A stretch of 40,991 nt of DNA from Flavobacteriales bacterium. Its GTDB lineage: Bacteria; Bacteroidota; Bacteroidia; Flavobacteriales_F; PHOS-HE28. Position numbers and translations under genes: made by a program. The stretch's first letter is position 1; every line of letters starts with the position of its first letter. The stretch spans positions 1 to 40,991 of the forward strand of contig JABWBQ010000027.1 in NCBI GenBank assembly GCA_013360395.1, written 5' to 3'. The notes beneath the pieces are model-generated. The model was not told the origin of the DNA. It searched no databases and worked only from the letters and a program-made list of their open reading frames with translations. Shown one piece after another: positions 1-40,991 of this stretch.

Positions 1-356
1 AGGCGGGGGTGCGGCACCTGCACCCCGGGCAGGTCGATGCGGCGGTCCTGCCAGAGCAGGATGTCGATGTCGAGGGTGCGCGAAGCGTAGCCCGTGCCGC
101 CGCGCACCCGCCCCAGGCCTTGCTCGATGGCCAGCAGGGCCTCCATGAGCCGCGACGGGGACAGCGCGGTGGCCACCAGCAGTGCGCGGTTCAGGAAGAG
201 CGCCGGCCCGGCGAAGCCCCACGGCTCGGTCCAGTGGTCGCGACTGCGCGCCAGCACCGTTCCGCAGCGGGCGTCGATGGCCGCTTCGGCCCGGGCGAAG
301 GTGGCCCGCACGTCGCCCTGGTCGGCCCCCAGCAGCAGCAGCACCTCGGCGGCCAT
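1..356 (-). CDS. folK: 2-amino-4-hydroxy-6-hydroxymethyldihydropteridine pyrophosphokinase, C-terminus cut by window edge
   Basis: HPPK transfers pyrophosphate from ATP to hydroxymethyl-dihydropterin in cytoplasmic folate synthesis. The minus-strand frame opens MAAEVLLLLGADQGDV, matching the family's N-terminal strand and LGSNxGD turn. It continues with WTEPWGF, FLNRAL and LGRVRGGTGYASRTLDIDIL, which contain the substrate-binding aromatic and the acidic DIDIL metal/ATP motif. About 118 codons are visible; the last third lies beyond base 1. The ATG at 356 is preferred because a -7 promoter box ends only 4 nt upstream. An in-frame ATG at 383 would add nine residues but would place the promoter inside the gene. 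The gene diverges from sppA and shares its function with thyA and folA further along the window. Confidence 0.9.
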   Translation of the reverse strand, partial: MAAEVLLLLGADQGDVRATFARAEAAIDARCGTVLARSRDHWTEPWGFAGPALFLNRALLVATALSPSRLMEALLAIEQGLGRVRGGTGYASRTLDIDILLWQDRRIDLPGVQVPHPR

Positions 357-360
357 GGGG

Positions 361-368
361 CGAAGGTA
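361..368 (-). promoter_or_regulatory. -7 promoter element of folK (TACCTTCG)
   Basis: On the minus strand the sequence reads TACCTTCG-cccc-ATG. It fits the Bacteroidota -7 consensus TAnnTTTG with one T-to-C change. With 4 nt to the ATG, transcription would begin at or next to the start codon. Confidence 0.6.
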
Positions 369-437
369 TCCGGTGCCTTCCATCCCCCGCGCCCGCCGCT
401 GGTGTGATCGCCCGCCCACGACCGTCGCGCCGCCGGG

Positions 438-445
438 TATTTTCG
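438..445 (+). promoter_or_regulatory. -7 promoter element of sppA (TATTTTCG)
   Basis: TATTTTCG lies 26 nt before the sppA ATG, back to back with the folK box on the other strand. It matches TAnnTTTG except for C at the seventh base, the commonest variant in this window. Confidence 0.6.
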
Positions 446-471
446 GCCCCGAACGAACCCCCTTCCCGACC

Positions 472-2271
472 ATGGGCCAATTCCTGAAATACGTCTTCGC
501 CTCGATGCTGGGCTTCCTGCTCGTGTGCGTGCTGCTGTTCGTGCTGTTGCTGGGCCTGGTGGCCGCTGCCGGCGCCTCCTTCGGCAAGGAAGCCCCCACG
601 GTGAAAAAGGGCTCGGTGCTGCACCTGCGGCTGAACGACGAGATCGTGGACCGCGGGCGGAAGGACGACCTGGCGCTGGACTTCGGGCCCTTCCAGGCCA
701 CGGGCCGCACCGGGCTGGACGAGGTGCTGGAGAACATCGACAAGGCCGGCCGCGACGAACGCATCGCCGGCATCTTCCTGGAGCCCACCCTGCTGAACGC
801 CGGCAGCGCCACCGCGCAGGAGATCCGCAGCAAGCTGCTGGAGTTCCGCAGCAAGAGCGGCAAGCCCATCTACGCCCATGCGGAGTTCTACACCCAGGGC
901 ACCTACTTCCTGTGCAGTGCGGCCGATTCGGTGTTCGTGGTGCCGGAGGGCGATGTGGACTTCCGCGGTCTGCAGGCCCAGCTCACCTTCTTCAAGGGGC
1001 TGTTCGAGAAGGCCGGGGTGGACATGCAGTTCGTGAAGGGCAGCAACAACAAGTACAAGAGCTACGGGGAGATGTACACCGAGAAGGAGATGACCCCGGC
1101 CAACGAGGAGCAGCTCGGTGCGCTGATCGACGGCATCTGGGACCAGTACCTGGAGGCCGTGGCCGCGGCCCGTCATCTGGACAAGGCCCGCCTGGAGCGC
1201 ATCGCCGACAGCATGGAGGTGCGCCAGGGACGCGATGCCCAGCGCCTGGGCCTGGTGGACGGGGCGCTCTACCGCGACGAAGTGGTGGCCCTGCTGAAGA
1301 AGCGCTTCGGCGTGGCCGAAGGCAAGGACCTGGAACTGGTGTCGCTGGGCACGTACAAGCGTGCGACCGTGGCCGGCGATGATGTGGTGACCGGCAGCGC
1401 CACCGCCAAGGAGAAGGTGGCCGTGGTGTACGCCTCGGGCGGCATCAACAGCGGCAAGGGCGACGAGGAGACCATCGGCAGCGAGACGCTCGCGGAGGCC
1501 GTGCGCAAGGCCCGCGAGGACAGCACCGTGAAGGCCATCGTGCTGCGGGTGAACAGCCCGGGCGGCAGCGGCCTGGCCAGCGACGTGATCTGGCGCGAAC
1601 TCGAGCTGGCCCGCGCCGCCAAGCCGCTGGTGGTGAGCATGGGCGACGTGGCCGCCAGCGGCGGCTACTACATCAGCTGCAACGCCAACACCATCTACGC
1701 CGAACCCAACACCATCACCGGCAGCATCGGCGTGTTCGGCATCATCCCCAACGCGCAGGAACTGCTCAACGAGCACCTGGGCATCACCGTGGACGGGGTG
1801 AAGACCAACCACTACGCCGACCTGTTCGATGTGTCGCGCCCGCTGCGCCCCGACGAGCACGCCCTGATCCAGGGCATGGTGGACCGTTTCTACGAGACCT
1901 TCAAGGAGCGCGTGGCCCAGGGCCGCAAGATGAGCGTGGCCCAGGTGGACAGCGTGGGCCGCGGCCGCGTGTGGACGGGTACGGACGCCAAGCGGGTGGG
2001 CCTGGTGGACGAACTGGGGGGGCTGGAGGACGCCATCGCCGCCGCCGCCCGTATGGCCGGCCTGGAGAAGTACCGCACCGTGGGCTACCCCGAGCAGGAG
2101 GACCTGTTCCAAAGCCTGCTGAAGGGCCTGAACGCCCGGGCCACCAGCTACGTGGAACGCGAGGTGCTGGGCCTCGACCCCGCCGTGGTGGACCAGACCC
2201 GCGAGCTGCAGCGTGTGAGGCAGGCCACCGGCATCCAGGCGCGCATGCCCTTCACCGTCCGCGTGCACTGA
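472..2271 (+). CDS. sppA: signal peptide peptidase SppA, 67-kDa type
   Basis: Membrane-anchored serine protease (S49 family) that degrades cleaved signal peptides. The 599-residue protein starts with a cytoplasmic stub and one long membrane helix (about residues 8-34), followed by two tandem S49 domains, the full-length double-domain architecture. The Lys general base is seen at K196 in [10 protein letters not shown], and the nucleophile at S396 in DVAASGGYY, the same Lys-then-Ser order as in E. coli SppA. The frame is open further upstream to about base 94, but that stretch is antisense to folK and precedes the promoter at 438-445, so the ATG at 472 directly before the membrane anchor is chosen. 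A weak hairpin follows the stop. Confidence 0.95.
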
Positions 2272-2290
2272 CCCGCCCAGGAACAGCGAA

Positions 2291-2312
2291 GGGCCGTTCG
2301 GATGAACGACCC
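2291..2312 (+). terminator. possible terminator hairpin after sppA
   Basis: GGGCCGTTC, a GGAT loop and GAACGACCC form a 9-bp stem with one internal mismatch, 19 nt after the sppA stop and before the convergent DUF2797 gene. There is no T-run, so this is tentative. Confidence 0.35.
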
Positions 2313-2380
2313 CTCGACTGCCCTAACGATCGGTCCACTGACCAAAACCTGCCTTCTTAACGGCGGGGCGGGGGCCGGGG

Positions 2381-3211
2381 TTACGATCGAGGGGCACCCG
2401 CCGGCCGCGCGTCGTCCAGTTCGATGTGGAACCCGCTGTGGTTGCGCACGTTGAGCACCCGCCCATCGGCCCACACGAGGTATTGTCCCTTGATGGCCGC
2501 CAGCGTGCCGCCGACCTCGGGCTCCTTCTCCAGGTTCACGCTGCGCACCTTGGGCGGCAGGTGGTCCACCGGGTATTGCAGGTGCACCACGGCCTCCGCG
2601 TGGAGCGCATGGGCCTGCAACGCGGACGGGATGGCCTGGAGCGCGCGGGGCCGCTGGGCCGGCAGGGCATCGGGCGGGGGCTGCACGTGCCGCAGCATGG
2701 CGCGCCAGTCCGTGCGGTCGGCGAACACCGCCTTGAGGGCCACCTCGATGAGGCCGGCGCACTGGCGGTGGGGCGTGCGTGCGATGGGCAGGGCCTGCAC
2801 CGCCCCCTGGTCGATCCAGCGCACGGGCACCTGGGTGCTGCGCGTCACCCCCACCTTCACCCCGCCGGTGAAGCTGAGGTACACGAGGTGCTCCTGATCG
2901 TGGTGCGCCCGCTCCCAGGCCGGGTCGCGGCCCTCGCCCAGGTGCGCGCGGCAGAGCTCGGGCCGCACGATGCATTCGGAGGCCTCCGGCGCATCGCGGG
3001 AACAGGGATAGCAGAAGCCCTGGCCGAAGAACCTGGTCACCGCACGGCCGCACAGCACGCAGGTCCTTTCCCCCGTGGCCCGCACGGTGAGGCCGGTGCC
3101 CAACCGCCCGTTGAGGTCGATGACCGCTTCGCCCAACTGCAGGGTGTAGCGCACCCGGCCGGTCCCCGGATCGAGGGCGGCGTGCATCTTGCGCAGGGCT
3201 CCGGTGTGCAT
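2381..3211 (-). CDS. DUF2797 family protein
   Basis: A 276-residue protein of a conserved family without an assigned function. Two close cysteine pairs (CVLC at 51-54 and CYPC at 67-70), followed by C80 and C87, suggest a zinc-binding module. Next comes the family's most conserved stretch, reading EHLVYLSFTGGVKVGVTR and then RWIDQGA; it resembles the GIY-YIG-like strand pattern noted for such proteins, but I cannot show nuclease activity. The ATG at 3211 is chosen because the family normally begins just before the GALRKM-like segment; an in-frame ATG at 3265 would add 18 unlike residues. The gene converges with sppA and diverges from the GH3 gene. Confidence 0.8.
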   Translation of the reverse strand: MHTGALRKMHAALDPGTGRVRYTLQLGEAVIDLNGRLGTGLTVRATGERTCVLCGRAVTRFFGQGFCYPCSRDAPEASECIVRPELCRAHLGEGRDPAWERAHHDQEHLVYLSFTGGVKVGVTRSTQVPVRWIDQGAVQALPIARTPHRQCAGLIEVALKAVFADRTDWRAMLRHVQPPPDALPAQRPRALQAIPSALQAHALHAEAVVHLQYPVDHLPPKVRSVNLEKEPEVGGTLAAIKGQYLVWADGRVLNVRNHSGFHIELDDARPAGAPRS

Positions 3212-3235
3212 GAACGCGGTGTTCGTTGGTATCCT

Positions 3236-3384
3236 CCGGATGTTCAAGCGCGACCGGGGATGCACGGCCCATTATTCACAGGTCGATCCAAGCGACCTTT
3301 TGTGCCGCGGGCCCTGCGGAACAGCGCTCTTGGAGCAGGCGCGGGGGGAAAGGGCAGGCGGTCCGTATGGTACCGGATGTTCAA
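3236..3384. repeat. pair of identical 12-bp direct repeats between divergent genes
   Basis: CCGGATGTTCAA occurs at 3236-3247 and again at 3373-3384, 137 bp apart, in the spacer between the DUF2797 and GH3 genes. The spacer is noticeably richer in A+T than the genes around it. A shared regulator site is possible but unproven. Confidence 0.4.
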
Positions 3385-3391
3385 ATGGTAT

Positions 3392-3401
3392 TACCTTTTC
3401 G
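3392..3401 (+). promoter_or_regulatory. possible -7 promoter element of the GH3 gene (TACCTTTTCG)
   Basis: TACCTTTT followed by CG, in an A+T-rich patch 41 nt before the GH3 ATG. It deviates slightly from TAnnTTTG but is the best candidate in the spacer. Confidence 0.4.
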
Positions 3402-3442
3402 GCACAAGATAGCCGCGCCCACGGACCCGAGCCGCCTCCGCC

Positions 3443-4954
3443 ATGCCCGTCAACGCGCTGTTCTCCTTCCTGATCAAGAAGCGGCTGCAGCAGATCCACC
3501 TGTTCCGCGACAACCCGCACGAGGCCCAGCTGGAGGTGTTCCACCACCTGGTGCGCAGCGCCCGGCACACCGAGTGGGGCAAACGGTACGAGTACGGCAC
3601 GGTGCGCGACCCGGACGTGTTCCGCGAGCGGGTGCCGCTGCAGGACTACAACGATGTGCGGCCCTACGTGGAGCGCATGCGGCAGGGGCAGCAGAACCTG
3701 CTGTGGCCCACGGACGTGAAGTGGTTCGCCAAGAGCAGCGGCACCACGCAGGACCGCAGCAAGTTCATCCCGGTGACGCGCGAGGCCCTGGAGGATTGCC
3801 ACTACAAGGGCGGCAAGGACCTGATCGCGCTGCATTACGAGCAGTTCCCGCAGAGCAAGCTGTTCATGGGCATGAGCATGGTGGTGGGCGGCAGCAGCAC
3901 CATCGAGCGGTTGCGGCCTGACGCGTACGCGGGCGACCTCTCGGCCATCATCATCCGCAACCTGCCCCTGTGGGTGGAGCTGCGGCGCACCCCGGCCATC
4001 GAGGTGGCGTTGATGGACAAGTGGGAGGAGAAGATCGAGCAGATGGCGCGCGAGACCATGCGGGAGGACGTGCGCTGCATCGCCGGCGTGCCCAGCTGGA
4101 CGCTGGTGATCCTGCGCCGCATCCTGGAGCTCACCGGCAAGCGGCACATGCTGGAGGTATGGCCCAACCTGGAGCTCTTCATGCACGGCGGGGTGAGCTT
4201 CCGCCCCTACCGGGAGCCCTTCGCGGCGCTCTTCCCCTCGCCCACCATGAACTACCTGGAGAGCTACAACGCCAGCGAGGGCTACTTCGCCATCCAGGAC
4301 CGCCACGGGGCCGACGACCTGCTGCTGATGCTGGACTACGGCATCTTCTTCGAGTTCATGCCGCTGGACCAGGTGGGGTGCGAGCGACCGCGGACCAAGC
4401 TGCTGCACGAGGTGGAGGCCGGCGCCCAGTACGCCCTGGTGGTGAGCACCAACGCCGGCCTGTGGCGCTACGTGCCGGGCGACACGGTGCGCTTCACCAG
4501 CGTGCGCCCGTACCGCATCCAGGTGAGCGGCCGCATCCGCAGCTTCATCAACGCCTTCGGCGAGGAGCTCATCGTGGAGAACGCCGACCGCGCCATCGAG
4601 GCCGCCTGCCGGGCCCATGGGGCCGTGGTGCACGAGTACACCGCCGGGCCCATCCACCAGGACGCCGCCGGGCGCGGCGGGCACGAGTGGCTCATCGAGT
4701 TCGAGCGTCCGCCGGCCGACCTGGACGCCTTCACCGCCACGCTGGACGGCGCGCTGCGCACGGTGAACTCGGACTACGACGCCAAGCGCACCGGCGATCG
4801 CATCCTGGCCCGGCCGTTGGTGCATGCCATGCCGGCGGGCACCTTCCACGGATGGATGAAACAACGCGGCAAGCTCGGCGGCCAGCACAAGGTGCCCCGC
4901 CTGGCCAACGACCGCAGCTACCTGGAACAGTTGTTGCCCCAGCCGGTGCCGTGA
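3443..4954 (+). CDS. GH3 family acyl-adenylating protein
   Basis: A 503-residue member of the GH3 branch of the ANL (acyl-adenylating) superfamily. Plant GH3 enzymes activate auxin or jasmonate with ATP and join them to amino acids; substrates of bacterial homologues are unknown. The ATP-binding P-loop-like motif is clear as KSSGTTQDRSKFIP at about residues 95-108. The body contains NYLESYNASEGYF, which corresponds to the adenylate-binding region, and GDTVRF and GRIRSF before the C-terminal lid. The length is normal for bacterial GH3 proteins. The stop overlaps the next start by 4 bp (GTGA), so the two are likely co-translated. Confidence 0.88.
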   Translation: MPVNALFSFLIKKRLQQIHLFRDNPHEAQLEVFHHLVRSARHTEWGKRYEYGTVRDPDVFRERVPLQDYNDVRPYVERMRQGQQNLLWPTDVKWFAKSSGTTQDRSKFIPVTREALEDCHYKGGKDLIALHYEQFPQSKLFMGMSMVVGGSSTIERLRPDAYAGDLSAIIIRNLPLWVELRRTPAIEVALMDKWEEKIEQMARETMREDVRCIAGVPSWTLVILRRILELTGKRHMLEVWPNLELFMHGGVSFRPYREPFAALFPSPTMNYLESYNASEGYFAIQDRHGADDLLLMLDYGIFFEFMPLDQVGCERPRTKLLHEVEAGAQYALVVSTNAGLWRYVPGDTVRFTSVRPYRIQVSGRIRSFINAFGEELIVENADRAIEAACRAHGAVVHEYTAGPIHQDAAGRGGHEWLIEFERPPADLDAFTATLDGALRTVNSDYDAKRTGDRILARPLVHAMPAGTFHGWMKQRGKLGGQHKVPRLANDRSYLEQLLPQPVP

Positions 4955-5769
4955 CGCCCCGTACCCTCCTGCTGCACCTCGCCCTCCCGGCCCTGTGCAC
5001 GGCCGCCCCGGCCCAGTCCGAACCCCGTACGGAGGCCGTGATCGAAGGGCATTTCGACGCGTTCACCACCGACGAGCTGGGCCACGTGTACGCCCTGCGC
5101 GGCGATGAGCTCGTCCTGTTCGACCCGCGCGGGGAGAGCTGGCTGCGCAACAGCGTGAAGACCTTCGGCCGCATCGCCGTGCTCGACGCCTTCTACAGCC
5201 TGAAGCCCCTGCTCTTCAGCGCCGAGCAGGGCCAGCTGGCCATGCTGGACAACACCCTGAGCCTGCAGGGCAGCGTGATCAACCTGCCGCGCAGCGGCTT
5301 CCCCCAGGTGGTGCTGGCCTGCGCCAGCGTGCAGAACCACTTCTGGTTCTTCGACCAGCGCGAGGGCGAGCTGATCCGCGTGGATGCGCAGCTGCGGCCC
5401 GTGGCGTCCACCGGCCGCATCGACCAGCTGATCGGCCACACGCCGGAGCCCGTGCAGATGCAGGAACTGGACAACTGGCTCTACGTGAACTCGCCCCGGC
5501 ACGGCATCCTGGTGTTCGACCTCTTCGGCACCTACGCCCGCACCATCCCGTTGCAGGGCGTGGAACGCTTCGAGGTGCGGCACCGCTCGTTGTACCTGGT
5601 GCGCAAGGGCCGTTTCGAGCGGTGCGACCTGCCGGTGGGGGAGGCCGTGCCCCTGCCCCTGCCGCCGCTGCGTGCGGGCGAGGTGCTGCGCGACGCACGC
5701 GTGGAACAGGGCCGCATGATGCTCCTGCTCGCGGACCGCATCGTGATCGCCCGCCTGCCCGCACCCTGA
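4951..5769 (+). CDS. secreted protein of unknown function, possible beta-propeller
   Basis: A 272-residue product starting at a GTG that overlaps the GH3 stop codon by 4 bp. The first 20 residues form a signal peptide ending near AAPAQS. The rest alternates short strands with turns (for example GHVYALRGDELVLFDP, NHFWFFDQREGELIRVD, NWLYVNSPRHGILVFDLFG). This pattern suggests a small beta-propeller-like fold in the periplasm or outer membrane. No catalytic motif is visible, and I cannot name a family with confidence. The overlap with the GH3 gene suggests shared expression; what links an exported protein to a cytoplasmic acyl-adenylating enzyme is not clear. Confidence 0.8.
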   Translation: MTPRTLLLHLALPALCTAAPAQSEPRTEAVIEGHFDAFTTDELGHVYALRGDELVLFDPRGESWLRNSVKTFGRIAVLDAFYSLKPLLFSAEQGQLAMLDNTLSLQGSVINLPRSGFPQVVLACASVQNHFWFFDQREGELIRVDAQLRPVASTGRIDQLIGHTPEPVQMQELDNWLYVNSPRHGILVFDLFGTYARTIPLQGVERFEVRHRSLYLVRKGRFERCDLPVGEAVPLPLPPLRAGEVLRDARVEQGRMMLLLADRIVIARLPAP

Positions 5770-5806
5770 CTTTTCCACAACCGCGCCCGGCACCGGCGGC
5801 GGCGGG

Positions 5807-5814
5807 TATCTTCG
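5807..5814 (+). promoter_or_regulatory. -7 promoter element of the deoxynucleoside kinase gene (TATCTTCG)
   Basis: TATCTTCG, 26 nt before the ATG and just after the stop of the preceding gene. It shows the same TTCG variant and the same spacing as at sppA. Confidence 0.6.
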
Positions 5815-5840
5815 CCATCCCGCTTCAGCTCCGCTCCATC

Positions 5841-6542
5841 ATGCACATCGCGATCGCCGGCAACATCGGTTCGGGCAAGACCACCCTCACGCAGCTCCTG
5901 GCCAAGCATTACAAGTGGGACCAGCTGCAGGAGGCCGTGGACAACAACCCCTACCTGTTCGACTTCTACAAGGACATGCAGCGCTGGAGCTTCAACCTCC
6001 AGATCTTCTTCCTCAACTCGCGCTTCGAGCAGCTGCTGGAGATCCGCAGGAGCGGCCGCAACGTGATCCAGGACCGCACCATCTACGAGGACGCCTTCAT
6101 CTTCGCCCCCAACCTGCACGCCATGGGGCTGATGACCACGCGCGACTTCGAGAACTACTTCCGGCTGTTCCAGAACATGGACAGCGCGATCACCCCGCCC
6201 GACCTGCTGATCTACCTGCGCGCCAGCGTGCCCAACCTGGTGGCGCAGATCGCCGAGCGCGGCCGCGAGTACGAGAACGGCATCAGCATCGACTACCTCA
6301 AGCGCCTCAACGAACGTTACGAGGCCTGGATCAGCACCTACGACAAGGGCAAGCTGCTGATCATCGACGTGGACGACAACGCCTTCCACGTGAAGCCCGA
6401 CGACCTGGGCCGCATCATCCAGTCCATCGATGCGGAGATCCACGGCCTGTTCCCGGCCGACACGCCGTCCAGCAACGGGCACGGCAAGGCCGCCAAAGCC
6501 CCGGCCAAGGCCGCGGCGAAGGCCCCCGCTAAGAAGCGCTGA
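5841..6542 (+). CDS. deoxynucleoside kinase with Ala/Lys/Pro-rich tail
   Basis: Phosphorylates deoxynucleosides for salvage (dCK/dGK family); which base it prefers cannot be read from the sequence. The P-loop GNIGSGKT is at residues 7-14, a family-typical acidic residue at E31 in QEAVDNNPYL, and the DR motif at 78-79 in IQDRTIYEDAFIF. The catalytic domain ends near residue 205. The last 26 residues are a low-complexity tail with repeated AKAP/AKAA units ending in KKR, like histone H1 tails, which is unusual for this enzyme. The ATG at 5841 immediately precedes the P-loop strand; the longer open frame to 5622 lies inside the preceding gene. The next small gene starts 2 nt after the stop. Confidence 0.93.
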   Translation: MHIAIAGNIGSGKTTLTQLLAKHYKWDQLQEAVDNNPYLFDFYKDMQRWSFNLQIFFLNSRFEQLLEIRRSGRNVIQDRTIYEDAFIFAPNLHAMGLMTTRDFENYFRLFQNMDSAITPPDLLIYLRASVPNLVAQIAERGREYENGISIDYLKRLNERYEAWISTYDKGKLLIIDVDDNAFHVKPDDLGRIIQSIDAEIHGLFPADTPSSNGHGKAAKAPAKAAAKAPAKKR

Positions 6543-6544
6543 GC

Positions 6545-6762
6545 ATGCCGCTCGGTGAAGCCATCGCCGAACTCATCGGTGAGGTGCTTGCACAGGGGTC
6601 CTGGAAGGTCTGTTCGGCCTTCCCCGCAGGCTTGGTGCCTTGGTGCGAAGCCTGTTCCTCCCCAAGCTGACATACGGAGCCGCACTGCGCGGGCGCTGGA
6701 ACAGGCGTGTCGGCATTCCGGTCCTGCTCCTGACGGCCCTTGCAGTGGCCCTGCTCTCCTGA
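6545..6762 (+). pseudogene. small membrane protein gene broken by a one-base frameshift
   Basis: From the ATG at 6545 the frame gives MPLGEAIAELIGEVLAQG and then runs into unlike sequence ending at a TGA near 6669. Adding one G to the GGGG run at about 6593-6596 restores a continuous 72-residue protein. After GEVLAQG it then continues VLEGLFGLPRRL, a basic loop, LTYGAALRGRWNRR and a C-terminal membrane helix VGIPVLLLTALAVALLS, ending at the TGA at 6760-6762. The length of 218 nt equals 73 codons minus one base. The gene follows the kinase gene by 2 nt. This is either a genuine recent pseudogene or a homopolymer sequencing error. No function is assigned; similar short membrane proteins are common in Bacteroidota as far as I recall. 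Confidence 0.7.
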
Positions 6763-6775
6763 AGCCGGGCGCATC

Positions 6776-6813
6776 AACGAGAACGGCGCGCCGCAGGGCG
6801 CGCCGTTCTCGTT
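6776..6813. terminator. strong bidirectional terminator hairpin
   Basis: A perfect 17-bp inverted repeat (AACGAGAACGGCGCGCC and its complement) with a 4-nt GCAG loop. It sits exactly between the convergent small membrane protein gene and hppA. The AAC/GTT flanks give weak T-tracts in both directions. Confidence 0.8.
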
Positions 6814-6827
6814 CCGTCCGGGCCGGT

Positions 6828-9083
<2,256 letters not shown>

Positions 9084-9149
9084 CGCGTTCTGTGTTGTGT
9101 ACGGTCTTGTCCTTCAGCGCTTTCCACCAGGCTGGCCGAAAAGCGGGCG

Positions 9150-9157
9150 CGAAAATA
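9150..9157 (-). promoter_or_regulatory. -7 promoter element of hppA (TATTTTCG)
   Basis: TATTTTCG on the minus strand, 66 nt before the hppA ATG, identical to the sppA box. It predicts a 5' leader of about 60 nt, the longest of those assigned here. Confidence 0.55.
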
Positions 9158-9208
9158 GGAAAGTCCGGCCGGGCCGGGAATGTGCCGCGTGGCCCGGCGG
9201 CCCGCCGC

Positions 9209-10192
9209 TCACTTCCGCAGGTACATCACCTCCTTCACAGCGGCGATGACGCGGGCGGGGTTGGGCAGGCTGGCGTCGATGAGCGGGGTGCTGAAGGGCA
9301 GCGGTGTGTCGGCCTGGTTCACGCGCAGCACCGGGGCGTCCAGGAAGTCGAACGCGTCCTTCTGCACGCGGTAGGCCACCTCGCTGGCCACGCTCACCAT
9401 CGGGAAGTTCTCATCCACCACCACCAGGCGGTTGGTCTTGCGCACGCTGGCCAGGATGGTGGCCGTATCGAGCGGGCGGATGGTGCGCAGGTCCACCACC
9501 TCGGCCGCGATGCCTTCCTTCTGCAGTTCTTCCGCCGCGGCCAGTGCCACCTTCATCATTTTGTTGAAGGACACGATGGTGACGTCCGTGCCCGTGCGCT
9601 TCACGTCGGCCACGCCGATGGGCACCAGGTACTCGCCGTCGGGCACCTCCCCCTTGTCGCCGTACATGCGTTCGCTCTCCATCACCAGCACCGGGTCGTC
9701 GTCCCGGATGGCGCTCTTGAGCAGGCCCTTGGCGTCGTACGGCGTGCTGGGGCTCACCACCTTGAGGCCCGGGATGTTGGCGTAGAAGGCCTCGAAGCTC
9801 TGGCTGTGCGTAGCGGCCAGCTGGCCGGCGCTGCCGTTGCCGCCGCGGAACACGATGGGCACATGGAACTGCCCACCGCTCATCTGCAGCATCTTGGCGG
9901 CGTGGTTGATGATCTGGTCGCTGGCCAGGATGGCGAAGTTCCAGGTCATGAACTCCACGATGGGGCGCAGCCCGTTCATGGCCGCACCCACGCCGATGGC
10001 CGCGAAGCCCAGTTCGCTGATGGGCGTGTCGATGACACGCTGCGGACCGAACTCGGCCAGCATGCCCTTGCTCACCTTGTAGGCCCCGTCGTACTCGGCC
10101 ACTTCCTCCCCCATCAGGAACACGTTCGGGTCGCGGCGCATCTCCTCGGACATGGCCTCGTTGAGGGCTTCGCGGTACTGGATGGTGCGCAT
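9209..10192 (-). CDS. pdhB: pyruvate dehydrogenase E1 component, beta subunit
   Basis: Beta chain of the thiamine-diphosphate E1 enzyme that decarboxylates pyruvate for transfer to lipoyl-E2. The 327-residue protein is the full family length. Recognisable blocks are FLMGEEVAEYDGAYKVSKG with the cofactor-activating Glu, RVIDTPISELGFAAIGVGAA, GGNGSAGQLAATHSQSFEA and a C-terminal transketolase domain with VVDLRTIRPLD. No alpha-subunit or E2 gene is adjacent, so the complex is encoded in separate places. The frame stays open to 10411, but a consensus promoter at 10211-10218 shows that the ATG at 10192 is the real start. A 2-oxo acid dehydrogenase for branched chains is possible but less like this sequence. 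Confidence 0.93.
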   Translation of the reverse strand: MRTIQYREALNEAMSEEMRRDPNVFLMGEEVAEYDGAYKVSKGMLAEFGPQRVIDTPISELGFAAIGVGAAMNGLRPIVEFMTWNFAILASDQIINHAAKMLQMSGGQFHVPIVFRGGNGSAGQLAATHSQSFEAFYANIPGLKVVSPSTPYDAKGLLKSAIRDDDPVLVMESERMYGDKGEVPDGEYLVPIGVADVKRTGTDVTIVSFNKMMKVALAAAEELQKEGIAAEVVDLRTIRPLDTATILASVRKTNRLVVVDENFPMVSVASEVAYRVQKDAFDFLDAPVLRVNQADTPLPFSTPLIDASLPNPARVIAAVKEVMYLRK

Positions 10193-10210
10193 GGGCGGAC
10201 GTATGGGCCC

Positions 10211-10218
10211 CAAAAGTA
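10211..10218 (-). promoter_or_regulatory. -7 promoter element of pdhB (TACTTTTG, consensus)
   Basis: TACTTTTG on the minus strand, 18 nt before the pdhB ATG, matches TAnnTTTG at every fixed position. The spacer to etfB (10193-10476) also has an imperfect 7-bp hairpin (CACCCTG/CAGGGTG) at 10287-10308, and nothing else that I can recognise. Confidence 0.7.
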
Positions 10219-10417
10219 GGCCGCGCAGAGGAGGCAGCGGCGCAGCCGCGGGCCTCGAGGCTTTCCGGCCGCACTCCCCCGGTGCCCACCCTGGCGGACC
10301 GCAGGGTGCGGGCGGCAGGACCAAGCCCGAAGCCGGGAACGGCCTGGCACCGGCGCAACGCGTCACCGGATCGCAAGGGCACAGGGGCCGGGAGCGGCGC
10401 GGTCGCATCACGGGCCT

Positions 10418-10425
10418 TACTTTCG
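10418..10425 (+). promoter_or_regulatory. -7 promoter element of etfBA (TACTTTCG)
   Basis: TACTTTCG, 51 nt before the etfB ATG in the divergent pdhB/etfB spacer. It rules out the longer upstream start that the open frame allows. Confidence 0.6.
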
Positions 10426-10476
10426 CGCCCCACTACCGGCACACCCATCCCCCGGCGCCGGCAGCATGCCCAGACC

Positions 10477-11220
10477 ATGAAGATCCTCGTCCTGATCAGC
10501 CAGGTGCCCGACACCACGGCGCGCATCGCCTTCACGGCGGACCACACGCAATACGACGGCACCGGCGTCACCTTCATCGTGAACCCCTACGACGAGTGGT
10601 ACGCCCTGGTGCGCGCCCTGGAGTTGAAGGAGGCCGCCGGCGCAGGCAGCGTCACCACCATCACCGTGGGCCCGGCCGATACCGAGGCCACGATCCGCAA
10701 GGCCCTGGCCATCGGCGCCGACGAGGCCGTGCGGGTGGATGCGCGCCCGCTGGACGCCTACCAGGTGGCCGCCGAAGTGGCCGCCTACGCCCAGGGCAAG
10801 GGCTTCGACCTGGTGCTGGCCGGCAAGGAGACCATCGACCACAACGGGGGCCAGGTGGCGGCCATGGTGGCCGAGCTGCTGGAGCTGCCCTACGTGCCGG
10901 TGGTGAGCAAACTGGACGTGAACGGCACCACCGCCACCGTGGAGCGCGACGTGCCCGGCGGCGTGGAGGTGGTGGAACTGCAGCTTCCCTGCGTGATCGG
11001 TGCGGCGAAAGGCATGGCCGAACAACGCATCCCCAACATGCGGGGCATCATGGCCGCACGCACCAAACCCCTGCAGGTGGTGCCCGCCTCGGGCACGGCC
11101 CCCCTGGCCGGCACCGTGCGCTTCGAGCTGCCCCCCGCCAAGGGTGCCGTGAAGCTCATCCCGGCCGAGGAGGCCGGCAAGCTCATCGAGCTGCTGCACA
11201 CCGAAGCCAAGGTGATCTGA
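10477..11220 (+). CDS. etfB: electron transfer flavoprotein, beta subunit
   Basis: With EtfA it forms the FAD/AMP heterodimer that takes electrons from acyl-CoA dehydrogenases to ETF:quinone oxidoreductase in fatty-acid and amino-acid oxidation. The 247-residue protein opens with MKILVLISQVPDTT. It contains FIVNPYDEWYALVRALELKE and LVLAGKETIDHNGGQVAAMVAE, the AMP-binding loop region of the family, and PNMRGIMAARTKPL near the end. Its length is normal. It is the first gene of an etfB-etfA pair with a 51-nt gap. Confidence 0.96.
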   Translation: MKILVLISQVPDTTARIAFTADHTQYDGTGVTFIVNPYDEWYALVRALELKEAAGAGSVTTITVGPADTEATIRKALAIGADEAVRVDARPLDAYQVAAEVAAYAQGKGFDLVLAGKETIDHNGGQVAAMVAELLELPYVPVVSKLDVNGTTATVERDVPGGVEVVELQLPCVIGAAKGMAEQRIPNMRGIMAARTKPLQVVPASGTAPLAGTVRFELPPAKGAVKLIPAEEAGKLIELLHTEAKVI

Positions 11221-11271
11221 TCCCATTGAATCCCACGGGCGCCTCAGGATGCGCCCCAACCCATTCCTTCC

Positions 11272-12210
11272 ATGAGCACCATCGTTTTCATCGACACCCG
11301 GGGCGAGAAGCTCCCGAAAGCGGCCCAGGAGGCGGTGACCTACGCCAGCAAGCTGGCCGGTGGCCCCGTGACGGCCGTGACCTTCGGCGACGCGCAGGGC
11401 CTGGAGCAACTGGGCGCGCACGGCGCCGGCAAGGTCGTTGTGGCCCGGGGCGTGAAGGCCGTGGACGGCCAGCAGCTCACCCGCCTGGTGTGCGCCGTGG
11501 CCGAGGCGGAGAAGGCCGACACCATCGTGTGCGTGTCCGATGCCACGGGCAAGGCCGTGGCCCCGCGGGTGGCCGTGCGGCTCAAGGCGGGCCATGTGGC
11601 CGGCGCCACCGGACTGCCCGAGGGAGGCAGCTTCCGCCGCAACGTGTTCAGCGGCAAGGCCCGCGCCTACGTGGAGGTCAAGAGCCCGGTGAAGGTGATC
11701 AGCCTCAGCCCCAACAGCGTGCCCATCGCCGGTGGTGGCGCGCCCGCCGCGGTGCAGGAGTTCGGCGGCGACGTGGGCGCGGCGCGCATCACGGTCAAGG
11801 AACTGCGCAAGGCCGGTGCCGGCATCCCCCTGCCCGAGGCCGAGCGCGTGGTGAGCGGTGGCCGCGGCATGAAGGGGCCCGAGAACTGGGGCCTCATCGA
11901 GGACCTGGCGCGGGAGCTGCACGCCGCCACCGCCTGCAGCAGGCCGGTGGCCGACGACCATTGGCGGCCGCACCACGAGCACGTGGGACAGACCGGGGCG
12001 GCCATCCGGCCCGACCTCTACATCGCCATCGGCATCAGCGGCGCCATCCAGCACCTGGCCGGGGTGAACCAGAGCAAGGTGATCTGCGTGGTGAACAAGG
12101 ACCCCGAGGCCCCCTTCTTCAAGGCCGCCGACTACGGCATCGTGGGCGATGCCTTCGAGGTGCTGCCCAAGCTGATCGAGGCCGCCAAGAAGCTCAACGC
12201 CGAGCGCTGA
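11272..12210 (+). CDS. etfA: electron transfer flavoprotein, alpha subunit
   Basis: The FAD-carrying partner of EtfB; 312 residues. The C-terminal FAD domain shows the family signature: SGGRGMKGPENW, then HHEHVGQTG, then RPDLYIAIGISGAIQHLAG, followed by NKDPEAPFFKAADYGIVGD. The usual SRxxVD stretch reads ACSRPVADDHW, a mild variation. No separate promoter box is seen in the 51-nt gap after etfB, which is consistent with one transcript. Confidence 0.96.
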   Translation: MSTIVFIDTRGEKLPKAAQEAVTYASKLAGGPVTAVTFGDAQGLEQLGAHGAGKVVVARGVKAVDGQQLTRLVCAVAEAEKADTIVCVSDATGKAVAPRVAVRLKAGHVAGATGLPEGGSFRRNVFSGKARAYVEVKSPVKVISLSPNSVPIAGGGAPAAVQEFGGDVGAARITVKELRKAGAGIPLPEAERVVSGGRGMKGPENWGLIEDLARELHAATACSRPVADDHWRPHHEHVGQTGAAIRPDLYIAIGISGAIQHLAGVNQSKVICVVNKDPEAPFFKAADYGIVGDAFEVLPKLIEAAKKLNAER

Positions 12211-12225
12211 ACCGGCCCCGCATCC

Positions 12226-12233
12226 TATCTTCA
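12226..12233 (+). promoter_or_regulatory. -7 promoter element of the bifunctional nuclease gene (TATCTTCA)
   Basis: TATCTTCA, 18 nt before the ATG and 15 nt after the etfA stop. It matches TAnnTT and differs at the last two bases, so it is a weaker case. Confidence 0.45.
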
Positions 12234-12251
12234 CGGCCCCGCACGGAGAGG

Positions 12252-12845
12252 ATGGACAAGGTCGAGCTGAAGTTCCTGCGCATCACCTACAGCCACACGC
12301 ACGCCGGTGCCTACGCCCTGATCCTGGCGGAGGCGCAGGGCGAACGGCGGCTCCCGATCATCATCGGCGGCGTGGAGGCCCAGGCCATCGCCATCCAGGT
12401 GGAGAACATCAAGCCCGCGCGTCCGCTCACGCACGACCTGTTCAAGAACCTCAGCGACACCCTCGGCGTGGGGCTCAAGGAGGTGGTGATCAACGACCTG
12501 GTGGAGGGCATCTTCCACGCCAAGCTGGTGCTGGAACAGAACGGGCACGAGGTGGAGATCGACGCGCGCAGCAGCGATGCCATCGCCCTGGCCCTGCGTT
12601 TCCAATGCCCCATCTTCACCTATGAGTTCATCATGGGGGCCGCCGGCCTGAAGGTGGAGGAGGGTGACGAAGGCAAGGAGGAGCGCCCCGCCGAACCCGT
12701 GGAACGCGGCAAGCCCGCCAAGGGCATCAAGGGCAGCAGCATCGAGGAGCTGCAGGAAATGCTGGAAAAGGCGCTCCGCGAGGAGGACTACGAGCGCGCC
12801 AGCAAGATCCGGGACGAGATCAAACGGCGCGAACAGACCAACTGA
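12252..12845 (+). CDS. bifunctional nuclease (DUF151/BFN) family protein with UvrB/UvrC motif
   Basis: A 197-residue two-part protein. Residues 1-130 are the DUF151 domain, with LPIIIGGVEAQAIAI and RSSDAIALALRFQCPIF as conserved blocks; plant members are reported to have RNase and DNase activity. A charged linker rich in E, K and P follows. The C-terminus, SIEELQEMLEKALREEDYERA and onward, is a UvrB/UvrC helical hairpin of the type used for protein contacts in nucleotide excision repair. It starts 41 nt after etfA and may be read from that transcript or from its own box. The stop lies 12 nt from the stop of a convergent permease, leaving no room for a terminator. Confidence 0.88.
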   Translation: MDKVELKFLRITYSHTHAGAYALILAEAQGERRLPIIIGGVEAQAIAIQVENIKPARPLTHDLFKNLSDTLGVGLKEVVINDLVEGIFHAKLVLEQNGHEVEIDARSSDAIALALRFQCPIFTYEFIMGAAGLKVEEGDEGKEERPAEPVERGKPAKGIKGSSIEELQEMLEKALREEDYERASKIRDEIKRREQTN

Positions 12846-12857
12846 GCCCTGCGGCCC

Positions 12858-14288
12858 TCAGGTCCGGCCGTCGGGCTCCGGCTCCGGGGCGGACCGGCCG
12901 CGGTGCAGGCCCGTGGCGAAATACACCACCGCGCCCAGGGCCACGATCACCAGGCTGCCCACGGTGAAGTCGGGCTTGTTCACCAGCAGGTTCACGCAGA
13001 AGGCCAGCGCGCACAGGATGTACAGGGCGGGCACCCACGGGTAGCCTACGGCGCGGTACGGCCGTGCCGCGCCCGGCTCGCGCCGCCGCAGCACGAACAG
13101 GGCGGCGATGGTGACCACGTAGAAGAGCAGCGAGGCGAAGGTGGCATAGTCCAGCAGGTCGCCGTAGGTGCCGCTGAAGCAGAGCAGGCTGGCCCACAGG
13201 CTTTGCACCCACAGGGCCCATTGCGGCACCCCCCGCCCGCTGAGCACACCGGCCTGCCGGAAGAAGAGCCCCTCCCGCGCCATGGCGTAATACATGCGCG
13301 GCCCCACCAGCACATAGCCGTTGATGCAGCCGAAGGTGCTCACCATGATCAGCGCGGCCATCACCGCCACGGCCGAAGGCCCCAGGATGACCTGCGCGGC
13401 CGCCGTGCCCACACGGTCCGCCTCGGCGTGCATGATGTCCGCGGCCGGCAGCAAGGCCAGGTAGGTGATGTTGGCCAGCACGTAAAGCGCGGTGACCAGG
13501 AAGGTGCCGAGGGCCAGGCTCCGCGGGATGTTGCGCTGCGGGTCCTTGATCTCCCCGGCGATGAAGGTCACGCTGTTCCACCCGTCGCTGCTGAAGAGCG
13601 AGCCCACCATGGCCACACCGAGCATGCTGATGAGCGCGGCGCCGGTGAGCGGCACCGCGTGGCCTTCCGCATCGAGGCGCACCGCGTTCCACCCCGGCTC
13701 GAAGTTGGCCGTGAGCACCCCGGTGCCCAGGCCCACCGAAAGGCCCGCCACGATGAGCCCCAGCACCGCCACCACCTTGGCCGTGGTGAAGATGGTGGTG
13801 AAGTTCTTGCTGCCCTCCACCCCGCGGGTGTTGAACAGGGTGAGCAGCAGGATGGACGCCACCGCATAGACCTGGGCGGTGCCCACCTTCAGGAAGCCGA
13901 GGTCGAAGAGGATGTGCTCCGGGGCCAGCACCGGGAAGAACACCGCGCTGAACTTGGTGAAGGCCACGGCCACCGCCGCGATGATGCCCGAGGTGATCAC
14001 CGTGAAGGCCGTCCACCCGTACAGGAAGGCCGTGAGCCGGCCGTAGGCGCGTTGCAGGTACACGAACTGCCCCCCGGCCTTGGGCATCATGGCCGCGAGC
14101 TCGCCGTAGCTCAGGGCGGCCATCACCGTGAGCACCCCGGCCACCACCCAGGCCACCAGCATCCACGCGGCCGACCCCAGGTCGCGCAGCATGCCCGCGC
14201 TGACGATGAAGATGCCCGAGCCGATCATGGAACCGGCCACCAGCATGGTGGCGTCCCACAACCCGAGCGAACGATGGAAGCCGCTCAT
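12858..14288 (-). CDS. APC-superfamily amino acid permease (LAT-like)
   Basis: A 476-residue, roughly 12-helix transporter. The first helix has the APC-fold substrate motif GSMIGSGIFIVSAG, and AALSYGELAAMMPKAGGQFVYL follows, both typical of the L-type branch that moves neutral amino acids. Later helices include NGYVLVGPRMYYAMAREGLF. The exact substrate cannot be read. The start codon lies 4 nt after the stop of the preceding permease gene, so the two form an operon; the C-terminus converges on the nuclease-family gene. Confidence 0.9.
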   Translation of the reverse strand: MSGFHRSLGLWDATMLVAGSMIGSGIFIVSAGMLRDLGSAAWMLVAWVVAGVLTVMAALSYGELAAMMPKAGGQFVYLQRAYGRLTAFLYGWTAFTVITSGIIAAVAVAFTKFSAVFFPVLAPEHILFDLGFLKVGTAQVYAVASILLLTLFNTRGVEGSKNFTTIFTTAKVVAVLGLIVAGLSVGLGTGVLTANFEPGWNAVRLDAEGHAVPLTGAALISMLGVAMVGSLFSSDGWNSVTFIAGEIKDPQRNIPRSLALGTFLVTALYVLANITYLALLPAADIMHAEADRVGTAAAQVILGPSAVAVMAALIMVSTFGCINGYVLVGPRMYYAMAREGLFFRQAGVLSGRGVPQWALWVQSLWASLLCFSGTYGDLLDYATFASLLFYVVTIAALFVLRRREPGAARPYRAVGYPWVPALYILCALAFCVNLLVNKPDFTVGSLVIVALGAVVYFATGLHRGRSAPEPEPDGRT

Positions 14289-14292
14289 GCGC

Positions 14293-15762
14293 CTACCGGT
14301 CCCTGCCCGCCGTGAGGTGGCTGTGCTTGCGGCCGTAGGTGAAGTAGATCGCGATGCCGATCGCCATCCAGATGACGAGGCGCAGCCAGGTGTCCGGCGG
14401 CAGGAACGCCATCTGCACCAGGCAGATCGCCGCGCCCAGGACCGGCACCAGCGGCACCCACGGTGTGCGGAAGGGGCGCGGCATCTCCGGCCGGGTGCGC
14501 CGCAGCACGATGATGCCCACGCACACGATGACGAAGGCCAGCAGGGTGCCGATGCTCACCAGCTCGCCCAGCAGCCCGATGGGGAACAGCCCGGCGATGA
14601 CGGCGGCCACCGTGCCGGTGAGCAGGGTGGTGATGTGGGGGGTCTTGAACCGGGGGTGCACCTTGGCGAAGACCGGCGGCAGCAGCCCGTCGCGGCTCAT
14701 GCTGAAGAAGATGCGCGGCTGGCCCATGAGCATCACCAGGATCACCGAGCTGAGCCCGGCCAGGGCGCCCACCTTGATCAGTGGCGCCAGCCAGGCCAGC
14801 GCTCCGCCCGCCGAATCGATGGCCAGGGCGATGGGCGCCGGAACGTTCAGCTCGGTGTAGTGCACCATGCCGGTCATCACCGCCGCGGTGACCACATAGA
14901 GGACCGTGCAGATCAACAGCGAGTACAGGATGCCCTTGGGCATGTCCCGCTGCGGGTTCCGGGCCTCCTGCGCCGCCGTGCTCACCGCATCGAAGCCGAT
15001 GTAGGCGAAGAAGATCACCCCGGCACCGGCCAGGATGCCCTGCCAGCCGTACTTGCCCACCCCCGTGGCCTCGGTGACGCGCTCGGGCACGTAGGGGAAC
15101 CAGTTGGCCGTGTCCACATACGAGAGGCCGAAGAAGATGAAGAGCAGGATCACCGCCAGCTTCACCAGCACGATGATGTTGTTGAAGCTGGCCGACTCAC
15201 GGATGCCCCGCACCAGCAGCCAGGTCATCACCGCCACGATGAGCACCGCCGGCAGGTTGATGAAGGCCCCCGTGGTGTGCCATCCCTGGGCGTCGTGCAC
15301 CAGCGGGGCCGAGGTGAGGGCCGCCGGCAGGTGGACCCCGAAGCCCTCCAGGAAGCTCACCATGTAACCGCTCCAGCCCACGGCCACCGTGCTGGCCCCG
15401 AACAGGTATTCCAGGATCAGGTCCCAACCGATGATCCAGGCCAGGAACTCGCCCAGCGTGGCGTAGGAATAGGAATAGGCGCTGCCGCTGATGGGCAGCA
15501 TGGCCGCGAACTCCGCATAACACAGCCCGGCGAACAGGCAGCCCAGCCCCGAGACGATGAACGAGATGGTGAGCGCAGGCCCCGCATGGTTGGCCGCCGC
15601 CGTGCCCGTGAGCACGAAGATCCCCGTGCCGATGATGGCCCCGATGCCCAGCGCCACCAGGTTGGTGGCCGTGAGCGTGCGTCGCAGGCCGTGCTCGCCC
15701 TCGGCGGAACCGGAGGCCATGATCTGTTCAACGGACTTGGTGGCGAAGAGCTTGCTGGCCAT
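14293..15762 (-). CDS. APC-superfamily amino acid permease (cationic amino acid transporter-like)
   Basis: A 489-residue, 12-helix transporter and the first gene of the permease pair. It opens with a soluble stub, then [24 protein letters not shown], and [25 protein letters not shown], a pattern typical of the CAT/YfnA branch. The [18 protein letters not shown] loop is another clear family marker. Substrate is unassigned. The two permeases belong to different APC branches, so this is not a recent duplication. The only upstream promoter-like sequence is a weak CATCTTGC on the minus strand at about 15784-15791. Confidence 0.92.
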
Positions 15763-15873
15763 GCTGCGGGGTGCTGTGGGTCGGCAAGATGGGGCTTTGC
15801 GCCTTCACCACCAAGCACCCCGCCCGCGGACCTCACTTTCGCACCCCCGTGCGGCCGATGTCCGCGCCATGGG

Positions 15874-15881
15874 TACTTTGG
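15874..15881 (+). promoter_or_regulatory. -7 promoter element of the YbhN-nupC operon (TACTTTGG)
   Basis: TACTTTGG, 7 nt before the ATG, one base from TAnnTTTG. The very short spacing predicts a leader of only a few bases. Confidence 0.6.
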
Positions 15882-15888
15882 GCACCGC

Positions 15889-16953
15889 ATGACGGATGAT
15901 GCCCGCCCCTTCCTGCGCTCCTTCAGCCTCGGCAAGATGCTGCTGCCGGTCTTCATCGGCCTGGGCATCACCGCGGTGCTCATCCTGCGCAACAGCGACC
16001 TGAGCGCCCTGCGCAGCGTGCAATGGACCTGGGCCAGCACCGCGTGGATCGTCCTGGCCTTCGGCAGTGTGGTGGTGCGCGACTACGCCTACATGGTGCG
16101 CATACGCCACCTCACCGACCGCGACCTCAGCTGGTGGCGCAGCTTCGTGGTGATCATGCTCTGGGAGTTCAGCTCGGCGCTGGCCCCGGGCCTGATCGGC
16201 GGGGGGTTCCTCTTCGCCATCTTCATCCTCAACCGCGAGGGCATCGACGCGGGCCGCAGCATCACGGTGATCACCTTCACCAGCTTCCTGGACGGCATCT
16301 TCCTGGCGGTGATGGCCCCGCTGATGGTGCTGCTGCTGGGGCAGGACGCCCTTTTCAGCGGCGTGGGCGTGGGCAGCAGCCTGTGGGGCAGCAGCATCTA
16401 CGTGGCCTTCTGGGCCGTGTACATCATCATCCTGGCCTACAAGCTGTTCGTGGCGTACGCCCTGTTCATCAACCCGGTGATCGTGAAGCGCTGGCTGGTG
16501 GGCCTCTTCAGCATGCCTGTGCTGCGACGCTGGCGCCGCAATGCCGTGAAGACCGGCGACCAGCTGATCGTCGCCGCCACCGGCCTGCGCCACAAGGGCT
16601 GGGGCTACTGGTGGCCCGCGCTGCTGGCCACCTTCGCCAGCTGGAGCGCCCGCTACAGCATCGTCAACTGCCTGGTGCACGCCTTCCACGACGGGCGGCC
16701 CATGAACGACCTGCTGCTCTTCGGCAAGCAGGTGATCATGGGCATCTTGGTGCTGGTGAGCCCCACCCCGGGCGGCAGCGGCCTGGCCGAGTTCCTGTTC
16801 AACGACTTCCTGGCCGTGTTCATCCCCCTGGGCCTGGCCCCGGCGCTGGCCCTGTTATGGCGCCTGATCAGCTATTACCCGTACATCCTGGCCGGCGCCG
16901 TGCTGCTGCCGCGCTGGGTGCGCCGCAACCTGCTGCCCCTCGGCAAGGACTGA
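15889..16953 (+). CDS. YbhN/UPF0104-family membrane protein (lysylphosphatidylglycerol synthase TM-like)
   Basis: A 354-residue polytopic protein of the flippase-like family related to the membrane domain of MprF. About eight helices are seen. The conserved family patches are WEFSSALAPGLIGGGFLFAIFIL early on and LVSPTPGGSGLAEFLF near residues 285-300, where the PGGxGxxE motif lies. No soluble aminoacyl-transferase domain is attached, so it is a stand-alone membrane unit, possibly moving a lipid; the substrate is unknown. It is first in a run with nupC (24-nt gap) and a secreted protein gene (25-nt gap). The frame is open far upstream, but the promoter fixes this start. Confidence 0.88.
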   Translation: MTDDARPFLRSFSLGKMLLPVFIGLGITAVLILRNSDLSALRSVQWTWASTAWIVLAFGSVVVRDYAYMVRIRHLTDRDLSWWRSFVVIMLWEFSSALAPGLIGGGFLFAIFILNREGIDAGRSITVITFTSFLDGIFLAVMAPLMVLLLGQDALFSGVGVGSSLWGSSIYVAFWAVYIIILAYKLFVAYALFINPVIVKRWLVGLFSMPVLRRWRRNAVKTGDQLIVAATGLRHKGWGYWWPALLATFASWSARYSIVNCLVHAFHDGRPMNDLLLFGKQVIMGILVLVSPTPGGSGLAEFLFNDFLAVFIPLGLAPALALLWRLISYYPYILAGAVLLPRWVRRNLLPLGKD

Positions 16954-16977
16954 CCACACACCCGCACCGCACCACCC

Positions 16978-18240
16978 ATGGAACGACTGACCGGCCTGCT
17001 CGGCATGGCCCTGATCCTCGGCCTGGCCTTCCTGGCCAGCAACAACCGCCGCGCCATCAACCCGCGCGTGATCGTCAGCGGCATCCTGCTCCAGGTGCTC
17101 ATCGCCGTGCTGGTGCTGAAGGTGCCCCCCGTGACCCGCTTCTTCCAGTGGCTGGGGCACGGCATGGAGAAGATCGAGATGTTCGCCCGGCAGGGCGCCT
17201 CCTTCGTGTACGGCGGGCTGGCCGCCATCCAGTTCGACGGCACCGTGGCCAACTACGCCGCCGGCGGCTTCGTGTTCGCCTTCAACGTCACGGCCACGAT
17301 CATCCTGGTGTGCGTGCTGGTGGCCGTGCTCTACCACTTCGGCATCATGCAGCGCGTGGTGCAGCTGATCGCCCGCGCCATGAACTTCGTGATGCGCGTG
17401 AGCGGCGCCGAGGCCCTGAGCAACGTGGCCAGCGCCTTCGTGGGCCAGGTGGAGGCCCAGGTGATGATCCGTCCCTATTTGGCCGGCATGACCCGCAGCG
17501 AACTGCTGGCCAGCATGAGCGGCAGCCTGGCCTGCATCGCCGGCGGCATCCTCGTGGTGTACGTCAACATGGGCGCACAGGCCGGCTACGACCTGGCCCC
17601 CAAGCTCATCGCCGCCAGCCTCATGGCCGCGCCCGGCGCCCTGGTGATCAGCAAGATCGTGTTCCCCGAGACCGAACAGAGCCAGACCATGGGCAAGGTG
17701 AAGCTCGAGGTGAAGAGCAACTACATCAACGTGGTGGACGCCATCAGCCACGGCGCGGGCGACGGCTTCAAGATCGCCATGAACGTCATCGCCATGCTCA
17801 TCGGCTTCATCGCCCTGATCGCCCTGATCGACTGGAGCCTGCTGCGCATCGGCCACCTGTTCAGCCCGGACCTGCACCTGAGCCTCAACTGGATCTTCGG
17901 CAAGCTCTTCTACCCGATGGCCTGGGCCATGGGCGTGCCCGCACAGGACGTGGGCAGCGTGGCCACCCTGCTGGGGCAGAAGCTCTCGATCAACGAGTTC
18001 GTCGCCTTCCAGAACCTGGCCAACAAGAGCGTGCCCATCGTCACCGAGAAGGGCCTGCTGATCGTGAGCATCGCCATCTGCGGCTTCGCGAACTTCAGCA
18101 GCGTGGGCATGCAGATCGGCGGCATCGGCGAACTGGCCCCCACGCGCCGCCACGACCTGGCCAAGCTCGGCCTGAAGGCCCTCTTCTGCGGCACCCTCGC
18201 CAGCTACCTGAGCGCCACCATCGCCGGCATCATCATGTGA
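16978..18240 (+). CDS. nupC: concentrative nucleoside transporter (NupC family)
   Basis: Imports nucleosides with H+ or Na+ across the inner membrane; 420 residues, the usual family length. Markers in order are GASFVYGGLAAIQFDG, the gate and substrate region VGQVEAQVMIRPYLAGMTRSE, LLASMSGSLACIAGG, and GFANFSSVGMQIGGIGELAP near the C-terminus. It fits with the deoxynucleoside kinase elsewhere in the window as a salvage route, though the two are not linked. The coupling ion cannot be decided. It likely shares a transcript with the YbhN-like gene. Confidence 0.93.
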   Translation: MERLTGLLGMALILGLAFLASNNRRAINPRVIVSGILLQVLIAVLVLKVPPVTRFFQWLGHGMEKIEMFARQGASFVYGGLAAIQFDGTVANYAAGGFVFAFNVTATIILVCVLVAVLYHFGIMQRVVQLIARAMNFVMRVSGAEALSNVASAFVGQVEAQVMIRPYLAGMTRSELLASMSGSLACIAGGILVVYVNMGAQAGYDLAPKLIAASLMAAPGALVISKIVFPETEQSQTMGKVKLEVKSNYINVVDAISHGAGDGFKIAMNVIAMLIGFIALIALIDWSLLRIGHLFSPDLHLSLNWIFGKLFYPMAWAMGVPAQDVGSVATLLGQKLSINEFVAFQNLANKSVPIVTEKGLLIVSIAICGFANFSSVGMQIGGIGELAPTRRHDLAKLGLKALFCGTLASYLSATIAGIIM

Positions 18241-18265
18241 AAGCGGCCCGCCGCGCCCACAAGCC

Positions 18266-19882
18266 ATGACCCGCACCCTGCACCTGCCCGTGGCCGCCCT
18301 GCTGGTCACCGGCGCCCTTGGCCAGCCCGCCGCCCAGGTGGGTGAGGCCTTCACCCGCTCGTTCAAGAACGCCCAGGGCGACCAGCACGCCGTGGTGGAC
18401 GGCCTGCTGCCCGCCGACGGCCGCGCCCTGCTGTACGTGGAGGAGGGCGGCACCCACAAGGTGGTGCGGCTCGACGCGCAACTGCGGCCCACCGAGGAGC
18501 TGGCGCTGAAGGACGTGGAGCTCGACGGCGCGAAGTGGAACGGCCTGATGCCCGTGGTGCGCGGCGAGACCATGGACGTGCTGCTGGTGAGCCCCGGCAA
18601 GAAGGGCACCGAGCTGGCCGTGGCCACCGTGGGCGGTTCGCCGCCCGCCCTTTCGGGCCTGCGCCGCGTGGCCTCCTTCGCCCAGCCCTGGGCCATGGAC
18701 CCCGCCACCAGCCTGGCCCGCCGGCCCCTGCCCGACCCCATCCTCTTCAGCCTCGGCCTCACCGCCGCCCATACCGAGCGCCTGCTCACCGCGCCCGATG
18801 GCGCCCACCACCTGGTGAACATGTACGACGGCAAGGGCAGGGACCCCAAGCAGCTGTGGATGACCTGCCTGGACCGCGACCTGCGCGAAGCCTGGAGCGC
18901 CGTGGCCACCCTGCCCTACCCCGCCGCACAGGCCCGCATCCACCAGATGCAGTTCACCAACGACGGGCGCCTGCTCCTGCTGGCCTACGTGTTCCCCTGC
19001 GCCGACGAGCAGAAGGGCGACAAGAACTGCCACGAGCTGCACTTCACCACCATCAGCGACCAGGGCCGCACGGTGAAGGACGTGCTGGTGGACAAGGACT
19101 TCGTGAGCACCGCCCGGTTCTGCGAACGCGCCGATGGCCGCATCAGCCTGGCGCTGCGGTACGGTGCCCTCACCGGCATCCCCGGCCAGGTGGTCCACTT
19201 CGATCCACAGGACCCCAAGCTGAAGCCCACCCCGCTGGTGGACCAACGATCGGCCGGTATCCGCAGGACCAAGCTCACCGGCTTCGGCAGCGTGGACGGC
19301 GACCCCGGCAAGCCCGTCAGCGCCCGGGCCAAGCTGCCCGATGAGGTGGTGGCCCTCCTGCCCGCCTGGGACGGCGGCACCCTGCTCGTGGAAGCCTTCG
19401 TGGACAACGAGTTCCAGCTGCCCGTGGGCGATGCCGTGGCCATGCGCCATTTCTGCGGCATGCTGCGCACGAGCTACCTGGACGCCACCGACTCGGTGCG
19501 CTGGCAGCGCAACATCGACCGGGCCTACCTCACCACCTGCGGGCAGGCCTACGAGACCGCGGGCCTGCGGGCCGACAGCCAGGGGATCACCCTGCTTTTC
19601 GGGCACACCCCCAAGGGCCTGGCCGGCATCCTGGCCGCCGGGGCCGGGGGCGACGGCAAGGGGCCCCTGCCCGAGCCGGGCGTGCTGAAGGCCGTGCGCA
19701 TCGACCGCACCGGGCACCTGGTGCGCCAGGGCACCGCATGGGCGCCCGAAGGCGGGCTGGCCGCCTGCCCCATGACGGCCGTGTTCGATGCCCATGGCAC
19801 ACGCACGCTGCTCAAGGCCTACGACCGCGGCACCACCTACCGCTATGTGCTGGTGGACCTGGCGCGCGTGGGCGCCGAGTGA
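18266..19882 (+). CDS. secreted protein of unknown function (538 aa)
   Basis: The N-terminus is a signal peptide (MTRTLHLPVAALLVTGALGQ), so the mature protein is exported. The body has many repeated strand-turn segments (RALLYVEEGGTHKVVRLD, HHLVNMYDGKGRDPKQLW, RLLLLAYVFPCADEQKGDKN), which suggests a beta-propeller-like sensor or scaffold. There are at least five cysteines in the mature part, including FPCADEQKGDKNC, so disulphides are possible. No C-terminal T9SS domain or lipobox is present. I recognise no family. It is third in the operon that starts at the YbhN-like gene. Confidence 0.8.
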   Translation: MTRTLHLPVAALLVTGALGQPAAQVGEAFTRSFKNAQGDQHAVVDGLLPADGRALLYVEEGGTHKVVRLDAQLRPTEELALKDVELDGAKWNGLMPVVRGETMDVLLVSPGKKGTELAVATVGGSPPALSGLRRVASFAQPWAMDPATSLARRPLPDPILFSLGLTAAHTERLLTAPDGAHHLVNMYDGKGRDPKQLWMTCLDRDLREAWSAVATLPYPAAQARIHQMQFTNDGRLLLLAYVFPCADEQKGDKNCHELHFTTISDQGRTVKDVLVDKDFVSTARFCERADGRISLALRYGALTGIPGQVVHFDPQDPKLKPTPLVDQRSAGIRRTKLTGFGSVDGDPGKPVSARAKLPDEVVALLPAWDGGTLLVEAFVDNEFQLPVGDAVAMRHFCGMLRTSYLDATDSVRWQRNIDRAYLTTCGQAYETAGLRADSQGITLLFGHTPKGLAGILAAGAGGDGKGPLPEPGVLKAVRIDRTGHLVRQGTAWAPEGGLAACPMTAVFDAHGTRTLLKAYDRGTTYRYVLVDLARVGAE

Positions 19883-19949
19883 GCCGCTGTCCATGCCGTG
19901 TTGTTGGTAGCGCACGCACGCACCACGCCGCACCTGCGCCGGGGCCGGG

Positions 19950-19957
19950 CACCTTTG
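19950..19957 (+). promoter_or_regulatory. -7-like promoter element of the ClC gene (CACCTTTG)
   Basis: CACCTTTG-cccc-GTG: the TTTG half is perfect, but the first base is C instead of T. The 4-nt spacing to the start matches the folK and PIG-L cases, which supports the GTG start. Confidence 0.45.
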
Positions 19958-19961
19958 CCCC

Positions 19962-21458
19962 GTGCCGCCCCCTGTTCCGCCCGCCCCCTCACGCCTTGGC
20001 CAACGCCTGCAACGGCAGGTGACCGCCGCCCTGGCCTGGCTGGGCCGCAAGGTGATGAACAGCCGCATGAAGGAGCTCACCCTGCTGACGCTCCCCTACC
20101 AGGTGGCGGCCGTGATCACCGCCCTGATCGCCGTGGGCTACGCCAAGCTCTTCGCCCTGGTGGAACAGGTCCAGGCCTGGGTCATCGGCCTGCATCCGGA
20201 TTGGATCTTCGTGAGCGCCCCGCTGGCCTTCCTGCTCAGCTGGTGGCTGGTGCGGCGCTTCGCCCCCCTGGCCGGCGGCAGCGGCATCCCGCAGCTGATG
20301 GCCGCCATCGAGGTGGCCGACGACCGGGGCAACGACCGCAGCTGGCGCTTCCTCAACGTGCGCATCATCCTGGTGAAGATGGCCAGCAGCATGGCCATGG
20401 TGCTGGGCGGTGGCGCCGTGGGCCGCGAGGGGCCCACCCTGCAGATCGCCGGCAGCGTGTACCGCACCGTGCACAAGCTGCTGCCCCCCTTCTGGCCCAA
20501 GGTGAGCCGCAAGGTGATGATGGTGACCGGCGGTGCCGCCGGGCTCAGCGCCGCCTTCAACACCCCCCTGGGCGGCATCGTCTTCGCCGTGGAGGAGCTC
20601 ACCCGCACGCACATCGCCCAGTTCCGCACCGCCGTGCTCACCGCCGTGATCCTGGCCGGCATGACCGCCCAGCTGCTGCTGGGCCCCTACCTCTTCCTGG
20701 GCTACCCCAAGCTGGAACCCGTGGGCTTCAGCTTCATGTACAAGGTGCTCGCCATCGGCCTGTGCGCGGGGGCCTCCGGAGCCCTGTTCTGCAAGGCCGT
20801 GCTGCTGCTGGACAAATGGCGCCGGGCCCTGAAAGGCGCCGTGGCCCAGGCCCTCTTCGCCACGGGCTGCGCACTGGCCTTCGCCTGCACCGTGAAGCTC
20901 ACCGGCACCCTCGCCTTGGGCAGCGGCAAGCACCTGTTGGAAAGCTACCTCTTCGACGCCGCGGTGGACCCCGGATGGCGCGACATCGCCGCCCGCACCC
21001 TGGGCCCCCTCTTCAGCTTCAGCGCCGGCGGCGCGGGCGGCATCTTCGCCCCCAGCCTGGCCGGCGGCGCCGCCGTGGGCGGATGGATCGCCCAGTGGTT
21101 CGCCCCCAGCCGCGGCGAGTTCAACGTGCTGGTGCTCGCCGGCATGACCGCCTTCCTCACCGGGGTGTCGCGCTCGCCCTTCACCAGCGCCATCCTGGTG
21201 CTGGAGATGACCGACCGCCACAGCGTGATCTTCCAGCTGATGTACGCCGCCATGGTGGCCTACCTCATCAGCCACACCATCGACAAACGCAGCTACTACG
21301 AACGCATGAAGCTCCGCCTGCTGGCGGCCATGCCCGGCAACGGCGGCCGTGAACCCGCCGGGGAACGCGCCGCCCGCAACGGACCCACGCGCCCGCCACA
21401 TCCACCGCCGCACGACGACCCGCCACCCTCCGCCGCTGCGGGCTACGGCCTGGGCTAA
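19962..21458 (+). CDS. ClC-family chloride channel or Cl-/H+ exchanger
   Basis: A 498-residue polytopic ClC protein. The anion-selectivity motifs are all present: GGSGIPQ, GREGP with the gating Glu at E156, and GGIFAPSLAGG. E211-E212 in AVEELTRT align with the pair that includes the internal proton Glu of E. coli ClC, which favours exchanger activity over a passive channel. No CBS domains follow; the last 40 residues are a Pro/Arg/His-rich, probably disordered cytoplasmic tail. The start is a GTG 4 nt after a promoter-like box. Its TAA stop is also the first three bases of the thyA promoter box. Confidence 0.9.
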   Translation: MPPPVPPAPSRLGQRLQRQVTAALAWLGRKVMNSRMKELTLLTLPYQVAAVITALIAVGYAKLFALVEQVQAWVIGLHPDWIFVSAPLAFLLSWWLVRRFAPLAGGSGIPQLMAAIEVADDRGNDRSWRFLNVRIILVKMASSMAMVLGGGAVGREGPTLQIAGSVYRTVHKLLPPFWPKVSRKVMMVTGGAAGLSAAFNTPLGGIVFAVEELTRTHIAQFRTAVLTAVILAGMTAQLLLGPYLFLGYPKLEPVGFSFMYKVLAIGLCAGASGALFCKAVLLLDKWRRALKGAVAQALFATGCALAFACTVKLTGTLALGSGKHLLESYLFDAAVDPGWRDIAARTLGPLFSFSAGGAGGIFAPSLAGGAAVGGWIAQWFAPSRGEFNVLVLAGMTAFLTGVSRSPFTSAILVLEMTDRHSVIFQLMYAAMVAYLISHTIDKRSYYERMKLRLLAAMPGNGGREPAGERAARNGPTRPPHPPPHDDPPPSAAAGYGLG

Positions 21459-21463
21459 CTTCG
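21456..21463 (+). promoter_or_regulatory. -7 promoter element of thyA-folA (TAACTTCG)
   Basis: TAACTTCG begins with the TAA stop codon of the ClC gene and ends 37 nt before the thyA ATG. It is the commonest variant (TTCG) of the box seen across the window. Confidence 0.6.
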
Positions 21464-21500
21464 CCACGCCAACGCGCCACCGCCGCCGGTACCCCGAACC

Positions 21501-22295
21501 ATGAAGCAATACCACCAACTGCTGCGCCGCATCCTGGACGAAGGGGTGCCCAAGCACGACCGCACCGGTACCGGCACCCTGAGCTGTTTCGGCCACCAGA
21601 TGCGCTTCGACCTGGGCGAAGGTTTCCCCCTGGTGACCACCAAGAAGCTGCACCTCAAGAGCATCATCCACGAACTGCTCTGGTTCCTGGCGGGCGACAC
21701 CAACGTGAAGTACCTCCAGGACAACGGGGTGCGCATCTGGGACGAATGGGCCGACGCCAACGGCGACCTGGGCCCGGTTTACGGCCACCAATGGCGCAGC
21801 TGGCATGCGCCCGACGGCCGTGTGATCGACCAGATCGCCAACGTGGTGGCGCAGATCAAGCGCAACCCCGACAGCCGCCGCCTCATCGTCAGCGCCTGGA
21901 ACCCGGCCGACGTGGACCGCATGGCCCTGCCGCCCTGCCACGCCCTGTTCCAGTTCCATGTGGCCGAGGGCAGGCTCAGCTGCCAGCTGTACCAACGCAG
22001 CGCCGACGTGTTCCTGGGCGTGCCCTTCAACATCGCCAGCTACGCCCTGCTGACCCTGATGGTGGCCCAGGTGTGCGGCCTGCGACCGGGCGAGTTCGTG
22101 CACAGCCTCGGCGACGCCCACCTGTACACCAACCACCTGGAGCAGGCCCGCCTCCAGCTCACCCGTGATCCGCGCCCGCTGCCCACCATGGCCCTGGACC
22201 CCGCGGTGAAGGACCTCTTCGCCTTCCGTTACGACCATTTCACGCTGAAGGACTACGACCCGCACCCGCACATCAAGGCGGAGGTCGCCGTATGA
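21501..22295 (+). CDS. thyA: thymidylate synthase
   Basis: Methylates dUMP to dTMP using methylene-tetrahydrofolate, releasing dihydrofolate. It is 264 residues, the same length as the E. coli enzyme. The nucleophile C146 is in [11 protein letters not shown]; the phosphate-binding DRTGTGTLS loop (R21) and the [19 protein letters not shown] block are intact. The ATGA overlap with folA couples translation of the enzyme that consumes dihydrofolate to the one that makes it. Confidence 0.98.
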
Positions 22296-22807
22296 CCGTC
22301 AGCGCCATCGTCGCCGCCAGCGCCAACGGGGTCATCGGCCGCGAGGGCGACCTGCCCTGGCATCTGCCCGACGACATGGCGTTCTTCCAGCGCACCACGC
22401 GCGGCCACTGTGTCGTCACCGGGCGGCGCAACTGGGAGAGCATCCCGCTGCGCTTCAGGCCGTTGAAGGGTCGTACCAACATCGTGGTGAGCCGCAACCC
22501 CGCCTACGAGGCGCCCGGCGCCGTGGTGGTCACCAGCTTGGAAGCCGCCCTGGCGCACGCCCGCAGCCTGGGGGAACCCGAGGTCTTCGTGATCGGGGGT
22601 GGGCAACTGTACCGCGAGGCGCTGGCCAAGGGGCTGGTGGACCGCATCTACCTCACGCGGGTGCACGCCGTGGTGGAAGGCGACACCCATTTCCCCGCGT
22701 TGGATGCCGGCTGGCGCGAGGTGTGGCGCCAGGAGCACCCCGCCGACGAGCGGCATGCCCACGCCTTCACCTTCCTGATCCTGGAGCGCACCGCACCGGC
22801 GGCATGA
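22292..22807 (+). CDS. folA: dihydrofolate reductase
   Basis: Reduces dihydrofolate to tetrahydrofolate with NADPH; 171 residues. The start [21 protein letters not shown], then W23 and the catalytic acid D28 in LPWHLPDDM, are as in chromosomal bacterial enzymes. NADPH-site motifs [12 protein letters not shown] and [14 protein letters not shown] are present. It overlaps thyA by 4 bp and ends 58 nt before the lipoprotein gene. The thyA-folA order is common and metabolically direct. Confidence 0.97.
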
Positions 22808-22831
22808 ACGGATCGAACCTTGGCCGCGTTA

Positions 22832-22839
22832 TAGCGTCG
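22832..22839 (+). promoter_or_regulatory. weak -7-like element before the lipoprotein gene (TAGCGTCG)
   Basis: TAGCGTCG in the 58-nt gap between folA and the lipoprotein gene, 26 nt before the ATG. It has the TA and final CG of the window's motif but G in place of the first T of TTCG, so it is weak. Confidence 0.3.
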
Positions 22840-22865
22840 TACCCTCCGGAACCAAACCACCAGCC

Positions 22866-23663
22866 ATGCAACGGACCCTGCTCACCACGACCGTCCTGGG
22901 CCTGCTGGCCCTCACGGCCTGCCGCAAGGAGAACGACACCCCGGTGAACAACGACTACACCTCCGCCGTGGACAACAGCCTGTCGGAGGCCCTGTTCAAC
23001 GACCTGCTGAAGCAGGCCGACCAGGCTGCGGAGGAGGGCGGTGTGCGCGGCATGATGGACGCCTGCATCGACACCATCATCATCGACACCACGGCCATGC
23101 CGCACACGCTGTGGATCGACTTCGGGCCGGTGAACTGCACCGGACAGGACGGCCGCACGCGCCGGGGCAGCATCCTGGTGACCTTCACCGGGCCCTACCG
23201 CGCCACCGGCACCGTGATCACCATCACCCCGCAGGACTACTACGTGAACGATCATCATGTCCAGGGCAGCAAAACGGTGACCAACCTCGGCCCCGATGGC
23301 GACGGGCATACGCATTTCGCCATCGCCGTCAACGGCACCGTCACCGCCCCGGACAATGCGTGGACCAGCACGCACACCGCCGACCGCGTACGCACCTGGG
23401 TCCAGGGCGAGGGGACGCTCACCCCGTGGGACGATGTGTTCCTGATCACCGGCAACGGCAGCGGCACCAACCGGCACGGCCTGCCCTACACCCTCACCAT
23501 CACCGAGGCCCTGCGTGTGGAGGTGGGTTGCTGGTACGTGGTGAGCGGCAAGCTGGAGATCACCCCGCAGGGGCTCGCCACCCGCTACGTGGACTTCGGC
23601 ACGGGTTCGTGCGACGGGACCGTCACGGTCACCGTCAACGGGTTCACCTTCACCTTCGGATAG
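22866..23663 (+). CDS. lipoprotein of unknown function
   Basis: A 265-residue protein with a type II signal peptide; the lipobox LTAC ends at C19, so the mature protein is lipidated. After the Cys comes RKENDTP, whose K-E step loosely resembles the charged export signals that move Bacteroidota lipoproteins to the cell surface, but the match is weak. The mature part is rich in Thr, Asp and Gly with beta-strand periodicity (TRRGSILVTFTGPYR, YTLTITEALRVE), ending in TVTVNGFTFTF. I recognise no named family. It is separated from folA by 58 nt. Confidence 0.82.
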   Translation: MQRTLLTTTVLGLLALTACRKENDTPVNNDYTSAVDNSLSEALFNDLLKQADQAAEEGGVRGMMDACIDTIIIDTTAMPHTLWIDFGPVNCTGQDGRTRRGSILVTFTGPYRATGTVITITPQDYYVNDHHVQGSKTVTNLGPDGDGHTHFAIAVNGTVTAPDNAWTSTHTADRVRTWVQGEGTLTPWDDVFLITGNGSGTNRHGLPYTLTITEALRVEVGCWYVVSGKLEITPQGLATRYVDFGTGSCDGTVTVTVNGFTFTFG

Positions 23664-23800
23664 GCGCCGTGCCCCCGATGGCGGTGGACGGTGGGCCCAT
23701 GGGCGCCTTGCGGGCCACCGGTCGTCCTCACCGTTCGTCCCTGTCCATCCCTTCCGGCGCCGTTCATCACGATCGCGAAGGGGCGGGCGGTGAGGCGGGA

Positions 23801-23808
23801 TAGCTTGG
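23801..23808 (+). promoter_or_regulatory. -7 promoter element of the two-component pair (TAGCTTGG)
   Basis: TAGCTTGG in the 194-nt spacer after the lipoprotein gene, 49 nt before the histidine kinase start. The rest of that spacer shows nothing I can identify. Confidence 0.5.
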
Positions 23809-23857
23809 CCTTCGTCCTTCGGCCCCACGCCGGGGAAGACCGCCCAGCGCCCCTCCG

Positions 23858-24985
23858 GTGAACTACTTCCAGCGCACCCCGATCAGCTTCCGCATCGTGC
23901 TGGTGAGCGCGTTGGTGCTGGCCACGCTGTTCCTGCTGCAGGCCTACATGCACCATTACGTGTATGCCGAGCTCAAGGCCATGGGCGAGTTCCGGTGGTG
24001 GCGCGAGGCCCCGGTGCCCTACCTCAACTTCCTGTTCTGGGCCCTGCTCACGCCCCTGGTGTACACGCTGTTGAAGCGCTGGCCGTTCAGCAGGCGCCCG
24101 CTGGGACCCGTGCTGCTGCTGCACGTGGGCGTGGCCCTGCTGATCGCCGCCTTCCACGAAGCCTCCACCTCCTGCATCTACTACACCATCCTGCATTGGC
24201 GGGGCGAGTTCGATTTCAGCGATCCCAACATGCGTGATTGGGCCCTCAGCGCCCTGCCGCCGGCCATCCTCAGCCGGTTCATGGAGTACGGCGTGTTGAT
24301 GGGCGTGCTGGTGGCCCTGGACAACGCCCGCGTGATGCGCGAGCGCGAGACGCAGGTGATGCGCCTGCAGAACGAGCTCCAGACCAGCCAGCTCAACGCC
24401 CTGCGCAAGCAGTTGCAGCCCCACTTCCTGTTCAACACCCTCAACACGGTGAGCGCCCTGATGGACCAGGACAGCGGCCGGGCCCGCACCGTGCTGAGCC
24501 GCCTGGGCCAGCTGCTGCGCATCACCCTGGACAAGGAGCGGCGCGACCGCGTGGCGCTCGCCCACGAGATCGACCATGTGGGCCACTACCTCGGTATTGA
24601 GGCCGTGCGCTTCCAGGACCGGTTGCGCGTGACCTACGATATCCCGGCCGCCTGCGCCGATGCGGAGGTCCCCAGCATGATCCTGCAACCCCTGGTGGAG
24701 AACGCCATCAAGCATGGACCGGGGTTCAGCAGCGACCGGGTGGACATCGCCGTGACGGCCGAGCGCCACAACGGGGACCTGCGCATCGCCGTGCGGGACA
24801 ACGGACGCGGCTGCCCGGACGTCGAAAGTGCGACCGCAGGCAGCGGCATCGGCCTGCGCAACGTCCGTGAACGGCTGCGGCTGCTCTACGGTGAGGCCGC
24901 GCAGATGCACGTGTCCTCCCCGGGCGGCAAAGGCTTCTCCGTACAGCTCACCCTCCCCTACAAGCGCAACGATCGATCCACATGA
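23858..24985 (+). CDS. sensor histidine kinase, LytS/YehU type
   Basis: A 375-residue membrane sensor. Four helices (about residues 12-32, 54-73, 82-99 and 137-155) are followed by a short coiled coil and the His_kinase domain. The phospho-acceptor is H189 in QLQPHFLFNTLNT. The ATPase has the N box LVENAIKHG (N282), DNGRG (314-318) and GSGIGLRNVRERL (328 on). The extracytoplasmic part is small, so the signal may be sensed within the membrane. It starts with GTG and its stop overlaps the regulator's start by 4 bp (ATGA), so the two are a matched pair. Confidence 0.94.
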   Translation: MNYFQRTPISFRIVLVSALVLATLFLLQAYMHHYVYAELKAMGEFRWWREAPVPYLNFLFWALLTPLVYTLLKRWPFSRRPLGPVLLLHVGVALLIAAFHEASTSCIYYTILHWRGEFDFSDPNMRDWALSALPPAILSRFMEYGVLMGVLVALDNARVMRERETQVMRLQNELQTSQLNALRKQLQPHFLFNTLNTVSALMDQDSGRARTVLSRLGQLLRITLDKERRDRVALAHEIDHVGHYLGIEAVRFQDRLRVTYDIPAACADAEVPSMILQPLVENAIKHGPGFSSDRVDIAVTAERHNGDLRIAVRDNGRGCPDVESATAGSGIGLRNVRERLRLLYGEAAQMHVSSPGGKGFSVQLTLPYKRNDRST

Positions 24986-25758
24986 AACACATCCGCACCC
25001 TGGTCGTCGACGACGAACCCATCGCCCGCGAACGCCTGCTTCGCCTGCTGGCCCAGGACCCCGAGATCGAGGTGGTGGGCGAGTGCCGCAACGGGCAGGA
25101 GGCCCTTGGTGCCATCGACCGGCACCGTCCCGACCTGCTCTTCCTCGATGTTCAAATGCCCCAGATGAACGGCTTCGAGGTGGTGCAGCAGGTGCCCCGC
25201 GACCGCCTGCCCTTCGTGGTCTTCGTCACCGCGCACGACCAGTACGCCCTGAAGGCCTTCGACATCAACGCCGTGGACTACCTGCTGAAGCCCTACGACG
25301 ACGAGCGGTTCTTCACCTCCCTGGAACGCGCCAAGCGGCACCTGGACATGAACGTCAGCCGCCGCCTCACCGGCAAACTGATGGACCTGGTGCGGGAGCA
25401 CATGCACGCCAACAGCGAGTTCATCGAGCACTTCACGCTGCGCGAGAAGGGGCGGGAGCACAAGGTGAACGTGGCCGACATCGTTTTCATGCGCGCCGAG
25501 GGCAACTACATCTGCCTGCAGCTCAAGGACCGGCACTTCCTGCACCGGATGACCATGAACGCCGTGGAGACCGAGCTGGACCCCGCACGGTTCCTGCGCA
25601 TCCACCGCAGCTACATCGTGAACCTGGCCCACGTGCGCAGCAGCCGGTACAGCGGCAACAACGAGTTCATCTTCACCATGGCCAACAACGAGCGCATCGT
25701 GAGCGGCCGCAGCTACAAGGAGCAGATCGGCAGGGTTCTCGCCGAACAGGTGGTCTGA
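24982..25758 (+). CDS. LytTR-family response regulator
   Basis: A 258-residue regulator with a receiver (residues 1-120) and a LytTR DNA-binding domain (about 150-255). The receiver has acidic D10-D11, the phospho-acceptor D56 in LLFLDVQMP, and the Lys in DYLLKPY. The LytTR part has VADIVFMRAEGNY and FLRIHRSYIVNL, which mark the family. It normally binds paired direct repeats upstream of its targets, which I could not place here. It is coupled by overlap to the kinase. Confidence 0.95.
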   Translation: MKHIRTLVVDDEPIARERLLRLLAQDPEIEVVGECRNGQEALGAIDRHRPDLLFLDVQMPQMNGFEVVQQVPRDRLPFVVFVTAHDQYALKAFDINAVDYLLKPYDDERFFTSLERAKRHLDMNVSRRLTGKLMDLVREHMHANSEFIEHFTLREKGREHKVNVADIVFMRAEGNYICLQLKDRHFLHRMTMNAVETELDPARFLRIHRSYIVNLAHVRSSRYSGNNEFIFTMANNERIVSGRSYKEQIGRVLAEQVV

Positions 25759-25826
25759 CAGCGGCCTGAGGCGGAAGGCGGGAAGTGCAGGGTCGGGGGT
25801 CGGGGTCCGCGTCGTTCCCCCCGCTC

Positions 25827-25834
25827 TACCTTGG
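25827..25834 (+). promoter_or_regulatory. -7 promoter element of the PIG-L gene (TACCTTGG)
   Basis: TACCTTGG-cccc-ATG. The 4-nt spacing would put transcription start at the ATG and fixes the start codon at 25839. Confidence 0.6.
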
Positions 25835-25838
25835 CCCC

Positions 25839-28382
25839 ATGCACCACCGCTCGTTCCGGGCGCTGCGCGTGTTGGCGGCGGCCCTCCTCCTGCTTCCACT
25901 TTCCAACCTTCCGGTCGCCGCCCAGCGCCCCCCCGCACAGCCCGACGCCGCCGGCATTCTGCATCGCATGCAGAAGCTCAACGTGCTGGGCAGCGTGCTC
26001 TACATCGCCGCACATCCCGACGACGAGAACACCCGCCTGATCGCGTGGCTGGCCAACGGGAAGAAGGTGCGCACCGGCTACCTCAGCCTCACCCGCGGCG
26101 AGGGCGGGCAGAACCTGATCGGTGCCGAAATGGGCGATGCGCTCGGCATCATCCGCACCCAGGAGTTGCTGGAGGCGCGCCGCATCGATGGTGGCGAACA
26201 GTTCTTCACCCGCGCGGTGGACTTCGGTTTCTCGAAGAACGCCGCCGAGAGCTTCGCGAAATGGGGCAAGCAGGAAGTGCTGAGCGATGTGGTGCGCGTG
26301 ATCCGCATGTTCCGGCCGGACATCATCATCACCCGCTTCGCACCCGACCGCAGCGCAGGGCACGGCCACCACGAGGCCAGCGCCATCCTCGCCGAGGAGG
26401 CTTTCGACCTGGCCGGCGATCCCAAGGCCTTCCCGGAGCACCTGGAGCAAGGGCTGCAAGCGTGGCAGCCGCGGCGCCTCTTCTTCAACGGCAGTACGTG
26501 GTGGAAGAAGGACCTGGCCGATCTCGCGAAGAACGATCCCGACTGGCTCACCGTGGACGTGGGCGGCTACGACCCGTTGCTGGGCCTGAGCTACACGGAG
26601 ATAGCCGGGCGCAGCCGCAGCATGCACAAAAGCCAGGGCTTCGGCGCGGCGGAAACGCGGGGGGAGATGCTGGAGTATCTGAAGCTGGTGAAGGGCGACC
26701 GGCCGAGGACGAAGGACATTTTCGAGGGGATCGATATGACGTGGGGACGGGTGAAGGGGGGTGCGGCGACCGCAGCACGGGTCGATGCGCTCCTCGCCGG
26801 CTTCGACCCCGAGGCCCCCGAGGCGAGCGCAGGCATGCTGGAAGCCCTGGCCGTGGAACTGGGGTCATGGGCGAGCAGCGAGCCTTGGGCCGGGTACATC
26901 GCAGGACAGCTGGCCCAGCTGGTGCAATTCGCCACAGGGACCACCCTCGAAATGTTGGGCGATGCGCCTTACCACGCCTCCGGCACGCCCCTGGGCCTGC
27001 ACCTGGATGCGTTGCTGCGGCGGAATGTCGACATGACCCTAAGTCACGCCGATGGCAACGAAGCGAACGGCGTGTGGGCGTCCACGACGTTGAAGGCCGG
27101 CGAGGTCTGGAAAGGTCAACTGGACCTTGACGGACATGCACCGGTGGACGAACCGTTCTGGCTGGCCCGACCTGCGATCGGCGCGCGGTATGCCATCGAT
27201 CCGCCATCGCGCATCGGAGCGGCGGTGGCCGATGACGGGCCATCGGGCCGGGTCACCCTGACGCTCGCACGCACCGGCCTTCCACCCATGACGGTCCGGG
27301 CCTACCACAAATGGGTGGACCGTGTGGACGGCGAACGCATCCGCCCGGTGTACATCACGCCCGTGGCTTCCGTAATCCCGAAGACCGATGTCCTCATTGC
27401 CACCGGTGGGGCGCAGCATATCACCGTGGAAGTGGAAGCCCTCACCGACAGTCTCACCGGCCAACTGAACGTGACCCTGCCCGAAGGCTGGGCCACGACG
27501 AAGGACCTGAAGCTCGTGGATATCGCCAAGCGCAACGAGCGACAGCGCTTCACCTTCCAACTGATCCCCGGCGAACACGCCAGGCCCGGTGCCGTGAGGT
27601 TCACGTTCACCGGTCCCAAGGGCACCGCCGATCGCACCCTGCACGAGATCGACCACCCGCACATCCTGCCCCAGGTGTACTACACGCCCGCCGAGGTGGA
27701 ACTGGTGCCGCTGGACGTGAGGACCACCGCCAGGACCGTGGGCTACATCATGGGCGCGGGCGATGAGGTGCCCCAGGCCCTGGAACAACTGGGCGTCGCC
27801 GTGGAGATGATCGATCCGGTGTCGATCACCGCGGAGGGCCTGAAGAAGTACGACGCCATCGTCACCGGCATACGCGCCTACAACACCGCGAAAGCGTTGA
27901 AACAGACCCATCCCCTGCTGCTGAAGTACGTGGAGGATGGCGGAACCCTGGTGATCCAGTACAACACCACGCCACGCTTCAGCGTATCCGGCGTGTCGGA
28001 TTTCGTGATCGACCCGGCCACGCTCGGTCCGCATCCGTTCAAGATCACCCGCGACCGCGTGACCGTGGAGGAAGCGCCGCCCACCTTCCTCGACCCCAAG
28101 CACCCGCTGCTGAACACCCCGAACAAGATCACAGCATCCGACTTCGAGGGCTGGGTGCAGGAACGCGGCCTCTACTTCCCCGGCGAATTGGATCCGCACT
28201 ACACGCCGCTGATCGCCTGGAACGACCCCGGCGAGCAACCGCTCAACGGCGGGCTCATCGTTTGCGACCATGGCAAAGGACGCTACGTGTACACGGGCAT
28301 CAGTTTCTTCCGCCAATTGCCGGCGGGGGTACCGGGAGCGTACCGGTTGTTCGCGAATTTGATCTCGAAGCGCAGCGACTAG
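25839..28382 (+). CDS. secreted PIG-L family deacetylase fused to a GATase-like domain
   Basis: An 847-residue exported protein with a signal peptide ending near VAAQ (residue 29). Residues 50-240 are the LmbE/PIG-L zinc hydrolase domain, with AHPDDEN (H59, D61, D62), SLTRGEGGQN and the second zinc site HGHHEAS (H175, H178). PIG-L enzymes remove N-acetyl groups from sugars. The middle is a beta-rich region. From about residue 620 the chain reads YIMGAGDEVPQALEQLGV and YDAIVTGIRAYN, an open-sheet fold like class I glutamine amidotransferases or ThuA, with no evident catalytic Cys. The role is likely glycan modification outside the cytoplasm. Codon choice between about 26600 and 28400 looks less G+C-biased than its neighbours. 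Confidence 0.9.
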   Translation: MHHRSFRALRVLAAALLLLPLSNLPVAAQRPPAQPDAAGILHRMQKLNVLGSVLYIAAHPDDENTRLIAWLANGKKVRTGYLSLTRGEGGQNLIGAEMGDALGIIRTQELLEARRIDGGEQFFTRAVDFGFSKNAAESFAKWGKQEVLSDVVRVIRMFRPDIIITRFAPDRSAGHGHHEASAILAEEAFDLAGDPKAFPEHLEQGLQAWQPRRLFFNGSTWWKKDLADLAKNDPDWLTVDVGGYDPLLGLSYTEIAGRSRSMHKSQGFGAAETRGEMLEYLKLVKGDRPRTKDIFEGIDMTWGRVKGGAATAARVDALLAGFDPEAPEASAGMLEALAVELGSWASSEPWAGYIAGQLAQLVQFATGTTLEMLGDAPYHASGTPLGLHLDALLRRNVDMTLSHADGNEANGVWASTTLKAGEVWKGQLDLDGHAPVDEPFWLARPAIGARYAIDPPSRIGAAVADDGPSGRVTLTLARTGLPPMTVRAYHKWVDRVDGERIRPVYITPVASVIPKTDVLIATGGAQHITVEVEALTDSLTGQLNVTLPEGWATTKDLKLVDIAKRNERQRFTFQLIPGEHARPGAVRFTFTGPKGTADRTLHEIDHPHILPQVYYTPAEVELVPLDVRTTARTVGYIMGAGDEVPQALEQLGVAVEMIDPVSITAEGLKKYDAIVTGIRAYNTAKALKQTHPLLLKYVEDGGTLVIQYNTTPRFSVSGVSDFVIDPATLGPHPFKITRDRVTVEEAPPTFLDPKHPLLNTPNKITASDFEGWVQERGLYFPGELDPHYTPLIAWNDPGEQPLNGGLIVCDHGKGRYVYTGISFFRQLPAGVPGAYRLFANLISKRSD

Positions 28383-28430
28383 AAAGAAAACTGAGGAACG
28401 CTAGATCTGGAACGAACGGCGCATGCCGAA

Positions 28431-28547
28431 ATGATGGACCTGGGCAAACCGTACCCCGCGTGGCTGCTGAAGGAATGTGCCGAACGGGTCGCCATCTTCA
28501 CCGCCAGCATAAAGACCGCCGAACGCAACCACCCTCGCAAGAAGTAA
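28431..28547 (+). pseudogene. short ORF, possibly a gene remnant
   Basis: A 38-codon frame, MMDLGKPYPAWLLKECAERV and onward, ending ERNHPRKK. The composition looks protein-like (amphipathic helix, ordered polar and hydrophobic residues) rather than random G+C-rich shadow. The frame continues upstream of the ATG to a TGA at about 28391, with coding-like text (LDLERTAHAE), which suggests the C-terminal end of a truncated gene. I recognise no family. No promoter box or start signal precedes it. Confidence 0.3.
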
Positions 28548-28606
28548 TGCAGCAACGGTTCCGGCGTTCCCCATTTCACATTCATAATTGACATTTCCCC
28601 GCCCCC
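28548..28606. other. A+T-richer spacer before the aminotransferase
   Basis: This stretch holds CATTCATAATTGACATTT, the most A+T-rich patch in this part of the window. TTGAC at 28588-28592 could serve as a -33 TTG element, 16 nt from the following -7 box. Confidence 0.4.
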
Positions 28607-28614
28607 TACTTTCG
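28607..28614 (+). promoter_or_regulatory. -7 promoter element of the aminotransferase gene (TACTTTCG)
   Basis: TACTTTCG, 8 nt before the ATG, with a TTG 16 nt upstream as a possible -33 element. This is the most complete two-part promoter I can point to in the window. Confidence 0.65.
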
Positions 28615-28622
28615 TCCTTGCC

Positions 28623-29897
28623 ATGAACCCCACGACCACCGCCGCGCCGCTCGTATCCGACCTCGCCGAACACCTCATCGGCTCGGAGATCATCCGCATC
28701 GCCGGTGAGATCAACAGCCGCATCGCGCAGGGTGAGAAGATCCACAACCTCACCATCGGCGATTTCGACCCGGGCGTGTTCCCATTGCCGGCCCGCTACC
28801 GTGAATTGATCCAACAAGCATACACGGAAGGCCTGAGCAACTATCCTCCTGCGAACGGCGTGGCCGATCTTCGGAAGGCAGTAAGCGCGTTAGTGCTGCG
28901 CAACCTGGGACTGGAGTACGCCGCCGATGACATCCTGATCGCCGCCGGCGCGCGCCCCTTGATCTACGCCGCGTACAAGGCCGTGGTGAACCCTGGGGAG
29001 CGCGTGGTCTATCCCGTGCCGAGCTGGAACAACAACCACTACAGCTACCTGCACCAGGCCGGGAAAGTGGAAGTGCAGACCAAGCCGGAAAACCGCTTCC
29101 TGCCCACGGCCGAGGACCTGCGGCCGCACCTGCAAGGAGCCGCCCTGCTCGCGCTCTGCTCACCGCTCAACCCCACGGGCACATCCTTCACCCGGGAGCA
29201 ACTGGCCGCCATCTGCGACCTGGTGCTGCAGGAGAACGCCCGGCGCAACGGCGCCAAACCGCTGTATGTGATGTACGACCAGATCTACCATGAGCTGGTA
29301 CTTGGCGGCACCAACCACGTGGACCCCGTGTCCATCCGGCCGGAGATGCGCCCGTACACCATCTACGTGGACGGCATCTCCAAATCGCTCGCCGCCACCG
29401 GGGTGCGCGTCGGCTGGGCCTTCGGCCCGCCCACGGTGATGCGCAAGATGGCCGCCATCCTCGGCCATGTGGGGGCCTGGGCCCCGAAACCGGAACAGGT
29501 GGCCACGGCCCGCTTCCTGGCGGAACCGGCCTACAACGCCGCCGTGGACGAGCACCGGCACATGGTGGAGGAACGCGTGGCGGCCTACCACAAAGGCTTC
29601 CAGGCCATGAAGGCGGACGGCCTCCCGGTGGACTCCATCCCCGCCCAAGGCGCCATCTACCTCTCCGTGCGCATCGGCATCATCGGCCGCACCACGCCGG
29701 AGGGCAAGGTGCTGAAGGATGCCTTCGACGCCACCTGGTACCTGATCCAAAAGGCCGGCGTGGGCATGGTGCCCTTCTTTGCCTTCGGCACCGGCCGCGA
29801 CAGCGATTGGTTCCGCATCTCGGTGGGCACCACACGCATGGAAATGATCCCCGACGTGATCGGCGGGATCCGGAAGGCCATTGATGCGCTGGGGTGA
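28623..29897 (+). CDS. PLP-dependent class I/II aminotransferase
   Basis: A 424-residue fold-type I aminotransferase. Visible landmarks are NYPPANGVADLRKAV, SPLNPTGTSFTREQL (PLP ring/phosphate region), YVMYDQIYHELV with the pyridine-binding Asp, and the Schiff-base lysine K254 in DGISKSLAATGVRVGW. The C-terminal arginine that binds the substrate carboxylate is in DWFRISVGT. The branch is the aspartate/aromatic-type group, but the amino acid used cannot be read. It is not obviously in an operon; the symporter starts 107 nt downstream. Confidence 0.92.
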   Translation: MNPTTTAAPLVSDLAEHLIGSEIIRIAGEINSRIAQGEKIHNLTIGDFDPGVFPLPARYRELIQQAYTEGLSNYPPANGVADLRKAVSALVLRNLGLEYAADDILIAAGARPLIYAAYKAVVNPGERVVYPVPSWNNNHYSYLHQAGKVEVQTKPENRFLPTAEDLRPHLQGAALLALCSPLNPTGTSFTREQLAAICDLVLQENARRNGAKPLYVMYDQIYHELVLGGTNHVDPVSIRPEMRPYTIYVDGISKSLAATGVRVGWAFGPPTVMRKMAAILGHVGAWAPKPEQVATARFLAEPAYNAAVDEHRHMVEERVAAYHKGFQAMKADGLPVDSIPAQGAIYLSVRIGIIGRTTPEGKVLKDAFDATWYLIQKAGVGMVPFFAFGTGRDSDWFRISVGTTRMEMIPDVIGGIRKAIDALG

Positions 29898-29916
29898 TCG
29901 GTTGAAGCACACCATG

Positions 29917-29966
29917 ACCCTGTGCATGCAGCTGTACCGTCGCCCCCGTGGGTCGGCGCACAGGGT
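29917..29966. repeat. 9-bp inverted repeat upstream of the symporter
   Basis: ACCCTGTGC at 29917-29925 is matched by GCACAGGGT at 29958-29966, with 32 nt between them. There is no T-run. It could be an operator or RNA structure between the aminotransferase and the symporter; the sequence alone does not say which. Confidence 0.4.
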
Positions 29967-30004
29967 GCCTCGGGTGCATGGACCGAAGCTCATCATACAC
30001 CGGA

Positions 30005-31696
30005 ATGCACTGGCTTGACTGGACCATCCTGCTGGGCACGTTGGGCTTCATCGTGGCCTACGGTGTTTGGAAGACGCGCAGCACGAACACCTCCGAGGGC
30101 TACCTGCGCGGCGGCGGCGATGCCCGCTGGTGGGGCGTGGGCCTGAGCGTGATGGCCACCCAGGCTAGCGCCATCACCTTCCTGAGCACGCCGGGACAGG
30201 GATTTCTGGACGGCCTGGGCTTCGTGCAGTTCTACTTCGGCCTGCCGCTGGCCATGGTGGTGATCAACCTCGTGTTCATCCCGCTCTACTACAAATGGAA
30301 GGTCTTCACGGCGTATGAGTTCATCGGCAAACGCTTCGATGAGCGGGCGCGCCTGCTCACCGCCGGGCTCTTCCTGCTGCAGCGCAGCATGGCCGCGGGC
30401 ATCACCATCTACGCGCCCAGCATCATCCTCAGCAAGGTGCTGCACTGGCCCCTGGCCTGGACCTGCGGCTTCATCGGCATACTGGTGATCGTGTACACCG
30501 CCACCGGCGGCGCACGGGCCGTGGGCGTCACCCACAAGCAACAGATGGCCGTGATGTTCGGCGGACTCTTCGTGGCCTTCGGCCTGGTGGTGCACTACCT
30601 GGGCCGCTCCATGGGCTTCGGCGAAAGCCTGCAACTGGCGGGCAGCCTGGGGAAGATGCAGGTGGTGGACCTCAGCTTCGACCCCGCCGACAAGTACACC
30701 CTGTGGAGCGGCCTCATCGGAGGATTCTTCCTGCAGCTTTCCTACTTCGGCACGGACCAGAGCCAGGTGCAGCGCTACCTGGGCGGCCGTGACCCGCGGG
30801 AAGCGCGCATGGGCCTTTGGATGAACGCCGTACTGAAGATCCCCATGCAGTTCTTCATCCTGCTCACCGGGGTGCTGGTGTTCGTGTTCTACCTGATGAA
30901 CAACGCACCGATCCACTGGAATGCCGCCAACGTGGCCGCACTGGAGGAAACCGCCGCCGCACCTCGACTACAGACCCTGGAGGTGGAGCATGAGGCGAAC
31001 AATGCCCTGCTCCGCACCCACGCCTTGGAATGGGTGCAGGCCCGCAGGGCCGCGGAGCCCGCCGCCGAGGCCGCCGCCCACGATGCCCTGGTGCAAGGCC
31101 TGGCCACGGACCAAGCACTGCGCGGCGAGGCCACCGCCTTGCTGGAGCAAGCCTTGCCGGACCGCGAGCCCAACGACAAGGACTACATCTTCATCAGCTT
31201 CATCATGGACCACCTGCCCATCGGGGTGATCGGCCTGTTGCTGGCCATGATCTTCAGCGCCGGCATGAGCAGCACCAGCGCCGAACTGAGCGCGCTGGCC
31301 ACCACCGCCGTGGTGGACGTGCTGCCCAAGCGCACCACCGACGGGCACCAGGTCCGCCTGGGGAAGTGGGCCACCGTGGCCTTCGGGCTGTTGGCGCTGG
31401 CCTTTGCGGCCATGTTCTCCCTGTTCGAGAACCTCATCCAGGCGGTGAACATCCTGGGCTCGCTCTTCTACGGCACCATCCTGGGCATTTTCCTGGTGGC
31501 CTTCTTCCTGAAGCAGGTGCAGGGCACGGCCGTGTTCATTGCGGCGTTGGTGGCCCAAGCGGTGATCCTGGCCATCCATTTCTCCGGCATCCAGGTGGCC
31601 TTCCTGTGGTACAACCTGATCGCCCCGGCCATCACGGTGGGCCTGGCGGTGGTGATCCAAGGCTTACTCCCGGGCCGTGCACACCCGGAAGCCTGA
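30005..31696 (+). CDS. sodium:solute symporter (SSS family) with soluble insert
   Basis: A 563-residue Na+-coupled transporter. The first helix follows MHWLDWTILLGTLGF; GLSVMATQASAITFLSTPG and GGFFLQLSYFGTDQSQVQRY are conserved SSS blocks, and the Na+ site region is MIFSAGMSSTSAELSALAT. Residues about 300-393 form an Ala/Glu-rich soluble stretch (LEETAAAPRL, RRAAEPAAEAAAHDALV) between two helices; related inserts occur in Bacteroidota symporters as far as I recall. Substrate unknown. The ATG at 30005 fits the family; a GTG at 29948, preceded by TACCGTCG and five C residues, resembles the short-leader starts seen elsewhere and would add 19 residues. Confidence 0.9.
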   Translation: MHWLDWTILLGTLGFIVAYGVWKTRSTNTSEGYLRGGGDARWWGVGLSVMATQASAITFLSTPGQGFLDGLGFVQFYFGLPLAMVVINLVFIPLYYKWKVFTAYEFIGKRFDERARLLTAGLFLLQRSMAAGITIYAPSIILSKVLHWPLAWTCGFIGILVIVYTATGGARAVGVTHKQQMAVMFGGLFVAFGLVVHYLGRSMGFGESLQLAGSLGKMQVVDLSFDPADKYTLWSGLIGGFFLQLSYFGTDQSQVQRYLGGRDPREARMGLWMNAVLKIPMQFFILLTGVLVFVFYLMNNAPIHWNAANVAALEETAAAPRLQTLEVEHEANNALLRTHALEWVQARRAAEPAAEAAAHDALVQGLATDQALRGEATALLEQALPDREPNDKDYIFISFIMDHLPIGVIGLLLAMIFSAGMSSTSAELSALATTAVVDVLPKRTTDGHQVRLGKWATVAFGLLALAFAAMFSLFENLIQAVNILGSLFYGTILGIFLVAFFLKQVQGTAVFIAALVAQAVILAIHFSGIQVAFLWYNLIAPAITVGLAVVIQGLLPGRAHPEA

Positions 31697-31788
31697 GCCC
31701 CGGACGGACGGATCGGGGATCCAAGACCGGTCGTCCAGCGGGCCCTCACGCGGGTGGGGGCGGATGATGGGGCTACGCTGACGCTTGT

Positions 31789-31797
31789 TATCTTTCG
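31789..31797 (+). promoter_or_regulatory. -7-like promoter element of the T9SS cargo gene (TATCTTTCG)
   Basis: TATCTTTC followed by G, about 37 nt before the ATG. It matches TAnnTTT with an extra base before the G. Confidence 0.5.
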
Positions 31798-31833
31798 ACC
31801 GACAACGGACGTTAATCCCCCTAACCCTTTCCG

Positions 31834-33747
31834 ATGAAGAAGACTCTCCTCTCTCTCCCCCTGCTGGTCGGCTCCGTCGCCGTGGTGGCCCAATCGGCCG
31901 GCACCGGCAATGCCACCGACTACAAGGGCCACGTGAAGCAGCACCTCCCAGGCTCCTTCACCACCCCCGCGCCGAGCCACCTGACGCCGAGCTTCGACGC
32001 CCTGCGCGCCGCACCTTTCTGGACCGAGGACTTCTCGGGCGGTGCCGTACCCGCCGGCTGGACCAACATGGACAACCTGACCCCGCTGGGCACCGACAGC
32101 GTGTACTTCCAGTGGAGCAATGACCCCACCGCCGTGGGTGTCGCCGCCCTGGGCTACACCGCCTCCTCCACCTTCGGGGCCACCAGCGCCTCCAACGGCT
32201 ACCTGTGGGCCAACTCGGACCGCGGTCTCACCCAGGCCCCCGGCACCGACCACCTCACCGAGCTCACCACCGGGCCCATCGACTGCAGCGCGCAGCCCAC
32301 GGTGCTGTTCACCATGGAAAGCCTGATCGGGGTGTTCGACTACAACGCGAACACCAACGTGAAGCTGCAGGTGAGCAACGACGGCAGCACTTGGACGGAT
32401 TTCTTCCCCTTCCCCTGCCTGGAGACCGGCACCGCCGCGCCCCCCTGCTCCCGCTGGAGCGCCAACCCCCAGGGCGTCGCGCTGGACATCACCTCGGTGG
32501 CCGCCAACCAGGCCACGGTGTACCTGCGCTTCCAGTGGCTGGGCGGTTGGGAGTACTTCTGGGCCATTGACGACCTGGCCCTGAGCAACGTGCCCGACTA
32601 CGGCCGGGTGATGGACTACGGCTACGTGTCGCACGTGGGCGGTGGCACCGAGTTCGGCACCATCCCCCGTCCCCAGCTCTCCAGCACCTTCTTCCTGGGC
32701 GGCCAGCTGCGCAACATCGGCGTGAACCCGCAGACCAACCTGGTGATGACCGCCACGGTGACCGCCCCCGGCGGTGGCACGGCGTTCAGCGCCACCTACA
32801 ACGCCGGCACGGTGAACCCGGGCGACACGGTGACCATGGAGGAGGCCGTGACCCTGCCCGGTGGCCTGGCCGAGGGTGTTTACACCATGAACCTCACGGT
32901 GACCTCCAGCGAGGATGCCCTGGAGGACGACCCCAGCGATGACAGCGCCGAGCGCACCTTCGCCCTGAACGACCTGACCTATGCGCTGGACGGCCTCGGC
33001 GTGCACAGCGCCCCGGAGGTGACCTCGGCCATCGGCACCGCCACCTTCACGGACGCCACCGACAACGTGTTCTGCCTGAACTACTTCCGGATCAACCAGG
33101 CCGTGGACGTGTTCGGCATCACGGTGGACATCACCGCCAACAGCACCGAGGGCGCCCTGCTGGTCGCCAGCATCCACGACTCGACCGCCGTGCTGGACAA
33201 CGACGATGTGTTCAACCCGTTGGCGACCAGCCTGGATCACACCCTGACGGCCGCTGACGTGGCCGCCGGCATCGTGACGATCCCCTTCACCACCGCCGCG
33301 AACCTGCAGCCCGGCGCCTACTATGCCGGCGTGGAGCTCTTCAGCAACACCGGCGCGAACGACGTGGCCGTGGTGGACGACGCCACCGTGCCCCAGCCGA
33401 GCATCGCCGCCGTGATCAACATCCAGGGCAGCCAGCCGGGCACCTACACCAACGGCAACGCCTTCGCCGTGCGCCTGGCCCTGGACCCCAGCATCGGCAT
33501 GAGCGAGGTGGCCGGCCCCGAGTTCAGCATGTTCCCGAACCCGACCAACGACGGCCTGGTGCAGGTGGTCACCTCCAACACGGAGAACCACAGCATCGAG
33601 GTGCTCAACACCCTTGGCCAGTCGCTGTGGACCGGTCGTTTCACCGGCCGTACCACGGTGGACCTCGGCAGCTATGCCAGCGGCATGTACACCATCCGCG
33701 TGAGCAACGCCACGGGCACCACCACCCGCCTGGTGAACCGTCGCTGA
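31834..33747 (+). CDS. T9SS type A sorting domain-containing secreted protein
   Basis: A 637-residue cargo of the type IX secretion system. A Sec signal peptide (MKKTLLSLPLLVGSVAVVAQ) is followed by a choice-of-anchor J-like lectin-type domain (FWTEDFSGGAVPAGWTNMD to about residue 255), a CARDB-like beta-sandwich (about 285-380, TNLVMTATVTAPGGG), and further beta regions. From about residue 562 the C-terminal sorting domain reads FSMFPNPTNDGLVQV and ends GMYTIRVSNATG then RLVNRR, the standard type A signal. No catalytic motif was found; adhesion or surface binding is likely. It is followed by a strong terminator. No T9SS machinery gene lies in the window. Confidence 0.93.
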   Translation: MKKTLLSLPLLVGSVAVVAQSAGTGNATDYKGHVKQHLPGSFTTPAPSHLTPSFDALRAAPFWTEDFSGGAVPAGWTNMDNLTPLGTDSVYFQWSNDPTAVGVAALGYTASSTFGATSASNGYLWANSDRGLTQAPGTDHLTELTTGPIDCSAQPTVLFTMESLIGVFDYNANTNVKLQVSNDGSTWTDFFPFPCLETGTAAPPCSRWSANPQGVALDITSVAANQATVYLRFQWLGGWEYFWAIDDLALSNVPDYGRVMDYGYVSHVGGGTEFGTIPRPQLSSTFFLGGQLRNIGVNPQTNLVMTATVTAPGGGTAFSATYNAGTVNPGDTVTMEEAVTLPGGLAEGVYTMNLTVTSSEDALEDDPSDDSAERTFALNDLTYALDGLGVHSAPEVTSAIGTATFTDATDNVFCLNYFRINQAVDVFGITVDITANSTEGALLVASIHDSTAVLDNDDVFNPLATSLDHTLTAADVAAGIVTIPFTTAANLQPGAYYAGVELFSNTGANDVAVVDDATVPQPSIAAVINIQGSQPGTYTNGNAFAVRLALDPSIGMSEVAGPEFSMFPNPTNDGLVQVVTSNTENHSIEVLNTLGQSLWTGRFTGRTTVDLGSYASGMYTIRVSNATGTTTRLVNRR

Positions 33748-33770
33748 GGCGCCGCGCACACCCGATGTTG

Positions 33771-33800
33771 GAAAGCCCCCGGCCCCGGCCGGGGGCTTTC
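33771..33800 (+). terminator. intrinsic terminator of the T9SS cargo gene
   Basis: GAAAGCCCCCGGCC and GGCCGGGGGCTTTC form a 14-bp perfect inverted repeat (practical loop of about 4 nt), 23 nt after the stop, followed by a T-containing tail GCTTTCC. Confidence 0.85.
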
Positions 33801-34046
33801 GCTTTCCAGCCGGTCATCGGCCACCACCTCCGGTCCCGCCGCCCTCGGACCGGGATGCCTCCTCGGGAAGATAGCTGGAGCGCCCCCGCCGTGCGCGGCC
33901 GTTCATGGCCGGTCAGTGAGGCGCCGTGGGCTCACGGGCCGGGACCCGGTGTCCGCCGGCCGCATGGAACGGTGCCAATGCCGCGAACCGCCCCAAGCGG
34001 GACCTTCGACGGCAATACGGGCCCAGGGAACAGGTACGGGAAAAGC
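33801..34046. other. intergenic stretch without recognised genes
   Basis: Lies between two terminators facing each other. No coding-like frame is seen. A TATCTTCC on the minus strand (33866-33873) resembles the -7 box but has no gene downstream of it, so it is probably chance or the start of an antisense RNA. Confidence 0.5.
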
Positions 34047-34079
34047 GAAGGGGCCGTCCCGTTCCGGAACAGCCCCTTC
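34047..34079 (-). terminator. intrinsic terminator of the DUF2911 gene
   Basis: On the minus strand GAAGGGGC and GCCCCTTC pair around an inner GTTCC/GGAAC hairpin. The stem is followed by GCTTTTCC, a T-rich end like the one after the T9SS cargo gene. It begins 25 nt past the stop. Confidence 0.75.
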
Positions 34080-34104
34080 CCTCATGCGCAAGGCGATGGC
34101 CCGT

Positions 34105-34941
34105 TCACTTCCCGGTCCATTCCTCGATCCGGGCCTTGTTCATCTTCACGTAGTTGGGGTCGCTCTCCTTCTGGGCCATGGCCATGCTCTCGTTGGCCGT
34201 GGCCACCGCCTCCTTGTATTTGCCGTTGGCGGCCTGGGCCAGCGCCAGGGTGTGCAGGTGCCAGTACTTGCGGTCCATGGCCACGGCCTTCTCGGCCCAG
34301 GTGAGCGCCTCGGGCAGCATCACGCCCTTGTCCACACAGTAGCGTGCGCTGCGGCCGTAGTTGCCCGCCTTGAGGTCGCTCCCGGCCATGGCGGCCTTGA
34401 TGTTGGCCAGGGCCTGCTCGGTGGCGTCCGCCGCCAGCTCGATGCCCACGCGAGTGTTCTCCCAGCGCAGGTCCAGCACGGCCTTGTCGTCCCGCACCGC
34501 ATCGAATCCGATGGTGAAGGTCTCCACATGGTCCGTGGTGGTCAACGGCTTGGCCGTCACCCGCACCACGTCCTTGTCCGCCGTGTAGCCTCCGGTGCCC
34601 CAGAGCCCCGTATCGGCATTGAGGATGAAGGTCCATTGGTCGGCACCGGGGATGGTGAACAGGCAGTAGCTGCCCTTGGCCACGGGCTTGCCTCCCACGA
34701 TCACCGGTCCGCCCAGCTCGACACGCGTGCAGGCATTGGCACCGGTGCGCCACAATTCGCCATAGGGGACCAGATCGCCGAAGACCTTGCGTCCGCGCGC
34801 GCTGGGGCGTGAGTAATCCACTTCGATGCCGGTGAGGCCGATGACCTGCTCGATCTCGCCGGAGGGGCTGGGCTGGGGCAGTTCCTGGGCTTGGGAGGCC
34901 AGCGGCAGCGCTGCGGCCAGCAGGAGGATGTTCCGCTTCAT
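34105..34941 (-). CDS. DUF2911 family secreted protein
   Basis: A 278-residue exported protein with a signal peptide ending near ASQAQ. Residues about 25-175 are DUF2911, with VDYSRPSARGRKVFGDLVPYG and WRTGANACTRVE as its hallmark, then YCLFTIPGADQWTFILN. The C-terminal 90 residues are helical with repeat-like pairs (ALTWAEKAVAMDRKYWHLHTL, KYKEAVATANESMAMA), resembling two or three TPR units. The family has no assigned activity. It is monocistronic, with its own promoter and terminator. Confidence 0.9.
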   Translation of the reverse strand: MKRNILLLAAALPLASQAQELPQPSPSGEIEQVIGLTGIEVDYSRPSARGRKVFGDLVPYGELWRTGANACTRVELGGPVIVGGKPVAKGSYCLFTIPGADQWTFILNADTGLWGTGGYTADKDVVRVTAKPLTTTDHVETFTIGFDAVRDDKAVLDLRWENTRVGIELAADATEQALANIKAAMAGSDLKAGNYGRSARYCVDKGVMLPEALTWAEKAVAMDRKYWHLHTLALAQAANGKYKEAVATANESMAMAQKESDPNYVKMNKARIEEWTGK

Positions 34942-34963
34942 GGGGAGGGTCTGTTGGGAAGGG

Positions 34964-34971
34964 CGAAGGTA
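34964..34971 (-). promoter_or_regulatory. -7 promoter element of the DUF2911 gene (TACCTTCG)
   Basis: TACCTTCG on the minus strand, 22 nt before the ATG, identical to the boxes of folK and the flavin reductase gene. Confidence 0.6.
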
Positions 34972-34986
34972 ATCCGCCCGCCCCCC

Positions 34987-36228
34987 TCAGGCCACCTTCA
35001 GCTGGCTCATGCGCGAGCGTTCGAACTTCTCGCGGGCGTAGGTCAGGGTGATGCGCAGTTCCGAAGGTCGCTCGCCGGAGCCCGGCATCTCGTACATCGC
35101 GTCGTTGAGGATGGCCTCGCAGATGCTGCGCAGCCCGCGGGCCCCCAGCTTGTACTCCACGGCCTTCTCCACGATGAAGTCCAGCACCTTCTTGTCCAGG
35201 CTGAGCTTCACCCGGTCCATCTCGAAGAGCTTGACGTATTGCTTGACCAGGGCGTTCTTGGGTTCGGTGAGGATACGGCGCAGGCTCTCCTTGTCCAGCG
35301 GGTCCAGGTAGGTGAGCACGGGGAAGCGGCCGATGAGCTCCGGGATGAGCCCGTAGCTGCGCAGGTCCAGGGGGCTCACGTACTGCAGCAGGTGCTCGTC
35401 GTTCACGCGGGCGCTCTCCCGGCTGGCGCTGTATCCCACGGCGCTGCTCTTCACCCGCCGCGCGATGATCTTGGCGATGCCGTCGAAGGCCCCGCCGCAG
35501 ATGAACAGGATGTTCCGCGTGTCCACCTGGATGAGCTTCTGCTCGGGGTGTTTGCGACCACCCTGCGGGGGTACGCTCACCGTGCTGCCCTCCAGCAGTT
35601 TCAGCAGGGCCTGCTGCACGCCCTCCCCGCTCACGTCGCGGGTGATGCTGGGCGTATCGCTCTTGCGGCTGATCTTGTCGATCTCGTCGATGAAGACGAT
35701 GCCGCGCTCGGCCTTGCTCACATCGTAGTCCGCCGCCTGCAGCAGGCGGCTCAGGATGCTCTCCACGTCCTCGCCCACGTAGCCGGCCTCGGTGAGCACC
35801 GTGGCGTCGGCGATGCAGAAGGGCACGTTCAGCATGCGGGCGATGGTGCGCGCCAGCAGGGTCTTGCCCGTACCCGTCTCGCCCACGAGGATGATGTTGC
35901 TCTTCTCGATCTCCACCTCGTCGTGGCCGGTGGCGGGCTTCTGCAGCAGGCGCTTGTAGTGGTTGTACACCGCCACGCTCAGCACCTTCTTGGCCTCGTC
36001 CTGGCCGATCACGTACTCGTCCAGCACCCGCTTGATGTCCGCGGGCCGCTGCAGGATGAGGCTGCCCTCGATCTCGCTGCGCGAGCGCTGGTTCAGTTCC
36101 TCGCTGATGATGTTCTGCGCCTGGGCGATGCAGCTGTCGCAGATGTGGCCGGTGATGCCGGCGATCAGCACGTTCGTATCCTGCTTGTCGCGCCCGCAGA
36201 AGGAGCACTTGATCTCTTTCTTCTCCAT
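34987..36228 (-). CDS. clpX: ATP-dependent Clp protease ATP-binding subunit ClpX
   Basis: AAA+ unfoldase that feeds substrates to ClpP; 413 residues. The N-terminal zinc domain has C8, C11, C30 and C33. Walker A is GETGTGKT at 116-123, and Walker B ends in D181-E182 (VFIDEID). Sensor and arginine-finger regions ([20 protein letters not shown]) are present. The ClpP-docking loop, IGF in most bacteria, reads VGY in [13 protein letters not shown]. The open frame extends to 36300, but the [14 protein letters not shown] start is universal in shape, and the promoter box lies between. It follows the two clpP genes and completes the protease. Confidence 0.97.
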
Positions 36229-36259
36229 GGGGATGGGGGGACGCCCGCAGGCAGCCGGG

Positions 36260-36267
36260 CCAAGATA
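36260..36267 (-). promoter_or_regulatory. -7 promoter element of clpX (TATCTTGG)
   Basis: TATCTTGG on the minus strand in the 96-nt clpP-clpX gap, 31 nt before the ATG. It would allow clpX expression independent of the clpP genes. Confidence 0.55.
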
Positions 36268-36324
36268 CGTCGGCCGCCGTGCGAAGTTGCACCCGGCCAA
36301 CGGATGTCCCTGCCTGTCAGGACC

Positions 36325-36993
36325 TTATTTGGTGTTCCGGACCAGGAGCTCGTCGATCATCCCGTAGGCCTTGGCCTCCTCGGCCACCATCCAATAATCG
36401 CGGTCGCCGTCCTTCTCCACCTTGTCGAAGGGCTGCCCGCTGTGGCCGCTGATGATCTCGTAGAGCTCCTTCTTGAGCTTCTTGATCTCGTTGACGGTGA
36501 TCTCCATGTCGCTGGCCTGGCCCTCGGCACCACCCATGGGCTGGTGGATCATCACCCGGGCGTGCTTGAGCGCGCTGCGCTTGCCCTTGGCCCCCGCGCA
36601 CAGCAGCACCGCGCCCATGCTGGCCGCCATGCCCGTGCAGATCGTGGCCACGTCGGGGTTGATGTACTGCATGGTGTCGTAGATGCCCAGGCCGGCGTAC
36701 ACCCCGCCCCCGGGGCTGTTGAGGTAGATCTGGATGTCCTTCTTGGCGTCCACGCTCTCCAGGAACAGCAGCTGCGCCTGGATGATGTTGGCCACCTGAT
36801 CGTTGATGGCGGTGCCCAGGAAGATGATGCGGTCCATCATCAGGCGGCTGAACACGTCCATCTGGGCCACGTTCAACTGGCGTTCCTCGATGATGTAGGG
36901 GGTCATCGAACTGGTGATGTAGCCGCCCAGCGTGGTGCTGCTGATGCCGCGGTGCTTCACGGCGTACTTCAGGAATTCGTCCTTGGGGAACAT
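36325..36993 (-). CDS. clpP: ATP-dependent Clp protease proteolytic subunit, copy 2 of tandem pair
   Basis: Serine protease subunit of the ClpXP barrel; 222 residues. The catalytic triad is complete: S125 in TGMAASMGAVL, H150 in RVMIHQPMGG, and D199 in GDRDYWM. The N-terminus FPKDEFLKYAVKHRGISS is longer than in E. coli and resembles the Bacteroidota form. It is about 80% identical by hand count to the adjacent copy, with some segments almost unchanged at the DNA level. It lies 24 nt after that copy and 96 nt before clpX. Position 97 is Gly in NSPGGGVYAG, where the other copy has Glu. Confidence 0.96.
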   Translation of the reverse strand: MFPKDEFLKYAVKHRGISSTTLGGYITSSMTPYIIEERQLNVAQMDVFSRLMMDRIIFLGTAINDQVANIIQAQLLFLESVDAKKDIQIYLNSPGGGVYAGLGIYDTMQYINPDVATICTGMAASMGAVLLCAGAKGKRSALKHARVMIHQPMGGAEGQASDMEITVNEIKKLKKELYEIISGHSGQPFDKVEKDGDRDYWMVAEEAKAYGMIDELLVRNTK

Positions 36994-37410
36994 GGTCTCA
37001 ATGGGTTGTTGGTCGTTCTATCGGGACCTTACGAGCAGCTCGTCGATGATGCCGTAGTCCTTCGCTTCGGCCGCGGTCATCCAATGATCGCGGTCGCTGT
37101 CCTTCTCGATGCGTTCGTACGGCTGCCCGGAGTGGGCGCTCAGGATGTCGTACAGTTCCTTGCGCACCTTGCGCACCTCGTTGATGGCGATCTCCATGTC
37201 GCTGGCCTGGCCCTGGGTGCCGCCCAGCGGCTGGTGGATCATCACCCGGGCGTGCTTGAGGGCACTGCGCTTGCCCTTGGCCCCGGCGCACAGCAGCACC
37301 GCCCCGAAGCTGGCGGCCATGCCCGTGCAGATGGTGGCCACGTCCGGGTTGATGTACTGCATGGTGTCGTAGATGCCCAGGCCGGCGTACACCTCGCCCC
37401 CTGGGCTGTT
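36541..37410. repeat. paralogous DNA shared by the two clpP genes
   Basis: The two clpP copies share long near-identical stretches on the same strand. The segment from 36541 to about 36710 aligns with that from 37231 to about 37400 with only scattered single-base changes, and the segments near 36834-36904 and 37524-37594 are almost identical. The offset is 690 bp. The copies are direct repeats, so recombination could delete one. Confidence 0.8.
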
Positions 37411-37683
37411 GAGGTAGATCTGGATGTCCTTCCTGGCGTCCACGCTCTCCAGGAACAGCAGTTGCGCCTGGATGATGTTGGCCACCTGGTCGTCCACGGC
37501 CGTGCCCAGGAAGATGATGCGGTCCATCATCAGGCGGCTGAACACGTCCATCTGGGCCACGTTCAACTGGCGCTCCTCGATGATGTAGGGGGTCACCGAG
37601 GCGGTGATGTAGCCGCCCAGCGCGGTGCTGCTGATGCCGCGATGTTTCACGGCGTAGCGGATGAACTCGTCGGGACGGGGCAT
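37018..37683 (-). CDS. clpP: ATP-dependent Clp protease proteolytic subunit, copy 1 of tandem pair
   Basis: Full-length ClpP (221 residues) with an intact triad: S125 in TGMAASFGAVL, H150 in RVMIHQPLGG, D199 in SDRDHWM. It differs from the next copy mainly at the N-terminal five residues, at positions 97 and 126, and in the C-terminal 60 residues (KVRKELYDILSAHSGQPYER against KLKKELYEIISGHSGQPFDK). Both copies look active, so mixed rings are possible. It starts 38 nt after the tig stop; a CATCTTCG box sits 11 nt before the ATG. Confidence 0.96.
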   Translation of the reverse strand: MPRPDEFIRYAVKHRGISSTALGGYITASVTPYIIEERQLNVAQMDVFSRLMMDRIIFLGTAVDDQVANIIQAQLLFLESVDARKDIQIYLNSPGGEVYAGLGIYDTMQYINPDVATICTGMAASFGAVLLCAGAKGKRSALKHARVMIHQPLGGTQGQASDMEIAINEVRKVRKELYDILSAHSGQPYERIEKDSDRDHWMTAAEAKDYGIIDELLVRSR

Positions 37684-37694
37684 CGGGGGCGGGA

Positions 37695-37702
37695 CGAAGA
37701 TG
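37695..37702 (-). promoter_or_regulatory. possible -7 promoter element of the first clpP (CATCTTCG)
   Basis: CATCTTCG on the minus strand, 11 nt before the ATG in the 38-nt tig-clpP gap. The first base differs from the consensus, as at the ClC gene. Confidence 0.35.
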
Positions 37703-37721
37703 GTGCGGCGGTCGGCCGGGA

Positions 37722-39077
37722 CTACGGCGTCCGGGCCAAGGTTACGAACTCCTCGTAGCTGACCCGACGCTCCTTAGGCTGGAGCATGGTGCGGAAGTGC
37801 ACGGTGAGCTTGCGGTCCACGATGGTGTCGCGCATGCGCTTGATCTGGTCGCGGTCGGTCAACAATCGCCCGGCCATCCGTTGCAGCTCCTCCCCTTCGG
37901 GGGCGGGCATGCCGTACTGGCCGAACTGGTCGGCCACGTAGCGCTTCGCGAAGGCGTCCAGTTCCTCGCCCTTGGCCTCCAGGCCGTACTTCTCCACCAC
38001 CCGGTCCTCCAACAACTGGCGCTTGAGGCCCTCGGCATAACCGGCGTAGCCCTGTTCCACGTCCTCGGGGGCGACGGGTTTTTCGCTGGTCTCCACGATC
38101 CAGCGCTTCAGGAAGGCGTCGGGCAGCCCGATGTCCACCTGCTCGTGCAGCCGCTTCATCACCGCCCGCTTGAAGAGGCGCTCGGCATCGCGTTGGAACA
38201 TCGCCTCCAGCCCCTCCTTCACCCGGGCGCGGAAGGTCTGCTCGTCGGCGACGGCACCCTGGCCGTAAACCCGATCGAACAGTTCGGGCCCCAGCGGCAG
38301 CGGCTCCAGGCGCTTGATCTCCTCGATGCGGAAGCGCACCTGCCCGGCGAGGTGGTGCACACGGTCGTGGTCGGTGTTGAACATGCGCGCCAGGTCGTCG
38401 TGGCCGTCGCTGATGGCGTCCGCCGCCACCACCACCTCCTCGCCCGGGGCCCTGCCGGTCAACAGCGCCCGTGCGTTGTCATCCTTGAGGAACTCCAGGC
38501 TGATGGTGGTGCGGTTCATGAGCCCGCCGGGCACCACGGCGCCTGTGGCGTCCAGCTCGATGAGGTCGCCCAGCAACATGTCCTTGTCCGCGCTGCGGTC
38601 CACCGTGGCGAGCCGACCGAACCGCCGTTGCATGTCGGCCACCTCGCGGCCCACCAGTTCCTCGGTGACGTCCACCACGGCCATCTCCACCCCCAGCTTG
38701 GGGTCAAGCTCCACCTCGAAAGAGGGGGCCAGGCCCATGTCGTACTTGAACTTGAGCTCGCCCGGGTTGTCCCAGTCGTTGGCCTCGGTCGCGTCGTGGC
38801 TGGGCAGCGGCTGGCCCAGCACCCGCACCCCGTTGTCGCGCAGGTAGCTGTTCAGCCTGTCGCCGATCAGGCGTTCCACCTCGTGGACGAGCACGGCCTT
38901 GCCCACGCGTTTCTTCACGATGGTCATGGGCACCTGCCCCGGCCGGAACCCCGGCCAGGTGGCGTTGCGGCGTTGTTCCTTGAGGGCCTTCTCCACGCCG
39001 GGGGCATAATCCTCGGGGGTCAGGGTGAGCTTGAGGGTGGCCGTCAGGGCACCGGTCTCTTCACGTTCGATGTTCAT
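37722..39077 (-). CDS. tig: trigger factor
   Basis: Ribosome-bound chaperone that meets nascent chains at the exit tunnel; 451 residues, the usual length. The ribosome-docking motif is WPGFRPGQVPMTIVKKRVG at about residues 40-58. The central part is the FKBP-like PPIase region and the C-terminal arms are helical (QTFRARVKEGLEAMFQRDAE and on). The frame is open upstream to 39278 through the tRNA gene, so the ATG at 39077 is taken as the start of MNIEREETG. It precedes clpP, clpP and clpX, a familiar chaperone-protease order. Confidence 0.94.
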   Translation of the reverse strand: MNIEREETGALTATLKLTLTPEDYAPGVEKALKEQRRNATWPGFRPGQVPMTIVKKRVGKAVLVHEVERLIGDRLNSYLRDNGVRVLGQPLPSHDATEANDWDNPGELKFKYDMGLAPSFEVELDPKLGVEMAVVDVTEELVGREVADMQRRFGRLATVDRSADKDMLLGDLIELDATGAVVPGGLMNRTTISLEFLKDDNARALLTGRAPGEEVVVAADAISDGHDDLARMFNTDHDRVHHLAGQVRFRIEEIKRLEPLPLGPELFDRVYGQGAVADEQTFRARVKEGLEAMFQRDAERLFKRAVMKRLHEQVDIGLPDAFLKRWIVETSEKPVAPEDVEQGYAGYAEGLKRQLLEDRVVEKYGLEAKGEELDAFAKRYVADQFGQYGMPAPEGEELQRMAGRLLTDRDQIKRMRDTIVDRKLTVHFRTMLQPKERRVSYEEFVTLARTP

Positions 39078-39177
39078 GGCCTGGCGTTGTTCATGGTCGG
39101 ATATCGGTCGCTCGAGGTCCCTTTCCGGACGTTCACGGACGATCGGTACGGCACACACACCCGGCAACCCGACCCGG

Positions 39178-39259
39178 TACGGACGGGGGGACTCGAACCC
39201 CCACACCTTGCGGTACCAGATCCTAAGTCTGGCGCGTCTACCAGTTCCGCCACGTCCGT
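39178..39259 (-). tRNA. tRNA-Leu, anticodon UAG
   Basis: Minus-strand cloverleaf with acceptor stem ACGGACG/CGTCCGT, D-arm TGGCGGAACTGGTAGACGC, anticodon stem CCAGA/TCTGG around the loop CTTAGGA (anticodon TAG), a long variable arm, T-arm GGGGGTTCGAGTCCCCC and discriminator A. The long variable arm and TAG anticodon identify leucine (CUN codons). The 3' CCA is not encoded; the sequence after the discriminator is CCG. It lies about 100 nt upstream of tig on the same strand. Confidence 0.96.
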
Positions 39260-39275
39260 GGTTCAGAAAGGGCGG

Positions 39276-39283
39276 CAAAGGTA
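39276..39283 (-). promoter_or_regulatory. -7 promoter element of tRNA-Leu (TACCTTTG, consensus)
   Basis: TACCTTTG on the minus strand, 16 nt before the tRNA 5' end, a perfect match to TAnnTTTG. It is the clearest promoter in the window and stands back to back with that of the flavin reductase gene. Confidence 0.8.
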
Positions 39284-39300
39284 GCCGATCGGTGCGGCCT

Positions 39301-39308
39301 TACCTTCG
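39301..39308 (+). promoter_or_regulatory. -7 promoter element of the flavin reductase gene (TACCTTCG)
   Basis: TACCTTCG, 9 nt before the ATG and 17 nt from the divergent tRNA-Leu box. The short spacing implies a very short or absent leader. Confidence 0.6.
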
Positions 39309-39317
39309 CCCTCCGCC

Positions 39318-40217
39318 ATGATGAAGCGCTTCGACCCCGCCGAACTGGCCGTGCCCGAACTGCACGCCCACCTGGTGGGGGCCGTGGGGCCGCGGCCGGT
39401 GGCCTTCGCCAGCACCATGGACGCCCAGGGCCGGCCCAACCTGAGCCCCTTCAGCTTCTTCAACGTCTTCGGCGCGGCCCCTCCCCTGCTGATCTTCAGC
39501 CCGGCGCGGCGCGGCCGTGACAACACGACCAAGGACACATACCACAACGTGAAGGCCCGGCCCGAGGTGGTGATCAACGTGGTGACGCACGCCATGGTGC
39601 ACCAGGCCTCGCTGGCCAGCACCGAGTATCCCGCCGGCGTGAACGAGTTCGAGAAGGCCGGCTTCACCATGCTGCCCTCCGAGAAGGTGGCCCCCTTCCG
39701 CGTGCAGGAAAGCCCTGTGCAGTTCGAATGCGCGGTGCGGCAGGTGATCGAGACCGGCACGGGCGGCGGCGCGGGCAACCTGGTGCTGTGCGAGGTGCTG
39801 CTGCTGCACATCGACGAGCGCGTGCTGGACGCACGCGGCCGCATCGACCAGCGCAAGATCGACCTGGTGGGCCGCATGGGGGGGCATTTCTACGTCCGGG
39901 CCCACGGCGACGCCCTCTTCGAACTGCCCCAGCCCGCGCGCGAGATCGGCGTGGGGGTGGACGCCCTGCCCCGGGAGGTGCGCGAAAGCACCGTGCTCAC
40001 CGGCAGCGACCTGGGCCGCCTGGGCGCCGTGACCGCCCTGCCCGACGAGACCCGCGTGAACGAACACAAGCTCACCGAGCTCGCCGAGCTCTTCATCCAA
40101 CACCAAGGCCGAGGCCCTGCGCTCCTGGCCGCCCTGCACGGCCATGCCCACCGCCTGCTGGCGGAAGGCCGCGTGGAGGAGGCCCTGCTCACCCTGCTGG
40201 CCTACAACGACCGATAA
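39318..40217 (+). CDS. flavin reductase-like FMN-binding protein
   Basis: A 299-residue protein whose first 200 residues are the split-barrel flavin reductase domain. Visible markers are GPRPVAFASTMDAQGRPNLSPFSFFN, then PPLLIFSPARRGRDNTTKDTYHN and VVTHAMVHQASLAS. Such proteins bind FMN and reduce flavins with NAD(P)H. Its own partner oxygenase is not next to it. The C-terminal 80 residues are a helical extension (TELAELFIQHQGRGPALLAAL and on) that I cannot assign. ATG codons at 39318 and 39321 are adjacent; the first is taken. Confidence 0.9.
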   Translation: MMKRFDPAELAVPELHAHLVGAVGPRPVAFASTMDAQGRPNLSPFSFFNVFGAAPPLLIFSPARRGRDNTTKDTYHNVKARPEVVINVVTHAMVHQASLASTEYPAGVNEFEKAGFTMLPSEKVAPFRVQESPVQFECAVRQVIETGTGGGAGNLVLCEVLLLHIDERVLDARGRIDQRKIDLVGRMGGHFYVRAHGDALFELPQPAREIGVGVDALPREVRESTVLTGSDLGRLGAVTALPDETRVNEHKLTELAELFIQHQGRGPALLAALHGHAHRLLAEGRVEEALLTLLAYNDR

Positions 40218-40232
40218 CCCTTACCCACCCTC

Positions 40233-40631
40233 ATGGCACAAGTCACCATCACCGGCACCATCAAGTTGGTCGGCAAGACCCAGGATGTGAGCAGCACCTT
40301 CCGCAAACGCGAGCTCGTGATCACCGAACCAAGCGGTCAGCGCCCCCAGCACATCCCCGTGGAGTTCACCCAGGACCGCACCAGCCTGCTGGACGCTTAC
40401 AAGACCGGCGACGAGGTGAGCGTGACCTGCTACGTGAACGGCCGGGAATGGACCGGGCGCGACGGGGTCACCAAATATTTCCTGAGCCTGAGCGGCAACC
40501 GGATCGAGCGGGTCGGCGCTGCGGCAGGCGCGGTACCATCGGGAGCACCGGCCACGGCCGCAGTTCCGGCCGTACCGCCCCCCGGGGTGGCGGACATGCC
40601 CCCGGCCGAGGACGACGACCTGCCGTTCTGA
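40233..40631 (+). CDS. DUF3127 family protein with SSB-like acidic tail
   Basis: A 132-residue small protein. Residues 1-90 are DUF3127, with ITGTIKLVGKTQDVSSTFRK, IPVEFTQDRTSLLDAYKTGDEV and NGREW, a pattern compatible with an OB-like barrel. A Pro/Ala-rich disordered linker follows. The last six residues are DDDLPF, the same form as the C-terminal tip by which SSB recruits partner proteins. It might bind nucleic acid or SSB partners, but no experiment I know of shows this. It starts 15 nt after the flavin reductase gene and may share its transcript. It ends 5 nt from the convergent glycosyltransferase stop. Confidence 0.87.
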   Translation: MAQVTITGTIKLVGKTQDVSSTFRKRELVITEPSGQRPQHIPVEFTQDRTSLLDAYKTGDEVSVTCYVNGREWTGRDGVTKYFLSLSGNRIERVGAAAGAVPSGAPATAAVPAVPPPGVADMPPAEDDDLPF

Positions 40632-40636
40632 GCAGC

Positions 40637-40991
40637 TCAAATACGGCGGCCTTTCCAGCGCGGACGCAGTACCAGGGCGCACAAGGCGATCACCGGTGCC
40701 GTGGCCGCCATCCACCCCAGCGCCAAGGTGCTGCCCAGTGGTCGGTGCCGCAGTCCCTGGGCTTCCTTGGCCACCTGCACCAGGCCCAAGGCCGCGCCCA
40801 ACCAGGCCGACCAGGCCATGAACAGCAGGGCCCACGTCCAGGCCAGCCCACCGCCGACGCGCAGGTCGAGCGCCCGGACGGTGGTGAACGCCAAGGCCCA
40901 GGGCAGGCCCACGGACAGCAGGCCAAAGGCCATGGCCGCCGGGGCCGGATAGGCCCGGAGCTTGCCGGCCCACCGCAGGCGCTGCCGCCAC
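40637..40991 (-). CDS. C-terminus of a probable family 2 glycosyltransferase, cut by window edge
   Basis: The visible 117 codons begin WRQRLRWAGKLRAY, close to the QxxRW motif of membrane-attached family 2 glycosyltransferases. Three or four hydrophobic helices follow (LLSVGLPWALAFTTV, AWTWALLFMAWSAWLGAAL, TLALGWMAATAPVIALCALVL), and the chain ends KGRRI. This order, QxxRW then C-terminal helices, is typical of such enzymes. The catalytic GT-A domain would lie beyond base 40991. The internal ATG at 40933 is not thought to be the start because the upstream codons read as conserved sequence. Confidence 0.65.
   Translation of the reverse strand, partial: WRQRLRWAGKLRAYPAPAAMAFGLLSVGLPWALAFTTVRALDLRVGGGLAWTWALLFMAWSAWLGAALGLVQVAKEAQGLRHRPLGSTLALGWMAATAPVIALCALVLRPRWKGRRI

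Follow-up and report, generated by a model that had tools for sequence, protein, structure and literature searches.

The window analysed here, a 40,991-nucleotide stretch of DNA from a Flavobacteriales bacterium (contig JABWBQ010000027.1 of assembly GCA_013360395.1), carries an open reading frame that begins with ATG at 40233, stops at 40629-40631 and encodes a small protein with the C-terminus PPAEDDDLPF (Table 1). The earlier note on this DNA had described a barrel-like N-terminal domain, a Pro/Ala-rich linker and a DDDLPF end, and this description is borne out by the translation and by an AlphaFold2 model. The Pfam profile of DUF3127 (PF11325) matches residues 6-92 at 1.8e-19, with 70.2 bits against a gathering score of 27, and the SSB profile (PF00436) stays below its cut-off, with E 0.055 and 14 bits over residues 38-92 against a gathering score of 26. 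PHROG 4932, named 'single strand DNA binding protein', matches at 2.8e-26 over residues 5-132, thus including the tail, and over positions 2-117 of a 117-position profile, while an NCBIfam search with the window protein gave nothing useful. Elsewhere in the window a ClpX-like gene is adjoined by a tandem pair of ClpP-like genes, which share 85% identity across 216 residues; these gene names are our assumption, based on sequence features.

Table 1. Features of the window discussed in the text, with their positions and the evidence for each.
Feature	Position	Strand	Evidence
DUF3127 protein, 132 aa	40233..40631, stop included	+	ORF and translation, Pfam PF11325, PHROG 4932
OB-barrel domain, residues 3-93	40239..40511	+	AlphaFold2, Foldseek, VIA-align, hhalign to Bacteroidota SSB
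Pro/Ala-rich linker, residues 94-126 (33 residues)	40512..40610	+	sequence; low model confidence; poor conservation
SSB-type tip DDDLPF, residues 127-132	40611..40628	+	sequence; conserved; strict pattern three times in genome
Flavin reductase-like gene, upstream neighbour	39318..40217	+	Pfam PF01613, 3.6e-18
ClpX-like gene	34987..36300		presumed from sequence features
ClpP-like gene, first of tandem pair	36325..36993	-	presumed from sequence features
ClpP-like gene, second of tandem pair	37018..37683	-	presumed from sequence features

The AlphaFold2 model, built with 133 homologues, predicts a five-stranded OB barrel (strands at residues 3-13, 24-32, 39-46, 61-74 and 80-93) with a helix (47-55) between strands 3 and 4; block means of pLDDT are 91-97 over residues 1-90, and the tail is less certain. 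When the PDB was searched with this model, all 50 matches listed were SSB or PriB, and VIA-align gave Z scores of 13.1-11.5, among them those of yeast Rim1 (Z 13.1, rmsd 2.5, 94 aligned) and the Salinibacter SSB 5odn (Z 12.9, rmsd 2.4, 94 aligned). The fold prediction that the earlier note had called for thus yielded a barrel of the SSB/PriB type, and the unrelated fold that it had named as a refutation did not appear. Among viral models the best named matches were DUF3127 proteins, with SSBs next, and the other main DUF3127 subtype (Shiella, L264) has a similar predicted strand order. At the sequence level, hhalign against 22 Bacteroidota SSBs gave 94.4% and E 8.9e-8 in the second half of the OB domain, with the tail not included, and a search of its own genome with the full-length protein returned the SSB gene as second match at 9.8e-5, this time with the tail included. 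A single-sequence search of the PDB found Deinococcus SSB 1se8 at 0.0018, and a profile search of PDB sequences returned chance NADH-dehydrogenase matches, with SSB only at E 5.5. As this last search was weak, our claim of homology rests on hhalign, the fold and the PHROGs match.

PriB (Z 12.4, rmsd 2.3, 87 aligned) ties with the SSB matches by the rule of the alignment tool, which, together with the small size of the protein, favours a PriB-like primosome part, that is, an SSB-derived OB protein acting in replication restart or helicase loading with PriA or DnaB and using the tip as a tether. We regard this as unlikely, since an excerpt of PMC8509808 presents PriB as devoid of the SSB C-terminal region, whereas the cellular DUF3127 proteins of our sample all keep the tip, and since the phage forms described below sit with recombination exonucleases.

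Of 395 phylum genomes, 222 have a match to a domain-only Pfam profile of DUF3127, and the full-length window protein has matches in 41 of the 45 genomes of the genus. Conservation of the tail was read from 180 complete cellular ORFs, in which the window's own copy is counted twice: the 30 best-scoring loci of the phylum, 40 further loci chosen among the matches listed so as to cover a range of genera, 31 loci of the genus and 79 of 80 loci from named genomes, one ORF having run off its contig. It should be noted that the ranking of the named-genome loci used matches in which the tail can be included, and that weak phylum matches are under-sampled, the matches listed reaching only to about 3.5e-28. 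All 180 ORFs have PF as their last two residues and an acidic residue just ahead of these. After removal of redundancy, PF is found at the end of 136/136 homologues (109-162 aa), mostly after Asp-Asp-Leu (L at position -3 in 123, D at -4 in 121 and at -5 in 114), so that the earlier note was right about related Bacteroidota proteins ending in DDLPF. Among these 136 the last five columns hold 3.3-4.3 bits each and the linker columns mostly about 1 bit, the linker being 17-44 residues long and poorly conserved in sequence. The tail is therefore among the best-conserved parts of the protein, the opposite of the poorly conserved tail that would have spoken against the earlier note, and a linker followed by a conserved acidic tip ending in PF, the SSB-type build, is present in every member of the non-redundant set.

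Within the barrel, R71 is invariant and E72 near-invariant, and positions 23, 73, 82 and 83 are aromatic in 136/136 cellular homologues; from a reading of the motif, we take residue 73 to be the counterpart of the ssDNA-stacking Trp88 of E. coli SSB. These residues argue against the idea that the protein is a competitor or regulator devoid of DNA binding, in which the barrel would be a scaffold and the tip would block or titrate SSB partners. Such a role would be compatible with a tip identical in kind to that of SSB, and an OB fold by itself is no proof of nucleic-acid binding; given the phage evidence below as well, we consider it improbable. As for the linker, an excerpt of PMC10164576 states that E. 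coli SSB requires at least 11-20 residues, and the cellular DUF3127 linkers fall within or exceed this minimum. The window protein is no member of PF00436 by Pfam score, yet it has, as judged from sequence and model, the build of an SSB in each structural feature tested.

Because the end of the linker is rich in Asp/Glu in many members, the tip might be thought to have arisen by chance or from composition in a protein unrelated to SSB. The strict pattern, [D/E]-x-[LIVMF]-P-F with TAA or TGA next, has 3 sites in the whole 3.68-Mb genome and its backwards counterpart 0, and among 805 other ORFs of the cellular loci L229-L308 none ends in the tip. These counts, along with the PF end in all non-redundant homologues across the phylum, leave a chance origin with next to no probability, and we rule it out. 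A relaxed pattern, [D/E]-x-x-P-F followed by TRR, gave 13 sites compared with 22 for its backwards control, so that only the strict tip stands out; 7 of the 13 precede TGG, which is no stop, 3 are the known genes and 3 (C63, C74 and C81) lie at the ends of ORFs that, going by their sequence, are probably shadow frames.

The three owners of the strict tip in this genome are SSB, the DUF3127 protein and the replicative helicase DnaB, which ends in DADDEVPF. The genome carries one DUF3127 gene and three PF00436 genes; the housekeeping SSB (contig C118) ends in PADDLPF, and two short paralogues end in EALVEAAA and LTAAAKAA and are thus without the tip. A similar division is seen among 32 distinct SSB-family proteins from 24 genomes, taken from loci for part of 49 matches, of which 22 have the PF end; the 10 without it include 7 short paralogues of 110-116 aa. 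DnaB ends in PF in 16/16 genomes and in 23/29 more, amounting to 39/45 Bacteroidota genomes (this genome, G000:C40, loci L380 and L398; others, L378-L393 and L500-L528), although its PF is not always preceded by an acidic residue and is present also in genomes without DUF3127. More broadly, DD-[LIVMF]-PF-stop was found in 128 of 148 phylum genomes (the backwards control matched about 16); a tipped ORF was present in 64 of the 69 loci read, and the 52 left after repeats were removed by eye comprised 22 SSB, 18 DUF3127, 4 DnaB and 8 others. Bacteroidota proteins with a DDLPF or DDVPF end also include two related caspase-like proteins from two genomes (L435/L467 and L466), as well as a protein kinase (PADLOC mad6/PD-T4-6-like), a TIR-effector-like protein, a DUF4062 protein, a UvrD-like helicase and a family-B DNA polymerase (L464, L494, L496, L497 and L491). 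Several of these other tipped proteins resemble anti-phage defence proteins.

The earlier note had proposed that the family may be a second SSB-like hub. Its conserved tail and OB fold stand, and a hub role may be inferred from them; however, as the tip is present on DnaB too and not just on two OB proteins, the proposal is incomplete. This unexpected tip on DnaB, which would also suit a PriB-like primosome part, turns what looked like a matter of a second hub into one of a tag in common use; the helicase, SSB and DUF3127 may all use one set of docks, jointly or in competition. We speculate, at less than an even chance, that in Bacteroidota the SSB tip serves as an address tag common to the replisome, whereby SSB, DUF3127 and DnaB, each with a tip of the (acidic)-x-PF kind, would compete for one set of tip-readers and thereby set when repair and replication factors are exchanged, whereby phages would copy the scheme with tipped DUF3127 and primase-helicases, and whereby some suspected anti-phage proteins (caspase-like, kinase, DUF4062 and TIR-like) would bear the tip so as to take part in the scheme or to sense it.

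In cells DUF3127 mostly has no constant gene context. No general operon with repair genes was found around it at 100 cellular loci, where the largest other neighbour cluster reached 13/100. A flavin reductase related to that of the window lies near DUF3127 at 10/20 loci (L401-L420), and the upstream flavin reductase-like gene is probably not part of the function. At 4/4 loci of family f12 (L005, L011, L016 and L022) the sliding-clamp gene dnaN lies beside DUF3127, which is again in keeping with a primosome part of the PriB kind, and in Bacteroides finegoldii (L531, 2724-4375) dnaN beside DUF3127 is followed by a 3'-5' exonuclease, coaBC and recN, the exonuclease after dnaN being found also at 2/4 f12 loci. 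The operon search was also run from four B. finegoldii genes, dnaN, the exonuclease, coaBC and murB, and these returned the dnaN link at 4/4 f12 loci and no general operon.

In phages the family is well represented. With the DUF3127 query P0001, 87 INPHARED records were matched, nearly all named for Flavobacteriaceae hosts, and the other subtype extends to Bacteroides and Parabacteroides phages; two scans of viral contigs confirmed 582/600 and 111/163 candidate stretches, and the best 80 from each make up the 160 viral loci considered here. In Nonlabens phage P12024L the DUF3127 gene comes after those for an Erf annealase and a YqaJ-type exonuclease, and in Cellulophaga phi18:3 it lies within the RecT region; neighbour clusters assigned by their representatives to the exonuclease/RecE family and to NinG occur at 59/160 and 27/160 viral loci, respectively. 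No canonical SSB (PF00436) was found above cut-off in 50 DUF3127-bearing phage records, some of which may be fragments, and the sole weak PF00436 match coincides by its coordinates with the DUF3127 gene; this, too, speaks against a regulator that does not bind DNA. That DUF3127 and canonical SSB exclude each other in Flavobacterium phages was only partly borne out, and from incomplete lists: 77 records match P0001 and 80 match the SSB query, and 62 records matching the SSB query come from F. columnare, a host absent from those named for the P0001 records, where ten further hosts go unnamed.

The tip is less constant in viruses. Of the viral ORFs, 159 are complete; the PF end is present in 118 of these, 27 lack the tip and are at most 96 aa long, and the other 14 end differently, in several cases in a near-tip such as DDLPFN or DDLPY. 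One viral subgroup (L202, L204, L205, L207-L209, L211-L218, L220-L223 and L225-L227) ends right after the OB domain at 86-87 aa, with neither linker nor tip. The existence of tail-less forms indicates that phages can make do with the barrel by itself, and in such forms a function confined to blocking SSB partners would be lacking; the tip is an addition, one kept by every cellular copy in our sample. Primase/DnaB-like proteins near viral DUF3127 are tipped as well, 12/21 in one neighbour cluster (L072, L077, L082, L083, L093, L094, L112, L134, L202, L218, L226 and L227). Other tipped ORFs lie near 8/28 tail-less and 12/118 tailed viral DUF3127 genes, and we set this link aside, as the numbers are small and confounded by relatedness.

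Taken together, we propose that DUF3127 is a divergent mini-SSB, a likely ssDNA-binding OB domain with an SSB-type docking tip that is auxiliary to the housekeeping SSB, and on sequence and model we consider this probable. The phage context, with exonucleases, a RecT region and no canonical SSB, makes ssDNA binding the likeliest activity; this activity, the oligomeric state, the partners and the pathway are what we infer. The OB domain (about 93 residues) would bind single-stranded DNA and the flexible linker would present DDDLPF, which should fit the SSB-tip pockets of repair and replication enzymes, with a hydrophobic hole for the last Phe and a basic lip and ridge. The protein might in this way coat particular ssDNA beside the housekeeping SSB, perhaps in recombination, repair or gap filling, and either bring tip-reading enzymes to that ssDNA or compete with SSB for them. 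Bacteroidota phages, in turn, appear to use DUF3127 as their own SSB in exonuclease/annealase modules, and where the tip is retained it would let the phage protein call on host tip-readers. Several points count against the mini-SSB: the score below the Pfam SSB cut-off and the weak PDB profile search; the ability of OB folds to bind RNA or protein too; the lack of a general repair operon in cells and of a match in 173/395 phylum genomes; and the 27/159 short, tip-less viral forms, according to which the barrel can act alone.

In part this is already known, as PHROGs lists the phage form as an SSB and several RefSeq records of phage DUF3127 are named single strand DNA binding protein, a label behind which we know of no assay. 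Among the open-access papers listed, as judged from titles and abstract openings, we found no work on a cellular DUF3127 protein or on an SSB tip of Bacteroidota DnaB, and an excerpt of PMC8004638 mentions a hit to the DUF3127 domain for the SSB of a Pantoea phage. If our proposal is true, a widespread family of 'unknown function' would be a second ssDNA-binding hub of a major phylum that includes gut, soil and marine bacteria, its partner list would be directly testable as whatever reads the SSB tip, and it would be explained how many Bacteroidota phages do without a canonical SSB. The DnaB tip further suggests that work on SSB partners in Bacteroidota has covered one of at least three tag owners.

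Among known systems, DUF3127 comes closest in build to bacterial SSB, such as 5odn or the SSB of its own genome, with which it shares the OB barrel, the disordered Pro/Ala-rich linker and the acidic PF tip; unlike these, it is shorter, scores below the Pfam SSB cut-off and is encoded by a second gene beside the housekeeping SSB. PHROG 4932, whose members are phage proteins, matches the whole window protein, tail and all. PriB is likewise a small SSB-derived OB protein with a structural score equal to that of SSB for the DUF3127 model, but the linker and tip of 136/136 cellular DUF3127 proteins set these apart from a PriB that, in the excerpt of PMC8509808, is without the SSB C-terminal region. 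The T7 primase-helicase gp4 has an acidic tail ending in Phe. The same is indicated for the T7 SSB gp2.5 by the title of a reference in PMC9917605, and the two T7 tails, which belong to other protein families and involve no DUF3127, parallel the tipped SSB, DUF3127 and helicases described here.
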